Below, one piece after another: positions 1 to 64,000 of a DNA stretch of 64,000 nucleotides. The stretch is from Noviherbaspirillum denitrificans (GTDB taxonomy: Bacteria > Pseudomonadota > Gammaproteobacteria > Burkholderiales > Burkholderiaceae_D). The notes beneath the pieces were generated by a model. That model ran no database searches. It was not told the origin of the DNA and saw only the letters and a program-made list of their open reading frames with translations. Positions within the stretch are counted from its first letter, which is position 1. Each line of letters opens with the position of its first letter. Made by a program: the position numbers and the translations under genes. Where the stretch lies: positions 1-64,000 of the forward strand of contig NZ_LSTO01000003.1 of NCBI RefSeq assembly GCF_002211445.1. Direction: 5' to 3'.

Positions 1-683
1 CCCGCCAGCACGATCTGCCATTGCGCATGCGCGTCGGCGAGCCGCGCAATCAGATCCATGTCGATGCGTTCATCGAGCACGCCGAAATAGCCGAGGCGCG
101 GCCCCGGGATGTCCTTGTGCGCGGGATGCGAATTGGCGCGGTCCAGCGAGCGCAGGAAATGGCGGGCATCGACGCTGGCCGGTACGTAATGCACATTGGG
201 GTGGAGTTCGCATCGCGAACGATGCAGGCCGGGGCTGGCGGCGAGGACGATATCCGCCGTCCTCAGCAAAGCGCTCTCGCGCTGTGCCAACTGCTTCGGC
301 GCATGGCTCGCGGCCGCGAGATGTTCGATGCAGTCATACACCACCAGTTCGGCCTGCATTTCCTGCAGCAGCGGCAGTGCCATCGGCGTGCAGAACCAGG
401 CGATATGGTCGGGATAGTCCGCAACGACCTGTTGCACCATGTTGCGCAGATAGGGCAACTGCTCATCGTGGAAACCGGGATGGGCAACCGGAGTATGCGG
501 CTGGCATACGAGTACGCCCGGGACAGGCATGCAGGTATGCAGGAATGTGCGCGCCTCGTCGAACAATGGTTCTTCGATCACGACCACAGGATGGCGCGCA
601 GCCAGACGGGACAACAGATGTTGCAGCCGCTGGAATGCAAGATCCCAGCGCACATGCGAAAACACGATGATTGCCGAAGCCAT
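1..683 (-). CDS. Glycosyltransferase, TuaH-like GT-B fold (3' end outside window)
   Basis: The reading frame begins at ATG 683-681, with AGGAG just upstream, and stays open to base 1, so only about 227 N-terminal residues are visible. The protein opens with a Rossmann-like strand (ASAIIVFSHVRWD) followed by FQRLQHLLSRLA and VVVIEEPLFDE. This layout is typical of TuaH-type family 1 glycosyltransferases, which contribute to cell-surface polysaccharides. Later segments WFCTPMALPLLQ and LVVYDCIEHLAA also fit that family. The C-terminal nucleotide-sugar domain starts near PRLGYFGVLDERIDM and is cut off by the window edge. The donor and acceptor sugars cannot be told. galU, which makes UDP-glucose, is the next gene but on the opposite strand. 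Confidence 0.8.
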   Translation of the reverse strand, partial: MASAIIVFSHVRWDLAFQRLQHLLSRLAARHPVVVIEEPLFDEARTFLHTCMPVPGVLVCQPHTPVAHPGFHDEQLPYLRNMVQQVVADYPDHIAWFCTPMALPLLQEMQAELVVYDCIEHLAAASHAPKQLAQRESALLRTADIVLAASPGLHRSRCELHPNVHYVPASVDARHFLRSLDRANSHPAHKDIPGPRLGYFGVLDERIDMDLIARLADAHAQWQIVLA

Positions 684-1107
684 GCTTTCTCCTCATCCCT
701 GCCGCTGGCAGGGCATGTTAGAACAGTGAAGCGGAAACAAGCGGCGCACGGACTCCAAAGCCTGCGCGCACGGTGCGGACAAGCATGTGCCTGCGGCACA
801 CGCTTGGCTGATCCAGAGGCAAGACCTGTGCCGATGCCTGCGGAACCACTATACGAAGCACCGTTTCCCGCCGCGCTGATGCCGCGCAAGCCGGCATCGC
901 GGCCATGTGCGCACCGCCTCCGGTACGCTTCCTGCTTGTTCGCCTGCTTGCCGCGGACGTTTTACTGCGCAGCGCGCGACCTTCCTTTCACTTGCGGAAA
1001 GTTGCCCTCGCCGGCCCCGATGTTCCAGATGTAAAAATGGCATTCGGGTGTAATCGTTACCCACGCGGCCTCCGGATTGATTAACCAAGGACCGAAGAGA
1101 GACGACA
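684..1107. other. Intergenic region between divergent glycosyltransferase and galU
   Basis: About 420 bases lie between two divergent genes. Both promoters should be here, but I could not identify convincing -35/-10 pairs. A purine-rich GAAGAGAGAC just before 1108 serves as the galU ribosome binding site. No small gene is supported; open frames here are antisense or run-through frames. Confidence 0.5.
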
Positions 1108-2013
1108 ATGACCAAGATCCGTAAAGCAGTATTTCCTGTCGCAGGTTTGGGCACGCGTTTCCTGCCCGTTACGAAAGCATCCCCGAAAGAAATGCTGCCG
1201 ATTGTCGACAAGCCGCTGATCCAGTACGCCGTTGAAGAAGCGGCTGCAGCCGGCATCACTGAAATGATTTTCGTCACCGGCCGCGGCAAGCGTTCGATCG
1301 AAGACCATTTCGACAAGGCGTACGAACTGGAATCCGAACTCGCCTCGCACGGCAAGGTCAAGCTCCTGAAGGAAATCCAGAGCCTGTTGCCGGACAACCT
1401 TCACTATTCATACGTACGCCAGAGCGAAGCGCTCGGACTCGGCCACGCAGTGCTGTGCGCCCGGCCGCTGGTCGGCAATGAACCCTTTGCGGTCGTCCTT
1501 GCCGACGACCTGATCGATGCCGATGTGCCCGTGCTCAAGCAGATGATCGATCTCTACAGCCAGCACGACAGTTCTGTCGTTGGCGTGCAGAACGTGCCGC
1601 TCGACCAGACGCAGCAGTACGGCATCGTGAAGCCGCAATCCTTGGGCGTGCGCATCCACCGCGTGGGCGAAATCGTCGAGAAGCCTGCGCCGGAGAATGC
1701 CCCGTCGACACTCGGCGTGGTAGGCCGCTATGTCTTTACGCCGGAAATTTTCGATTTCCTCGAGCGCGTGACACCCGGCACCGGCGGCGAGATCCAGCTT
1801 ACCGATGCGATTGCCGACATGCTTGCCGCGTACCCGGTGCTGGCCTACGAATTCAAGGGCCGCCGCTACGACTGCGGCTCGAAGATCGGCTACCTGGAAG
1901 CGGTGGTCGTCCACGCGTTGCGCCATCCTGCAGTGGCGGAAGAATTCGGCAGTTTCCTGTCGAAGCTCAAGCTGGACGGTCTCCAGCAGAACATCGGAAC
2001 CCTGAGCGCATGA
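1108..2013 (+). CDS. galU: UTP--glucose-1-phosphate uridylyltransferase
   Basis: This 301-residue cytoplasmic enzyme converts UTP and glucose-1-phosphate to UDP-glucose and pyrophosphate, supplying UDP-sugars for surface polysaccharides. The N-terminal nucleotide-binding signature is clear: [20 protein letters not shown] (residues about 9-28), followed by [25 protein letters not shown] (about residue 130) carries the metal-binding aspartates, EIVEKP (about 190) is the second sugar-nucleotide motif, and [15 protein letters not shown] closes the active site. Length and motifs match bacterial GalU rather than RmlA, which is encoded separately near 29 kb. The ATG at 1108 has a purine-rich ribosome binding site. 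Confidence 0.97.
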
Positions 2014-2218
2014 GGATGTGCGGCTCATGGGATTCCAGATACCAGGGCAACTGCAATGTGTGCATGCCTTTGCTGCAGCTCAAACGTCGCCGCCACGATT
2101 CCTGCGCAGTGTGAAATGACAGCGTGCGCGGCGGCGCTAGCATCGGCCTGTAAAACCGTCCGCCGTGCAGGAATCCCCGGCGCGGCGAACGGATCGTGTA
2201 CGAGGAGTTTGTTCCAGC

Positions 2219-4312
2219 ATGTCCGCTCCAAACCAGCAGCCATCGTCCAAGAGGGAGAAAGGCCACTCGTCCGTGCCGTCGGCCGGCAGCGTGCGCCCTG
2301 AATCAATGTCGACCATTTCTTCCAATGACAGCACCATTCCGGGCGAGGAGCGCTATCTGCAACTTCGCCTGCTGGCAGATGCGTTGCCGGTCCAGGTTGC
2401 AAGTTGCGACAATGCGTACCGGCTGGTCTTCGTGAACAAACCGTTCGCCGACCGTTACGCAATCGAAGCACAGACCGCCCTAGGCAAGCGCCTGCCCGAA
2501 GTGATGGGCGAGGAAACCTTTGCCAGTATCCGGCAATACATTGACGTAGCCCTGCAAGGGCAACCCCAGGAACATGAAATCACCCTGTCCACGTATGGGC
2601 CGCCCGAGCGCACGCTGCACATGATGTACGTCCCCGAGCATGGCGGACACGGTGAAGTGTGCGGCGTTGTCATTGCCATCACGGACACCACCCGCCTGCG
2701 CGTCACCGAGGAGCGGCTGCAGCGGCGCGAGCGTGAATTCAAGACGCTGGTCGAGAACTCGCCGGACATCATTTCACGCATCGACCGCCACATGCGCCAC
2801 GTCTATGCCAACCCCGCCATCGAACGCCTGACCGGATTGAAGGCCGCGGCAGTCCTTGGCAAGACCAAGGCTCAACTGGGCATGCCGCGCAGCGTCGTGC
2901 GCGCCTGGGATGACGCCGCGCGCGCCGCGTTCGAAACCGGCGCCGACCAGCGACTCGACTTCGACCATATCATCGATGGGCAGATGCATTACTTTTCCGG
3001 CCGGGTGGTGCCGGAGATCGACCGTTACGGCAATATCGAGTCAGTGATCGGCATTGCCTACGACGTGACCGAACGCGCGCGCATGGAAAAGGAGCGCGAC
3101 GAGATCCTTGCGCGCGAGCGCACCGCGCGCATCCAGGCCGAAACCGCGGCACGGGCGCGCGACGAGTTTCTTGCCATTGTCTCGCATGAACTGCGCGCAC
3201 CCCTCAATGGCATCCAGAGCTGGGCGCACGTCCTGGAAAACTATGTGAAGGATGTTGCATCGGCGCCGCTTGCCCAGCGCGCCCTGCAAGGCATCAAGAC
3301 GGGCGTGGGACAGCAGGTGCGGCTGATCGAGGACTTGCTCGACGTCACGCGCATGATGAGCGGCAAGCTGCGGCTGGTGAAGCAGCCGCTTGCGCTGCTG
3401 CCGACCCTGCAAGCCGCGGTCGAGAGCGTCCGTGCCCTCGCCGCCGCCAAGCGCATCAGCATCAACTGCTCCTACCGCATTACCAGCGAGCAGGTGGAAG
3501 GCGACGCCGACCGCGTACAGCAGATCTTCTGGAACCTGCTGTCCAACGCCATCAAGTTCACCCAGCAAGACGGCAATGTGTGGCTCACCGCATCCTGCAA
3601 CAACGGCGAAATCCTGGTCACGATCCGCGATGACGGTGTCGGTATCTCGCCCGACTTCCTGCCACACCTGTTCAACCGCTTCAGCCAGGAAGACACCTCG
3701 AGCACGCGCGACCACAGCGGCCTGGGGCTGGGCCTGTTTCTGGTGAGACACCTGATCGAGCTCCATGGCGGGAAAGTGAGCGCGGAGAGCGAAGGTGAAG
3801 GCAAGGGATCGACCTTCTCGGTGCGCTTTCCGTTGCGTGCGCGCATGGAGCAATACCTTACGGTTGGCCCACCCGACATCAGCGCCGCCGGCGTTCCATT
3901 GCCTTCGCTCGAAGGCTTGCGCATCCTGCTGGTGGACGACCAGGAAGAAGCGCGCGAATCACTCACCATGGTGCTCACCGGCGCGGGCGCGAAGGTATTT
4001 GCCGCCGCCTCGTCGGCAGACGCGATTGCGCTGCTCAACGAATGCCAGGCCGATTGCCTGCCCGATGTACTGGTTTGCGATATCGCGATGCCGGGCGAGG
4101 ACGGCTACTCTGCCTTGCGCCGCCTGCGCAACTGGAAGGCGGCCGACGGCGGCTCGCCACTGCGGCGCATGCCTGCCCTCGCGCTGACAGCCTTCGCGCA
4201 GCGCGAAGACCGTATCCGCGCGCTGACGGCCGGCTTCCAGATGCATGTCACGAAACCGGTTGCGCCGGAAGAATTGATCGTGGTGATCGATACGATGGTG
4301 ACGCGGAAATAG
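2219..4312 (+). CDS. Hybrid sensor histidine kinase (PAS-PAS-HisKA-HATPase-REC)
   Basis: The protein has 697 residues and no clear membrane segment, so it is probably a cytoplasmic sensor. Two PAS domains (about residues 52-165 and 175-295) precede a short coiled linker. The HisKA box FLAIVSHELRAPLNG holds the phospho-acceptor His near residue 323. The HATPase domain (430-540) shows the N box FWNLLSNAIKFT and the G boxes DDGVGIS and GLGLGLFL. A C-terminal receiver domain (565-694) has LLVDDQEEAR and a phosphorylatable Asp in CDIAMPGEDG near residue 621. I start at ATG 2219, because AGGAG at 2203-2207 is well placed; an upstream in-frame GTG at 2165 has no such site. It converges on a sigma-54 regulator gene, so the two could form one pathway, but the signal is unknown. 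Confidence 0.93.
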   Translation: MSAPNQQPSSKREKGHSSVPSAGSVRPESMSTISSNDSTIPGEERYLQLRLLADALPVQVASCDNAYRLVFVNKPFADRYAIEAQTALGKRLPEVMGEETFASIRQYIDVALQGQPQEHEITLSTYGPPERTLHMMYVPEHGGHGEVCGVVIAITDTTRLRVTEERLQRREREFKTLVENSPDIISRIDRHMRHVYANPAIERLTGLKAAAVLGKTKAQLGMPRSVVRAWDDAARAAFETGADQRLDFDHIIDGQMHYFSGRVVPEIDRYGNIESVIGIAYDVTERARMEKERDEILARERTARIQAETAARARDEFLAIVSHELRAPLNGIQSWAHVLENYVKDVASAPLAQRALQGIKTGVGQQVRLIEDLLDVTRMMSGKLRLVKQPLALLPTLQAAVESVRALAAAKRISINCSYRITSEQVEGDADRVQQIFWNLLSNAIKFTQQDGNVWLTASCNNGEILVTIRDDGVGISPDFLPHLFNRFSQEDTSSTRDHSGLGLGLFLVRHLIELHGGKVSAESEGEGKGSTFSVRFPLRARMEQYLTVGPPDISAAGVPLPSLEGLRILLVDDQEEARESLTMVLTGAGAKVFAAASSADAIALLNECQADCLPDVLVCDIAMPGEDGYSALRRLRNWKAADGGSPLRRMPALALTAFAQREDRIRALTAGFQMHVTKPVAPEELIVVIDTMVTRK

Positions 4313-4353
4313 ATTTCAAGAGCAGGCCGGAAGACTCAACGACAACGGCCCGC

Positions 4354-4434
4354 AGGGTGGGTAGAGCGCAGCGAAACCCACCAGATGCCGTCTCTTGAGC
4401 GCACGGTGGGTTTCGCTTTCGCTCTACCCACCCT
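4354..4434. repeat. Imperfect palindromic intergenic repeat (about 81 bp)
   Basis: The two ends, AGGGTGGGTAGAGCG (4354-4368) and CGCTCTACCCACCCT (4420-4434), are perfect reverse complements. The next inner parts (GCGAAACCCACC and GGTGGGTTTCGC) also pair, giving a long hairpin around a short loop. It lies between two convergent genes and may act as a bidirectional transcription stop, although no T-tract is present. Elements of this kind are often mobile or scattered intergenic repeats in proteobacteria; whether this one is multi-copy cannot be told from one window. Confidence 0.75.
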
Positions 4435-4456
4435 ACTCGTTTCTCCGGACGATCCG

Positions 4457-5857
4457 CTAGTGATACGAATCGCTGCTGCTCCCCTGCATCGACGCATCAT
4501 CCTTCTTCTGCATCGCTCCCTCATACGGCCCGTATTCCTCCAGCCGGTTGTACAGCGTCTTCAGGCTGATCCCGAGGATGTCCGCGGCGCGCTTCTTCAC
4601 ACCGCCGCAGAGCTCAAGCGTCGCATAAATCAGCTTGCGGTCGACGTCGGCCAGTGACGTTCCCACCGGAATCGCCAGTGTGAGGCCCACCGGCGACTGG
4701 GTGGTGATAACCGGCGCCAGGGCAGCAGCGTCGATCGTATGGTCGGACAGGATGAATGCCCGCTGGACATAGTTGCGCAACTCGCGCACGTTGCCCGGCC
4801 AGTGGTAGTTGCCCAGGCAAGCCAGTGCATCGGGCGACAGTACCTTGCTCGTGCCATGGGCGGCATTGAGCTGTTCGAGGAAATGCTCGGCGAGCAGCTC
4901 GACGTCGCTGCCGCGCTCACGAAGCGGCGGAATCTTCAGCGGGAACACGTTGAGCCGGTGATAGAGGTCCAGCCGCAGCTTGCCATCCGTGACCGCCTGT
5001 TCGGGATCGCGATTGCTGGCCGCAATCACGCGCACGTCGGTCTCGATCTGCTGGTTGCTGCCGATGCGCATGAACGATCCGGTCTCCAGCACGCGCAACA
5101 GTTTCACCTGCAACTCGATCGGCATCTCGGTGATCTCGTCGAGGAACAGCGTACCGCCGTTGGCACGTTCGAAATAGCCCTTGTGCTGTCGGTCCGCACC
5201 GGTGAAGCTGCCTTTTTCGTGGCCAAAGATTTCGCTCTCGATGAGTTGCGGCGAGATCGCGCCGCAGTTGACCGGCAGGAAGGGATGCTTGGAGCGCAGG
5301 CTCAGTTCATGGATGGTCTGCGCGGCCAATTCCTTGCCTGTGCCGCTCTCGCCGAGCAGCAATACCGTTGCCTCCGTCGGCGCGACGCGCGCGACGTGGT
5401 TGTAAAGCTTCTGCATTGCCGGGGCGACGCCCAGCATCTGGCCGAAATGGCCGAGGCGCCGCAATTCGCTGCGCAGCACGCCGATTTCTTCCTTCAAATC
5501 GACCGTGCGCGGAATGCGCGACAGCAAGGCCTTGAGGCGTCGGAAATTGATCGGCTTGGTCAGGTAGTCGGCCGCCCCCAAGCGCAAAGCCTCGACCGCG
5601 GTTTCCACGCTGGCGTGGCCGGTGATCAGGACGATCTCGGTGGTGGCGCGCGATTCGATGTCGTTGAACAAATCCATCCCGCTGCCGTCCGGCAGATTCA
5701 GGTCGATCAGCACGACGTCGGGGCGCTGGCGCATGATCTGCGCCTGCGCTTCCTTGATGTTGCCCGCCACCGCCGTGCTGAATCCTTCGGCACCGGTGAT
5801 CTCGACTAGCGCTTCTCGCGTGTTGACGTCATCGTCAACGATCAATACATGGGGCAT
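4457..5857 (-). CDS. Sigma-54-dependent response regulator, NtrC family
   Basis: The 466-residue protein has a receiver domain (1-115, VLIVDDD at the start and phospho-Asp52 in [10 protein letters not shown]). An AAA+ sigma-54 interaction domain follows (about 150-385), with Walker A GESGTGKE, the sigma-54 contact loop as GSFTGA instead of the classical GAFTGA, and Walker [12 protein letters not shown]. The C-terminal Fis-type helix-turn-helix contains [16 protein letters not shown] Ser-rich tail follows. I begin at ATG 5857 ([10 protein letters not shown]), which has GAGAGAG upstream; a longer frame to 5941 adds 28 residues that do not look like receiver sequence. It should activate sigma-54 promoters after phosphorylation. 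No kinase gene is co-directional; the hybrid kinase just downstream is convergent. Confidence 0.94.
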
Positions 5858-6201
5858 ATAAACCGCTCTCTCTATGTTGTCCGGCAATACGTTGTCAGGC
5901 GCGCCATGCATCAATGCCTGCGCCGTACAGGCGCATGCCAATGCATGTCATGGGGAAAAGAATCTTGGGGCCGGCTGCTACATCGGGATGCCGTCGTTTT
6001 GTGGCCTGACTTTCACAGCATATGTCCCTTGCCGCCATTGTCCAAGGGCGCGTCGCAGCGCTTATTGAGCAAGAACAGCGGACAGCGATGTTGTTCTCCG
6101 CGGCGCCGGTAGCGGTCAGGGCCGGCGTCCCGAATCACGAGAGTTCAGCACTCACCGCCGGAGCATCCGCTCCGGAATCGGCGAACGCTTTGCGGAGATG
6201 A
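5858..6201. other. Intergenic region with a hairpin after the lipoprotein gene
   Basis: The 344 bases hold the promoter region of the response-regulator gene and the 3' flank of the small lipoprotein gene. CCGGAGC (6158-6164) and GCTCCGG (6169-6175) form a 7-bp stem with a 4-base loop about 27 bases past the lipoprotein stop codon. It has no T-run, so terminator function is uncertain. No convincing gene was found. Confidence 0.45.
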
Positions 6202-6423
6202 TTACTTCGAGCCAGATCCGGAAGAAGAGCCGGAGCCGGAACCGGAGGTACCGGAGGATCCCGATCCCATCGCGCCGCCGGAGCTGCCCGAGGAGCTGGA
6301 GCTGCCAGGTGATCCGCTTGCGCCAGAACTCTGGTCACCGGCACGGCGTTCACAACCGGCGGCCGTCAGACTGAGTGCGGCAACAACCAACAAGATCTTG
6401 GAAGTGGTCTTGAGTGCATTCAT
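6202..6423 (-). CDS. Small Ser/Gly-rich lipoprotein
   Basis: The product is a 73-residue exported protein. It starts MNALKTTSK, followed by a hydrophobic helix (ILLVVAALSLTAAGC) that ends in the lipobox LTAAGC, so signal peptidase II and lipidation are expected. The mature part is almost entirely Ser and Gly with some Pro and looks disordered. ATG 6423 has AAAGGAA upstream; a start 15 bases earlier would delay the signal peptide. Function is unknown. It sits between two sigma-54 activator genes and has a -24/-12-like element about 100 bases upstream, so control by one of them is plausible. Confidence 0.75.
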   Translation of the reverse strand: MNALKTTSKILLVVAALSLTAAGCERRAGDQSSGASGSPGSSSSSGSSGGAMGSGSSGTSGSGSGSSSGSGSK

Positions 6424-6520
6424 TCTTGTTCCTTTCACGAAAAGTTAACGGTGCCTCGTACTTGACCAGATCATTTGCGATAAGTTCTTAACTTTTTCGC
6501 AAAGCGGGCCACCAACAAGA

Positions 6521-6536
6521 GGCAGCTTCCATGCCA
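6521..6536 (-). promoter_or_regulatory. Candidate sigma-54 (-24/-12) promoter for the small lipoprotein
   Basis: On the minus strand the sequence TGGCATGGAAGCTGCC has GG and GC separated by exactly 10 bases, as sigma-54 requires. It matches the -24 box TGGCAC in five of six positions and keeps the TGC core of the -12 box. Transcription would start near 6510, leaving a leader of roughly 87 bases before ATG 6423. Neighbouring sigma-54 activator genes on both sides support the call. Confidence 0.45.
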
Positions 6537-6613
6537 GCGCATTGCGCGAGGCTGGCACTGCGTGACTGAAAACTGTGCGCGCGCAGCAGCGTAAAACTTA
6601 CCAGCGCGGCGTA

Positions 6614-6636
6614 AGCATTACATCGCCCGCAATGCT
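6614..6636. promoter_or_regulatory. Inverted repeat, possible activator binding site
   Basis: AGCATT (6614-6619) and AATGCT (6631-6636) form a perfect inverted repeat with an 11-base spacer. It lies 80-110 bases upstream of the predicted sigma-54 promoter at 6521-6536, the usual distance for an enhancer of sigma-54 activators, and also lies upstream of the activator gene that starts at 6821. The role is inferred from position only. Confidence 0.35.
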
Positions 6637-6820
6637 ACTTGGACAGAGGTGAGCACTGCATACACGCATGAAGCGATATCGTGTATCGTTGACTTGTCCA
6701 TCTCCGCTACCGCGCACACTTCGAGGTGCTTTTTGCGCGAGGGAACTGAATTAACGCAAGAGACTCTTCAGGCTTTGGTGTAACTTGATCGCAGCCCCGG
6801 TCAATGCCTGGACGCCCCCC

Positions 6821-7771
6821 ATGACCATCGACAACTCATTCAAACGCTTCGGAATTCTTTACGGTTCCTCCACGGCGATGGAGCAGCTCCATCAGCAGGT
6901 GGAAAGGGTCGCCTCGACCGATGCCACGGTGTTGCTCGTCGGCGAAAGCGGAACAGGCAAGGAACTGATCGCCAACGCGATCCATCATGCCAGCGCTCGC
7001 CGCGACGAAACCTTTGTCGCGGTTAACTGCGGCGCCATTCCCGCGCACCTGATCGAGGCCGCGCTTTTCGGACACGAGAAGGGAAGTTTCACGGGCGCGT
7101 CGCGGCAACACATCGGCTATTTCGAACACGCATCGCGTGGCACGCTGTTCCTGGATGAAATCACTGAGATGCCGGTCGACATGCAGGTAAAGTTGCTGCG
7201 CGTTCTTGAAGCAGGCACCTTCCTGCGCGTGGGCGGCGATGAGGAAGTGAAGGTCGACGTACGCCTCGTGGCGGCAACCAACCGCGACCTCGACACCGCG
7301 GTCAAGCAGGGCAACCTGCGCGAAGACCTGATGTACCGCCTTGCCGTATTCCCGGTGCGCGTGCCGCCCTTGCGTGAGCGCGGCAGCGACATCGAGATGC
7401 TCGCGCTGCATTTCCTCGAGGCGCTGAACGAAAAGGAAGGCACGCAGAAAGTCTTCTCGCGCAATTCCCTCGATGTGATCCGTTCCTACTCCTGGCCGGG
7501 GAACGTGCGTGAGTTGAAGAACGTGGTGCAGCGCGCCTTCATCCTCGCGACTGATACGCTGGACATCGAAGAATGCATTTCCGACCTTGCCGCAAAGAAG
7601 CCGACGGTGCACGAGGGCTACCTCAACTTCTTTGTCGGGACGCCCCTGGCGGATGCACAGAAGGAAATCATCCTTGCCACCTTGAAGCACTACAGCGGCA
7701 ACAAGCGCCTCACGGCGGAGGCGCTCGGGATCAGCCTGAAGACGCTTTACAACCGGTTGAAGGAATATTAA
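6821..7771 (+). CDS. Sigma-54 activator lacking a receiver domain (PspF-like architecture)
   Basis: This 316-residue protein begins almost directly with the AAA+ sigma-54 domain. Walker A is GESGTGKE, the sigma-54 contact loop is GSFTGA and Walker B is [13 protein letters not shown]-terminal Fis-type helix-turn-helix ends at [15 protein letters not shown]. There is no N-terminal receiver, GAF or PAS domain, so activity must be controlled by expression or by a partner, as in PspF. It closely resembles the C-terminal two thirds of the regulator at 4457-5857, including the near-identical last 15 residues, which suggests duplication and loss of the receiver. I prefer ATG 6821, although no good ribosome binding site is visible; a TTG at 6785 would add 12 residues. 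Confidence 0.88.
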
Positions 7772-7782
7772 TCGGGTGCGCC

Positions 7783-8637
7783 CTAGGTGTTGACGACTTC
7801 CCCGCCATTCGGATGCAGCACCTGTCCTGACATGAATGAAGCATCGCTCGAAGCAAGGAACACATAAGACGGCGCAATCTCGTCCGGCTGTCCCGCCCTG
7901 CCTAGCGGTGCCTTCTCGCCGAAGCCTTCGACTTCCTTCTCGCTGAAACTCGATGGAATGAGTGGCGTCCACACCGGCCCGGGCGCGACGGCATTGACGA
8001 GAATGCCCTTGTCGATCAACTGCTGCGACAGCGAGCGTGTGAAGGCAACTATTGCCCCCTTCGTCGAAGAGTAATCGAGCAGGTGTGAACTGCCGCGATA
8101 GGCGGTCACCGATGTGGTGTTGATGATGCGCGCGCCTGGCTTGAGGTGCGGCATGGCAGCCTTCACCGCAAAGAACATCGCAAAGATGTTGGTGCGGAAT
8201 GTCTTGAGCAACTGCTCTTCGGTAATGTCCTCGATGCTCTGCTGAGGATATTGTTGGGCAGCATTGTTGACGAGGATGTCGAGCCGTCCGAATTTCGACA
8301 TCGCGGTGTCGACCATCTTCGAACAGAATGCGGCATCGCCAACGTCGCCAGCAATCGTTACGCAATCGCGGCCGGCCGCCTCGATGTGACGCTGCGTTTC
8401 CTTGGCGTCTTCATGCTCGTCGAGGTAGGCAATGACGACGTTCGCGCCTTCCTTGGCAAAGGCAATTGCCACCGCGCGCCCGATCCCGCTGTCACCACCG
8501 GTCACGAGGGCAACCTTGCCCAGCAGCTTGCCGCTGCCTTTGTAATCCTGCATTTCCGCCTTCGGTTTCGGCGTCATTGCCGCTTCCGAGCCGGGTTGAT
8601 GGTCCTGGTGCTGCGCGGGAATTTCCTTGCTCGCCAT
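7783..8637 (-). CDS. SDR-family NAD(P)-dependent oxidoreductase (YghA/Gsp39-like)
   Basis: A 284-residue short-chain dehydrogenase. The Rossmann motif ALVTGGDSGIGRAVAIAFA lies near residue 55, NNAA about 90 residues later, and the catalytic Tyr-Lys pair is in LDYSSTKGAIVAF. A Gln/His/Pro-rich N-terminal extension of about 45 residues precedes the fold, as in the general-stress subgroup (B. subtilis Gsp39, E. coli YghA), whose substrates are poorly known. ATG 8637 has GGAG at good distance; the longer open frame upstream is antisense-like. The gene ends 11 bases from the convergent activator gene. It follows dusA in the same direction with a 52-base gap. Confidence 0.92.
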   Translation of the reverse strand: MASKEIPAQHQDHQPGSEAAMTPKPKAEMQDYKGSGKLLGKVALVTGGDSGIGRAVAIAFAKEGANVVIAYLDEHEDAKETQRHIEAAGRDCVTIAGDVGDAAFCSKMVDTAMSKFGRLDILVNNAAQQYPQQSIEDITEEQLLKTFRTNIFAMFFAVKAAMPHLKPGARIINTTSVTAYRGSSHLLDYSSTKGAIVAFTRSLSQQLIDKGILVNAVAPGPVWTPLIPSSFSEKEVEGFGEKAPLGRAGQPDEIAPSYVFLASSDASFMSGQVLHPNGGEVVNT

Positions 8638-8689
8638 GTTCGATCTCCAATGGAAATCGAATGGCGGCGCAGGATTCATGCCTGTGATG

Positions 8690-9700
<1,011 letters not shown>

Positions 9701-9709
9701 GATCGTCTT

Positions 9710-10606
9710 TTACTGTAATGCAGTACTCTGCGGACGGCGGGAAGGCGCCAGTTCATTGAACACCAGCGCCGCCATGACGACAGCGCCGCCGACCAGCGTT
9801 TCCTGCGCCGGCACTTCGCCCGCGCCCAGCCACGCCCACAGGGGGCCGAGCAGCACTTCGAGCAGGGACAGCAGCGAGACTTCCGGCGCGGTCAGGTTCT
9901 TCATTGCCTTCACCATCAACATGCACGGCAGGCCGAGCTGGAAAAATCCGAGTGTCGCCAGGATCGCGATGTCGTGCAGCGAAGTTTCCAGCGGCCAGGC
10001 TACCGGCAGCATCAGCGCGGCCGCAAACACGCTCCCCAGCAAAACGCTCGGGACGAGGTCCACGCCATGTCCCGCACGCTTGATTGCAATCAGGTTGATC
10101 GCTGCCGCAACCGGCACGGCGCCGGCGATCATCATTCCGGTGAGATGCTGGCCATCCACTTCGCTCATGCCGTGGACAAACATCCAGGAGATCCCGGCGA
10201 AGGCCGCGCCGATCGCCAGCCAAGTACGCGGCGCGACGTGCTCCTTGAGGATCAGCCATGCGAGGAATGCGGTCAGCAACGGCGCAACGCTCATGACGAT
10301 GAGCGTGTTGGCGACGGTCGTGCGCGTGAGCGCAACCATGAAGCAGATGAACATCACGCTCCACATCATGCCGCTGAGCACGCCCAGCCCGCCGCCCTTG
10401 CGTACGGTATCGACAGTCTTCGGCAGTCCTTGGCGGTAAAGCAATGCACCGGCGACGAACAATGCGGAGAAAAGGCTGCGCCAGAACGTCACCTCGAAAC
10501 CCTGTGCGGATTCGAGGTGGCGCGTCATGACGCCGGCCATGCTCCACAAGGTCGGCGCAATGATCATCAGCAGGATTGCCCGCTGGTGCGATGTCATCAG
10601 TTGCAT
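9710..10606 (-). CDS. EamA/DMT-superfamily transporter
   Basis: A 298-residue inner-membrane protein with about ten hydrophobic segments in two five-helix halves, the usual EamA design. It opens with AILLMIIAPTLWSMAGVMTR, and the two halves share FWRSLFSALF- and LLSLLEVLLGPLWAWL-type helices. Members export amino acids, nucleotides or drugs; the substrate cannot be predicted here. The start at 10606 (MQLM) has GGAAAGG; ATG 10597 is an alternative. It follows the typA terminator by about 10 bases and leads into dusA. Confidence 0.9.
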   Translation of the reverse strand: MQLMTSHQRAILLMIIAPTLWSMAGVMTRHLESAQGFEVTFWRSLFSALFVAGALLYRQGLPKTVDTVRKGGGLGVLSGMMWSVMFICFMVALTRTTVANTLIVMSVAPLLTAFLAWLILKEHVAPRTWLAIGAAFAGISWMFVHGMSEVDGQHLTGMMIAGAVPVAAAINLIAIKRAGHGVDLVPSVLLGSVFAAALMLPVAWPLETSLHDIAILATLGFFQLGLPCMLMVKAMKNLTAPEVSLLSLLEVLLGPLWAWLGAGEVPAQETLVGGAVVMAALVFNELAPSRRPQSTALQ

Positions 10607-10616
10607 AGCCTTTCCA

Positions 10617-10655
10617 GAAAAAATCGGCCCGGCACTCCTTGCGGAAGGCCGGGCC
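10617..10655 (-). terminator. Rho-independent terminator after typA
   Basis: On the minus strand GGCCCGGC pairs with GCCGGGCC (10655-10626) around a 14-base loop and is followed by GATTTTTTC. It lies 32 bases past the typA stop codon and marks the end of the rimP-to-typA operon. The transporter ATG at 10606 comes just after it, so that gene would need read-through or a promoter inside this segment. Confidence 0.85.
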
Positions 10656-10686
10656 TGGTCCGTTCCACCCGCGTCGGGTGTTCCGC

Positions 10687-12522
<1,836 letters not shown>

Positions 12523-12635
12523 GGTGGTCCAGTACGTCAATGCAGGATTCGGAGAACCCAACAGTATAGCATGCTGCGACGCAAGAAACCGGAAACCACT
12601 GGATTTTCAATGAGTTGCGCGCAGGACAGGCGGCA

Positions 12636-13583
12636 TCAGCGGCCGCTTCGGTCGGCAATCAGCCGCTCGGGGGCGAGAATGCCGTATTCCATGAGGTGCG
12701 CTGTGCCGAGCAGGCGCCCATCGGCGTCAGCATACACCCGCGCACGACCTTGGTATGAAGGATAGGAAAGTCCTTCCTTACCCAGGGCAATGCGCTGGCC
12801 GTGCATGAAACGCTTTGCCAGCATTTCCGGCAGGCGAAGTGGCGGAAAAGTTAACAACAACGCATCGACGGGCGACAGCGACTGCTCCCGTTCCGCGTCA
12901 GGAATGTGCGCCAGCGTATCGAGGGTCAGTGCATTCTCGAGCGTCAGCGGACCAACCTGGATTCGGCGCAAGGCCTGGAGATGGGCACCGCAACCCAGCG
13001 CCGCGCCAATATCCTCGCCGAGCACGCGAATATACGTTCCCTTGCTGCAGCACACCCGCAGGCGCAGGAAAGGCGCTTCGTAGCCAAGCACATCAAGCGC
13101 ATGGATGACCACGCGCCGCGCTTCACGTTCAAGGACAACACCGGCACGCGCATACTCGTACAAGGGCTTGCCGTCGCGCTTGAGGGCGGAATACATGGGC
13201 GGAACCTGGTCGATTTCGCCGCGGAATTGCGCCACCGCGGCATCGATCTGCTCGCGCGTGGCATCCACGTCCTTCTGCTGCACGACTTCGCCTTCGGTAT
13301 CGCCAGTCGTCGTCGTCACGCCGAGGTGGACCACCGCTTCGTAGGTCTTGTCGGCCTCGAGCAGATCCTGCGAAAACTTGGTCGCCTCGCCGAAGCAGAG
13401 CGGGAGCAGTCCGGTTGCGAACGGGTCGAGCGTTCCCGTGTGGCCCGCCTTCTGTGCATTGAGCAGGCGCTTGGCCTTGATCAGGACATCATTGCTGGAG
13501 GAACCCGCCGCCTTGTCCAGCAGCAGGACGCCGTCGACCGGCACACGGGGTTTCTTGGGCGAAGATTGCGCCATGGTGGACAT
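12636..13583 (-). CDS. truB: tRNA pseudouridine(55) synthase
   Basis: A 315-residue enzyme that converts U55 of tRNA to pseudouridine in the T-loop. The catalytic Asp sits in GHTGTLDPFATGLLPLCFG, and VPPMYSALKRDGKPLYEYAR and CSKGTYIRVLGEDIG are further TruB motifs. The C-terminal part (ALGKEGLSYPSYQGRARVYA) forms the PUA-like domain. Start at 13583 (MSTMAQ); an ATG three codons later is possible. It lies 35 bases after rbfA in the same operon. Confidence 0.96.
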   Translation of the reverse strand: MSTMAQSSPKKPRVPVDGVLLLDKAAGSSSNDVLIKAKRLLNAQKAGHTGTLDPFATGLLPLCFGEATKFSQDLLEADKTYEAVVHLGVTTTTGDTEGEVVQQKDVDATREQIDAAVAQFRGEIDQVPPMYSALKRDGKPLYEYARAGVVLEREARRVVIHALDVLGYEAPFLRLRVCCSKGTYIRVLGEDIGAALGCGAHLQALRRIQVGPLTLENALTLDTLAHIPDAEREQSLSPVDALLLTFPPLRLPEMLAKRFMHGQRIALGKEGLSYPSYQGRARVYADADGRLLGTAHLMEYGILAPERLIADRSGR

Positions 13584-13618
13584 TCGAAAATTGCGCCTGC
13601 CGGAGGCGCCGAAAGCGT

Positions 13619-14005
13619 TCAGCCTTCGGCGTCCTTGGCGCGCGTTGCGTTGGCTTCGTCGATCAGTTTCGACAATTCGATGCCGCGCGCGGTGGAAATG
13701 TCATGCACGAAGTGCAGTTCGGGAATGGTGTGGATCGTCAGCCGACGGCCGAGCTGGCCACGGATGAAACCCGCCGCCTTGCGCAAGCCGGCCAGGGTGT
13801 TCTGCATCGCCTCGTCATTGTCGACCAGCGTCGTGAAAAACACCTTCGCATGCGCATAGTCCGGCGTAAGCTGGACTTCGGTGATGGTGATCATGCCGAC
13901 GCGCGGGTCCTTCAGTTCGTAGGCGATGATTTCCGCCAGGTCGCGCTGGATCTGGTCGGCCACGCGTACGCCGCGGCCGGGAATGGATTTGCTGTGTTTA
14001 GCCAT
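13619..14005 (-). CDS. rbfA: 30S ribosome-binding factor A
   Basis: A 128-residue KH-fold protein that binds the 30S subunit near 16S helix 1 and aids late maturation and cold adaptation. [20 protein letters not shown] and [15 protein letters not shown] are typical, and the C-terminal [10 protein letters not shown] completes the fold. I start at ATG 14005 ([12 protein letters not shown]), with AGGGA upstream; the open frame continues 30 residues into a palindromic repeat but this is not RbfA-like. The order infB-rbfA-truB is conserved in proteobacteria. Confidence 0.95.
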
Positions 14006-14027
14006 GATGATGCGTCCCTTAAAGTCC

Positions 14028-14104
14028 GTAGCCCGGATGGAAGCGAAGCGCAATCCGGGAAGTGTTTCATTCCCGGATTGCGGCTGCGCCTCCATCCGGG
14101 CTAC
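14028..14104. repeat. Palindromic intergenic repeat between infB and rbfA (77 bp)
   Basis: GTAGCCCGGATGG (14028-14040) is mirrored by CCATCCGGGCTAC near 14092-14104, and GCAATCCGGGA by TCCCGGATTGCG, around the loop AGTGTTTCAT. Only a few bases of the 33-base arms mismatch. The GTAGCCCGGATGG...CCATCCGGGCTAC type is a familiar scattered intergenic palindrome in betaproteobacteria and other proteobacteria. Here it interrupts an operon and would form a strong hairpin in the infB-rbfA mRNA. Confidence 0.85.
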
Positions 14105-14128
14105 GCAACCGGCAAACCGCTGCCGGCA

Positions 14129-16948
14129 TTACAAGGTACGAGCAACCTCCTGGACTTCGAAGATCTCGAGCTGGTCGCCTTCCTGGATGTCGTTGAAGTT
14201 CTTCAGCGACAGGCCGCACTCGAAGCCGGCCTTCACTTCCTTCACGTCATCCTTGAAGCGCTTGAGCGAATCGAGTTCGCCGGTCCAGATCACCACGTTG
14301 GAGCGCAGCAGGCGGACCGAGGCACCGCGCTTGACGAGGCCGTCGAGCACGTAGCAGCCGGCGATCGAGCCCACCTTGCTGACGTGGAACACTTGGCGGA
14401 TTTCCACCAGGCCCAGTGTCGCTTCGCGCTTTTCAGGCGCCAGCATGCCGGACATCGCAGCCTTGATCTCGTCCACCGCATCGTAAATGATGTTGTAGTA
14501 ACGGATGTCGATGCCGCTGGATTCCGCCAGCTTGCGCGCCGATGCGTCGGCGCGGGTGTTGAAGCCGATAATGACCGCCTTCGAAGCCATCGCCAGGTTG
14601 ACGTCGGATTCGCTGATGCCGCCGACTGCCGCGTGCACGATCTGCACGCGCACTTCGTCGTTCGACAGTTTCTGCATCGCGTGGACCAGCGCTTCCTGCG
14701 AGCCCTGCACGTCCGCCTTGACGATGAGCGGCAGGTTCTTGACTTCGCCCTCCGCCATCTGCTCGAACATGTTTTCCAGCTTCGCGGCCTGTTGCTTGGC
14801 CAGCTTCACGTCACGGAACTTGCCTTGGCGGAACAGTGCGATTTCGCGCGCCTTGCGTTCGTCGCCCATGACCATGACTTCCTCGCCGGCAGCCGGCACT
14901 TCGGTCAGGCCCTGGATCTCTACCGGGATGGACGGGCCGGCTTCGGAAATGTTCTTGCCGTTCTCGTCCAGCATCGCGCGCACGCGGCCATACGACGAGC
15001 CGGCGAGCACGACATCGCCGCGCTTGAGCGTACCGGCCTGGACCAGCACCGTCGCCACCGGGCCGCGGCCCTTGTCCAGCTTAGCTTCGATCACGAGACC
15101 CTTCGCATGGGCGTCGACCGGAGCCTTCAGTTCCAGCACTTCGGCTTGCAGCAGGACGTTTTCCAGCAGCTCGTCGATGCCCTGGCCGGTCTTCGCCGAC
15201 ACCGGGCAGAACGGGGCGTCGCCGCCGTAGGCTTCCGGCACCACGCTTTCCGCGATCAGTTCCTGCGTAACGCGGTCGGTATTCGCGCCCTGCTTGTCGA
15301 TCTTGTTGATCGCCACGACGATCGGCACGCCTGCCGCCTTCGCGTGGGCGATTGCTTCCTTGGTCTGGGGCATCACGCCGTCGTCGGCCGCCACCACCAG
15401 GATGACGAGGTCGGTTGCCTTCGCACCGCGGGCACGCATGGCGGTGAACGCCTCGTGACCCGGGGTATCGAGGAAGGTAATGATGCCGCGCGGCGTTTCG
15501 ACGTGGTAGGCGCCGATATGCTGCGTAATGCCGCCTGCTTCGCCGGCCGCCACCTTGGCACGGCGGATGTAGTCGAGCAGCGAGGTCTTGCCGTGGTCGA
15601 CGTGACCCATGACGGTCACGACCGGCGCACGCGGAAGCAGTTCGGCATCGGCGTGCGTGCCGGCTTCTTCCAGCATTGCTTCCGGATCGTCGAGCTTGGC
15701 GGCAAATGCCTTGTGTCCCATTTCCTCGACCAGAATCATCGCGGTTTCCTGGTCCAGCACCTGGTTGATGGTGACCATCTGGCCCAGCTTCATCAAGTGC
15801 TTGATCACTTCGGATGCCTTGACAGCCATCTTGTGCGCCAGCTCGGCGACAGTGATGGTTTCCGGCACGTGCACTTCCTTGATGATCGCTTCGGTCGGCA
15901 CCTGGAAATTCGATTCGCGCTGGTCGTCGTGACCATGGGAACGGCGTCCCTTCGGACCACCGCGCCAGCCGTCACGGCCGCTCGTCGATGCAGGGCCATT
16001 GCCGCGGGTCTTGATGCCGCCGCGCTTCTTGGCGTCGTCCTGCCAGGTCGACGACACATTTGCAGACTTGATCGACTTCTTGTCGCCGACAGCCGGCTTC
16101 TTGTCGTCCTTCTTCTCGGCGGGTTTCTTGTCCGCCGGCTTGTGCAGGGTGCCTTCGGCGGCCTTGGCGACCGGTGCGGGCGTCGGTTCCGGCGCCTTCA
16201 TCACCTTGCGCGGGGCGCTCATCATGGCCTTGATCTGCGCGACTTCATCGGCAACCGCTTTGCGGGCACGCTCGGTCGCGGCCGCGCGTTCGGCGGCTTC
16301 ACGGGCTTCCTGTTCGGCAGCTTTCTTGCGCGCTTCCTCGTCGGCGGCGCGCTTGGCTTCATCGGCAACCGTCGTCTCCTTGCGGCTCTGCTCGGCCTTG
16401 GCGGCGGCAGCTTCAGCAGCAGCGCGGCGCTCGGCTTCCTCTGCCGCTTCGCGCATGGCCTTGGCTTGCGCTTCCTTCTCGGCTTCGAGCTTGGCAAGGC
16501 GTTCCTGCTTTTCGCGCAGTTCCGCTTCCTGGCGTGCGATCAATTCAGCCTGGCGGCGAGCCTCTTCCGCGCGGCGCGCGACTTCAGCCTCGTCGACCAC
16601 CGGCGCAGCGGGTGCCGCAGTGACAGTTTCTTCAACCGCCGGCTCATCGCGCTTGATGAAGGTGCGCTTCTTGCGCACTTCCACCTGGATGGTGCGGGAC
16701 TTGCCGGTCGCATCCGCCTGCTTGATTTCAGTGGTTTCCTTGCGAGTCAGCGTGATCTTGCGCTTCTCGCCATCCGGCGAAGCGCCATGGGAGCGGCGCA
16801 GGTGGTTCAGGAGCTTGTCCTTGTCCTCTTTGGACAAGGAGTCGGACGCCGAACTCTTCTCGACGCCGGCTGCACGCAACTGCGTCAGCAGGAGGTCCGC
16901 AGGCATCTTCAGTTCGGTGGCAAATTGGGCAACGTTGGTACTCGCCAT
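14129..16948 (-). CDS. infB: Translation initiation factor IF-2
   Basis: A 939-residue GTPase that places initiator tRNA on the 30S subunit and promotes subunit joining. The N-terminal IF2_N segment ([19 protein letters not shown]) is followed by a long charged Ala/Glu/Lys/Arg-rich helix (about residues 120-240) and a Lys/Gly-rich linker, typical of long proteobacterial IF-2. G1 is [16 protein letters not shown]3 is [10 protein letters not shown] and G4 is NKIDK. The C-terminal C1/C2 domains end at [19 protein letters not shown] 16948 has AGAGGA. Internal starts giving shorter IF-2 forms were not resolved. Confidence 0.98.
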
Positions 16949-16998
16949 TCAGTCCTCTTTTCTATGTGGCATGGCAGATGATGTTGGGGCAGTCCGGC

Positions 16999-18558
16999 TT
17001 ACTTCGCCTCGACCAGTTCTCGCGCTTTCGCTTGCAACGCCCGTGCCCGGTCGTCGTACTTGGCGTCGATGAGCCGCATTTCATCATCGGTCACATCTTC
17101 AAATTCGTTATCGATCAGTTGACGCGCGCGTTCGACCGGCAATGCCAGGATCGATCCGAATTCGTCATAGGCCATGTTGGCGAACGCATCCAGCGTCTTG
17201 ATGCCTACAAGGCCGAGTTTGCCTGCGGTAATGCGGTCGATACCGTCGAGGTTGACCAGCGCATCGTCCATGCCTTCCAGGCCTTCCTCGGAAGCAATCG
17301 CCTCGGTCACCAGCGCGTCGCGGGCACGGTTGCGCAGCTCGTTGACCGTATCCTCGTCGAAGGCTTCGATGTCGAGCATTTCGGTGATCGGCACGTAGGC
17401 GATTTCTTCCAGGCTCGAGAAACCTTCGTCGACCAGGATGCCGGCGACTTCTTCGTCCACATCCAGCTTTTCCATGAACAGCGCGCGGATGGCTGCGCTC
17501 TCCGCTGCAGATTTGTCGGCCGACTCTTCCGCGGTCATGATGTTGATCTGCCAGCCCGTCAGCTCGGACGCGAGGCGCACATTCTGGCCGCCGCGGCCGA
17601 TGGCGATAGCGAGATTTTCTTCGTCCACCACGACGTCCATCGCGTGCTTTTCTTCGTCCACCACGATGGAAGTGACGTTTGCCGGTGCCAGTGCCCCGAT
17701 CACGAACTGCGCCGGATCTTCCGACCACAGCACGATGTCCACGCGCTCGCCGCCGAGTTCGGCAGTCACCGCCTGCACGCGCGATCCGCGCATGCCGACG
17801 CAGGTACCGATCGGGTCGATGCGCTTGTCGTTAGTGAAAACGGCAATCTTCGCGCGCACACCCGAATCACGGGCGGCGGATTTGATTTCCAGCAGGCCCT
17901 GCTCGATTTCCGGCACTTCCAGCTCGAACAGTTTCATGATGAATTCCGGCGCGGTGCGCGACAGGATCACCTGCGGGCCGCGGGCATTGCGGTCGATGCG
18001 CAGGATGAAGGCACGGACGCGGTCGCCGATGCGAAGGTTTTCCTTCGGGATCATCTGGTCGCGCGGCAGGCGCGCTTCGATCTTGCCGGACTCGACGATC
18101 GCATCGCCGCGCTCCATGCGCTTGATCGTACCGGTGACGAGCGCATCGCCGCGGGCCAGGAAGTCCTGCAGGATCTGCTCGCGCTCGGCGTCGCGGATAC
18201 GCTGCAGCACGACCTGCTTGGTGTCCTGGGCGAAGCGGCGGCCGAACTCGACCGACTCGATCGGTTCTTCAATATAGTCGTCGACTTCGATATCGGGAAT
18301 CTGTTCTTTTGCTTCGAACAGCAGCACTTCCTGGTCGGGCAATTGGAGGCCGGCTTCGTCTGGCACTACGTGCCAGCGGCGGAAGGATTCGAACTCGCCG
18401 GATTCGCGGTCGATAGACACGCGGATGTCCACTTCGCCGTCGTAGCGTTTCTTGGTGGCTTGCGCGAGCGCATGCTCGAGCGCTCCGAAGACGATTTCCT
18501 TATCGACGTTTTTTTCTCGTGCCAGCGCATCGACCAACAACAAAACTTCGCGACTCAT
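16999..18558 (-). CDS. nusA: Transcription termination/antitermination protein NusA
   Basis: A 519-residue RNA polymerase-binding factor. The N-terminal domain ([18 protein letters not shown]) is followed by S1 ([20 protein letters not shown]), KH1 and KH2 ([20 protein letters not shown] and [19 protein letters not shown]). Two C-terminal acidic helix-hairpin-helix repeats are present, the form typical of beta- and gammaproteobacteria. Its ATG overlaps the rimP stop as ATGA (18558-18555), so translation is probably coupled. NusA autoregulates its own operon in E. coli, which fits the terminator seen in the leader here. Confidence 0.98.
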
Positions 18559-19040
18559 GCTTTGCGACTCCTAAAGTCCACTTTTGGCACCAGGCGTGCC
18601 TTATCCACATCGGCGAGCGTGAAATCCAGCATCGCCGGGCCTTCTTTTCCTTCAAATTCCAGTTTGAGCGTATCGCCTTCCGGCACATGCAGGATGCCCT
18701 GGAACGACTTGCGGTTGGCCGCGCCCGGCATCGGCATGCGCAGCTTCACGACTGCCTCGTGGCCCTCGAAGCGCACATAATCGGCATGCTTCTTCAGCGG
18801 GCGGTCGAGGCCGGGCGACGAGATTTCCAGGCGCTCGTAATTCGCGTTTTCAACCGTCAGCATGTGCGACAGCTGGTGACTGACTTTTTCGCAGTCTTCC
18901 ACCGTGATGTTTCCCTTGTCCGCATCTTCCGGCGGGAAGTCGATGTACACGCGCAGCAAGCCATGGGCTGCCTGCTCGAAATCGACGAGCTCGTAGCCCA
19001 TGCCGGCAACGGTTTTTTCAATCAAATCCAGCAACCGCAA
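18555..19040 (-). CDS. rimP: Ribosome maturation factor RimP
   Basis: A 161-residue factor for 30S assembly. Motifs include GYELVDFE near the start, [32 protein letters not shown] (the family signature) and a C-terminal SH3-like barrel ending [15 protein letters not shown]. The start is decided by the ribosome binding site: GGAG lies 7 bases before TTG 19040-19038, giving [15 protein letters not shown] read with initiator Met. An ATG ten codons upstream (19070) lacks a site and would add atypical residues. First gene of the rimP-nusA-infB-rbfA-truB-typA operon. Confidence 0.92.
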
Positions 19041-19102
19041 AACAATTCTCCAAATACAGCTCGGGTTCAAGGCTGGCTGTGCTCGCGCACAAAGCGTTCA
19101 AG

Positions 19103-19138
19103 AAAAAAAAAATGGGCATCTGCCCATCTCTTTTTAAT
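19103..19138 (-). terminator. Intrinsic terminator inside the rimP-nusA operon leader (possible attenuator)
   Basis: ATGGGCA (19112-19118) and TGCCCAT (19121-19127) are complementary. On the minus strand the hairpin is followed by an unbroken run of about ten T, and preceded by AAAAAGAG. It lies downstream of the predicted promoter at 19207-19235 and about 60 bases before the rimP start, so polymerase must pass it to enter the operon. It could be an attenuation point, or a second stop for transcripts from rluB. Confidence 0.75.
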
Positions 19139-19206
19139 CACTCCCGCACCTACCCAGAAGACTCCTAGGCACCCCCGGTCACGGGCCGACCTTTGTTAAC
19201 TCACTA

Positions 19207-19235
19207 ATTATAAACAATTATTTGGCGCACCGCAA
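19207..19235 (-). promoter_or_regulatory. Sigma-70 promoter of the rimP-nusA-infB operon
   Basis: On the minus strand TTGCGG (19235-19230) and a perfect TATAAT (19212-19207) are separated by exactly 17 bases, a near-consensus housekeeping promoter. Transcription should start near 19200, leaving a leader of about 160 bases before rimP. The promoter abuts the T-tract of the rluB terminator, so the two units are tightly packed. Confidence 0.8.
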
Positions 19236-19270
19236 TGAAAAGGCGGCCTCGACGGCAAAAACCGGAGGCC
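19235..19270 (-). terminator. Rho-independent terminator after rluB
   Basis: On the minus strand GGCCTC (19270-19265) pairs with GAGGCC (19250-19245) around a 14-base loop, followed by GCCTTTTC. It begins 42 bases past the rluB stop codon and separates the scpB-rluB unit from the rimP operon. Confidence 0.75.
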
Positions 19271-19311
19271 ACACTCTTTCCACTCAGAAACCAAATGGCG
19301 ATTTTCGCCGC

Positions 19312-20868
19312 TTAACCCCTGGGACGCCTGCGCGCCATTCCTTGCATGCCCAGCCCAGAACCGGTGCCAGTGCGCATCTGGCCCCCACTGCGACGGGGAC
19401 GACCGACGTCCGGGAACCCCAGCGCGGTTTGCAAAGGATCGGGTTGACGACTGCGCTGCTGCTGGCCTTGCTGGCCGCGGGCACCATTGCCCGCGCGCGC
19501 CTGCCCACGCTTCTGCCCTTGGCCTTGAGTCCTGTCTGCGACATTGCCATTTCGGTCACCACGACCCTGCTCGCCGCGGCCTTTCGCCTGGCTCGCGGGC
19601 TTTTCGAGGCCGCTCGCGGTCATCAGGCTGCGCACTGCGTTCTCGTCGAGCTCCTCCCAACGCCCGCGCTTGAGCGTGCTCGGCAAGGTCATCGTGCCAT
19701 AGCGCGTCCGGATCAGACGCGAGACGGTCAGGCCAACCGACTCGAACATTCGGCGCACTTCGCGGTTGCGGCCTTCTCCGATGACCACGCGGTACCAGCG
19801 GTTCACACCCTCACCGCCGCCATCGGCGATCTTCGAAAACTGTGCCACGCCGTCTTCCAGCTCGACACCGCTCAGCAGCTTCTGGCGCATGCCTTCCTCG
19901 AGTTCGCCGAGGGTACGCACCGCATACTCACGTTCGATGTTGTACCGCGGGTGCATCAGGCGGTTGGCCAGGTCGCCGGACGTGGTAAACAGCAGCAGGC
20001 CTTCCGTATTGAAGTCGAGGCGTCCTACGGCCAGCCACTTTCCGGCCTTCATGTTTGGCAGCCGGTCGAAGACGGAGGGACGGCCCTCGGGATCGCTGTG
20101 ACTGACGATTTCGCCGGCCGGCTTGTGATACACGAGCACGCGCGGCGGACGCTTGGCGATCTTGCGCTGGATAAGCTTGCCGTTGATACGCACCTGGTCG
20201 GTCGGCAGAATGCGCTGGCCGATATGGGCGGGCTCGCCGTTGACCGACACGCGGCCGGCGATGATCAATTCTTCCATGTCGCGGCGCGAACCGAGGCCCG
20301 CGTCGGCGAGCACCTTGTGCAGCTTCGGCGCGTCGTCTTCCGCCGTCAGGTCGCGGCGCACAGCCTTCTGCTGCCCATTGCGCCCGTTGCGGCGATCCTC
20401 GTCGCCGGCGGCATCAAAAGCAGCCGACGTAACGAAAGAGAAAACGTCTTCCGCGTCAGTCGATTTCGTGCCCTGCTTCTGCTTCGGCGCACCACCAGCC
20501 TGCTTGGCTCGGCCTTTCTGGGCCGGCTTGCCCTTCTGGCGCTCCTCGCGCTTGCGCGGATTGCCACGCTGGACCTTGTCGCCTTCAGCAGCGGCCTCTT
20601 CGGACTGCTGGACTTCCGCCCCGTCGACCGGAGCCGCATCGACTTTCGCCGGGCCTTCGCCGTTGTCTTCACGGGCCGCACGGGCGCGTCTCAGGCTGCG
20701 GGGACCGCGCACACCGCGCTTGGCAGGCTTTTTCTTGCCTTGCTCCGCCTGGCCGTCACCGGCAGCAGCTTCGCCATGCGGCAGTGCCTGATCACCTTCA
20801 GAGTCGGCACGGCTGTTGGATTCAGTGGCTATGACCACGTGGGAATCATTGTGGTTGGGCAGATTCAT
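19312..20868 (-). CDS. rluB: 23S rRNA pseudouridine(2605) synthase with long basic extensions
   Basis: A 518-residue enzyme that modifies U2605 in 23S rRNA. The core (about residues 175-430) has an S4 RNA-binding domain ([19 protein letters not shown]) and the RsuA/RluB catalytic motif [17 protein letters not shown] with its Asp. Roughly 170 N-terminal residues and 85 C-terminal residues are Lys/Arg/Gly/Gln-rich and low in complexity, making it much longer than E. coli RluB; long basic extensions are common in Burkholderiales. I start at ATG 20868 (MNLPNHND). This overlaps the scpB stop by 23 bases, so translation is probably coupled. Confidence 0.92.
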
Positions 20869-21766
20869 CGTCGGATTCTTGATTATGCTGGCCTGGCGCC
20901 GCAATTTCCTGCTCGTCGTCCGCGGGTGCGGCGTCTTCGGCAAGGGCCGGTTCAGCTTCGGTGGAAACGGGCTCATCGGCCCCGGTGTTCGCGTCAGACC
21001 CGGATTCGCTGCCGGCGTTCTGCACGTCTTCTACAAAATTATTGTCTTCAAGGACCACGGCGACATCTTCCGCGAGGGTTTCCGCTGCCGCTTCGCCCTC
21101 TTCGACCACATCCGCCGATATTGCAGCGGGCTGCTCAGCCGGCGCGAAATCCATGGTCGCCTGATCCAGGTTTGCCTGGATTTCACCGCCCAGCGCCTGT
21201 AACTCCGGAAGCATGCCACCCTGAGCCCCTTCCTTCGTTACGTCCTGCAACGGCGGAAGCTGTTCGAGCGATGTCAGCCCAAGATCATCGAGGAACTGCC
21301 GGGTCGTCGCAAACAGCGCCGGACGCCCCGGCACGTCGCGATGCCCGATCGACTCGATCCAGCCGCGATCCTCAAGCATCTTGATCGTCTGCGAGTTGAC
21401 CGTCACTCCGCGGATCTCTTCAATGTCGCCGCGTGTGACAGGCTGGCGATAGGCGATGATCGCCAGCGTTTCCAGTGTCGCGCGAGTGTACTTGGGCGGC
21501 TTCTCGGGATTGAGGCGCTCCAGGTACTTTTTCATTTCCGGCCTGCTCTGGAAACGCCAGCCGGTCGAAAGACTGACGATCTCGATGCCCTTGTCGGCCC
21601 AGTCATTGCGCAACTCTTCGAGCATCGACTTGATCGTATCGGCACCGACGCTTTCGTCGGCTTCGCCGTTTTCCGCGTAGAGCTTCTTCATGTCGTTAAT
21701 CGACAAGGGCTCGTGGGCGCAAAGCAACGCGGTTTCGAGGACTTTCTTCGCCTCAATAGTGTTCAT
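20846..21766 (-). CDS. scpB: Segregation and condensation protein B
   Basis: A 306-residue kleisin-partner of the SMC-ScpAB condensin, which organises and separates chromosomes. The winged-helix core fills the first 190 residues ([58 protein letters not shown]). The last 110 residues are acidic and Ala/Glu-rich and look disordered. scpA, usually upstream, is not next to it: a tRNA gene lies there. It is paired with rluB, as in many proteobacteria. Confidence 0.95.
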
Positions 21767-21919
21767 TTTCTAGCGTCTTGTTTTCTACCAGCAATGTGCA
21801 GAAGTTATCGCCAACGGCAGGTATTTGAATGCCGCCTGGCCAGAGAACCTGTTGATGCTTTTTCCGACGCCTGATTTGTTGGAGGTTTAATTTAGGCGGG
21901 AATCGATGAGACTAAAGAC

Positions 21920-21997
<78 letters not shown>

Positions 21998-22157
21998 TCT
22001 GGAAACAGTGATTATAGTCTGCCTGCTCAGATAACGCAAATTCAATCGCACAACCAAGACGATGATAAACTTGTATCGATAATTTCCGATCCACATCGTC
22101 GAGTGCAGCACATCGCGCAGCACCGGCAGCCATTCCGAATCGCATTTCCACTTCCTT

Positions 22158-22733
22158 ATGAAATTCTGCTCCGAGTGCGCGCATCCCGTATCACTTCAGA
22201 TCCCGCCGGACGACAACCGGCCTCGTTATGTGTGCAGCCAATGCGGAACGATTCATTACCAGAATCCGAAAATGGTGATTGGTTCGATTCCGGTGTGGGA
22301 GCAGGACGGTGAACTACGCATCCTTCTGTGCAAACGCGCCATCGAGCCACGCTACGGCTACTGGACGCTGCCCGCCGGCTTCATGGAAAACGACGAGACA
22401 ACTACCGAAGCAGCCCTGCGCGAAACCTACGAAGAAGCCGGCGCGCGCGTGGAGTTGCACGAGCTTTTCGCACTGCTCAACGTGCCGCAAGTGCATCAGG
22501 TACATATGTTTTATCGCGCGACATTGCGCGACCTGGACTACCAGGCCGGAACCGAAAGCCTGGAGGTCAAACTGTTTTCAGAATCCGAAATTCCGTGGGA
22601 CGATATCGCCTTTCCAACCGTGGGACAGACACTGAAATTCTTTTTCGCTGACCTAGCGAGGATCAGGAAGGAAGGCGGAACCTTCGCCCTTCATACACGC
22701 GACGTCCGCACACCGATGCGACAGAAGGATTAA
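22158..22733 (+). CDS. Nudix hydrolase with N-terminal zinc ribbon
   Basis: A 191-residue cytoplasmic protein. Two Cys pairs (CSEC at 4-7 and CSQC near 27-30) form a zinc ribbon, followed by GTIHYQNPKMVIGSIPVW. The Nudix box GFMENDETTTEAALRETYEE continues into AGARVEL and binds the metal for cleavage of nucleoside diphosphate-linked compounds. This ribbon-Nudix layout is close to NudC-like and ADP-ribose-type hydrolases, but the length is shorter than NudC and the SQPWPFPxS motif of NADH pyrophosphatases is missing. Substrate unknown. The ribosome binding site before ATG 22158 is weak. Confidence 0.9.
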   Translation: MKFCSECAHPVSLQIPPDDNRPRYVCSQCGTIHYQNPKMVIGSIPVWEQDGELRILLCKRAIEPRYGYWTLPAGFMENDETTTEAALRETYEEAGARVELHELFALLNVPQVHQVHMFYRATLRDLDYQAGTESLEVKLFSESEIPWDDIAFPTVGQTLKFFFADLARIRKEGGTFALHTRDVRTPMRQKD

Positions 22734-22992
22734 TCGTCCGCTTGCCACAGTCCATATCACGCCATCGTTAAAGATCCGGCAAGCCCCCCCCTCAAACCGC
22801 TAGTCGGCAATCGACTACGCATCCAGCAAGAAACTATTTCCTCAGATCAAGGACTAATGCCTTGAAGTGACTGGCGGTATTCATCCACCTGTTCACATCC
22901 AGCGCGCGTCCGCAGGCCAACAGCCGCCCCAAGCAGGAAAGGCCGGACGCATTTATTGGTTCATAGACTTGAATGTCCGCGAGGAGAATGAA

Positions 22993-23193
22993 ATGGGTTC
23001 ATTTAGCGCTTTGCATTGGCTGATCGTACTGGCCGTGCTGCTAATGGTTTTCGGCACAAAAAAACTGGGCAATGCAGGTTCTGACTTGGGCAAGGCCATC
23101 AGGGGATTCAAAGAAGGAATGAAGGGCGAAGCAGAAGTCCCAACTCAGGATCGTACGCCATCGGCAATCACTGGCGACACGAAGCATCAGTGA
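22993..23193 (+). CDS. tatA: Sec-independent translocase subunit TatA (stand-alone)
   Basis: A 66-residue protein with the TatA/E plan: a short N-terminal membrane helix ([16 protein letters not shown]), the hinge FGTKKL and the amphipathic helix [17 protein letters not shown], then a short polar tail. TatA oligomers form the pore that moves folded proteins with twin-arginine signals. ATG 22993 has a strong AGGAG six bases upstream; the frame opens 42 codons earlier without support. No tatB or tatC is adjacent, so this is a lone paralogue. Several twin-arginine proteins lie downstream (25.1, 26.6 and 51.9 kb). Confidence 0.93.
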
Positions 23194-24031
23194 GCGGCTT
23201 ATTCACAAAGAAAAGCGAGGTTAGTAACACGAAGTTACATTTTCGCGACCATTTCAAGCGGGTTTGAGGAGCTCTCTTCTCTACTTTTAGTTCCCGGAAG
23301 CGCGAAAAATATAAATCGAATTTGCTAGCAGATTTCCTTGCGAAACCAATTTACCCAACGTAATATTCTTCGCGGAAACAACAGTTAAAAACGTTTAACG
23401 TATTCTAACTTCACTTTAATTGCGATTATTTTATTGATCTTTGTAAGCGCTGCCTGACCGCAGCTGAATGAGCAAATTTGCTCTCGGCTTCATCTGGCAA
23501 CTTACCTCCCACTTGGTTCCGACACTTTCAACGTGCAGGCGACGCCTGTGCAGGGCAAGTATTGCCTGGAGAAATGTGAGCTTCGTGTTTTAACCGGCGG
23601 GAAATGAAGATCAATCAGTGAGATGTGACTATGAGTAAGCTTAACCTACAGTTTGTGCGCGACATCAGTAGACGGAGAATCACTCCGCGTCCGCCGCATC
23701 AAGGAAGGATTAGACCGCAGTACGCAGCCAAGCTCGCTTGTTGTGTCGGCTCACCGCGCAATGCAAGTACCTCCCACGTTTTTTCAAGACCGGGCAATGC
23801 AGGAAGGTGGCATCTGCCCGCTCCCGATTCCGTGCTGCAGCCTCCAGCTGAAGTAGGGATTAGTCGCAGCACGCAGTTCAGGAATTTAAGCCCGCCCTCA
23901 TCCTGCCGCGACTAGCAGGCAAGGCCTAGGTTTCCTCTCCCGTTATTTCGTAGTGATCGCTGATTGTCATCGCCTCGCCGCGCGAGGTGAAGGGCCAGTC
24001 ACGCCTGTTTTCTTAGAAAGGCACCATTAAT
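23194..24031. other. Long gene-free, partly AT-rich region
   Basis: No convincing gene was found in about 840 bases. The first 250 bases are clearly richer in A and T than the surroundings and include the inverted repeat GTTAAA-AACG-TTTAAC near 23393-23408. The second half (about 23640-23930) holds the two related 20-base motifs listed separately. The end forms the leader of the secreted protein gene at 24032, with AAAGG as ribosome binding site. Such a region could hold a regulated promoter, a small RNA, or a decayed gene. Confidence 0.5.
23707..23876. repeat. Pair of imperfect direct repeats
   Basis: GGATTAGACCGCAGTACGCAG (23707-23727) and GGATTAGTCGCAGCACGCAG (23857-23876) differ by one gap and two substitutions and lie 150 bases apart, both in the gene-free region upstream of the secreted protein gene. 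Their role is unknown; regulator sites or remnants of a duplication are possible. Confidence 0.5.
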
Positions 24032-25069
24032 ATGCACCACTCCCTCAACCAACGCCCGCCGTTTTCCTACCGTCGCTCGCACGCAGTCCTGCTTGCTGCC
24101 GGCATCTGCATCGCACAGGGTGCGATGGCACAGACCGCGAATACCCAAGCGACTTACGACGCGACCAACGTTTACTATCGCATCCCGTATTCCAGCACGC
24201 CGCAATGGGTTCGCGTGTATATCGATGCCGATCGTAACGCATCGACCGGCTATCGCTTCGGCACCATCGGCGCGAGTTACCTCATCGAGAACGGCAACCT
24301 GTATCGCTATACCGGTACCGGCGGCACGAACTGGTCCTGGTCCCTGGTGAAGCGCGTCGGCTACTCGGCCGGTGCCACCTCTGCCAGTGTCACCGTGGCC
24401 CGTGCTGACCTGGGTTCTCCGGCCGCTCTCGACCTGATGACCAATACGACGCCGCCGACACTGACGTCGGCAAAGATCACCCAGACGTTCACCGTTCCGG
24501 CGCCTACCGCAACCAGCGACGCGACCAACGTGTATTACACAATTCCGTTCAGCGGCACCCCGAGCTGGGTGCGCGTGTACCTCGATACGGATCGCAGCGC
24601 CACCACCGGCTACCGCGTGGGCACCATCGGCGCAAGCCACCTGGTCGAAAACGGTAGCCTCTACCGCTACGCGGGCACCGGCACGAACTGGTCGTGGACG
24701 TATGTGAAGCGTGTTGGCTACACGCTCGGCACATCAAGCGCCAGCGTCACTATTGCACGTACTGACCTGGGATCCCCTGCTGGCATCAATCTCATCACGA
24801 ATACCGATCCGCCGACGCAAACCTCGGCCGCCCTCAGCCAGACCCTTTCGTCGACGACGGCACCGGCGCCGGCGCCGGCTCCAGCGCCCGCTCCCGCACC
24901 GGCTCCAGCGCCCGCTCCCGCACCGGCTCCGGCCCCTGCGCCCGCTCCGGCACCAGCGCCTGCTCCCGCACCGGCCCCGGCACCTGCGCCCGCTCCGGCA
25001 CCAGCGCCTGCTCCCGCACCGGCTCCGGCACCAGCGCCTGCTCCGACTACCGGTTATTCCGCCTGCTAA
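24032..25069 (+). CDS. Secreted protein with two repeated domains and a Pro-Ala tail
   Basis: A 345-residue protein of unknown function. An N-terminal signal peptide (hydrophobic AVLLAAGICIAQGAMAQ, cleavage after AMA near residue 33) is followed by two copies of an approximately 110-residue domain (about 38-150 and 155-270). Both carry DATNVYY, WVRVY(I/L)D(A/T)DR, TGYR, GTIGAS, ENG-LYRY, NWSW, VKRVGY and a DLGSPA motif; the pattern suggests a small beta-sandwich, possibly glycan-binding, but I recognise no named family. Residues 276-337 are almost pure Pro-Ala repeats, a stiff spacer of the kind that crosses the wall or periplasm, ending in TTGYSAC with a C-terminal Cys. The ATG has AAAGG upstream. 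It precedes a Tat-lipoprotein gene by 47 bases and is probably co-transcribed. Confidence 0.82.
   Translation: MHHSLNQRPPFSYRRSHAVLLAAGICIAQGAMAQTANTQATYDATNVYYRIPYSSTPQWVRVYIDADRNASTGYRFGTIGASYLIENGNLYRYTGTGGTNWSWSLVKRVGYSAGATSASVTVARADLGSPAALDLMTNTTPPTLTSAKITQTFTVPAPTATSDATNVYYTIPFSGTPSWVRVYLDTDRSATTGYRVGTIGASHLVENGSLYRYAGTGTNWSWTYVKRVGYTLGTSSASVTIARTDLGSPAGINLITNTDPPTQTSAALSQTLSSTTAPAPAPAPAPAPAPAPAPAPAPAPAPAPAPAPAPAPAPAPAPAPAPAPAPAPAPAPAPAPAPTTGYSAC
24858..25044 (+). repeat. Tandem repeat encoding the Pro-Ala tail
   Basis: The DNA is a run of CCG/CCC/CCT and GCA/GCG/GCT codons built from 6-base units and higher-order blocks of roughly 24-48 bases; for example CCAGCGCCCGCTCCCGCACC occurs twice in succession and related blocks follow. 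Gains or losses of 6-base units keep the frame, so the tail length could vary between strains without inactivating the gene. Confidence 0.85.
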
Positions 25070-25116
25070 GACACCGGCGACTCTATTCAATCCAGATAAA
25101 GCAAGAGAGAATTTCC

Positions 25117-26451
25117 ATGAACGACATCAAAAACAAATCTTTCGACAACCGCCGCCGTCAGTTGATCTTCGGTGGCCTCGCAGTCGGTGCGTCCAGCCTC
25201 CTCCAGGCATGCGGTGGCGGTTCAGCCGAGGACATCGGCTCTACGGCGTCAGCGGCTAACGCCTCTTCGGCTTCCGGCGCCACCGGCGCGACAAATGTCT
25301 ATGCCGCAGAGACGACTGTCGTCACCACGCCGAGGCCGATTCCTGCAAACGTGGTCCGGCTCGCGGACTACGGCGGCGTTCCCGGTGCGGCAGCCGCAAC
25401 GATCATCAGCGCCTTCAACCAGGCACTGACCCAGTTGAAGGGGCTGGGCGGCGGCACCCTGCAAGTGGGCCCGGGCGTCTACGACTTCGGCACACGCGGT
25501 GCAGGCACCCTGGTCTATGCAAGCGGCCTGAGCAACGTGCTCATCTCTGCCTATGGTGCACAGATGACGATGACGACGACAGCCGACACTGCAATTGTTA
25601 CGCCTGTCTTCTTCACCTTCAATAACCCCAACAACATCACGATCGCGGGGATGAGCTTCAAGGATTACGGTGCGATCAATTCCGGTGCTTCGGCAAACCA
25701 CGGATTGATCTGCATTAACATCACCTCGTCCGTGTCCTGCTCCGGCTTCAAGACGGTCGACGTCGTTGCCGACAGTGTCGTACGACTGCTGATGGCGTCC
25801 CAGCCGGACACCGGCCGGTATACCTTTGAAGGGTTCGATCTCCACGGTACCGTGAAGAATGCCTACTACGGCGCCGGCTGCATCTTCAACGGTGCAAATT
25901 CCAAGGTCAACCTCACCGTCCACAACGTACGCCGCGCATTTATCGGATATGGCCTGCGCAATTGGGACCTGACCATCAACGCGAGCGCCGACGGCATCTG
26001 GCCGGGCAGCAACGCGTTTGTGGAAATCGCCGCCGACAACCGTGAATCCGCCGACACTGTGAAGGTCAACCTGACTGCCACCGGCAACATGAAGAACTAC
26101 GTTGGCCTGGTTAACTTCTACATGCAGGGAAGCAGCACGTCCGCCACCCACATCCGCAATGTGAAGGCGAACGTGACACTCAACAACGTCACGTCCCCGG
26201 CCGGCGCAGTGTTCCTGTTCCCGTACGAAGCCCCGAGCACCGGCGTGTTCGCCTCTACCACGCTCGCCGCGTGGGAGCAGATCCAGCTGAACGCTGCCGT
26301 CGTTGGCAGCTATACCGGAACGTTCATCAAGAACCCGTCGATCTCGTCCGCATCCACGACGTCGATCAATGTCGCGTCCGGCCTGGCTGCACGCCAGAAC
26401 ATGTCGGCACTGCCGAACTACTTCCACGTCATCACGCAGTGCAGCGCATGA
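25117..26451 (+). CDS. Tat-exported lipoprotein with pectate-lyase-like beta-helix
   Basis: A 444-residue protein. The N terminus carries a twin-arginine motif (NRRRQLIFGG) and a hydrophobic stretch ending in the lipobox LLQAC (Cys32), so it should be exported folded by Tat and lipidated. A Gly/Ser/Ala linker leads to VVRLADYGGVPGAAA and GGGTLQVGPGVYDFG, the start of a right-handed beta-helix of the pectate-lyase-3 type seen in polysaccharide lyases, hydrolases and epimerases. Repeated short strands with Asn ladders follow (NNITIAGMSF, NAYYGAGCIFNGANSK, KANVTLNNV). I cannot assign a catalytic residue. It is closely similar over its whole length to the convergent gene at 26606-27826. It probably acts on the surface polysaccharide, but that is inference. 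Confidence 0.82.
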   Translation: MNDIKNKSFDNRRRQLIFGGLAVGASSLLQACGGGSAEDIGSTASAANASSASGATGATNVYAAETTVVTTPRPIPANVVRLADYGGVPGAAAATIISAFNQALTQLKGLGGGTLQVGPGVYDFGTRGAGTLVYASGLSNVLISAYGAQMTMTTTADTAIVTPVFFTFNNPNNITIAGMSFKDYGAINSGASANHGLICINITSSVSCSGFKTVDVVADSVVRLLMASQPDTGRYTFEGFDLHGTVKNAYYGAGCIFNGANSKVNLTVHNVRRAFIGYGLRNWDLTINASADGIWPGSNAFVEIAADNRESADTVKVNLTATGNMKNYVGLVNFYMQGSSTSATHIRNVKANVTLNNVTSPAGAVFLFPYEAPSTGVFASTTLAAWEQIQLNAAVVGSYTGTFIKNPSISSASTTSINVASGLAARQNMSALPNYFHVITQCSA

Positions 26452-26510
26452 TCATGTGAGCAATAATGGAAGCGGACTGCCTGTTGGCGGATTCGCTGCC
26501 CTCGCTTGAT

Positions 26511-26531
26511 GCCCGTCCCATCCGGACGGGC
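26511..26531. terminator. Hairpin between the two convergent beta-helix genes
   Basis: GCCCGTCC and GGACGGGC form a perfect 8-bp stem around five bases, about 60 bases past one stop codon and 75 bases past the other. No T-tract follows on either strand, so it may be a weak bidirectional terminator. Confidence 0.5.
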
Positions 26532-26605
26532 AGCAGTATTCACCTCGTACGCTCCCTTCCCTCCCCGCGAAGTCCTGGCTGCAATGCCGGCATTATCGCG
26601 TCGAA

Positions 26606-27826
26606 TCATCGATCCGGCACATCCCCAGTCCGCGGCAGCATTCTCCGGAAATAGTCCGGCAGCATTGCCATTTTCATGTAACCGACGAGATCACGGTCAA
26701 CATAGATCGAGTTCGTCTTGCCTGTCGAAACTGATGGATTCTTGATCATAGTGCCGGAATAGCTGCCGATAACTTTCCCGCTCAGCCGAATCTCCTCCCA
26801 TGTACTCGCTGTCGTGTCAGCATACCCCCCCGCACCGGGCGCCTCATAGGGGAACAGGAATACCGCGCCAGCCTTGGCCGACACGTTATTGAGCGTTACG
26901 TTTGCCTTCACATTGCGAATAAAGGTGGTCGTGGTGGGTGGTCCCTGGAGATAGAAGGTGACGAGGCCGCCATAATTTTTAAGGTTGCCAGAGACGGCGA
27001 GATTCACTTTGATCGATTCGGCATGGCCCCGGTGATCCGCGGCCAGCTCCACGAGCGCATTGCTGCCAGGCGCCACGCCATCCGCGCTCGCCTTGATATT
27101 CAGCTCCCAGTTCCGCATTCCGTAGCCGATGAAAGCACGCCGTACATTATGCACAGTGAGGTCGGCCCTAGAGTTGGCGCCATTGAATACACAGCCTGCG
27201 CCGTAATAGGCATTCCTGATCGTCGCGTGCAGATCGAATCCCTCGAAGGTATATCTATCTTTTTCCGGCTGGGATGCCATCAGAAGGCGGACGACGTTCT
27301 CCGCGAGACAATCGACGGTCCTGAAACCGCGGCACGGCCTTGTGCTTTCAACCACGAAGCAGATGGCCCCAAACCAATTGACGGTGAGGTCGGTTCCAGA
27401 ATCCGTGAAAGCCATTCCTGAAATAGTGATGTTGTCGGGATTGATAAAGCGAAAAAAAACAGGCGTCACCGTGCCTGTTCCCTCTGTAGTCATCGTCAGT
27501 TTTGCCCCGTATGCCGAAATCGCCACGTTGCTCAGGTCTGCCGCCGTGACTGCCGTCCCGTTGCCTCTCTTGCCGAGATCGTAAACGCCGGCGCTGACGT
27601 GAAGGGTACCTCCGCCCCTGCGCTTGAGCTGCGCAAATGCCTGGTGAAATGCATCGATAATCGTTTCGGGGTCGGCACCGGGGACACCGCCATGGTCGGC
27701 CAGATTGACCTGGCTGTCATTTCCTTGATCCGGCCTTCTGGCATGGGCGTAAGGAGAAAATTGCGGCAAGAGTGCCGCGGCCCCAAGGAGAAACAGTGTG
27801 CGCCGTCGCTGGTCGATCTCACCCAT
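26606..27826 (-). CDS. Tat-exported beta-helix protein, paralogue of 25117-26451
   Basis: A 406-residue protein with a Tat signal (DQRRRTLFLLGAAALLPQF, cleavage probably after AHA) but no lipobox Cys, so it should be released into the periplasm or beyond. The mature part repeats the paralogue's pattern: NLADHGGVPGADPETI, GGGTLHVSAGVYDLG, RLLMASQP, RYTFEGFDLH, NAYYGAGCVFNGANS, VRRAFIGYGMRNWELNI and AGAVFLFPYEAPG. ATG 27826 overlaps the 3' end of the WbqC gene as ATGGGTGA, so translation is probably coupled; the frame continues upstream antisense to nothing known. The pair arose by inverted duplication. Substrate unknown. Confidence 0.85.
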   Translation of the reverse strand: MGEIDQRRRTLFLLGAAALLPQFSPYAHARRPDQGNDSQVNLADHGGVPGADPETIIDAFHQAFAQLKRRGGGTLHVSAGVYDLGKRGNGTAVTAADLSNVAISAYGAKLTMTTEGTGTVTPVFFRFINPDNITISGMAFTDSGTDLTVNWFGAICFVVESTRPCRGFRTVDCLAENVVRLLMASQPEKDRYTFEGFDLHATIRNAYYGAGCVFNGANSRADLTVHNVRRAFIGYGMRNWELNIKASADGVAPGSNALVELAADHRGHAESIKVNLAVSGNLKNYGGLVTFYLQGPPTTTTFIRNVKANVTLNNVSAKAGAVFLFPYEAPGAGGYADTTASTWEEIRLSGKVIGSYSGTMIKNPSVSTGKTNSIYVDRDLVGYMKMAMLPDYFRRMLPRTGDVPDR

Positions 27827-28682
27827 TGCAAACACTGCTCGCCGCTTGCTGCTGCCCGTCGACAGCAATGCTGCCATCGTCTGCGCTGCCTTCCTGCCTT
27901 GCAATCCGGCCCTCTTCGGCCTTCGCCTCGAGGCAAGCGGTGCAGTGGTCACACACCGATACGGCGTGGTCCGGCGCGTCGAGCAGGGAGTAACAGCCTA
28001 GCCGCCTCTTCACTTCAGGCTGGTCGTTGAACATCATCACGTCGATAATCGACAAGAGCGGAACGAACACGTTTCCGAACTGTGGATAGGTGATCTCGTT
28101 GATCTTGTGGAATTTCAACGTCAACCCATTCTGCTTGAAGTACTCGAAGTCGTACAAGCTCATGCCGCCAATAAAATTGATGTAGACGTCTCCGCCCACC
28201 TTCTTCGCAGTCCTTATCACCCTGTCCTGCTTGTCGATCACATCGGTCACATTCAATTCCGATGCGACAATGATTGGTGTGTGAATGTCCAGGTAATTGC
28301 AGATCTGCCTGATCGAATGCTCCGCATACCTGGCCAGGTTTCGCTCCGGATGCTTGATGATCGCCTGCAGCATCGGGAACACCTTCTTGAAATAGGGCGC
28401 CTTGGAATAAGCGCTGGCAATCACCCTCAGCAGCTTGTCCATTTCAACATCGAAATCGTCGCAGAATTCCCGCTCGTTGATATTCGCGCGAAGAGATCCC
28501 TTTTTCAGTGGGAAGGTGATGAGCTTGTCCTTTCCGTTCATGAGTATGCGATTGCGATTGATCCAGGACTCCTTCACATACTGCAAGTCGTCCCCGAGAA
28601 CGAACACGTCGACAGAAGAAATCAGCTGAAAGTAGCCGAGATAGGGAAACAGGTACGGCTGCATCATTCCAACTCTTTTCAT
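27819..28682 (-). CDS. WbqC-family protein (copy 1)
   Basis: A 287-residue protein of the WbqC family, found in O-antigen and other glycan loci; the biochemical role is not settled. Signature segments are MMQPYLFPYLGYFQLISSVD, WINRNRIL, ITFPLKKGS, YSKAPYFK and the C-terminal QFGNVFVPLLSIIDVMMFND. ATG 28682 has GGAAAGAG. The core ends near RRLGCYSLL; a further 50 or so residues, including CDHCTACLEAKAEEG, are extra compared with copy 2 at 53654. The gene runs into the beta-helix gene with an 8-base overlap. tRNA-Tyr lies 85 bases upstream. Confidence 0.9.
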   Translation of the reverse strand: MKRVGMMQPYLFPYLGYFQLISSVDVFVLGDDLQYVKESWINRNRILMNGKDKLITFPLKKGSLRANINEREFCDDFDVEMDKLLRVIASAYSKAPYFKKVFPMLQAIIKHPERNLARYAEHSIRQICNYLDIHTPIIVASELNVTDVIDKQDRVIRTAKKVGGDVYINFIGGMSLYDFEYFKQNGLTLKFHKINEITYPQFGNVFVPLLSIIDVMMFNDQPEVKRRLGCYSLLDAPDHAVSVCDHCTACLEAKAEEGRIARQEGSADDGSIAVDGQQQAASSVCNG

Positions 28683-28767
28683 GATCTCTTTCCGACATTC
28701 ACTCCATCGGGCAAACCGGCGCAATTTTCTGGGAGCCGGCCAGCCTGACTGACTCTACTGCGAGTAA

Positions 28768-28853
28768 TGGTGGAGGGAGCTGGATTCGAACCAGCGAACT
28801 CTTAAGAGGACAGATTTACAATCTGTTGCCTTTAACCACTCGGCCACCCCTCC
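28768..28853 (-). tRNA. tRNA-Tyr (GTA)
   Basis: An 86-base class II tRNA with a long variable arm and encoded CCA. On the minus strand it opens GGAGGGGTGGCCGAGTGG, has anticodon GTA in CAGATTGTAAATCTG, the variable arm CCTCTTAAGAG, and the T-arm GGTTCGAATCC before TCCCTCCACCA. It lies at the left edge of the polysaccharide locus. Confidence 0.97.
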
Positions 28854-29109
28854 CAGAAACTTCGGCCCTGCTGTCAGGGCAGAAAATACGTCGGCGATTC
28901 TTTGAACACCTATCCGACGTCCTGCTCGACATCCTGGTCCGGCCCGCATGCCAGCATCGACGCAACGAAACCAGCGCGATTTCGATCGAGGCGGCTTTGC
29001 GCGGCCGGTAACCGCATCTTGCATGAGCGCCGAAAATGCGCGCTTGATGCATCACAAATTGCATCGGCATTCGCCTATTCAACATATCGAACGATCGGGC
29101 ATCCGCCGG

Positions 29110-29991
29110 CTACTGGTTCAAGAGGCTGCGCAAGTACTCTCCATATCCATTCTTCGCCAGTGGATCGGCAAGCCGCTCGACATCCTCAGCCGTGATCCAG
29201 CGCTTGCGATAGGCGATCTCTTCCGGGCATGAGACCATCAGGCCCTGGCGCCTTTGCAGCGTGGCGATGAACTGGCCTGCGTCGAGCAGCGATTCATGGG
29301 TCCCCGTATCAAGCCATGCGATTCCGCGGCTGAGAATCTCCACATTGAGCGTTCCCATTTCGAGAAATGACTTGTTGACGGTCGTGATTTCAAGCTCGCC
29401 GCGAGCGGATGGTCCGATACTTGCCGCGATATCGCATACCTGGTTGTCGTAGAAATACAGGCCGGTCACCGCATAGTTGGAACGCGGCTTGAGCGGTTTT
29501 TCCTCGATCGATCTTGCGCGCAGTTCCTGGTCGAACTCGACCACCCCATAGCGTTCCGGATCATGCACATGGTAGGCAAAAATGGTAGCGCCGCTCTCCT
29601 GCTCGTTCGCACGCGTGAGTATGCTGACCAGTTCATGCCCGTGGAATATGTTGTCACCGAGGACAAGTGCACTGGGTCGGTTATCGATGAACTTGCGGCC
29701 GATAATGAACGCCTGGGCCAAGCCTTCAGGCCGAGGCTGGACAGCATACTCAATATTCAGCCCCCATTGGCTTCCGTCCGACAGGAGATCTTGAAACCGG
29801 GGAGTATCCTCCGGCGTCGATATCAGCAGGATGTCCCGGATGTTCGACAGCATCAGTGTCGCCAACGGGTAATAGATCATCGGCTTGTCGTATACCGGCA
29901 TCAATTGCTTCGACACGGCGCGGGTGACAGGATAGAGACGAGTCCCTGATCCACCAGCGAGGATGATGCCTTTGCGTCTGCTTCTGTTCAT
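29110..29991 (-). CDS. rmlA: Glucose-1-phosphate thymidylyltransferase
   Basis: A 293-residue enzyme that makes dTDP-glucose from dTTP and glucose-1-phosphate. [20 protein letters not shown] is the nucleotide-binding motif, followed by [27 protein letters not shown] with the metal-binding Asp, and EKP. The start is uncertain: ATG 29991 (MNRSRRKG) fits family length, and ATG 30000 is in frame; neither has a clear ribosome binding site. Last gene of the wbpO-rmlA operon. With rmlB it feeds a 4-keto-6-deoxy sugar. Confidence 0.96.
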
Positions 29992-30043
29992 AGTAATCAT
30001 GGCTGTGCACGTGATTGACAAGTAAATTTCAACTGCGCTTCCG

Positions 30044-31102
30044 TCAGGTTCCGTAGTGCTCGCGCACCCAGTCGCGGTACGCGCCGGTGGTAACGTTCTG
30101 GACCCACCCCTCGTTTTCCAGATACCAGAGGACAGTCTTTCGGATGCCTGTCTCAAAAGTCTCCGATGGTTTCCATCCGAGTTCGCTTTCTATCCTGGAG
30201 GCGTCGATCGCATAGCGCCGGTCGTGCCCCGGGCGGTCTTGCACGAAGGTGATCTGCTCGGCGTAAGACTTTCCATCCTCGCGCGGCCGCACTTCATCCA
30301 GTACAGCGCAAATTGTCTGCACCACCTCCAGATTCGCCTTTTCGCAATTGCCACCGATGTTGTAGGTTTCGCCCGGCACACCATCTTCGACCACCCGGCG
30401 CAGCGCGTGGCAGTGATCCTTTACGTACAGCCAGTCGCGCCTCTGCATTCCATCACCATAGATCGGCAGTGGTTTGCCGGCGCACGCGTTGAGGATACAA
30501 AGCGGGATCAGCTTTTCTGGAAAATGGTAGGGGCCGTAATTGTTGCTGCAATTGGTCGTGATGGCGGGCAAACCATAGGTGTGGTGCCAGGCCCGGACAA
30601 GATGGTCGCTGGCCGCCTTGCTCGCGCTGTACGGGCTGTTCGGCTCATAGCGGTTTGATTCGGAAAACGGCGCGTCATCCGGCGCGAGAGAGCCGTAAAC
30701 CTCATCCGTCGACACATGGAGAAAGCGGAATGCTTCTTGTCCGGCGGGCCGCAGGTGCGACCAGTAATCGCGTACCGCGTCCAGCAGGCCGAAGGTCCCT
30801 ACAACGTTGGTCTCGATGAAATCGCCCGGTCCCTTGATAGACCGGTCCACATGCGATTCCGCCGCAAAATTGAGTATCGCGCGCGGCCGGTAGTTTCTGA
30901 GGAGCGCGGCGACCAGCTTGCGATCCCCTATGTCGCCCTGGATAAAGAAATATCGACTGCTGTCCCTCACGCCGGCGAGGGTCTCGGGGTTTCCGGCATA
31001 AGTGAGCTTGTCCAGATTGACGACAGGCTCCTCCTGGTTGGACAGCCACTCGAGTATGAAATTTCCACCGATGAATCCGGCACCGCCCGTCACTAGTATC
31101 AC
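30044..31102 (-). CDS. rmlB: dTDP-glucose 4,6-dehydratase
   Basis: A 352-residue extended SDR enzyme that converts dTDP-glucose to dTDP-4-keto-6-deoxyglucose. The NAD motif is [13 protein letters not shown], catalytic Thr-Asp-Glu is in [11 protein letters not shown], and the Tyr-Lys pair in [30 protein letters not shown] and [16 protein letters not shown] are RmlB signatures. It starts with GTG 31102, decided by a strong GAGGTG four bases upstream. No rmlC or rmlD is present, so the keto sugar probably goes to the aminotransferase in this operon rather than to rhamnose. Confidence 0.96.
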
Positions 31103-31130
31103 AATTCACCTCTACGATAGACATGTGGAA

Positions 31131-32318
31131 TCACGGTTTTCGCGTATCACTTCCCGACACGGGGACAAGACGCCCGATGTGTTCGCCAGGGCGAGGCGCG
31201 GCGCCGGCAAGGTCGTTGATCGCGTTCAGGTATTTTTGTATCACCTCCTTTTCGTCAAACTGGGCCTCGACCTTCCTTCGTCCCGCCATTCCCATTTCCA
31301 TTCGCGTCGCAGGAGGCAGCCGCAGCATCTGGTTCATTTTTTCAGCAAGGTCCAATGTGTCGCGAACTTTGCATAGCAAGCCGTTGACCTTGTGATCGAC
31401 GACATCGCGGCACCCGACGGTATCGGTCGTGATGATCGGACGCGCCATCGCCGCGGCCTCCAGCAGGGAACGCGGGATGCCTTCCCGGTAAGACGGCAGC
31501 ACGACGCAATCGGACGCAGACAGATGCGGCCGCACATCGTCGGTCTGGCCGAGATAGCGGACGGTCCCGGCTTCTTCCCACGCCCGGATTTGTTCCATGG
31601 AGATGGAGTTGGAATTGGCGGAGTCCACGAATCCGAGCAGGCGAAACTCGACGTTCGGAAAGCCCTGCCGCACGATTCGTGCAGCACCGGCGAATTCTTC
31701 GATCCCTTTGTCCTTGAGCATCCTCGAAACCAGCAAGAAGACGAACGGCCTGCCGTACGGCGGCAAGGGCGGGGATGGCTGATAGCGGCTCAAGTCCATC
31801 CCCGATCCCGGAAGCCTGTCCGTTCGATCCGGTTGAACCAGCTGCGATTCGATGAACAGTTTCTGGTCATCGGCATTCTGGAAAAAAATTCGCCCGGAAC
31901 GCTGCAGGGAAACGCGGTACAGCATGCGCACGATGCGAGTCAGGAAGCTGTTATTGATGAATGTCGTCCCAAGGCCGGCGATATTATTGATAACCGGGAT
32001 ATGGAGCAGCTGCGCAGCCATGGATCCGTATACATTCGGCTTGACGGTATACCCGAGGTAGGCAAGCGGACGTTCCTCGCGCAGTACGCGGAAATAGCGG
32101 ATCAGCAGCGCCAGGTCTCGCCCCGGGTGCGTGCCGTTACTATCCATCGGGAGATCGATAAAGCGGCAACCGAGCGCGGGGAGCCGGTGCGCGTAGTCGT
32201 CTCGCGGCGCCAGTGCAACCACTTCATAGCCATGCTGGGTCAAGGCCCTGATCAAGCCGGAGCGGAAGTTGTAGATGTTCCACGCGGTATTGATCGAGAT
32301 GATGATTTTGCGATTCAT
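31131..32318 (-). CDS. Glycosyltransferase family 4 (CapM/PglA-like)
   Basis: A 395-residue GT-B enzyme, probably at the inner face of the membrane. The N-terminal domain starts KIIISINTAWNIYNFRSGLI; HYGYTVKPN-type residues (LGYTVKPNVYGSMAAQLL) and NNIAGLGTTFINN are typical of the CapM/PglA branch. The C-terminal donor domain has LLVSRMLKDKGIEEF and the EX7E-type segment PSYREGIPRSLLEAAAMARP. ATG 32318 has GGAGCGAG upstream. The sugar transferred is unknown. It lies 28 bases before rmlB. Confidence 0.9.
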   Translation of the reverse strand: MNRKIIISINTAWNIYNFRSGLIRALTQHGYEVVALAPRDDYAHRLPALGCRFIDLPMDSNGTHPGRDLALLIRYFRVLREERPLAYLGYTVKPNVYGSMAAQLLHIPVINNIAGLGTTFINNSFLTRIVRMLYRVSLQRSGRIFFQNADDQKLFIESQLVQPDRTDRLPGSGMDLSRYQPSPPLPPYGRPFVFLLVSRMLKDKGIEEFAGAARIVRQGFPNVEFRLLGFVDSANSNSISMEQIRAWEEAGTVRYLGQTDDVRPHLSASDCVVLPSYREGIPRSLLEAAAMARPIITTDTVGCRDVVDHKVNGLLCKVRDTLDLAEKMNQMLRLPPATRMEMGMAGRRKVEAQFDEKEVIQKYLNAINDLAGAAPRPGEHIGRLVPVSGSDTRKP

Positions 32319-32526
32319 TGTCACTCGCTCCAACGAAGGCGATGCGTTAAAGGAAAAGCAAACAGGTGGTGTGAATCAGTGGACTGGCTATCCTCGGGCC
32401 GGGGAAGCCTTGAAACGGGCATGCGGCCCGGATGAAGATGACGCGAAGCGGGCTGCGGAATGGGGTCGATCAGCGGGTGATCGACGACCTTCGATTAGTG
32501 GGACTGCCTTGCAAGCCGGGAGGAAT

Positions 32527-34302
32527 TCAGCCGGCTGCCGACATGCGCGTGTCCAGCCGGGGATGACGCGATTCCATCGCCGCGCAATCCTCTTCGAGAA
32601 TCTCGCGCATCCTGAGAATCATGTACACACGAAAAGCAAGGACATTGGGATCCAGGCTGGGTTTCGCGACACGATCCCTGATCCAGTTTTTCAGCGCTCG
32701 GGGCACGAGCGACTTGATGACGTTTGCGCGCGTCCCAGGACGTTTTGCAGGAGAGAATCCCTCATCCCGGATGCCGCGTGCCACTTCGTTCAGGAATTCC
32801 GTGCCGAATTGCTGCCGAGCCTGTTCGGACAGCAGTTTGTTGCGCATCAGCCCGGCAATTTCACGCTTCCTCAATACGCTGCCCATGCTCGCGTTTGCGC
32901 CCTCGGTCGCGTACGGCACGTCGGGCGAGATCGTGTCCACGATGTCCTTGAACAATGCCTTGTCGGTCCTGAGCCGGTCCGGTAGTTCGCGGACGCGGTG
33001 CAGGACCTTCCCGGCGAGCAGCGGGTTGACGATTTCGACATAACTGTATTTGACGTCGGACAGCGCAGCCAGGATCGTCGGCAGCCTGTATGCGTGATAG
33101 AGCCGGTCCCGCCAGCCGCTGAGCGTTTCGCCTTCCTGCCTTTGCAGGCTGGAGGGAAACTCCTGCGCCGGAAGACCAAATTTCCGGATGAGGTCTTTCA
33201 GGTTGCGGTAGTCGCTGCACAAGCCGATTCCCACACTGAGCCTTACGGTCAACTCGGAGGACACCGGAACCCATCCGAAGCCTTCGTCGCCCCGGATAAT
33301 TCCGCTGCAGTTTTCGTCTTCGAGCAGCTTCCGCCAGATCTCGAGGCCGTCCAGGTATCCTGCAAGATGGTCCACGCGTCCTTCACCGCAGCAGATGAAC
33401 CTGTCGATCACTCGCGCGAGCGGCTCGCTCCGCATGTCGGTGTGGTGGTAGCGATGTTTCACGCCCAGCCGGGCCGCCAGCTCCTTGGCCACTGCGGCAT
33501 CGTTTTTCTCACGGTCGAGGTTGTCCGCAAGGCCCCAGGTAATCGTCCTCAGATCGCCGGCTATGCCGCGGCGGGCAAGAAAGCAAAGGATGCCGCGGCT
33601 GTCGTAGCCGCCGGACAGCGGCAGGACATATTTTTTGAAGTCGATGCCTGCGGACTCTCCCAGGGAGTGAATCACGCTGCTTATATCCTTCGTCAGTAAC
33701 ACCTTGCTTGCTCGACGGGACCGTTCCACAGGAGAAAACGCGATGGCATGCCGCTGAAGCGACAGCGACCAGGTGTGCTTGTCGAGCATGACCGAGGATT
33801 CGGGAGGCAGGCGCTTTATCCTTCTGTCCCAGGAAAAGCCCGGCCCAAGGGCGCCGGTCGACAATATCCATGGCGTGACCTGTTCGTTGAACTGGAACGC
33901 GCCGAGGAACATGACGATTGCCCGCTGCGATGTCGATGCGACGAAATACTGGTCATTGAAGCAATACCAGATGGTGCGAGAACCGGCAGCGTCGCTTGCC
34001 ACTTCCAGCGCAGCACCGCTTTCGCGAAACAGCGCGAACGCCCCATCCGGGCAAGGCTCGCCTGGGTATGACCAGCGCTCTGCGCCTTCAAACAGGCATC
34101 CCAGCAAGACGCTGTTTCCGTCCACGGTAGAACCGCGGTCATTGACGATGGCGAAGGCGATAGAACCATTGACAGCTATCCGATGCGTCACGGGCAACCG
34201 CAGGTTGTCAGGCTCAAGCCGCTCGCAGATCTTCCTCAATCTGCGCTCATCCTCCTGACCGAAGGACGACTTCCTGCTGCAGGCGTAAATGATTTTTGCC
34301 AT
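32527..34302 (-). CDS. Asparagine-synthetase-like protein lacking the glutaminase cysteine
   Basis: A 591-residue homologue of AsnB. The N terminus reads MAKIIYACS, without the Cys2 nucleophile that cuts glutamine, so the N-terminal domain cannot act as a normal glutaminase. The synthetase domain keeps the ATP-pyrophosphatase loop LPLSGGYDSRGILCFLAR near residue 230 and the later IIRGDEGFGWVP. The same combination is known in beta-lactam synthetase, carbapenam synthetase and lasso-peptide cyclases, which adenylate a carboxylate and form an amide with an amine other than ammonia. Here it lies in a polysaccharide operon next to a complete AsnB-type gene. An amide bond on a uronic acid is possible but unproven. 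Confidence 0.82.
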   Translation of the reverse strand: MAKIIYACSRKSSFGQEDERRLRKICERLEPDNLRLPVTHRIAVNGSIAFAIVNDRGSTVDGNSVLLGCLFEGAERWSYPGEPCPDGAFALFRESGAALEVASDAAGSRTIWYCFNDQYFVASTSQRAIVMFLGAFQFNEQVTPWILSTGALGPGFSWDRRIKRLPPESSVMLDKHTWSLSLQRHAIAFSPVERSRRASKVLLTKDISSVIHSLGESAGIDFKKYVLPLSGGYDSRGILCFLARRGIAGDLRTITWGLADNLDREKNDAAVAKELAARLGVKHRYHHTDMRSEPLARVIDRFICCGEGRVDHLAGYLDGLEIWRKLLEDENCSGIIRGDEGFGWVPVSSELTVRLSVGIGLCSDYRNLKDLIRKFGLPAQEFPSSLQRQEGETLSGWRDRLYHAYRLPTILAALSDVKYSYVEIVNPLLAGKVLHRVRELPDRLRTDKALFKDIVDTISPDVPYATEGANASMGSVLRKREIAGLMRNKLLSEQARQQFGTEFLNEVARGIRDEGFSPAKRPGTRANVIKSLVPRALKNWIRDRVAKPSLDPNVLAFRVYMILRMREILEEDCAAMESRHPRLDTRMSAAG

Positions 34303-34362
34303 TGTGGCGTCTAGAATGCGTGCGTTGTCGAATGACCGTGGATGTGTCTTGCGTTGCGCGCG

Positions 34363-36375
34363 TCAGGCGACGCTAGCGGAGAGCAGTTCTTCTGCCGGAA
34401 TATCGCGTGATCCAGACTGATGCTCCAGCCAGGACTGGAACATCAGCACGTCCCACAGGTAGAACTGCCGTGGCTTGCCCGCCAGATGCTCGTTCCACAT
34501 TTGCCGGATTGGCGCAGGATCGAAAAATCCTTCGCGCCGCAGGCGGGATTCATCCAGCAGGGATTCTGCCCAAGCGCGCAGCGGACCACGCAGCCAGGCG
34601 CCAATCGGCACGCCAAAGCCCATCTTCGGCTGGCTGACCAGCGCTTCAGGAACATGGCGTTGCAGGACCTGGCGCAGCACCCATTTGGTTTGTCCATCGC
34701 GCAGCTTCACCGACTGCGGCAAGCTCCACGCGAATTCGACGACGCGGTGATCGAGATAAGGAACGCGGGTTTCGAGTGACACCGCCATCGCAGCGCGGTC
34801 CACCTTGACCAGTATGTCATCCGGAAGATAAGTGAGCATGTCCAGCAGCATCATGCGCTGGACACTGTCCAGCCCTGCCACGGTGTGCGCATCGCGGGTC
34901 AACAGCGCCGGCGGCTCGCTGCCACCGAGAACCACCGCTGCCGGGTCGTGCCAATGCGACGCGAGTTTCAGGTAAAGCGCATCCACCGAGTCGCTTCCCA
35001 GGACCTCGGCTCCCTTATGGAGCTTATCGCCAACGTTGGCAAAGCGCATCGAGCGAGGGATCAACCCGCTTACCGATCTCGCAAGACTGTTCCATGTCTG
35101 CGGGGACACGCTGGTCAAACCGCTTGCCGCCAGCTTGCGCAACGCCAGCGGACCGGCCGCAATCTTGTTCCACAGCGTGGCCGTCACTTGATAGCGGTTG
35201 TAGCCACAGAAAAGTTCATCGCCCGCGTCACCTGACAGTGATACCGTCACGTGCCTTCTGGCTAGCTGGGCGACGAGATAGGTGGGAATCTGCGATGAAT
35301 CGGAAAACGGCTCGTCGTACAGTGCAGGCAGGCTCGGTATAACGCGCATTGCTTGATCCGCCGTCACATAGAGTTCGGTATGGTCGGTGCCCAAATGGCG
35401 GGCAACGGCCTTTGCGCGCTCCGCCTCGTTGAATTCTTCCTCATGAAAGCCGATGGAAAAGGTTTTTACCGGACGCGAGGACTGAGACTGCATCAGCGCG
35501 ACGATCGTTGTGGAATCGATGCCACCCGACAGGAAGGCGCCCAACGGCACGTCTGCCATCATCTGCCGGCGTACCGCATCCTTGAGCAGATTCTCGAGCG
35601 CATCGACCGCCTGCTCCGGACTGTCCGTGAACGGATTTGCCACGCCCTGCCCTGCAGCCTGGGTTCCCGACCAATACTGCGTCAGTTTCGTTTCACGGGA
35701 ATCCGGTGACATGGCAAGAAGGCAGCCGGGCGGCAGCTTTGCAATGCCTTCGTAAATGGAATACGGAGCGGGCACATAGTTGTACCGGAGCAGCAGGCTA
35801 AGGGCTCCCCGATTTATCGTTCCCTCGAAAGCGGGATGCGCGCGCAAGGCCTTCAGCTCCGAACCGAACAGGAATGCGTGATGCCGGCCTTGCCTCTGCC
35901 AGCCATAGTAGAGCGGCTTTTCCCCAAGCCTGTCCCGGCAAAGCGTCAACACGCGCTCCTGCCGGTCCCAGACGGCAAATGCGAACATGCCGATCGCCTG
36001 TTCAACCGTGGACTGGATACCCCATGCGTCGAAACCGGCGAGCAGCGTCTCGGTGTCCGCGTGTCCGCGCCAGTCGGGTGCGCGGCCTTCCGATTCCATT
36101 CTTTCGCGCAGCGAAAGGTGGTTATAGATCTCGCCGTTGAATACGATCACATATCGCCCGCTGGACGAATGCATCGGCTGATGCCCCGCCGGTGACAGGT
36201 CAACGATGGACAAGCGGCGATGCCCGAGGAACAAGGGATGTACTCCGTCCTGCCACCAACCGCTGTCGTCCGGCCCCCTGTGCTGGATGGCTGCGGACAT
36301 GCGCTTGACGAAAGCAATGCCTTCCCCTTCACTGTGGAGCGGAACGCCGCTCAGGAAACCTGCTATGCCGCACAT
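34363..36375 (-). CDS. asnB: Glutamine-hydrolysing asparagine synthetase / amidotransferase
   Basis: A 670-residue class II amidotransferase. MCGIAGFLSG carries the nucleophile Cys2; RHGPDD-type IQHRGPDDSG, GHRRLSIVDLSPAGHQPM and FNGEIYNH complete the glutaminase half. The synthetase half has AFLSGGIDSTTIVALM and VSLSGDAGDELFCGYNRY. True AsnB makes asparagine, but copies inside glycan operons (for example WbpS in Pseudomonas O-antigen loci) amidate uronic acids. With WbpO and WbpP making UDP-GalNAcA here, amidation of that sugar is a good guess. ATG 36375 overlaps the stop of the upstream glycosyltransferase by 13 bases. Confidence 0.9.
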   Translation of the reverse strand: MCGIAGFLSGVPLHSEGEGIAFVKRMSAAIQHRGPDDSGWWQDGVHPLFLGHRRLSIVDLSPAGHQPMHSSSGRYVIVFNGEIYNHLSLRERMESEGRAPDWRGHADTETLLAGFDAWGIQSTVEQAIGMFAFAVWDRQERVLTLCRDRLGEKPLYYGWQRQGRHHAFLFGSELKALRAHPAFEGTINRGALSLLLRYNYVPAPYSIYEGIAKLPPGCLLAMSPDSRETKLTQYWSGTQAAGQGVANPFTDSPEQAVDALENLLKDAVRRQMMADVPLGAFLSGGIDSTTIVALMQSQSSRPVKTFSIGFHEEEFNEAERAKAVARHLGTDHTELYVTADQAMRVIPSLPALYDEPFSDSSQIPTYLVAQLARRHVTVSLSGDAGDELFCGYNRYQVTATLWNKIAAGPLALRKLAASGLTSVSPQTWNSLARSVSGLIPRSMRFANVGDKLHKGAEVLGSDSVDALYLKLASHWHDPAAVVLGGSEPPALLTRDAHTVAGLDSVQRMMLLDMLTYLPDDILVKVDRAAMAVSLETRVPYLDHRVVEFAWSLPQSVKLRDGQTKWVLRQVLQRHVPEALVSQPKMGFGVPIGAWLRGPLRAWAESLLDESRLRREGFFDPAPIRQMWNEHLAGKPRQFYLWDVLMFQSWLEHQSGSRDIPAEELLSASVA

Positions 36376-37508
36376 TGGATTTCATTCTCCCTGGTCAGAG
36401 TTTGATAGAGCGCTTCGAATCGCTGGCGGGCACGTTCCGCCGAGAACTCTTCACGAATGCGGGCCTTTGCCTGCTGCCCCAGGCGCTGGCGGACGTCCGG
36501 CTTCATTGCCAACAGCGCCGCCATGCCTTCCGCGAGCGCCCCGGGATTTTCCTTGGGGACCACGATGCCGGTCCGGCCAACCAGCATGGCCGCATCGCCG
36601 ACATCCGTCACCACGCAAGGCACGCCCATGGCCATCGCTTCACCCACGACATTCGGGAATCCCTCGGTACGGGACGACAGACAGAACACGTCCAGCGCCT
36701 GCAGGCAAGCCGGTACATCGCTGCGCTCGCCCAGCAGGACGAATCGTTCTGCATGGCCGGTCTGCGCGATCCAGCACATGAGCTCGGCGTTGGCCGCATC
36801 GATGTCGCGTCCCACCATCAGAAAACGGACGTTGGCCTGATGCCGAGCCAGCAAACCTGCCGCACGGACAAAGTTGTGCTGGTCCTTATTGGCATTGAAG
36901 CGCCCTACCATGCCGATCAGCACGTCCTGCTCGCCAATGCCGTATTGCATGCGCACGGACGCTCCCTCGCTCTTCTGCGCCGTGAACTGCGCCAGGTCGA
37001 AGCCGTTGGGAATCACCGCCATGCGCCTTGCGTCATATCCGTGTGCTACATGATTCTGTCGTGCCGCTTCGGCGACGCAGACAATCGTGTGTGGAATCCT
37101 GCGCGACAGCCAGGCACAGAGCTTCTGCACAAATACGGTCGCCCGCGAATCGCCACTTCCCAGTGCCGAGGTGCGGATGCCCCATATGACGTTCCGAATG
37201 CCGGCCAGCCGCGCTGCAAGTCCTCCCAGCATGTCGGCGTGGTACATCCATGTCTGGACGATGTCCGGCCGTTCCATGCGCATGATGGACACCAGTTTGA
37301 GGAAACCGGCAAAGGGCGCCGCCTTGAAGTCGAGCGTGGTGACGTCGATGCCTGCTTCACGCAGGCGTGCCGCCATGGGGCCACCCGTCGTCAGCGCAAC
37401 CACGGCGTGCGTATATTCGCTTTCACGCGTTCCGGCAACCAGCCGGTAGAGCGCGATCTCCGCACCGCCCACATCCAGTCCAGCAATCACATGCAATACG
37501 CGAGGCAT
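36363..37508 (-). CDS. Glycosyltransferase family 4
   Basis: A 381-residue GT-B enzyme. The N-terminal domain starts PRVLHVIAGLDVGGAEIALY, with the glycine-rich acceptor-side loop, and ends around WGIRTSALG. The donor domain has VIPNGFDLAQF, IGMVGRFNANKDQHNFVRAA and the motif SSRTEGFPNVVGEAMAMG with the two conserved Glu residues. I choose ATG 37508 (MPRVLHVIAG), which leaves 37 bases after the preceding gene; the open frame extends 34 residues upstream into that gene. Donor unknown; retaining transfer to a lipid-linked chain is expected. Confidence 0.9.
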   Translation of the reverse strand: MPRVLHVIAGLDVGGAEIALYRLVAGTRESEYTHAVVALTTGGPMAARLREAGIDVTTLDFKAAPFAGFLKLVSIMRMERPDIVQTWMYHADMLGGLAARLAGIRNVIWGIRTSALGSGDSRATVFVQKLCAWLSRRIPHTIVCVAEAARQNHVAHGYDARRMAVIPNGFDLAQFTAQKSEGASVRMQYGIGEQDVLIGMVGRFNANKDQHNFVRAAGLLARHQANVRFLMVGRDIDAANAELMCWIAQTGHAERFVLLGERSDVPACLQALDVFCLSSRTEGFPNVVGEAMAMGVPCVVTDVGDAAMLVGRTGIVVPKENPGALAEGMAALLAMKPDVRQRLGQQAKARIREEFSAERARQRFEALYQTLTRENEIQCAA

Positions 37509-37545
37509 GCCCACATTCCCCTTGTCTGTCGCGCGTCCGTCTTTC

Positions 37546-38649
37546 TCACTGAATGGCCCCGACCTCATGAAAAAGCCTGTCCCACAACCCGATGATTTCC
37601 GCCTGTCCAAACCGGGCGCGTACCGAATCCATTGCCCGGCTACCCAACGAGCACCGAAGGTCCTCGTCGGCCATGATGTCGGCCAGCGCGGATACCAGGG
37701 CGTCCTGGTCGTTCAAGCGGACCAGCAAGGCATCCCGTCCCTCCCGCGTTATCTCGCGCGGCCCGCTCGGGCAATCGAACACGACGCACGGCAAGCCGAC
37801 TGACATTGCTTCGAGCAATGCATTCGGAAAGCCCTCGCGCTTCGAGGTCATCACAAAGGCATCGGCACCCGCCATCACTTGCCAAGGCTCGCCCGTGCTT
37901 CCCTTTAAAAAAATCCGGTCCTGCATGCCAAGCAACGCAATCCGCGATGCCAGGTTCTGCTGATGCGGGCCGTTGCCGTAGATATGCAGGTCCCAATCGC
38001 TGAAACGTGAAGCAAGTTGCGCAAATGCCTCGACTGTCTTATCGACCTGCTTTTCCCGCGTCAGGCGACCAAGGCTCAGCAGCACCTTTCGTTCATTTCC
38101 GTTTCCTGCGCGATACGCGGTAACGCCATCCGGCAGGGGGTTCGGCACGACGCGCACCGCGCGCAATCCCGGATAAATTGCGTGAGCCCTGGCGGCGACC
38201 GACTCTGTCTGCACGGTCAGCATGTCAGCGAAGCGATAGGTCAATCTCGAACAGATGTGCCAGAAGTCGCGCGCACGCCGGGCGGTTGGGTCTGTTCGTT
38301 CGCAGACGATCACAGGCACGCGCAGTCGCACGGTCGCAGCGATGGTGGCGACATTCACGTTTGGCAGGAAAGAGACCACGACGTCCGGCGATCGTGCCCG
38401 GATCAGGCGCCGCAATGCATACAGCCGCCGCACATAGCCGAGCGCCGTGCGCCTGCGCATGCCCACCAGCTCGGCGAGATAGGCCAGCTCGACTGCGTCG
38501 GATACCTGGTAGAAAGGCCGCCCGCCGCCGGAATACGTGGCCACCAGCGTTACCTCGTCGCCCCGTGCGCTCCATGCATTGCACAGTCCCGTCAGGACGC
38601 GCTCAGCACCACCGGAATCGAGCGAACTGGCAAGGCAGACAATCTTCAT
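37546..38649 (-). CDS. Glycosyltransferase family 4
   Basis: A 367-residue GT-B enzyme. The N-terminal motif is KIVCLASSLDSGGAERVLTG and the donor domain has LLSLGRLTREKQVDKTVEAF, LHIYGNGPHQQNL and SKREGFPNALLEAMSVGLPC with the EX7E pair. This pattern resembles GalNAc/galactosyl transferases such as PglJ and WbtD, but specificity is not predictable. ATG 38649 has AGGA very close. It follows the polymerase gene by 9 bases and is in the middle of the operon. Confidence 0.9.
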   Translation of the reverse strand: MKIVCLASSLDSGGAERVLTGLCNAWSARGDEVTLVATYSGGGRPFYQVSDAVELAYLAELVGMRRRTALGYVRRLYALRRLIRARSPDVVVSFLPNVNVATIAATVRLRVPVIVCERTDPTARRARDFWHICSRLTYRFADMLTVQTESVAARAHAIYPGLRAVRVVPNPLPDGVTAYRAGNGNERKVLLSLGRLTREKQVDKTVEAFAQLASRFSDWDLHIYGNGPHQQNLASRIALLGMQDRIFLKGSTGEPWQVMAGADAFVMTSKREGFPNALLEAMSVGLPCVVFDCPSGPREITREGRDALLVRLNDQDALVSALADIMADEDLRCSLGSRAMDSVRARFGQAEIIGLWDRLFHEVGAIQ

Positions 38650-38658
38650 TGTCCTGCT

Positions 38659-40077
38659 TCATCCTCGCGCAACAAGCGTCGTCCCCTCGACTGCGGGACG
38701 CTGTCGTTTGCGACGCCAAACCACCTTGCGCGGCAAAAGAGCCAGGACAGCCAACCACAGCAACTGCGTCATGGCGACCGCAATTGTGGACGGAATGAAT
38801 GTGAAGAGGTTGACGATGAACCCCCACCAGAAATACGGTATCCAGAGCTTGCGCCAATTCTGCTTTTGCATCGATATCCACTGGCGCTCGACCGCGACGT
38901 AGCTCCTGAGCCAGAGATAGCCCATCAGGAAGCCGCCCGCACCTGGCAGCAGGTACGCCGAATAGGCGACGGCCAGCGGCGGGACCGTGCATTTGTCATA
39001 CCCGAATGCTTCTGTGTTGATGCACGCGAGTGTCGGGGTCACGTTTCCGTAGTAGAGGAAGTCCAGCCCGAAGGCGCCGAGCACGCGCGACGGGATCGCC
39101 CCGAACAGCGTCGCCAATGCATTTTCGCGCGTGATGAGCGGGATGCCGGTATGGTTGAAGTGGTCAATTCCAGCCTGCACCGACACCCATTGGAAACCGA
39201 AGTTGTTCAAGACGGTATCGATAACGCCGACCTCGCCGATTTCATCGACCACCGAGTAGTAATCGCCGGTGAAATAGGCGCTGATGTAATGGCCCATGAC
39301 CTTGCCATAGGTCATGATCAGGAACGCGGCCGGAATGAGCGCGATCAGGATTGCATAGGCCATCGGCCCATATCTCTTTTTGCTGACGTCAGGCTTGAGG
39401 CGCAGATAGACAAGAACTGGGACGATGGCGGTGTACAGCAACAGGTTTCTGCTGATCGAATTCGCGTAAGCGGTTGCCACAAGCATGATGTAGGCAGCGA
39501 TGAACAGCTTGTTTTTCTCGATCAAGGCAATCGCCGCGAAGCACTGGGCGACGAGCCCGATTGCCGCGACGGTCTTGAGGAACATGTAGGCATCCTTTTC
39601 CCCAAAGCCCTCGAAGTCGCCACCGCGCGCGGCGGCTGCATTCGTCAGTGCCACATCCACGCCAACCAGCTTGAAATACAGGGCGTAGGCCGCGACGCCA
39701 AGGAGGATCGATGCAAGCCAGATGCGTTTTTCCGAGGCACGGGCGAGCGCCGCGGAAGCAAAATCGACCACGCGTTCCGGCAAGCCGATACGCGGCCGAA
39801 GGAAATACCCGCACGCCATCCCGGCAGCGGTAAGCAGTATGTGGAGCGCCGCCGCAAATCCCGGGGCCCCATGCCGCGAAATGAAATCCGCAACCTCGCC
39901 GTAAGGCTCGAAGCTCCCGAAAAAATAAAACAGCGGATAGACGCAGTCGCCAATCAGGAACCAGACCAGCACCCCGCACAGCAGCACGCCGAAGGCGGAG
40001 TACCTGACTGCGCTGACAAGTACCATACATATCAGGCAAGTCGCCAGGAAGTACATGGCTATATAAATGCCGCTCAA
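38659..40077 (-). CDS. O-antigen/EPS repeat-unit polymerase (Wzy-like)
   Basis: A 472-residue polytopic inner-membrane protein with about 11-12 hydrophobic helices, a large periplasmic stretch (about 260-340, including VLNNFGFQWVSVQAGIDHFN) and a basic C terminus. Wzy polymerases diverge strongly in sequence; the assignment rests on topology, length and position among glycosyltransferases and a flippase. It would join undecaprenyl-linked repeat units in the periplasm. The start appears to be TTG 40077, since GGGAG lies 7 bases before it; ATG 40056 is the alternative. Confidence 0.78.
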   Translation of the reverse strand: MSGIYIAMYFLATCLICMVLVSAVRYSAFGVLLCGVLVWFLIGDCVYPLFYFFGSFEPYGEVADFISRHGAPGFAAALHILLTAAGMACGYFLRPRIGLPERVVDFASAALARASEKRIWLASILLGVAAYALYFKLVGVDVALTNAAAARGGDFEGFGEKDAYMFLKTVAAIGLVAQCFAAIALIEKNKLFIAAYIMLVATAYANSISRNLLLYTAIVPVLVYLRLKPDVSKKRYGPMAYAILIALIPAAFLIMTYGKVMGHYISAYFTGDYYSVVDEIGEVGVIDTVLNNFGFQWVSVQAGIDHFNHTGIPLITRENALATLFGAIPSRVLGAFGLDFLYYGNVTPTLACINTEAFGYDKCTVPPLAVAYSAYLLPGAGGFLMGYLWLRSYVAVERQWISMQKQNWRKLWIPYFWWGFIVNLFTFIPSTIAVAMTQLLWLAVLALLPRKVVWRRKRQRPAVEGTTLVARG

Positions 40078-40132
40078 GACCGTTCTCCCCGAGACCTTCG
40101 AAGGACGCTTTTCATTCCCGGACCTCTCTCCA

Positions 40133-41101
40133 TTACGCCGGTACGAATGGTGTGGTGCGTCTGGAGAATTCGCGAACCAGGCTGCTGTTCCGGTTCGATG
40201 CGAAAATTCTCGCGATCAGGATGAGGTCGCTCGGCGCGGGGATGGCGCGGCAGCGGAAGAAAAGCTTCAGGTAATCCCACCTGAGCGGGTACCTGAGATA
40301 GCTGCGGCGGAGAAATTCGAACAGGCACTGTGCTGCAAACTGCCTGGCGAGCTCGGGATTCGTTGCAAGATAGACCTTGATGAGGCTCAGTTTTCCCCTG
40401 CCCGTCACGACGCCGCCTTTCGCGCGGGTCATTGTGTTCTCGAATGAGAAAAACCGATAAACCCCATACGGCTCATCGATATACGATGCGTAGCCGCCGT
40501 CGATGACGAAGGACAGCGAGAAGAAATAATCGAGCGTTTCCTCCGTCAGCTTGAAAACCTTTCTTGCGGACGCCCGATACATGCTGCCCGAATGGCAGCC
40601 GGTCATGCCGTAATACTTGGCCAGATCCCTCGCGTAGAGCCTGTTCCCCGGAACGAATTCGCGCATTGGTTTGACCGGCATGCCGACAGCCGATTGTCCA
40701 TGTTCATTGATGATATGCACGCGATGCCACACGATACGGCACTCGGGATTCTGCTCGAGGAAGCTTGCCAGTCGTTGCAGCTTGCCGGGAAGGCAGTAAT
40801 CGTCACCGTCCACATGTGCGACGTACTGGCCACGCGCCTTGTTGTGCACGCTCAGGTAATTCTGCGTGGGACCGATATTCCTGGGTTGCAAAACAGGTTT
40901 CACAATGGCCGGATAGGCTTCAGCAAATTCCTTGACGATCTCGCGTGTCCCGTCGGTCGAGCCATCGTCGCCGACAATCACTTCGAAATCGAAGTCCGTT
41001 TCCTGATCGACAATGCTCTGCAGGCACTGCCGAATGTATTTTTCCTGGTTGTAGGTCACCACGCATACGGACACAAAGGGGCGCTGTTCATTTGTTTGCA
41101 T
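40133..41101 (-). CDS. Glycosyltransferase family 2
   Basis: A 322-residue GT-A enzyme. PFVSVCVVTYNQEKYIRQCL and EVIVGDDGSTDGTREIV form the nucleotide-binding half, and VAHVDGDDYCLPGKLQRLA holds the DxD-like metal site. The C-terminal region is basic and hydrophobic, which fits attachment at the membrane surface. I start at ATG 41101 (MQTNEQRPFVSV), with GAGG seven bases upstream; ATGs at 41107, 41116 and 41119 are also in frame, the last two just after the flippase stop codon. Confidence 0.9.
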   Translation of the reverse strand: MQTNEQRPFVSVCVVTYNQEKYIRQCLQSIVDQETDFDFEVIVGDDGSTDGTREIVKEFAEAYPAIVKPVLQPRNIGPTQNYLSVHNKARGQYVAHVDGDDYCLPGKLQRLASFLEQNPECRIVWHRVHIINEHGQSAVGMPVKPMREFVPGNRLYARDLAKYYGMTGCHSGSMYRASARKVFKLTEETLDYFFSLSFVIDGGYASYIDEPYGVYRFFSFENTMTRAKGGVVTGRGKLSLIKVYLATNPELARQFAAQCLFEFLRRSYLRYPLRWDYLKLFFRCRAIPAPSDLILIARIFASNRNSSLVREFSRRTTPFVPA

Positions 41102-41120
41102 CGTCATCCTCGTCATCATT

Positions 41121-42602
41121 TCACCATTGACGGATCGCGCCGCGTACGCAGGAGGACGCCCCTGCGGCGATGGCAAGCAATCCCATTCCCAGGGCGCCGA
41201 CGGCAAGCGCCACCGGTATCCTCTCTTGCGGCCAATGCACCAGCCATCTCGCGGCCGCGGCAGCACTGATCGTCAGCAGGAAAGTGCCGCCCACATCCTC
41301 CAGCAGCCACCGCCGGTGCAAGCCCTTGACCAGGCGCCGATGCACCAGCGGCGTCCAGAACGCAAAATAGGCAAGATGCGAAGCGAGCCAGGCAAAACCG
41401 GCACCGACCATTCCGTAGCTCCATGTTGCCCAGACCAGCGCGGGAATGAGAAACACGACGAAGAGCAGATTGCCGATCAGGTGGAGCTTCAAGTCTCCCT
41501 TGGCGACCTGGAGGTAATAGGGAAACGCGCAGAGCGCAAGCACGCCGTTACCTAGCGCATAGAGTGTCAGGACTGGCGCGGCATTGACTGCGATGTCCGC
41601 ATTGCCTGTCCAGGCCCAAAGCACCTGCTCCGAGAAAAACGAGAGCACAACCGCCACCGGAATAGCGATCACGCCGACAACTTGCGTCGCGTTCCGGTAT
41701 ACCCGCACCAGGCCGTCGCCGTCTCCTTCGGCTTCAAGCCGGGTGAGCCGCGGTTGCAGGGCAATACTGATCGGACCGGCAATGATCGTCACGCCGCTCG
41801 CCACTAGCACGGCAAGCGTGAAGTAGGCATAGTCGGTCAGGGTGAGCAGTCTCGACAGGACCAGCTTGTCCGTCTGCGTCACGGCGATCCACACACAGTT
41901 CGTGAACGCCAGGCCGAGCGAGAACTTCACGACGCCACGCAGCGGCTTCCATTCCCAGTCCACCTTGTGCTCCATGCGCGGAATCATGCGGTAGGTCTGG
42001 GATACCAGAATCACCAGTTCAATCACCGCCACGGCCAACTGATAGCCGAAGAAGGTCGTCGGAGTCGCCCCTGCGATGATGAAAAACGGTATCACCAGCA
42101 CGGCACGGCCGGTCGCCGCCGCGACATTGAATCCGCTCAGCCACACCAGCCGTTCATACCCGCCGATGGCGCCGCGGTACAGGCCGCCCATCCATCGAAG
42201 TGCCACGATCAGCGCCATCAGTGAAATGGCGTCACGCACCTCTGCGTGCGGAAGCTGCTGGGCCTTCAACCAGCTGGCAGAAATGTAATCCGCCCCCGCA
42301 ATCATCACGCACGCGCCGGCAACCGCCAGCGCGAGGAATATGCCTTCGAGTGCGCGCATCAGGCTGCGCAGGGTGAATGCATCGATGGCGCCCCCGCGAA
42401 ATCGCGCGACCTCCCTCGCCAGGGTGGGCGTCATCCCCATGTCGACGAGCTGAAACAACACCTGAAGCGTCGCGAAGAAGCCGACGAGACCGTAGGCCTC
42501 GATGCCCATATAACGTATATACGCCGGCACCATGACAACGCCGATCGCCGTTCCATAGAACTGGCTGACGTAATTGGCGATAACGTTATGTTTCAGGGAC
42601 AT
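41121..42602 (-). CDS. Polysaccharide flippase (Wzx-like, MATE/PST family)
   Basis: A 493-residue membrane protein with 12-14 hydrophobic helices. It opens LKHNVIANYVSQFYGTAIGV followed by VPAYIRYMGIEAYGLVGFF, the usual beginning of PST-family flippases. It should move undecaprenyl-diphosphate-linked repeat units to the periplasm. Start chosen at ATG 42602 (MSLKHNV), immediately next to the stop of the acetyltransferase gene; an ATG nine bases earlier overlaps that stop and is also possible. Together with Wzy and Wzc it defines a Wzx/Wzy-dependent pathway. Confidence 0.9.
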   Translation of the reverse strand: MSLKHNVIANYVSQFYGTAIGVVMVPAYIRYMGIEAYGLVGFFATLQVLFQLVDMGMTPTLAREVARFRGGAIDAFTLRSLMRALEGIFLALAVAGACVMIAGADYISASWLKAQQLPHAEVRDAISLMALIVALRWMGGLYRGAIGGYERLVWLSGFNVAAATGRAVLVIPFFIIAGATPTTFFGYQLAVAVIELVILVSQTYRMIPRMEHKVDWEWKPLRGVVKFSLGLAFTNCVWIAVTQTDKLVLSRLLTLTDYAYFTLAVLVASGVTIIAGPISIALQPRLTRLEAEGDGDGLVRVYRNATQVVGVIAIPVAVVLSFFSEQVLWAWTGNADIAVNAAPVLTLYALGNGVLALCAFPYYLQVAKGDLKLHLIGNLLFVVFLIPALVWATWSYGMVGAGFAWLASHLAYFAFWTPLVHRRLVKGLHRRWLLEDVGGTFLLTISAAAAARWLVHWPQERIPVALAVGALGMGLLAIAAGASSCVRGAIRQW

Positions 42603-42603
42603 G

Positions 42604-43167
42604 CTACGCATGCCAATATCCGGTTCTCTCAATCAGTTCGCGGTAGCTTTCGCGCGTTATCCCGATCATGATCTGGTCGTGATACTTACCGTCGCCGAAG
42701 AACCAGTTTTTCCTCCGCCCTTCGACCTCCCATCCGCACGACTCGGTATAGAACCCGAGGGAACGGGTATTTGTTTCCATGACCGCACTATCCAGGCGCA
42801 CCAATCCCAGCTCATCGAACGCATACCGCATGACAGCCATCACAGTGTCCAGTCCGAACCCCTTGCCACGGGCCTGCGCCCTGCCCAGCATCATGCCGTG
42901 CCATGCATGCCTGTTTTTCCAATCGATATTGATAAGGCTTGCCGTACCAATCAGCCCGAGGTCTTCAGCCTCGACGCAGAAGCGATGCCCGGCCAGGTTG
43001 GCATTGTCCTGGTTCAAGATCCACTTCTCCGTGGATTGACGGCTGTACGGAAAATGCCAGCCGCCCATGATTTTCCAGACATCCGTATCGTTGGCCCAAT
43101 CATTCAATGTCTCTGCATCACGCATTTCCGGCGCACGCAGAACCACTCTCTTTCCATGAATGTTCAA
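42604..43167 (-). CDS. GNAT-family N-acetyltransferase
   Basis: A 187-residue RimJ/RimL-like acyltransferase. Segments VVLRAPEMRDAETLNDWAND at the start and the acetyl-CoA loop GRAQARGKGFGLDTVMAVMR with the typical RGKGxG are clear; NTRSLGFYTESCGW follows. The start is TTG 43167, with GGAG eight bases upstream; no ATG is in the right place. It lies directly after the sugar aminotransferase, so it probably acetylates the 4-amino group of the dTDP-sugar, as WecD does. Other acyl groups are possible. Confidence 0.88.
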   Translation of the reverse strand: MNIHGKRVVLRAPEMRDAETLNDWANDTDVWKIMGGWHFPYSRQSTEKWILNQDNANLAGHRFCVEAEDLGLIGTASLINIDWKNRHAWHGMMLGRAQARGKGFGLDTVMAVMRYAFDELGLVRLDSAVMETNTRSLGFYTESCGWEVEGRRKNWFFGDGKYHDQIMIGITRESYRELIERTGYWHA

Positions 43168-43198
43168 TGTTCAGCTCCGCTTCGATTCGTTGCCCAGT

Positions 43199-44344
43199 CT
43201 AGACATCTGAAATGACTTGCACGACCGTCCTGACCTGCTGCTCCTCCAGGCCCGGATAAATTGGCAGGCAGATGACCCGGTTTGCAATATCGGCTGCGAT
43301 CGGCAGGTTTTCCCGCGCTGCCGACGGCAGCCCGCGGTACATGGGGAAATCCGATATCAGCGGGAAGAAGTATCGCCTTGCATAAACATTCGACTCGCGA
43401 AGCAGTTGATAAAGTGCATCGCGGCTCACCGGATAGTTTCGTTCCACGAGTATTGGAAAATAGGAATAATTCGCCACCGTCTCGCCGCAATGTCCAACGC
43501 AGCGAATGCCCGGTATGCCGTCCAGAAGTTCGCAATACATCTCGGCGATCGCCTTGCGGCGCGCCATCGCGTCTTCGAGATATTGCAGCTGCAGGATGCC
43601 AAGTGCGGCATTCAGCTCGCTCATCTTTCCGTTGATGCCGGACGCGACCACCGTCACTTCGTCGACAAACCCGAAATTTTTCAAGTGGTCGATGCGCTGC
43701 TTTGTTTTGGCATCAGGGCATACGATCGCGCCGCCCTCGAAGGTGTTGAATACCTTTGTCGCGTGAAAGCTGAGCACCGAAAGGTCGCCGTGCCGCAATA
43801 TGCTTCCACCGTCATCCTTCACCCCAAACGCATGCGCCGCGTCATATATGAGCTTCAGGTTGTAGTTGTCTGCGATCTTTTCTATCGCGTTGACATCGCA
43901 TGGTCGGCCATAGCAGTGGACGGGCATGATTGCCGTGGTATCCGCCGTGATCGCCGCCTCGATCTTTGCCGGGTCGATGTTAAGCGTTACCGGATCAATG
44001 TCGACGAACACCGGCTTGATGCCGTTCCACAGCAGGGAGTGTGCGGTGGCGACAAAGGAATACGGCGTGGTGATCACCTCGCCGGTAACGCGCAACGCCT
44101 GCAACGCAGTGACCAGTGCCAGCGTGCCGTTGGAGAACAAGGCAATGTGCTCGACACCCAGGTACTCGCAAAGCGCCCGTTCCAGCTGCTGGTGAAACGG
44201 CCCGCCGTTGGTCAAGACCCTGCTGTTCCAGATCTTTTCCAGATAAGGAATGTATTCCGCCAGCGGCGGCAAGTGGGGCTGCGTGACATAAATCGGCCGG
44301 TCGTCACGCGCCGGGAAGGCATAAACGGCATTGCTCTTGATCAT
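43199..44344 (-). CDS. DegT/DnrJ/EryC1 sugar aminotransferase (VioA-like)
   Basis: A 381-residue PLP enzyme. YVTQPHLPPLAEYIPYLEKI at the start strongly recalls VioA-type enzymes, which turn dTDP-4-keto-6-deoxyglucose into dTDP-4-amino-4,6-dideoxyglucose. The PLP-binding segments are LFSNGTLALVTALQAL, LIYDAAHAFGVKDDGG and SFHATKVFNTFEGGAI, with the Schiff-base Lys. ATG 44344 has GAGG at five bases. RmlA and RmlB at the end of the same operon would supply its substrate, and the acetyltransferase after it would finish the sugar. C3 aminotransferases of the FdtB type are the main alternative. Confidence 0.9.
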   Translation of the reverse strand: MIKSNAVYAFPARDDRPIYVTQPHLPPLAEYIPYLEKIWNSRVLTNGGPFHQQLERALCEYLGVEHIALFSNGTLALVTALQALRVTGEVITTPYSFVATAHSLLWNGIKPVFVDIDPVTLNIDPAKIEAAITADTTAIMPVHCYGRPCDVNAIEKIADNYNLKLIYDAAHAFGVKDDGGSILRHGDLSVLSFHATKVFNTFEGGAIVCPDAKTKQRIDHLKNFGFVDEVTVVASGINGKMSELNAALGILQLQYLEDAMARRKAIAEMYCELLDGIPGIRCVGHCGETVANYSYFPILVERNYPVSRDALYQLLRESNVYARRYFFPLISDFPMYRGLPSAARENLPIAADIANRVICLPIYPGLEEQQVRTVVQVISDV

Positions 44345-44371
44345 CGTATCCTCGCAAAACCTGTGATGACA

Positions 44372-44389
44372 ATTCCGTCAGGACGGAAT
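44372..44389. other. Perfect 18-bp palindromic hairpin inside the operon
   Basis: ATTCCGTC and GACGGAAT flank AG between the wbpP stop and the aminotransferase start. No T-run follows, so it is not an ordinary terminator. In the mRNA it would form a short stable hairpin and could affect processing or stability. Confidence 0.5.
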
Positions 44390-44422
44390 GGATGAAGCGC
44401 TTTGATAGTGTGAAGAAACCAA

Positions 44423-45472
44423 CTAGCCACTCGCACGGGAGGCTCCGGTCTGGCCGGCATGGTCGATGTACCACGGCATGGCTGCGGCCAATCCGTCCTT
44501 GATCTTGAACGCAGGGGTATATCCGAGGTGCCGGACAGCCTTCGAAATATCGGCAAGGGAATGCCTGACGTCGCCCTTTCGGAAGTCCGCGTATAGCGGT
44601 TCCTTGTTGAACTTGATATCGCTCTTTGATAATTCCGTCTTCAGGTAGACGAACAACTGATCCAGCGTGGTCACGTCGTTGACGGCGACGTTATATACGG
44701 CATTCTTGCTGCCCTCGGCCGCCACGGCCGCAAGAAGGTTCGCCTGTACGGCGTTATCGACAAAGCAGAAATCGCGGGAAGTTTGTCCATCCCCATTGAT
44801 CACCACGTCTTCATTGCGAATCATTGCAGCAATCCACTTCGGTATGACAGCGGCATAAGCACCATCAGGATCCTGTCGCTTGCCGAACACATTGAAGTAC
44901 CGCAGGCCGATACTGTTAAAGCCGTAGGTGCGCGCAAATACCTCTGCGTACAGCTCATTCACAAGCTTCGTCACGGCGTAGGGCGACAAAGGCTTGCCGA
45001 TGTGCTCCTCTACCTTCGGCAAGCCGGGATGGTCGCCGTACGTTGCACTGGACGCGGCATACACGAACGACACCACACCGGCGTCGCGCGATGCGACCAG
45101 CATGTTGAGGAAGCCGGTCACATTCACGTCATTCGTTGCAAGAGGATCGGCAATCGAACGCGGGACGGAACCGAGCGCAGCTTGGTGCAGCACGTAGTCA
45201 ACTCCCCGCACTGCCCGGCGGCAGGTTTCCAGGTCGCGAATGTCGCTGTGGATGAAGGCAAACCTAGCCCATCGTTCTTCGCCGACCAGCTCCCGGACTT
45301 CATCGAGGTTGCGTTGGTAGCCGGTGGAGAAATTGTCGACGCCGACAACGGTCTGGTTGAGTTGCAGAAGGGTTTCAAGCAGGTTTGACCCGATGAATCC
45401 GGCACATCCCGTTACCAGCCATTTCCGTGGTTTGCCATTGAGCGTGATCTGGAGTTGTTCAAGTCCGGTCAT
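44423..45472 (-). CDS. wbpP: UDP-N-acetylglucosamine 4-epimerase (WbpP/TviC-like)
   Basis: A 349-residue extended SDR epimerase that interconverts UDP-GlcNAc/UDP-GalNAc or their uronic acids. The NAD motif is [35 protein letters not shown], the catalytic [19 protein letters not shown] and [14 protein letters not shown] follow closely the WbpP pattern. Start: ATG 45472 gives a family-like length with AAGG upstream; a GTG at 45547 overlaps the wbpO stop and would add 25 residues. Paired with wbpO, it should deliver UDP-GalNAcA. Confidence 0.93.
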
Positions 45473-45543
45473 TGATGGCCTTGCGGTGCCGTGTTCGTGG
45501 ATTTTGAGATTGATCTCGTGCGGATCCGGTTTCATTTCTTCTG

Positions 45544-46821
45544 TCACAGGCGCAGGTCTGACGCTGACTTGGGGAGGAGATACTTCAGGTCGAAGAGCAC
45601 GTGCCTCTCCTTGCCGAATTGCCGCACGCCGCCTATTCCCAGTTCCTTGAACTGCCGGTGGGCGACGGCCAGGACAATCGCGTCATACTTTCCGGGTTCG
45701 GGAGAGCGAATCGGGGTGATGCCGTACTCGTGCTGCGCCCCCTCGGGGCTGACCCAGGGATCGTAGACGTCGACATTCATGTTGTAGTCCTTCAGCTTGT
45801 TGATGCTGTCGACCACCTTGGTGTTGCGCAGGTCGGGGCAGTTTTCCTTGAAGGCCAGGCCCATCACGAGCACGTTGGCGTTTTCAACCTGGATGCGGCG
45901 GCGGATCATCTGCTTGATGAGCTGGCCGACAACATAGCCGCCCATGTTGTCGTTGATGCGCCGGCCCGCCAGGATCACCTGCGGGTGGTAACCGAGCGCT
46001 TCTGCCTTGTGGGTCAGGTAGTAAGGGTCCACGCCGATGCAATGCCCGCCGACGAGGCCGGGGCGGAACGGCATGAAGTTCCACTTTGTCCCGGCGGCCT
46101 TCAGCACATCTTCCGTGTCGATGCCCATCTTCCTGAAGATGATGGCCAGCTCGTTCATCAGTGCGATGTTGAGATCGCGTTGCGTGTTCTCGATCACCTT
46201 TGCCGCTTCGGCGACCTTGATCGAAGCAGCCTTGTGCGTTCCGGCGGCGATGATGCTGCCATACAGGGCATCGACGAAATCCGCGACCTCTGGCGTGGAT
46301 CCGGACGTGATCTTTGTAATGGTGGTCAGGCGGTGCTCCTTGTCGCCCGGATTGATGCGTTCCGGGCTGTAGCCGGCGTAGAAATCCTTGTTGAACACAA
46401 GTCCCGACACGCGTTCAATGACAGGAACGCAGTACTCCTCGGTCGCTCCCGGATACACCGTGGACTCGTACACGACGATGTCTCCCGGCTTGATGACCTT
46501 GCCCACCGTTTCCGACGCCGACCTGAGTGGCGTAAGGTCAGGGTTCTTGTGCTCGTCGACCGGCGTGGGTACGGTCACGATATACACTGTCGCACGCCGC
46601 AAATCCTCGACATCCGTGGAGAAGCTCAGGCGCAGAGCCTCCTCGAGTTCCCCGCGGCTTGTCTCGAGTGTCACGTCCGAACCGTTTCGCAGTTCATCGA
46701 CCCGGCGCTTGTTGATGTCGAATCCGATCGTCGGATAATGTTTGCCGAATTCCACGGCCAAAGGCAGTCCGACGTAACCGAGGCCGATGATTGCGATACA
46801 GGTGTTTTTCGATATTTTCAT
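45544..46821 (-). CDS. wbpO: UDP-N-acetyl-hexosamine 6-dehydrogenase (WbpO/TviB-like)
   Basis: A 425-residue NAD-dependent dehydrogenase that oxidises C6 of UDP-GalNAc or UDP-GlcNAc to the uronic acid. [20 protein letters not shown] is the Rossmann motif; [31 protein letters not shown], the catalytic Cys in [15 protein letters not shown] and the Lys in [19 protein letters not shown] follow. First gene of the 14-gene operon, 66 bases after the ops element. ATG 46821 is supported by homology; its ribosome binding site is weak. Confidence 0.95.
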
Positions 46822-46886
46822 GATTAGCCGGTTCTTATCTTCAAGTACGCACAGTCGTTGTTGACAACCTTTACGCATCGACCGGG

Positions 46887-46898
46887 CACGCTACCGCC
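46887..46898 (-). promoter_or_regulatory. ops element (RfaH recruitment site, JUMPStart core)
   Basis: The minus strand reads GGCGGTAGCGTG, a perfect copy of the E. coli ops core. The bases before it, TTTAATCCAAG, resemble the upstream half of the JUMPStart sequence (TTAAGCCAGG). It lies in the leader of the wbpO operon, 66 bases before its ATG and less than 200 bases behind a gene for an RfaH-type protein. RfaH binds ops in the exposed non-template strand of a paused polymerase. Confidence 0.85.
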
Positions 46899-46919
46899 CT
46901 TGGATTAAAGGTCATCATC

Positions 46920-46949
46920 CATATCCTTCGATCAATCACATTTGCACAA
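46920..46949 (-). promoter_or_regulatory. Candidate promoter of the wbpO-rmlA operon
   Basis: On the minus strand TTGTGC (46949-46944) and GATATG (46925-46920) are separated by 18 bases, a moderate sigma-70 match. Transcription would begin near 46912 and meet the ops element about 15-25 bases later. Read-through from rfaH is the alternative source of the transcript. Confidence 0.4.
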
Positions 46950-47086
46950 CGAGACGATTGCGAGATCGCCTTGCCTTAGCGGCCCACTGCATTCACTGGA
47001 ACCTGGTCCAGGTCGTTTGTCCGGATGATCCCGGCGCACGCGCTACCGATGATGACCCGCCTTGAAAAACAGCCTTAAATCCCTGG

Positions 47087-47584
47087 TTAAGCAGCCTTTC
47101 GCAGCATCTGTACTGCGAGCTTCAACTTGTGCGGCTGGTTCATCAGCTCGATCAAGACCAGGGCGCGCGCCTCCCCATCGTGCATCTGATAAATTCCCTC
47201 CAGGCCGGCAAACGGTCCCTGAATGACGCTGACACGATCGCCAGGTTCGAAGAGCCGGCGAGGACGCTCTTCCTGTGCGCTTTGCAGCGCTGCCACGCAG
47301 TCGTCCGGCAAGGTCGCAAACCGGCCGCCAAAAGACACCAGCTTGCTGACGCCGCGCGTGCTCCTGACCGGGGACCAGTTGTCGCGTCCGAGGTCGAGCC
47401 GGATAAACAGGTAGCGGGAGAACATCGGTTCGACACACTCTTCGAGCTTGCCTTGCACCAGTTTCTCAACGGCGAGCGTGGGCAAAAAGCAGGTGAAATC
47501 CTGGTTACGAAGCTGCTCCACCGCACGCAACTCTTGCCGCGGCTTTGTCTGCACGAGGTACCACGCCGCCGTCGTTCCATTCAT
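47087..47584 (-). CDS. rfaH: NusG-paralogue transcription antiterminator, RfaH type
   Basis: A 165-residue protein with a NusG N-terminal domain (AWYLVQTKPRQELRAVEQLR, CFLPTLAVEKL, MFSRYLFIRLDL, RSTRGVSKLVSFGG) and a C-terminal KOW domain (FEPGDRVSVIQGPFAGLEGI). It binds RNA polymerase paused at an ops site and suppresses termination in long surface-polysaccharide operons. I start at ATG 47584, because AAGGGA lies seven bases before it; it overlaps the wecA stop codon as ATGA, so translation is coupled. A perfect ops site lies 190 bases downstream, before wbpO. UpxY-type regulators are an alternative name. Confidence 0.9.
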   Translation of the reverse strand: MNGTTAAWYLVQTKPRQELRAVEQLRNQDFTCFLPTLAVEKLVQGKLEECVEPMFSRYLFIRLDLGRDNWSPVRSTRGVSKLVSFGGRFATLPDDCVAALQSAQEERPRRLFEPGDRVSVIQGPFAGLEGIYQMHDGEARALVLIELMNQPHKLKLAVQMLRKAA

Positions 47585-48744
47585 TGCCATTCCCTTGCAA
47601 CAGACTGCGACCGAAAGAAGCCAAGGGCAATTGCAGGATTGGGATCCCACCGCCCGCGGACCAGGCGTGTGTACACGGCGATGTAAATCAGTACGTGTGC
47701 GACCAGGACCCCAACAGCATTGCCGACCGTGTCCCCGATCAGGACGGTGACCAGCGTGGTTGACGCGATCCAGCCGCTCATAAAGCATGCGACCACCGCA
47801 TTCCTGGCCCACGGGCGCTGGTCATTGCGTGCCAGGCGCAAGCACACTACGCGTCGATAGAAGAGCGTATGAAGATGAAGCCTGTCCGGAGCGCCAGGAC
47901 TGGTCCTGCGAATGACCTTCCTGCGGTACATGCTGTAGAGCACTTCAATCACCGGATAGGCGCAGACAGCCAGAACCTGCCACGCATTGACTTTTGGATT
48001 TCGGATGACGAGCAGCACCGCCACTTCTGCCAGCCAGAATCCGAGGAAGTAGGCGCCGCCGTCCCCCATGAACAGCCGGCCGGTCGGATAGTTAACAAGG
48101 AGGAATCCAAGTGCGGCGCCGATGCCGAGCATCGCGAGATGCATGACAAATACGTCGTTGCTCTGCCATGAAAGGTAGGCCAATCCGGCAAGCATGATGA
48201 CGACCGCGCTGCCGGCGACACCGTGAAACCCATCGATGATATTGATCGAGTTTGCGACGCCGGCCACGGCCACGGCGGTGACAGCGACTGCAAGCAGCGG
48301 TATCAGCTGCAGGATCGCGTCAACACCCCAGAGGTCCAGTCGCGACAAGGATGCGTCCAGCAACCAGGCCGCGAGCAGCGCGCTGGCAAGCGTCGCCATC
48401 AAGCGCGCCTTCACCGAGACCTTTTTCGTCAGGTCCTCGACAAGCCCTGTGAGAAATGCGGGTGTGGAGGCCAGCAGCAGTTTGCTTAGTTCAAACGTAT
48501 CCAGTTGCACAGCGAATCCATCGTCGATCGCCTGGGCCGTCACGACAGAGGCAATCCCGACCAGCAGCGCGATTCCGCCCACACGCGGCACGGGCTGATT
48601 GTGGATTTTCTGTATCCCGCCGATGGTCAGGTCAAGTGAATGCTTGCCATGCCAGTTCTGGGTAAAGATAATCAGCAAGCTTGCGATGAAGCTGGCCAGC
48701 GCGGCGAATGCCGCGATATCGATCATGTTCGTGAATGAGATCAT
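47581..48744 (-). CDS. Undecaprenyl-phosphate glycosyl-1-phosphate transferase (WecA/MraY family)
   Basis: A 387-residue membrane protein with about 11 helices. It should start repeat-unit synthesis by moving an N-acetylhexosamine-1-phosphate (GlcNAc-1-P in WecA) to undecaprenyl phosphate. Family motifs are IHNQPVPRVGG, VEDLTKKVSVKARL, GVANSINIIDGFHGVAG (catalytic Asp pair), YPTGRLFMGDGGAYFLGF and the C-terminal PDRLHLHTLFYRR with the His-rich motif. The start at ATG 48744 has a weak GGTG; ATG seven codons in is possible. It is driven from the promoter with the shared 24-bp element, and translationally coupled to rfaH. Confidence 0.92.
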   Translation of the reverse strand: MISFTNMIDIAAFAALASFIASLLIIFTQNWHGKHSLDLTIGGIQKIHNQPVPRVGGIALLVGIASVVTAQAIDDGFAVQLDTFELSKLLLASTPAFLTGLVEDLTKKVSVKARLMATLASALLAAWLLDASLSRLDLWGVDAILQLIPLLAVAVTAVAVAGVANSINIIDGFHGVAGSAVVIMLAGLAYLSWQSNDVFVMHLAMLGIGAALGFLLVNYPTGRLFMGDGGAYFLGFWLAEVAVLLVIRNPKVNAWQVLAVCAYPVIEVLYSMYRRKVIRRTSPGAPDRLHLHTLFYRRVVCLRLARNDQRPWARNAVVACFMSGWIASTTLVTVLIGDTVGNAVGVLVAHVLIYIAVYTRLVRGRWDPNPAIALGFFRSQSVAREWQ

Positions 48745-49279
48745 GTTTGCACCACGCGAAACTGTTTCTCTCTATCCTCGATTCGGGACGCACTTGAGGA
48801 CGAAGCTGGCCGGGTGTTCCGCTGGTGCGCGCAGGAGAAATGACCGCGAACCAAGGCTGACCGGGCGAATGAATGCACGCGAAATCTGCATCTGGAACTG
48901 ACTCCCTTCGAGAAAACACAGGCCGGTCGTCTTTGCGACCAAGGCTGCGATGGTTATCACTCTACTGAGGTGGGGGGCAAAAAATAAGTACGAAATTTCG
49001 ATGGTTTATCGTTACCTTCGATAGAATCCATCCGTTTTTTTGAATCGATTGCGCGGCCGGATTTCATTCACGCAGGCCGACACTTCGGCGGTGATGCCGG
49101 TCGTGTTCCGGAGATTCAGTGAGAGCGAATGCGTCTGGCAGGTCATGTCGACCGGCACGTGCATGCATGGCTGGTGCGCCTGCATCTTCAGGGGGATATT
49201 GGAATCGCGTAGAGGGCGCGTCGCATGGATGCGAATCGTCGTCTACGCGCTTTGACGCGCTTCGTTACCGCATATCGGT
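48745..49279. other. Intergenic region between wecA and wzc
   Basis: The 535 bases contain the wecA leader (about 200 bases), the promoter module at 48954-49002, and about 280 bases downstream of wzc. Past the wzc stop, AAGCGCGT occurs twice in tandem on the minus strand near 49242-49262. I see no clear terminator and no supportable gene. Confidence 0.5.
48954..49002 (-). promoter_or_regulatory. wecA-rfaH promoter with 24-bp shared element (copy A)
   Basis: The 24 bases at 48979-49002 are identical to 51713-51736 upstream of wzc. The core on the minus strand is ATCGAAATTTCGTACTTATT and contains the palindrome CGAAATTTCG. The element ends in a T-run overlapping a -35-like TTTTGC (48982-48977); 17 bases further is TGATAA (48959-48954), a possible -10. 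Copy B has the same arrangement (TTTTCA, 17 bases, TGATAG). This looks like an activator site abutting a weak -35 box. The start point would be about 200 bases before wecA. Confidence 0.65.
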
Positions 49280-51517
49280 TTACGCCTTGCCCTCACTCGC
49301 TACATAGCCGTACTTTCCATACGCTGCATCGTAGCCATAGCGGGAAAAGCGCTGTTTGGAATCGTTGAATACGACACCGGTGACTTTGTGGCCTGCCTGA
49401 TTCAAGCGCCTGACCGTTTCCTCGATCTCGCCGGTGGTTGTTTGTCCGCCGCGCACAACATTGAAGATAGCGCCGGCGTGCGAGGCGACGACCAGGGCGT
49501 CCGACACGGCGAGAAGAGGCGGCGTATCAATCAGGATGTAGTCGTAACGCGCGGAGAACAGTTCGAGCAGTTTTCCAAAGTTGTCATGCGCAAGCAATTC
49601 TGTAGGCTTGCGCGGGATTTGTCCCGAGGACAGGAAGTCCACGTTTTCCGCGACGTCCCTGCGAATCGCCTTCCCGTACATCGCTTCACCGGTAATCACT
49701 TCCGACAAACCTGGTGATCGTTCCATTCCAAAGTATCGGTGCAGATGCCCGGAGCGCATGTCGCCGTCGATGAGCAGCACCTTCTTGCCGATCGACGCGA
49801 GCACAGCCGCAAAATTTGCGGAGACAAACGACTTCCCGACGCTTGGGGTCGCGCCTGCGATCATCACGATGTTGTTCTTCGCTTCCAGCATTGCAAACTG
49901 CAGGGATGTGCGGAACCTGCGCAGGCTCTCGATCGTCCCGTCGTAGGGAACATCCAGCGGCAGTACCGCCGCACCCTGCTTGTCGTGCTGCAGCCTGGCG
50001 TGCACCTTGTCCTGGCTCGCGCTATGGGGAATGGTGGCGGTCACCGGCAATCCAAGCCGTTCTTCGATTTCGCGCGGCCCGTCGATGCGGCCGTAGATCG
50101 ACTTGCGTGCGAGCGCAGCCATGATTCCAAGGACAATCCCGACCATGCCGGTCAGCACGAGCACCAGGCTGCGCTTTGGCTTGATCGGCCTGAGCGGTAC
50201 CACGGCGGTATCGAGGACACGGACGCTTCCCACATTGCTCTCGGTGGCGACGCGAAGCTGTTGGGCAGCGCTCAACAAGGCCGTGTACAGGTCGGTATTG
50301 ATCTTCACATCGCGATTGAGACGCAAGACGTTCTGCTCCACGTCGGGCAGTTTCTTGATTCTTGCTTCGATGCCCGCGATCTCGCGACGCAGTCCGTCCA
50401 TCTGCTGGTCGAGCGCAAGTACGCTGGGGTGGTTCGGCTGATAGCGCGTCAGCAGGTCGTCCTTCTTTTGCTTCAGCTCGAGCAGCTTTGTCTGGGTCAT
50501 CACGGACTGCGACAGCGCGCTCTTCGCTTCTTCTCCCAGGTCGACTGTCCCGCGGCTGTTGCGAAGCTGGTTGTATTTTGTTTCCGACTGTTCGAGTTCC
50601 TTTTTCAGCTCGGGCAGCTGGGTATTGAGGAAGGTGAGAGTTTTCTTTGCCTCTTCTGCTTTCTTGTCGATGTTCAGCGCCACGTATTCACGTCCGATCT
50701 CGTTAAGAATCGTGCTGATCAACTTCGGATTCGGCCCCTCCAATGCAACGTCGATAATGCCGGACTGCTTTCCCTTTTCGCCGATATTCAGCCCCTCCTG
50801 GAGCCTCTCCACCGTTTCCAGCCGTCCGGCGCGCGAGAGCGTGAACTGCGCGCCCGCCTTCGCATTCAACTGATCCACGCGCAGCTCGAGCACGCCTTGT
50901 CCGGTCTTGTTCGTCAGCGTGTCTCCTGCTTTGCCGGCGACGTCGATTCCATATTCATCCTGCGTCAGGCGATAGCCGCCACTGCCATTCGCAGTGAGGA
51001 TGAACGGTTTTCCTTCCAGCTCTTCCGGCACATTGAACTCGGACACCTTCGCCTGTTCCGATCCCCATACATAGCCGCCAAGGCCGAAGAGCCCGGGTTC
51101 CGAGATCTGCTTGCTACGGCGCGCAATCCATTCCCCGATCAGTGGAAAGTACTTGGGTTTGACGCTTATATAGAATCGGCCGCTGTCCACGGCACGCGTG
51201 ATCACCGCGCGGGAGCGCAGCACTTCCATCTCGGCCGCGACAGCGGCTTTCGTGTCGTGGTTGGTCTCGCTGCCCGCCAGTTCGACCGGCATGCTCTTCG
51301 GACGTGCGGAATCGCTTTCCACCTTCACGAGCATATTGGCCTTGTAGATCGGCGTCGCAACAAGCACATAGGCGAGGCCGAGGAGCATGACAACAAAGGC
51401 CACGCCGGCGATCAGCCATCGATTGTCAAAGAAAAACCCGAGATATTTGGCCAGGTCAACCGTATCGTCTTCTTCAATGATGTGGGTTTGAAGTTGATTG
51501 GTAGTCGGATTCATCAT
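49280..51517 (-). CDS. wzc: Polysaccharide co-polymerase / tyrosine autokinase (Wzc-like)
   Basis: A 745-residue inner-membrane BY-kinase. A Wzz domain starts at TVDLAKYLGFFFDNRWLIAG, with the first membrane helix near residues 35-57; a long periplasmic coiled-coil part follows (EEAKKTLTFLNTQLPELKKE), then PLRPIKPKRSLVLVLTGMVG and the second helix near 450. The kinase has Walker A GATPSVGKSFVSAN, Walker A' VLLIDGDMRSG and Walker B ILIDTPPLL. The C-terminal tyrosine cluster is RFSRYGYDAAYGKYGYVASE. It controls chain length and export. The partner genes wza (outer-membrane channel) and wzb (phosphatase) are not adjacent. Single gene with its own promoter (copy B element). Confidence 0.94.
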   Translation of the reverse strand: MMNPTTNQLQTHIIEEDDTVDLAKYLGFFFDNRWLIAGVAFVVMLLGLAYVLVATPIYKANMLVKVESDSARPKSMPVELAGSETNHDTKAAVAAEMEVLRSRAVITRAVDSGRFYISVKPKYFPLIGEWIARRSKQISEPGLFGLGGYVWGSEQAKVSEFNVPEELEGKPFILTANGSGGYRLTQDEYGIDVAGKAGDTLTNKTGQGVLELRVDQLNAKAGAQFTLSRAGRLETVERLQEGLNIGEKGKQSGIIDVALEGPNPKLISTILNEIGREYVALNIDKKAEEAKKTLTFLNTQLPELKKELEQSETKYNQLRNSRGTVDLGEEAKSALSQSVMTQTKLLELKQKKDDLLTRYQPNHPSVLALDQQMDGLRREIAGIEARIKKLPDVEQNVLRLNRDVKINTDLYTALLSAAQQLRVATESNVGSVRVLDTAVVPLRPIKPKRSLVLVLTGMVGIVLGIMAALARKSIYGRIDGPREIEERLGLPVTATIPHSASQDKVHARLQHDKQGAAVLPLDVPYDGTIESLRRFRTSLQFAMLEAKNNIVMIAGATPSVGKSFVSANFAAVLASIGKKVLLIDGDMRSGHLHRYFGMERSPGLSEVITGEAMYGKAIRRDVAENVDFLSSGQIPRKPTELLAHDNFGKLLELFSARYDYILIDTPPLLAVSDALVVASHAGAIFNVVRGGQTTTGEIEETVRRLNQAGHKVTGVVFNDSKQRFSRYGYDAAYGKYGYVASEGKA

Positions 51518-51687
51518 GGTGGCTGAATTGGAATGAGTGACTGCATCGATACATGCGAGTCGTTCGGAGAAATCCGGTGGTCATGCTTCACGCCATGGAA
51601 CCCTTGCTTTTTATATTGCGATTCTATTTGATACGCTTCCTCATCCGGGTTCGATCGGACGCTGGCATATGCTGGTTGAGTCCAACG

Positions 51688-51736
51688 CTATCAATTTACC
51701 CGGGTGGCCCTGAAAAAATAAGTACGAAATTTCGAT
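51688..51736 (-). promoter_or_regulatory. wzc promoter with 24-bp shared element (copy B)
   Basis: The 24 bases 51713-51736 repeat exactly those at 48979-49002. On the minus strand the element runs into TTTTCA (51716-51711), then 17 bases, then TGATAG (51693-51688). Outside the 24 bases the two copies still agree at many positions (CACC, GTA, TGATA), at the same spacing. The start point would be about 165 bases before the wzc ATG at 51517. Confidence 0.65.
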
Positions 51737-51826
51737 TCCTGGTGGGTCGATCCAGGTTTTTACATTGAGTTTTTAGATGCAAATTCTGGGGCGGGGACAC
51801 TGCGATGCAGAGCTGCTTATCGCTGG

Positions 51827-51875
51827 AAAAAAACTGACGGCCGCAAAAATTCGCGGTCGAACTTTTGCGGCCGTG
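51827..51875 (-). terminator. Rho-independent terminator after the tyrosinase gene
   Basis: ACGGCCGCAAAA (51838-51849) and TTTTGCGGCCGT (51864-51875) are perfect 12-base arms. On the minus strand the hairpin is followed by CAG and seven T. It lies 66 bases after the tyrosinase stop codon and isolates that gene from the wzc promoter. The rest of 51518-51940 holds the wzc leader and no gene. Confidence 0.88.
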
Positions 51876-51940
51876 CATGAATACCTGCTCGTCCTGGTTG
51901 TGACGAGGAGTCTGCCGGCAATGGCCGGCATCCTTGTCGA

Positions 51941-53398
51941 TTATCGGTAGGGTTCTCCTGCAGGTTTCGTGATCAATGGGCTGGTGTCATACGGCTCTTT
52001 TCTCGACACCTCGACGCGAAGTTCTCCGATTTCAATCGTTGGTGCTTGCGGCGAGTTCGGGCCGCTCACACGTACCAGGGTCACGGCCAGTGTCCGGATG
52101 TCCCCCGGCGCGACGTTCCCAAGCACTTGTGTTGCCGGGAAGGTCAATCGGGCCGGTCCGTGATGAGAAGCCGAATTGATTTCGAACGGACCGATCGTGC
52201 CGATGAAATTCTCCGGCTCGGAAGGCTCGCCTCTTTCCGGCACGCTCAAGAATACGTTGTAGTAGAAGCCTCCAAGCATGCCTGCATCCAGCAGTCGCAC
52301 ATCGTCGAGCACGACTTGTACCGACTTGTACGCATTGGACGGCACCGCCCGTGACGCGCCGCGAGCCGCCTCTGCCGCAGCGATTCCACGCAATGTCTGT
52401 CCGTCCTCCGACAGAACCGGTATGCGCACACGAACCGTGCTTCCGGCCAATGTGACCTTCCGCCCACCTCCGAGCTTTCGCGCATCGTTTCCACTGGGAC
52501 CGGGAGGAACTGCGGGGAACGTATCTCCCGAGCCTGGAATTTGCGCCTGGACGCGAATGAGTCGTGCCGACATTCCCTGTGCTGGAAGCGAGGTAGGCTT
52601 GTTGTTGTTGGAATAGGTGGTGCCAAGGCGCAGGGGGTGATAACACTGGGAGCGTGCCAAGGTAAGGTCCGGGGCGTAGGTGAAATTTCCTGACCAGTAA
52701 GGAGACGTAGCCGCCGGTATTCCCTTGCCGTCCGGGAGTGCCCACGCGTGCCAAAGCCGGTCGATGTTGGCGTGATGCAGATAGAAAATCGGATCGAGCG
52801 GTGATTCCATCGTGGCCATTACTCCGGCAATAATGTTGTGCACCGGGTTATGCGGCTTCGACTCGATCAGCGGTTCGAATGCATTGGGTCGTCCCCGCTC
52901 GAAATTCCAGACCGTCGAAGCGAACGGTGACAGCGACAGCGCGCTATATACATTTGTGTTTACGCGTCCGGAAATATACAAAGGATTGCCGGTCGCCGGA
53001 TCGGTGAATTCCGACGGTATGGTTGGATAGGTGTAATAGTCCCAGTATGGAAGTGCAAGGTTGCTGTTTCCGGAAACAATCTGGAGTTGCCGTTCGAAAT
53101 AATAGATGTAACCCCGGTGCCATGCGAGGAAATAGGGAGCGCTGTGCGGACAATAATTCACGTGGACGTTCGTCCAGTAGCGCCAGCTCGACCGGCTGTT
53201 TGCATCCGTATTTGCGCGCATGATCCGAAGCGCGTCGATGAATGATGAATAGTTGGGACTGCTTCTGAATTCGCGCCATTCCTGCCGAAGCCGGGTTGTG
53301 GTCTGGCCGAATACGGTTGTGGCCGGAAGCGAAGCGATCGCCAGGGCAGATAACGACCCCTTAACGAAAGCTCGCCTGCTGATTTGTTTGGACAGCAT
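51941..53398 (-). CDS. Tat-exported tyrosinase-family copper oxidase
   Basis: A 485-residue protein with a twin-arginine signal (ISRRAFVKGSLSALAIASLP, cleavage near VFGQ), so it is exported folded, with copper. The CuA site is in HVNYCPHSAPYFLAWHRGYI and the CuB site in HNPVHNIIAGVMATMESP with FYLHHANIDRLWHAW, giving the six His ligands. The domain ends near residue 290; a C-terminal region of about 190 residues has beta-rich character and resembles the polyphenol-oxidase DWL/KFDV-like or shielding region. It may oxidise phenols to quinones and melanin outside the cytoplasm. ATG 53398 has CAGGAG at six bases. It is its own unit between wzc and the second WbqC gene. Confidence 0.9.
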   Translation of the reverse strand: MLSKQISRRAFVKGSLSALAIASLPATTVFGQTTTRLRQEWREFRSSPNYSSFIDALRIMRANTDANSRSSWRYWTNVHVNYCPHSAPYFLAWHRGYIYYFERQLQIVSGNSNLALPYWDYYTYPTIPSEFTDPATGNPLYISGRVNTNVYSALSLSPFASTVWNFERGRPNAFEPLIESKPHNPVHNIIAGVMATMESPLDPIFYLHHANIDRLWHAWALPDGKGIPAATSPYWSGNFTYAPDLTLARSQCYHPLRLGTTYSNNNKPTSLPAQGMSARLIRVQAQIPGSGDTFPAVPPGPSGNDARKLGGGRKVTLAGSTVRVRIPVLSEDGQTLRGIAAAEAARGASRAVPSNAYKSVQVVLDDVRLLDAGMLGGFYYNVFLSVPERGEPSEPENFIGTIGPFEINSASHHGPARLTFPATQVLGNVAPGDIRTLAVTLVRVSGPNSPQAPTIEIGELRVEVSRKEPYDTSPLITKPAGEPYR

Positions 53399-53653
53399 GA
53401 ATAACTCCTGACAAGTAAAAACTCCGGAGGTACTGTTATAGGAAGTTATCCTGCTGGTTATACAGTAAAGTACACGCGTCCATGAAGGCGGATGTACAGA
53501 GGATTTGAGAAATGTAAAAGAGCCTTACACCCTGTCATTTTTTGTCGTCTTTTGCGAGTGACCGAGGTATCAAAGGCTTGTCGGCCGCAATGAAAACAAT
53601 TCGGTCGCATTACTGTCGCGATACGCCGGAACCCGCCGGCATCCCCCCTATCC

Positions 53654-54412
53654 TTATCCGTCGACAGACAATGCTGAATACTCGTCGAAATTGACGCCCA
53701 GGTTATCCGTCAATGCATAGTCGGATAAGCGCTCCTGGATTTCGGATCGGTCCATGAACATGAAGACGTCGATGATCGATAGGTTAGGCAGGAAAGCATT
53801 GCCGAATTGACGGTAAACGATGTCATTCATCTTTATGAATTTCAACTCGATCCCGTGCTGCATGAACTCATCGCAGCTGTACAAATGAAGACCGCCGATA
53901 GGACTGATTGTCGATGTGGCCCCCGAGCCTTTTAGTATGGCAAGCACCCGCTCCTTCCCCGACAGCTCGATTCCGAATCCCTGCCTGGAAGAGACTTGTA
54001 TTGTCGTGGGGATAGCGAGGTATTCGCAGATTTTCCGTATCGCGTTTTCATTGAACGTCGCGATATTTTTTTCCGTGCAATGAATGATCGATTCAATCAA
54101 CGGAAAATGATCTTTAAAGTACGGCGCACGCGAATAGGACATGCGAACGGCCTTCAGTATTTTTTGCTTGTGCCACTCGATGTCGTCGACGAAATAACGC
54201 GCGTTGATATTTTCTTCGAGGTGCGCCTTCTTCAATGGCAGGGTAATGAAGCTCGGCTTTCCATTGACCAAAATTCTGTTTCGATTGACCCAACCACGGC
54301 TGATCAGTTGCGTGTCGTCATAAATTACAAAGGTGTCCACTGCGGCGATCAGCTGGAAGTACCCCAGGTATGGAAACAAGTACGGCTGCATGATGGCTAT
54401 TTTTGATTTCAT
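53654..54412 (-). CDS. WbqC-family protein (copy 2)
   Basis: A 252-residue paralogue of the protein at 27819-28682. It has IAIMQPYLFPYLGYFQLIAA, WVNRNRIL, ITLPLKKAHLEENINARYF, YSRAPYFKDHFPLIE and QFGNAFLPNLSIIDVFMFMD. The C terminus (LGVNFDEYSALSVDG) lacks the Cys-rich tail of copy 1. ATG 54412 has GGGAG. The two copies bracket the polysaccharide locus at 27.8 and 54.4 kb. The family occurs in glycan loci; its reaction is not established. Confidence 0.9.
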   Translation of the reverse strand: MKSKIAIMQPYLFPYLGYFQLIAAVDTFVIYDDTQLISRGWVNRNRILVNGKPSFITLPLKKAHLEENINARYFVDDIEWHKQKILKAVRMSYSRAPYFKDHFPLIESIIHCTEKNIATFNENAIRKICEYLAIPTTIQVSSRQGFGIELSGKERVLAILKGSGATSTISPIGGLHLYSCDEFMQHGIELKFIKMNDIVYRQFGNAFLPNLSIIDVFMFMDRSEIQERLSDYALTDNLGVNFDEYSALSVDG

Positions 54413-54652
54413 CTCGCTCCCTCGACAAGATATGGCGCCGATCGGATGATTCACTGGGATTCAAGTGTGTGTGAGGAGAGCGTGCGCATTTTGATTTAAC
54501 TCATCCATGGGATTTTCAGCGATGCTGGCGCGCATCTATTCGAGACGCGTGATGTCGCGCTGGAGAATCAGATCGAAAAATGCGGTTCTTTACTGCTCGA
54601 TGGTCGTTATGTATCGATTTTTGGTATCGATCCTGACGACTGGATTTTGGTG

Positions 54653-54678
54653 CCGTAGCCGGCAAGAGCCGGCTACGG
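54653..54678. other. Perfect hairpin upstream of the second WbqC gene
   Basis: CCGTAGCCGGC and GCCGGCTACGG form an 11-bp stem with an AAGA loop. It has no T-tract. It stands between the amtB 3' end and the WbqC promoter region (54413-54750 otherwise holds no gene). It may back up the amtB terminator. Confidence 0.55.
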
Positions 54679-54705
54679 TTGATGAGGGGGAGGGTTCTTG
54701 AGGCT

Positions 54706-54742
54706 GTTGCAGTATTCGGGAAAGTGTCCCGAACACTGCAAC
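54706..54742 (-). terminator. Long hairpin after amtB
   Basis: GTTGCAGT-A-TTCGGGA pairs with TCCCGAA-C-ACTGCAAC across a five-base loop, a stem of about 16 pairs with one mismatch. It begins 9 bases past the amtB stop codon. No T-run follows on the minus strand, so it may protect the mRNA end or work with Rho. Confidence 0.6.
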
Positions 54743-54750
54743 ACGGTTTC

Positions 54751-55953
54751 TTACCAGCTCGTCTCGCGTTCCGCAGTCGCGCTGATGCGGTGGATCGACA
54801 AGTCAGCACCGTCGAATTCCTGCTCGGGGTCGAGGCGCAAGCCGAAGGCTTTTTTCAGCAAACCGTAGATGACCAGACCGCCGAGCGCGGCGATCGTCAG
54901 GCCCATCAAGGTGCCGGCGAGCTGCGACACGAACGACACGCCGCCCACACCGCCCAGCGCCTTGAGACCGAATATGCCGGCGGCGATTCCGCCCCATGCC
55001 CCGCACAGGCCGTGCAGCGGCCACACACCGAGCACGTCGTCGATCTTCCACTTGTTCTGCGTCAGCGTGAACATCCACACGAAAATCGCTCCGGCAATGC
55101 CACCAGTGATCAATGCGCCAAGCGGATGCATCAGGTCGGAACCCGCGCACACCGCCACCAGTCCCGCCAGCGGGCCGTTGTAGGCGAAGCCCGGGTCATT
55201 CTTGCCCAGCAAGACTGCCACCAAGGTGCCCCCGACCATCGCCATCAGCGAGTTGAGCGCGACCAGGCCGTTCATCTTGTCGAGCGCCTGCGCACTCATC
55301 ACATTAAAGCCGAACCAGCCAACCGTCAGGATCCATGCGCCAAGTGCGAGGAAAGGGATATTTGAAGGCGGATGCGCGGCAATTGCACCATCCTTGGAAT
55401 AGCGTCCGCGACGCGCGCCGAGCAGCAGCACAGCCGGCAATGCCGCCCAGCCACCCACCGCATGGACCACGACCGAACCGGCAAAATCATGGAACTCCTC
55501 CGAAAATGCCATTTTCAGCCATGCCTGGATGCCGAACTTCTGATTCCAGACGATGCCCTCGAAGAACGGATAAACCAGGCCGACCAGGAGTGCCGTCGCG
55601 GCAAGTTGGGGATAAAACTTGGCGCGCTCGGCGATGCCGCCGGAAATGATGGCTGGGATGGCCGCCGCAAACGTCAGCAGGAAGAAGAACTTGACCAGCT
55701 CATACCCGTTCTTTTGCGCCAGGGTGCCGGCGTCGGAAAAGAAGTCCACGCCGTAGGCAATGGTGTAGCCGACGAAGAAATAGGCAATCGTCGACACGGC
55801 AAAATCGACTAAGATTTTGACGAGTGCATTGACCTGGTTTTTCTTGCGGACAGTGCCGAGTTCCAGAAATGCAAACCCGGCGTGCATGGCAAGAATCATG
55901 ATGGCGCCGAGCAAAATGAATAAGGCGTCGGCACCGTTTTTAAGCGCATCCAT
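54751..55953 (-). CDS. amtB: Ammonium transporter
   Basis: A 400-residue channel with 11 membrane helices. AGFAFLELGTVRKKNQVNAL holds the first Amt signature; the pore twin-His pair lies in FAGSVVVHAVGGWAALPAVL and VWPLHGLCGAWGGIAAG. It conducts ammonium/ammonia under nitrogen limitation. Unlike many proteobacterial cases, no glnK gene is adjacent, and there is no evident signal peptide. Upstream are an NtrC-like site and a -24/-12 promoter, so it should be induced by nitrogen limitation. Confidence 0.95.
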   Translation of the reverse strand: MDALKNGADALFILLGAIMILAMHAGFAFLELGTVRKKNQVNALVKILVDFAVSTIAYFFVGYTIAYGVDFFSDAGTLAQKNGYELVKFFFLLTFAAAIPAIISGGIAERAKFYPQLAATALLVGLVYPFFEGIVWNQKFGIQAWLKMAFSEEFHDFAGSVVVHAVGGWAALPAVLLLGARRGRYSKDGAIAAHPPSNIPFLALGAWILTVGWFGFNVMSAQALDKMNGLVALNSLMAMVGGTLVAVLLGKNDPGFAYNGPLAGLVAVCAGSDLMHPLGALITGGIAGAIFVWMFTLTQNKWKIDDVLGVWPLHGLCGAWGGIAAGIFGLKALGGVGGVSFVSQLAGTLMGLTIAALGGLVIYGLLKKAFGLRLDPEQEFDGADLSIHRISATAERETSW

Positions 55954-56005
55954 GAAAAAGACTCTCCCTGTTAGTGTGCAAAATCAATCTAATGCCCACT
56001 TATGA

Positions 56006-56021
56006 AGCAATAATTATTCCA
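56006..56021 (-). promoter_or_regulatory. Sigma-54 promoter of amtB
   Basis: On the minus strand TGGAATAATTATTGCT has GG and GC exactly 10 bases apart with TTGC in the -12 box. Transcription would start near 55995, leaving about 40 bases before the amtB ATG at 55953. A TGCACCAAAAT half-site for NtrC overlaps the upstream end (56031-56021). Confidence 0.7.
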
Positions 56022-56093
56022 TTTTGGTGCAGCTCAGCAACTATTTGATTTATATACGGAAATTATTTTGACAATACTTTCCCCTGATGTAAA

Positions 56094-56110
56094 TGCACTG
56101 TTCAGGTGCA
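56094..56110. promoter_or_regulatory. NtrC-type enhancer site
   Basis: The minus strand reads TGCACCTGAACAGTGCA, 17 bases, matching the NtrC consensus (TGCACY-N5-RGTGCA) at all outer positions. It is centred about 90 bases upstream of the amtB sigma-54 promoter, a normal enhancer distance. It lies also just upstream of aat on the other strand. Confidence 0.75.
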
Positions 56111-56138
56111 TTTTCGCAGCCCAGTTTGGGGAGTCGCC

Positions 56139-56861
56139 GTGATTCCGTGGCTGGAGACGGACTCGCCTTTTCCGGATGTGTCGCGGGCGCTGACGGAAGA
56201 AGACGGCGCGCCCGGCCTGCTCGCCGCGGGTGGCGACCTGTCGCCGGCGCGGCTGCTTGAAGCCTATCGCCACGGGATTTTTCCGTGGTTTTCGGAAGGC
56301 CAGCCCATCCTGTGGTGGAGCACTGATCCGCGCATGGTGCTGCGGACTGAACACTTCAGCATCTCACACAGTCTGAAAAAAACGCTGAAGAAAGTAGAAC
56401 GCAGTATGGCGAGCGACCACCGTTGGGAAGTCCGTTTCGATTCCGCGTTCGAGCAGGTGATGCGGGCTTGCGCGGCGCCGCGCAGGGATGGCGCAGGTAC
56501 CTGGATTTCGGAAGACATCGTGCATGGCTATACCGGCCTGCACCGCCAGGGGTATGCCCATTCGTCCGAAGTCTGGCTCGATGGGCGCCTGGTCGGCGGC
56601 GCTTATGGTGTATGCATTGGACGCATGTTCTACGGCGAGTCGATGTTCGCGCGGGCCACGGATGCATCAAAGATCGCCCTCGCGTACCTCGTGCACTTTT
56701 TGCGGCAAAACGGTGTCGAACTGATCGACTGCCAGCAGGAGACGGCGCATCTCGCGTCGCTGGGCGCCGCCCCGGTGACGCGCGCGGAGTTCCTCCGGCA
56801 CCTGCGCCATGCAACCGCGCTTCCGCCCATCGAAACATGGCAGCCGGCAGGGCCGTTCTGA
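56139..56861 (+). CDS. aat: Leucyl/phenylalanyl-tRNA--protein transferase
   Basis: A 240-residue enzyme that adds Leu or Phe to N-terminal Lys or Arg and so makes N-degrons for ClpS-ClpAP. [17 protein letters not shown] at the start, [32 protein letters not shown] and [20 protein letters not shown] are the family signatures. The start is GTG 56139 (reads MIPWLE), with GGGGAG upstream; a GTG 33 bases earlier overlaps the NtrC site and adds atypical residues. Followed closely by bpt. Confidence 0.95.
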
Positions 56862-56925
56862 TAGCGCTGGGACGGGCTTTCGCTTACAGTGTAAATTACG
56901 ATTATCGCAGTCAGGCTTCACGCAC

Positions 56926-57660
56926 ATGACGCACCTTAAAGACCTGCCTTTTGCAACACTGCAGTTTTACGCAACGGCGCCGTACCCGTGCAGCTATCTC
57001 GAGGGACGGCAGGCGCGCTCGCAGGTCGCCACGCCGTCCAACCTGATCAACGCCGACGTCTATTCCGAGCTGGTCAAGAACGGCTTCCGCCGCAGCGGCA
57101 TCTTCACCTACCGCCCCTACTGCGACGGTTGCAACGCCTGCATCCCGGTGCGCGTCCGCGCAGCCGAATTCACGCCCAATCGCAGCCAGCGCCGCGCATG
57201 GAAGCGGCACGGAGAGATGACAACCTGGGTCACGACGCTCTCCTTCGTCCCAGAACACTACGAGCTCTACCTGCGCTACCAGGCGGCTCGCCACGCCGGC
57301 GGCGGCATGGACCAGGACAGCCGCGACCAGTACGCGCAGTTCCTGCTGCAGAGCAAGGTGAACACCCGCCTGGTCGAATTCCGCGAACCGGACGGTACGC
57401 TGCGTATGGTCAGCATCATCGACGTGCTGAATGACGGCCTGTCGTCGGTATACACCTTCTACGACCCTGACATGGAAGGCGCGTCCTACGGCACCTACAA
57501 CGTGCTGTGGCAGATCGAGCAGGCACGGCGCCTGAACATGCCCTACGTCTATCTCGGCTACTGGATCCGCGACAGCCGCAAGATGGCATACAAGGTAAAC
57601 TTCCAGCCGCTCGAAGCCCTCCAGCGCGGCCGCTGGCAAGCGTGGCAGGCGGACCACTGA
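56926..57660 (+). CDS. bpt: Aspartate/glutamate leucyltransferase
   Basis: A 244-residue N-end rule transferase that adds Leu to N-terminal Asp or Glu. It carries the ATE N-terminal Cys motif [17 protein letters not shown] and [12 protein letters not shown], followed by [28 protein letters not shown] and [15 protein letters not shown]. Length and the GNAT-like fold match bacterial Bpt. ATG 56926 (MTHLKDLPF) is chosen by homology; an earlier frame overlaps aat. It is 64 bases after aat and probably in the same transcript. Confidence 0.95.
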
Positions 57661-57732
57661 TTTCCGGCTTTACCCGCCGGCAATAGTAAAATACGGCCTT
57701 TTCACCGCGCCCCGCGCGCACGCCGCCTTCCC

Positions 57733-58776
57733 ATGTCCGACAAACTGCTCTACGCCCTCACCCGTCCCCTGCTGTTCTCGCTCGACCCGGAAACTGCGCA
57801 TAACCTCACCCTGCCGGCACTGAAGAACGCGGCCGCGATGGGCCTGACCGCGCTCGCCGGCAAACCGGCGGCCGATCCGCGCACTGTCATGGGCATCACT
57901 TTTCCCAATCCGGTCGGCCTCGCCGCCGGCCTCGACAAGGACGGCGCCTACATCGACGGACTGGCGGCACTGGGTTTCGGCTTCATCGAGATCGGTACCG
58001 TGACGCCGCGCGCGCAACCCGGCAATCCGAAACCGCGCATTTTCCGCCTGCCGCAGGCGAATGCCGTTATTAACCGCATGGGCTTCAACAATGGCGGCGT
58101 CGATGCCTTCGTTGCCAATGTGCAGGCTTCGAAATTTTTCCGGAACAAGGAAGGCGTGCTCGGCCTGAACATCGGCAAGAATGCGGACACGCCGATCGAG
58201 CGTGCTGCCGACGATTACCTGCAATGCCTGGAGAAGGTGTACCCCTACGCCAGTTACGTGACGGTCAACATTTCCTCGCCGAACACCAAGAACCTGCGCC
58301 AGCTCCAGGGCGGTTCGGAACTGGACGCGCTGCTTTCGCAGCTGAAAGATGCACAGCAGCGCCTCGCCGACAAGCACAAGCGCTATGTGCCGATCGCATT
58401 GAAGATTGCGCCGGATGTCGATGGCGAACAGGTGAAATCCATCGCCTCCGCCCTGCTCCAGCACAAGATGGACGCCGTCATCGCGACCAACACCACGATC
58501 ACCCGCGATGCGGTCAAGGGAATGCCCCATGCGGAAGAAACTGGCGGCCTGTCGGGCGCGCCGGTATTCGAGATGTCCAACACCGTGATCCGCGCCTTGA
58601 AGGCCGAACTAGGCGATGCGCTGCCGATCATCGGCGTGGGCGGCATCCTCTCCGGTGAGAACGCACAAGCAAAAATGGCTGCTGGCGCGTCGCTGGTCCA
58701 GCTCTACACCGGCCTCATCTACCGCGGCCCGGCCCTGGTCAAAGAGTGCGCTGCCGCCCTTCGCAAGTCGCGCTAA
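57733..58776 (+). CDS. pyrD: Dihydroorotate dehydrogenase (quinone)
   Basis: A 347-residue class 2 enzyme that oxidises dihydroorotate to orotate and reduces quinone at the membrane. The N-terminal amphipathic helices ([20 protein letters not shown]) form the quinone tunnel. The FMN/TIM barrel has [32 protein letters not shown], catalytic Ser in [18 protein letters not shown], and [20 protein letters not shown]. aat-bpt-pyrD is a common order in this group. Confidence 0.97.
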
Positions 58777-58785
58777 ACCCCCAAG

Positions 58786-58822
58786 TAAAAAGCCCGGACC
58801 CGCTTTCACGGATCCGGGCTTC
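58786..58822 (-). terminator. Terminator between convergent pyrD and clpA
   Basis: AGCCCGGA and TCCGGGCT (58791-58820) form a stem; on the minus strand it ends GGGCTTTTTAC, a proper T-tract for clpA. On the plus strand only GGGCTTCTG follows, but the hairpin may also stop pyrD transcripts. Confidence 0.8.
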
Positions 58823-58842
58823 TGCCCTGAACAAGCAATCGC

Positions 58843-61143
58843 TTATTCGACTTCCAGCGTCTCTTCCGGCGCAGCCGGCGGTGGTGCATCGCCCTCGGCG
58901 AAGTCGAGCTTGATCTGCTCGTTTTCGTCGAGATCCACCGTCACCTTGCCACCGGAGACGAGGCGGCCGAACAGCAGTTCGTCTGCCAGCGCTTTGCGGA
59001 TCATGTCCTGGATCAGGCGAGACATCGGGCGCGCCCCCATTAGCGGGTCGAAACCCTTCTTGCCGAGGTACTTGCGCAGGTTCTCCGTGAAGATGGCTTC
59101 CACCTTCTTCTCGTGGAGCTGCTCTTCCAGCTGCATGAGGAACTTGTCCACCACGCGCAGGATGATTTCCTCGTCGAGCGCCTTGAAGCTGATGATGCCA
59201 TCGAGACGGTTGCGGAACTCCGGCGTGAACATGCGCTTGATGTCCGCCATCTCGTCGCCCGCTTCCTTCTTCTCGGTGAAACCGATCGAACGCTTCTGCA
59301 GGCTCTCGGCGCCCGCGTTCGTGGTCATGATGATGATCACGTTGCGGAAATCCGCCTTGCGGCCGTTGTTGTCGGTCAGCGTGCCGTGGTCCATCACCTG
59401 CAGCAGGATATTGAAGATATCCGGATGCGCCTTCTCGATTTCATCGAGCAGCAGCACCGCATGCGGCTTCTTGGTGATCGCCTCGGTCAGCAGGCCGCCC
59501 TGGTCGAAACCGACGTAGCCCGGAGGCGCGCCGATCAGACGGGAGACTGCATGACGCTCCATATACTCGGACATGTCGAAGCGGATCAGCTCGATACCGA
59601 GGATGAACGCCAGCTGCTTCGCGACTTCGGTCTTGCCGACCCCCGTCGGGCCGGAGAACAGGAAGGAGCCGATCGGCTTGTCCGTCTTGCCCAAGCCGGC
59701 GCGCGCCATCTTGATCGCGGAACCCAGCGCTTCGATCGCCGGATCCTGCCCGAACACCACGTTCTTCAGGTCGCGGTCGATCGTCTGCAGCTTGGTGCGG
59801 TCGTCCTGGTTGACGGTCTGCGGCGGAATGCGCGCGATCTTCGAGATGATGTCCTCGATCTCCGACTTGCCAATGGTCTTCTTCTGCTTCGACTTCGGCA
59901 GGATGCGCTGTGCCGCGCCCGCTTCGTCGATCACGTCGATCGCCTTGTCAGGCAGGTGACGGTCATTGATGAAGCGTGCAGCCAGTTCCGCCGCGGAGGT
60001 CAGCGCGGAAGCGGAATACTTCACGCCGTGATGCTCCTCGAAGCGCGATTTCAGGCCACGCAGGATCTGCACCGTCTGCTCGACGGTCGGCTCGGTCACA
60101 TCAATCTTCTGGAAGCGGCGGGACAGCGCATGATCCTTCTCGAACACGCCGCGGAATTCCGTGTACGTGGTCGCGCCGATGCATTTCAGCTGGCCGCTGG
60201 ACAATGCCGGCTTCAGCAGGTTGGACGCATCCAGCGTGCCACCCGATGCGGAGCCCGCGCCGATGATCGTATGAATCTCGTCGATGAACAAGATGCCGTG
60301 CGGGTTGTCGCGCAACTGCTTCAGCACCGCCTTCAGGCGCTGTTCGAAATCGCCGCGATACTTGGTCCCGGCCAGCAGTGCGCCCATGTCGAGCGAGTAC
60401 ACGACCGCGTTCTGCAACACTTCGGGCACGTCGCCTTGGGTCACGCGCCAGGCGAGGCCTTCCGCGATTGCCGTCTTGCCAACACCGGCTTCGCCGACGA
60501 GCAGCGGATTGTTCTTGCGACGGCGGCACAGCGTCTGGATGACGCGCTCCACCTCGGACTCGCGGCCAATCAACGGATCGATCTTGCCTTCGGCAGCCAG
60601 CTTGTTCAGGTTCTGGGTGAACTGGTCGAGCGGGCTTTCCTTCTGCTGGCCTTCTGCCTGGGCTTCCTCGCTGCCTTCCGGCGCCTTCTGCGGATCGGCC
60701 TGCTGGTCCTTGCGCACACCGTGCGAAATGAAATTCACCACATCAAGGCGCGTCACGCCTTGCTGGTGCAAGTAATACACGGCATGGGAATCTTTTTCAC
60801 CGAAGATCGCCACCAGCACATTGGCGCCGGTCACTTCCTTCTTGCCGTTGGACGCAGACTGGACGTGCATGATCGCGCGCTGGATCACGCGCTGGAAGCC
60901 GAGCGTCGGCTGCGTGTCCACTTCGCTCGTGCCCGGCACGGTCGGCGTGTTGTCGTTAATGAAATTGGTCAGCGTCTTGCGCAAATCTTCTATATTGACT
61001 GCGCATGCACGCAGCACTTCGGCGGCCGACGGATTGTCGAGCAGCGCCAGCAGCAAGTGCTCCACGGTGATGAACTCATGGCGGGCCTGGCGAGCCTCGA
61101 CAAACGCCATGTGCAAACTAACTTCCAGTTCCTGCGCAATCAT
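58843..61143 (-). CDS. clpA: ATP-dependent Clp protease ATP-binding subunit ClpA
   Basis: A 766-residue AAA+ unfoldase that works with ClpP and, through ClpS, on N-degron substrates. The N domain ([20 protein letters not shown]) is followed by two AAA modules with Walker [14 protein letters not shown] and [13 protein letters not shown]; the ClpP-docking loop is [14 protein letters not shown] 61143 has a near-perfect GGAGGA, which is formed by the last codons of clpS; the stop and start overlap as ATGA. The C terminus is acidic ([20 protein letters not shown]). Confidence 0.97.
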
Positions 61144-61448
61144 GCTTCCTCCATCACGCATTGCAGGGGATGCCCTGCCTTTCGAGCGTGGGTTAAGACT
61201 AATTCTACTTTAGTGGACGCTATGTCTTTTGGATAGACTCCACACATTCCTTTGCCGTCGCGGTGCACCTTGAGCATGATCTGCGTCGCGGTTTCCCGAT
61301 CCTTGTTGAAGTACTCCTGAATGATCGCTACGACAAACTCCATCGGCGTGTAGTCATCGTTTAAGAGCAGGACCTGGTACATCGGTGGCGGCTTGAGCTT
61401 CTGCTCCTGCCTAGCAAGTACCGTACCGTTATCGTGCTGAGTTGCCAT
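61140..61448 (-). CDS. clpS: ATP-dependent Clp protease adaptor ClpS
   Basis: A 102-residue adaptor that binds proteins with N-terminal Leu, Phe, Trp or Tyr and hands them to ClpA. The binding pocket residues are in [20 protein letters not shown], with [19 protein letters not shown] and the C-terminal [18 protein letters not shown]. The disordered N terminus is short. It is coupled to clpA through an ATGA overlap and divergent from the cold-shock gene, as cspD and clpSA are in E. coli. Confidence 0.97.
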
Positions 61449-61788
61449 TCGTCTATTCTAAAGCGTTCAACCTGTCGCCATGAGCGAAAGAAAAGGATAT
61501 TCCATCTGTATATTGATATTACGCCGTTTCTGCTCAAAGCGCAGATGATGCTTAAAAGGGCGAATTCAAGGCGTATTCATGTGCAAATTCCTTGTAATAT
61601 GTCAAAAACCGTCTTGACACTGCCTTGACTTTTGTAATTTTTGAAGGAACAATGGTATCGATTGACAACACCGGCGTTATGGGATTGTCAATACAGAAGT
61701 GAGCAAGTTATAAAGAGGGGGCAGCGTGTCGCGAGGCTTCTTGCTTTTACGGCTCGTGTGATTAGTCATTAAATTGAAAGACGCTTTT
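61449..61788. other. Divergent clpS / cold-shock gene region with structured leader
   Basis: The 340 bases hold both promoters. On the plus strand TTGACA at 61614-61619 is a consensus -35, with TAATTT 15 bases on, so the -10 is imperfect. ATTGACAA (61661-61668) and TTGTCAAT (61685-61692) form a perfect inverted repeat in what would be the cold-shock gene leader; long structured leaders are usual for csp mRNAs. The csp ribosome binding site (GAAAG) is weak. Confidence 0.55.
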
Positions 61789-61992
61789 ATGGCAACAGGT
61801 ACCGTCAAGTGGTTCAACGATTCCAAAGGCTTCGGATTCATCACTCCGGATGACGGCGGTGAAGATTTGTTCGCCCACTTTTCCGCAATCCAGATGAACG
61901 GCTTCAAGACCCTCAAAGAAGGTCAGAAAGTCCAGTTCGAAGTCACGCAAGGCCCGAAAGGCAAGCAGGCTTCCAACATCCAGGGCGCCTAA
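61789..61992 (+). CDS. Cold shock protein (CspA family)
   Basis: A 67-residue single cold-shock domain. [15 protein letters not shown] holds RNP1 and [10 protein letters not shown] holds RNP2; both bind single-stranded RNA or DNA and melt mRNA structure. ATG 61789 is chosen by homology; an earlier start adds five residues. Divergent from clpS, the place held by cspD in E. coli, and followed by a strong terminator, so it is monocistronic. Confidence 0.95.
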
Positions 61993-62018
61993 TCACCCCG
62001 AGATTGGCAAGAGCTCCA

Positions 62019-62048
62019 CAAAAACCCCGCAAAGCGGGGTTTTTTTTT
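62019..62048 (+). terminator. Rho-independent terminator of the cold-shock gene
   Basis: AACCCCGC and GCGGGGTT form a GC-rich stem with an AAA loop, followed by nine or more T, 27 bases after the stop codon. Confidence 0.95.
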
Positions 62049-62154
62049 GCCCGCCCTCTTCCGCGGGACATGCAGGTATGTTTGATTGCTCCTTGCGGAT
62101 TCCGTTCAAGCATGCGCCCGCCTCTCCGCTGAAATAGCTGTAAAGTAACGCCCC

Positions 62155-63510
62155 ATGAAACTCCGGCAAAAGATCATTGTCCTGGCCATCGCGCCGCTCA
62201 TTGTGGCGCTGATCGCCCTTGCTCTCGCCGTCCGCTACCAGGCGACCATCCTGGCGCAGCAGCAGCGAGCGTCGGTTGAAGCCGCCTACCTCGCCAGCAA
62301 GGAAGCCGAACTCAAGCACTATGTGTCGCTCGCGGAACGCTCCATCGCCGATCTCGTGGATTCCGGTCGCAACGACGAAGCCACCAAGGATGCGGCCAAG
62401 GCCATCCTGGCCAAGCTCGACTATGGCGACGACGGTTATTTCTTTCTCTATGACCTTGAGGGCCGCAATCTCATGCATCCGCGCCAGCCTGAGCTTGTCG
62501 GCCGCAATCTCTGGGAATTGCGCGACACGAAAGGCAGCCCGACCATTCAGCGGCTGATCGCGCAAGCCAAGACAGGCGGCGGATATGTCCGCTATCTCTG
62601 GGAAAAGCCATCCACCGGCAAGGTGGCGCCCAAGCTTGGCTATGTCGTCAAGGTCGACCGCTGGGGATGGATGCTCGGCACCGGCATCTACCTCGACGAC
62701 GTCGACGCCGCGCTGGCAAAGATAGACACGCAAATCTCCGGAAATATCCGCAATACGATGCTGTGGATTGCAGGAATCGCCATTGCCAGCGTCCTCGTGA
62801 TCGCCCTGTCCGGCCTAGCGTTGAATATCAGCGAATACCGCGTCGCCGACGCCAAGCTCCGCGTGCTTGCCCAGCGCGTCGTGCGCTCGCAGGAAGAAGA
62901 GCGCGCGCGGCTCTCTCGCGACCTGCACGACGGCATCAGTCAGTGGCTGGTGTCGATCAAGCTGCAGGTCGAATCGGGCATCGCCAAGCTGGCCGCGCAG
63001 GCCGGCAAACCCGAAGTGGCGCGCGCCTCCTTCGACCGCGCCGCAAATCAGCTCAACGACGTGCTTGGCGAAGTCCGGCGCATCTCCCACGACCTGCGCC
63101 CCGCCCTCCTGGACGACCTCGGCCTCGCTCCCGCGCTCGACCACTTGACTCGCGAATTCAGTGACAGCACCGGCATTGCAACGGATTTTGAAGTGGAAGG
63201 TACGATCGAAGGCTTGAACGATGTGGCTAACACTGTCCTGTTCCGCATCGCCCAGGAAGCACTGACCAACATCAAGCGCCACGCCAACGCATCGAATACC
63301 CGCGTGCGCCTGGAGGGCGACAAGGTTTCGGTGAAGCTGGTGGTCGCGGACAACGGTGTCGGCTTCGACGTCGCCGGCATCGCCCAACATCCCAAGCGCG
63401 GTATCGGCCTGCGCAACATGCACGAACGCGTCAATGCCATTGGCGGCAAGCTCGAACTGGCTTCGTCCGCTGAAGGCACGCAAGTTACAGCAACCCTATC
63501 CCGGTCCTGA
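62155..63510 (+). CDS. Cache-domain sensor histidine kinase, NarX/DegS type
   Basis: A 451-residue membrane kinase. Helix one (IIVLAIAPLIVALIALALAV) and helix two (MLWIAGIAIASVLVIALSGL, near 203-222) bracket a periplasmic single Cache domain with GDDGYFFLYDLEGRNLMHP, GGGYVRYLWEKPSTGK and GWMLGTGIYLDDVD. This subtype often senses small organic acids. The HisKA_3 box RSQEEERARLSRDLHDGIS holds the phospho-His, and the HATPase part has FRIAQEALTNIKRHANA and RGIGLRNMHERV. It lies 5 bases before a NarL-type regulator gene, its evident partner. The signal is unknown. Confidence 0.93.
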   Translation: MKLRQKIIVLAIAPLIVALIALALAVRYQATILAQQQRASVEAAYLASKEAELKHYVSLAERSIADLVDSGRNDEATKDAAKAILAKLDYGDDGYFFLYDLEGRNLMHPRQPELVGRNLWELRDTKGSPTIQRLIAQAKTGGGYVRYLWEKPSTGKVAPKLGYVVKVDRWGWMLGTGIYLDDVDAALAKIDTQISGNIRNTMLWIAGIAIASVLVIALSGLALNISEYRVADAKLRVLAQRVVRSQEEERARLSRDLHDGISQWLVSIKLQVESGIAKLAAQAGKPEVARASFDRAANQLNDVLGEVRRISHDLRPALLDDLGLAPALDHLTREFSDSTGIATDFEVEGTIEGLNDVANTVLFRIAQEALTNIKRHANASNTRVRLEGDKVSVKLVVADNGVGFDVAGIAQHPKRGIGLRNMHERVNAIGGKLELASSAEGTQVTATLSRS

Positions 63511-63515
63511 ACGCC

Positions 63516-64000
63516 ATGCTTACCCAGCCTTTTGTCCACATCCTCCTTGTCGACGACCATCCATTGGTGCGCGACGGATTGCGCGCCCGCCTCGAAACCA
63601 TCCCGCATTTCGCGGTTGTCGCCGAAGCCGGCAATGCCACCGAAGCGCTGGAGCAGGCCGGCAAACAGAACATCGACCTCGCGCTCATGGACATCAACCT
63701 CGCCGGCGGACTGAACGGCATAGAACTGACGGGACGTTTCAACACGCTCTTTCCGGAGATCGCGGTGCTCATGCTGAGCATGCACGACAAGGCCGAGTAC
63801 GTGATGCAGGCGATCCAGGCCGGCGCACGCGGCTATGTGCTGAAGGATGCGCCGGCAACCGATATCATCACGGCGATCGACACGGTCATGTCGGGCGGCA
63901 TCTATTACAGCGCAGGGCTGGCGAAACAGCTTTCCCGGCCCATGCCGCCGGCCATGCTGCTGACGCCTCGCGAACGCGAAGTCCTGCAATTCATCGCGAC
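63516..64000 (+). CDS. NarL/FixJ-family response regulator (3' end outside window)
   Basis: About 161 residues are visible from ATG 63516. The receiver domain has HILLVDDHPLVRDGLRARLE, phospho-Asp in LALMDINLAGG and the Lys motif GYVLKDAPA. The LuxR-type helix-turn-helix begins at LLTPREREVLQFIA just where the window ends. It is coupled to the Cache kinase (5-base gap), so the pair is a complete two-component system with unknown targets. Confidence 0.92.
   Translation, partial: MLTQPFVHILLVDDHPLVRDGLRARLETIPHFAVVAEAGNATEALEQAGKQNIDLALMDINLAGGLNGIELTGRFNTLFPEIAVLMLSMHDKAEYVMQAIQAGARGYVLKDAPATDIITAIDTVMSGGIYYSAGLAKQLSRPMPPAMLLTPREREVLQFIA

Follow-up and report, generated by a model that had tools for sequence, protein, structure and literature searches.

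A two-box operator of LysR-type anatomy at the wecA-like and wzc promoters of Noviherbaspirillum denitrificans, and a candidate regulator encoded on another contig

A 24-base element found at the promoters of a wecA-like gene and of wzc in a slime-polysaccharide gene cluster of Noviherbaspirillum denitrificans is, as seen from its relatives, the promoter-proximal half of a longer two-box operator, and the anatomy of this operator, i.e., two T-N11-A boxes of which the second abuts the −35, is by its sequence that of a site for a LysR-type regulator (LTTR). An LTTR bound there probably recruits RNA polymerase and co-activates the wecA-like gene and wzc. The likely best candidate for this protein is an uncharacterised LTTR (G000:C1:3916940-3917962) encoded on another contig than its targets.

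The window, i.e., the whole stretch of 64,000 nt that was analysed, holds two copies of AAAAAATAAGTACGAAATTTCGAT, 24 identical bases on the minus strand that share orientation and position and read toward the downstream gene (Table 1). The preliminary description had reported these copies as similarly placed before the two genes and as followed in both cases by TTTT(G/C)(C/A), a 17-base gap and TGATA(A/G), and the sequence bears out both statements. Among 60 copies of the window generated by an order-1 Markov model, the longest direct repeat measured 19 bases, and an 18-mer core matched the window twice at up to three mismatches (0.04 expected). A genome-wide search for a 16-base core at up to two mismatches returned only these two sites in the own genome (5.8 Mb, 97.9% complete) and one match in the reversed control; with two copies only at this threshold, no dispersed repeat family was seen. 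The same genome has only two sites with the two-box pattern.

Table 1. Features of the two promoters and of the genes downstream, in positions of the window.
Feature	Position	Strand	Basis
wecA-like promoter: 24-mer, putative promoter-proximal LTTR box ATC-N9-TAC, TTATTTTTT overlapping the −35	48979..49002	-	Conserved across 57 sites
wecA-like promoter: upstream box TTCAAAAAAACGGAT, 5/6 match to ATC-N9-GAT, 42 bases upstream	49030..49044	-	
wecA-like promoter: putative −35 TTATTT, 17-bp spacer	48982..48987	-	Spacing to conserved −10
wecA-like promoter: likely −10 hexamer TAGAGT	48959..48964	-	TANANT in 51/57 sites at 19-20 bases
First downstream gene at the wecA-like promoter, glycosyl transferase family 4 (wecA-like), ~0.2-kb leader	47581..48744	-	
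NusG/RfaH-like ORF, gene after wecA-like; true start probably internal	47087..47812	-	PF02357
wzc promoter: identical 24-mer, putative promoter-proximal LTTR box	51713..51736	-	
wzc promoter: upstream box ATCTAAAAACTCAAT, 5/6 match to ATC-N9-GAT, 42 bases upstream	51764..51778	-	
wzc promoter: putative −35 TTATTT	51716..51721	-	Inferred
wzc promoter: likely −10 hexamer TAAATT	51693..51698	-	TANANT in 51/57 related sites
First downstream gene at the wzc promoter, wzc-like, for a chain-length tyrosine autokinase of the exopolysaccharide transport family, ~0.17-kb leader	49280..51517	-	

Comparison of 57 related sites from Noviherbaspirillum and neighbouring genera defined the parts of the operator. 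The sigma-70 −10 motif TANANT lies 19–20 bases downstream of the element in 51 of them, starting five bases before TGATA, which stands at the matching place in nine; the likely −10 hexamers are therefore those of Table 1. Two earlier proposals were rejected on counts from these sites, namely TGATA as the −10 and the palindrome CGAAATTTCG as the binding unit, the latter being exact in only seven. The accompanying proposal of a common transcription-factor site that couples both promoters beside a weak −35 draws support from the conservation. A second conserved box, absent from the preliminary description, accompanies both copies. Across the comparison set, ATC-N9-GAT (at least a 5/6 match) is found exactly 42 bases upstream in 38 sites, with every other offset reaching four at most, and T-N11-A occupies offset −42 in 42 sites (next-best offset, 13), even though this upstream box played no part in choosing the 57 sites. 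The start-to-start distance of 42 bp would therefore place both boxes on the same helix face. Conservation is stronger in the proximal box (ATC-N9-TAC, about −50 to −36) than in the distal one, and spacing and −10 remain constant among related sites while the flanks vary. When scanned at up to three mismatches, the two-box pattern was found at 31 places in 11 of the 15 genomes of the genus, with the control giving no match in any of the 15. The recognised downstream genes mostly code for Wzc, for WecA-like or CapD-like proteins, for nucleotide-sugar dehydrogenases or for small secreted peptides.

In the proposed mechanism, LTTR subunits would bind the distal box (about −92 to −78) together with the proximal one, and the bound protein, likely the candidate named above, would recruit sigma-70 RNA polymerase to a promoter of poor −35 and fair −10. 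Expression of the first sugar-phosphate transferase, whose gene is followed by the NusG/RfaH-like one, would thereby be switched on together with that of the Wzc chain-length kinase. In this reading the LTTR would bind, activate and be controlled by an effector.

The candidate protein carries LysR domains above cutoff (HTH_1, 66.1 bits; LysR_substrate, 85.7 bits). No NCBIfam LTTR subfamily reaches its cutoff among the best 25 of 41–44 models for each of three proteins, and the best of those 25 for the own LTTR is PunR, with 76.8 bits vs. a cutoff of 345. Outside the genus, the distance between the element and an LTTR homologue stays within 2.7 kb in seven of the nine genomes that carry the element at up to two mismatches, and likewise in two further genomes (G016 and G103), in which a 19-base spacer costs the element three mismatches. 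The LTTR gene is divergent from or adjacent to the target in nine genomes outside the genus, and the pairing is seen with two unrelated clusters of target genes, in both divergent and tandem arrangements. In relatives, LTTR homologues also adjoin Fap-like amyloid genes bearing the same operator; a FapF-like gene was not found in the own genome. An LTTR profile scores at least 440 bits in 23 of 294 genomes, and the element (up to two mismatches) is present in 18 of these 23 vs. 2 of the other 271, a sharp threshold that is partly circular because motif-derived loci served to train the profile. When the own LTTR alone was the query, the scores of motif-bearing genomes beyond the genus (237–331 bits) overlapped those of motif-free ones (up to 269 bits). 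At LTTR loci that had not contributed to motif training, all six wecA promoters scored carry a diverged operator (scores of 13.8–31.3, whereas 464 overlapping stretches of reversed and complemented control sequence reached no more than 4.3), and the two genomes with the LTTR and an absent or weak site (G206 and G195) have only a 42% wecA paralogue and no FapF-like gene.

That no regulator gene adjoins the two promoters in the own genome, as had been noted, is agreed, and of the locations suggested for the regulator the one that fits is elsewhere in the genome, as the best-linked gene sits on another contig. The regulators at 4.5 and 6.8 kb of the window, also put forward, are unlikely because they are sigma-54-type AAA+ activators rather than LTTRs and neither promoter has a sigma-54 element: a simple consensus scan for TGGYA-N6-YTGC returned none on the minus strand of 48880–49110 or 51500–51850. 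Bare GG-N10-GC occurs once in each promoter region scanned, and the one at wzc overlaps its −10. In the region of 63.5 kb, the gene examined codes for a Cache-domain histidine kinase (62155–63510).

Several observations count against the LTTR. In the own genome its gene is not beside the wecA-like and wzc targets, and at distant LTTR loci none of the five wzc genes scored has a site. Four homologues (L157, L162, L164, and L171) have neither an exopolysaccharide neighbour nor a site, a fifth (L158) has a FapF-like neighbour but no site, and in G215 the element scan showed nothing near either of two FapF-like genes. G023 combines weak elements with an LTTR at paralogue level only, and G131, of genus g30, has neither the LTTR nor the VpsR-like regulator discussed below. 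The boxes of LTTR operators are usually spaced by about 30 bp, for which 42 bp is wide. The usual LTTR autoregulation was not seen, since no box precedes 11 of 16 LTTR genes and the other five have loose matches. In a tree of 38 LTTR rows, a supported clade of 12 rows consists entirely of genus members; one genus row (G058) groups with G066, two genus members (G141 and G173) fall outside the clade, the branching of the remaining genera is unresolved, and long branches meet, for which reasons nothing further was drawn from it.

Four other explanations have to be weighed against activation by the LTTR. A chance match or a recently duplicated, functionless repeat would agree with the two copies of the own genome, but the two-box sites of the genus, which have no counterpart in the control, and the constancy of spacing and −10 amid varied flanks already contradict it, and its probability is practically negligible. 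Another rival is an AAA+ activator of VpsR-like type, whose gene (L118:8019-9509) neighbours that of the LTTR in the own genome and which would bind the element and activate sigma-70 promoters, as VpsR of V. cholerae does. This protein has a VpsR domain above the Pfam cutoff (30.9 bits vs. 23.7), finds a strong match in 14 of 15 genomes of the genus and was first favoured because its gene adjoins peptide genes (L053, L055, and L061). It was dropped because its distribution beyond the genus does not follow that of the element. There, in a count confined to matches of at least 95 bits, the element (up to two mismatches) is present in one of eight genomes with a strong match and eight of nine element-bearing genomes have no VpsR (p = 0.23). 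Within genus g30, VpsR is present in five of the six genomes sampled, yet elements occur only in the two with the LTTR, and all three relatives translated retain an intact GAFTGA motif and Walker B, which points to sigma-54; we regard this regulator as very unlikely to be the one sought.

It is also unlikely, if somewhat less so, that one or more other regulators recognise the element and that the LTTR is a mere neighbour by cluster inheritance. The linkage could stem from shared exopolysaccharide or amyloid-like clusters, and not every LTTR homologue has a target or a site nearby; against this stand the T-N11-A box pair, found without using the LTTR in selection, and the recurrence of the linkage with unrelated clusters in two arrangements. 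Equally doubtful is a role of the LTTR mainly as a repressor of these promoters. LTTRs can repress, the proximal box overlaps the −35 and the sign of control is not readable from sequence, but the −35 is poor, and the box pair lies upstream of the start, as is usual for LTTRs (PMC8407307).

Activation by the LTTR can be set beside known systems. The two-site promoters of LTTRs comprise an RBS plus an ABS and share with the present sites an upstream T-N11-A box and a site at the −35 within about 60 bp in total (PMC8407307), whereas here the boxes lie 42 bp apart from start to start and the ABS is better conserved than the RBS. The divergent or adjacent LTTR gene of several genera is a further likeness; the unlinked regulator of the own genome and the autoregulatory box not seen before 11 of 16 LTTR genes are differences. 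The nod box, a region of 47 bp whose ATC-N9-GAT modules are bound by NodD of the LysR family, uses the same palindrome as a module (PMC5596368). Compared at operator level, only the distal box fits this description, the second module here being ATC-N9-TAC, and the targets here are exopolysaccharide and amyloid-like genes. PhcA, SyrM, LrhA, CalR, and AcsS are LTTRs that act on exopolysaccharide or biofilm. They stand upstream of such genes, as the present candidate would, but here the wecA and wzc promoters themselves carry the operator and the own LTTR remains below every NCBIfam cutoff among the best 25 models listed. VpsR and VpsT of Vibrio are AAA+ and LuxR-type regulators, respectively. 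Their control of Vibrio polysaccharide is alike in that one regulator class couples polysaccharide with other biofilm genes, whereas the candidate here is an LTTR. In most taxa the genes of the Fap system make up one operon, fapABCDEF (PMC3792158). In relatives of N. denitrificans, a FapD-like C39 peptidase and a FapF-like barrel likewise lie beside secreted peptides, but individual promoters precede several of the small peptide genes. The proteins of locus L061 fall below the curated cutoffs (FapD, 92.6 bits vs. 330; FapF, 33.9 vs. 700), and the FapD and FapF models are described as being of low specificity (PMC3792158).

A broader proposal, to which we give about even chances, is that this undescribed LTTR would be a dedicated biofilm-matrix switch of Noviherbaspirillum and neighbouring Oxalobacteraceae, in which the two-box operator (ATC-N9-GAT, 27 bp, ATC-N9-TAC) would turn on polysaccharide initiation, antitermination and chain length along with a compact Fap-like amyloid system whose several tiny secreted peptides would each have a promoter copy to themselves. 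In the titles and abstract openings of the papers listed from the open-licence PMC literature, no description of such a regulator-operator pair was found. If the proposal is true, matrix production in environmental Burkholderiales gains a regulator, operator code and list of targets that are readable from sequence, and exopolysaccharide and amyloid-like genes are coupled via an LTTR, unlike in the known Vibrio and Pseudomonas circuits. It would also predict which genomes can co-express both matrix parts and would make the matrix-inducing effector a directly testable question.

A leader RNA or riboswitch at the promoters was rejected, as Rfam covariance models gave no match in 46800–52100 up to E = 1. 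A plasmid search for similar DNA was uninformative (18 records, all of 60–80% identity, the best five covering 14–18% of the query). Longer repeats also occur in the window, and those among the matches listed lie in a GC-rich Pro-Ala coding run at about 24.9–25.0 kb.

As the preliminary description had claimed, an identical 24-bp element, AAAAAATAAGTACGAAATTTCGAT, read on the minus strand in both copies, is similarly placed at the wecA-like and wzc promoters of the window, and direct repeats in 60 Markov copies of this stretch reach at most 19 bases. A genome-wide search for the 16-base core with at most two mismatches returned two places only in the 5.8-Mb genome, both of them these promoters; the element is thus not a widespread repeat. 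Both promoters share a weak predicted -35 box, TTATTT, followed after a 17-bp spacer by a predicted -10 box, TAGAGT for the wecA-like gene and TAAATT for wzc, and no Rfam element was found in the leaders.

Positions of the features discussed, in the window unless a sampled genome (G; G000 is that of the window) or fetched locus (L) is named
Feature	Position	Strand	Remark
24-mer, first copy	48979-49002		upstream of the wecA-like gene and the NusG/RfaH-like ORF
24-mer, second copy	51713-51736		upstream of the Wzc-type kinase gene
wecA-like family 4 glycosyl transferase	47581-48744	minus
NusG/RfaH-like ORF		minus	after the wecA-like gene
Wzc-type chain-length kinase	49280-51517	minus
Sigma-54-type activator	4457-5941	minus
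Sigma-54-type activator	6785-7771	plus
Inverted match	4554-4576, 7724-7746
GC-rich tandem coding repeat	24875-25044
LysR-type regulator (LTTR) candidate	G000:C1:3916940-3917962
VpsR-like gene	L118:8019-9509	minus	genome of the window; adjoins the LTTR gene
Fap-like mini loci	L053 6900-11121; L055 7300-10300; L061 7800-12211; L065 1496-5287; L104 3490-9816; L106 5928-12372
Operator-like sites	G023:C42:320605-320665, 330218-330261

The window and 60 fetched loci (61 sources) contain 57 distinct sites matching ATCGAAATTTNNTACTTA with at most two mismatches, and TANANT begins 19 or 20 bases downstream in 51 of them, a fraction somewhat inflated because L104 to L117 were picked by a pattern containing the -10 box, another set of loci having been picked without it. 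A second conserved block, ATC-N-AAAAA-N-T-N-GAT, stands at exactly -42, in an upstream region that played no part in picking the loci. ATC-N9-GAT (at least 5/6 matches) occurs at this offset in 38/57 sites and in at most four at every other offset from -90 to -15, and T-N11-A in 42/57 (runner-up offset, 13). The distal boxes of N. denitrificans, ATCTAAAAACTCAAT and TTCAAAAAAACGGAT, each match ATC-N9-GAT at five of six positions. Without the -10 box, the two-box pattern (at most three mismatches) is found at 31 places in 11/15 genus genomes, with no control match in any of the genomes; N. denitrificans has exactly two such places. An upstream recognition box with a second box overlapping the -35 is the LTTR layout described in PMC8407307, and the promoters studied here share it, with an upstream box and a box over a poor -35. 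ATC-N9-GAT is also the nod-box module (PMC5596368); the resemblance is one of operator code and not of function.

Allowing no more than one mismatch, the core occurs in 15 of 294 sampled family genomes, eight of these among the 15 of the genus, and a longer promoter pattern (at most three mismatches) in 44/294, with 41 matches in 14/15 genus genomes vs. one control match. Over 84,980 species genomes, an exact promoter pattern is found in 15 stretches, of which 14 belong to Noviherbaspirillum and its near relatives (N. massiliense, N. autotrophicum, N. soli, Noviherbaspirillum sp. Root189, Herbaspirillum sp. ST 5-3, Oxalobacteraceae OM1, Paucimonas lemoignei, a Herminiimonas MAG, and a Burkholderiales MAG); the 15th, in a Caloramator MAG, is taken as chance. 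The promoter sites share descent and are therefore not independent events.

Recognised downstream genes are mostly wzc, wecA-like, CapD/WbpM-like, nucleotide-sugar dehydrogenase or secreted-peptide genes, the last in tandem (about 80-160 residues each); the CapD-like assignment was tested. Putative PIG-L-like and acyltransferase-like genes, identified by reading of the sequence, also lie downstream, and several sites have no clear downstream gene. The C39 peptidase beside the peptides resembles FapD (92.6 bits vs. a cutoff of 330), the barrel protein is weakly FapF-like (33.9 vs. 700), and a weak resemblance to the curlin repeat (17.5 vs. 20.7) was seen in one of the three peptides scanned; with family scores below curated cutoffs, this set is labelled Fap-like, not Fap, after the functional amyloid system. 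The mini-locus peptides have a signal peptide (by eye), a LSAAEMDGVTAG-like motif and a VQI..NTAxV..GN tail, and several carry their own operator copy beside the C39 peptidase and FapF-like barrel. A FapF-like gene is present in 7/15 genus genomes and missing from N. denitrificans, whose predicted regulon is therefore reduced to the two promoters of the preliminary description.

Two regulators were considered for this operator. The first candidate, a VpsR-domain AAA+ regulator encoded beside the peptides, matches strongly in 14/15 genus genomes and was dropped as not tracking the element outside the genus, where only 1/8 carriers bears it (p = 0.23, matches of at least 95 bits only). The VpsR-like proteins translated from three relatives retain an intact GAFTGA and an intact Walker B, so that this regulator may work with sigma-54, a mode from which Vibrio VpsR differs. 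The LTTR, spotted afterwards by reading loci, is encoded either at wzc or wecA, in upstream or divergent position, or within the peptide locus. Nine genomes outside the genus bear the element at up to two mismatches, and the LTTR lies within 2.7 kb in seven (G002, G015, G024, G031, G066, G078, G084); in G054 and G085 the element matches are AT-rich and no LTTR was found at E 1e-45. It also lies within 1.7 kb in G016 and G103, where the element counts at three mismatches because its spacer has 19 bases. An LTTR profile reached at least 440 bits in 23/294 genomes, 18 of them with the element (at most two mismatches) vs. 2/271 others, a partly circular table because motif loci had served to train the profile; as a single query, the N. 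denitrificans LTTR did not sharply separate genomes outside the genus. Within one genus outside Noviherbaspirillum (g30), G084 and G103 have both LTTR and element, G030, G062 and G118 neither, and all five have VpsR; the sixth genome, G131, lacks all three. The N. denitrificans LTTR is encoded on another contig than its predicted targets, has both LysR domains, and falls below the cutoff of every NCBIfam model among the matches listed. We infer that the LTTR would bind the two-box operator and act as an activator rather than a repressor, presumably in response to an effector.

Seven more distant genomes with the LTTR beside exopolysaccharide (EPS) genes gave no site to the motif model. All six wecA promoters scored there (L154, L155, L156, L159, L163, L173), four of whose sites had already been glimpsed, have a best two-box match of 13.8-31.3 with a rightly placed -10, vs. 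at most 4.3 in 464 overlapping control stretches; in three of them the distance to the distal box is longer by one base. No site was found at wzc in 5/5 distant loci scored, at the FapF-like gene of L158, though an LTTR homologue adjoins it, or in the LTTR loci L157, L162, L164 and L171, which have no EPS neighbour. In L155, L159, L161, L163 and L173, which come from a family genus other than Noviherbaspirillum, the LTTR directly precedes a wzc-like gene, wecA then follows in four of the five, and a diverged operator is found at wecA only.

The predicted LTTR-operator rule is strong but not universal. G206 has the LTTR without the element; the wecA target is missing there and in G195, G215, G023 and G081, because these genomes hold only a 42-44% identical paralogue and no orthologue. 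G215 and G023 remain exceptions: no element is listed near the two FapF-like genes of G215, and G023 has weak elements, yet its LTTR match is at paralogue level only (282 bits). The operator-like sites tabulated are from this genus member.

Two further repeats were observed in the window. An inverted match of about 23 bases, shared by the 3' HTH regions of both sigma-54-type activators, is probably conserved coding sequence, and the GC-rich tandem repeat encodes the Pro-Ala run in which a predicted protein ends.
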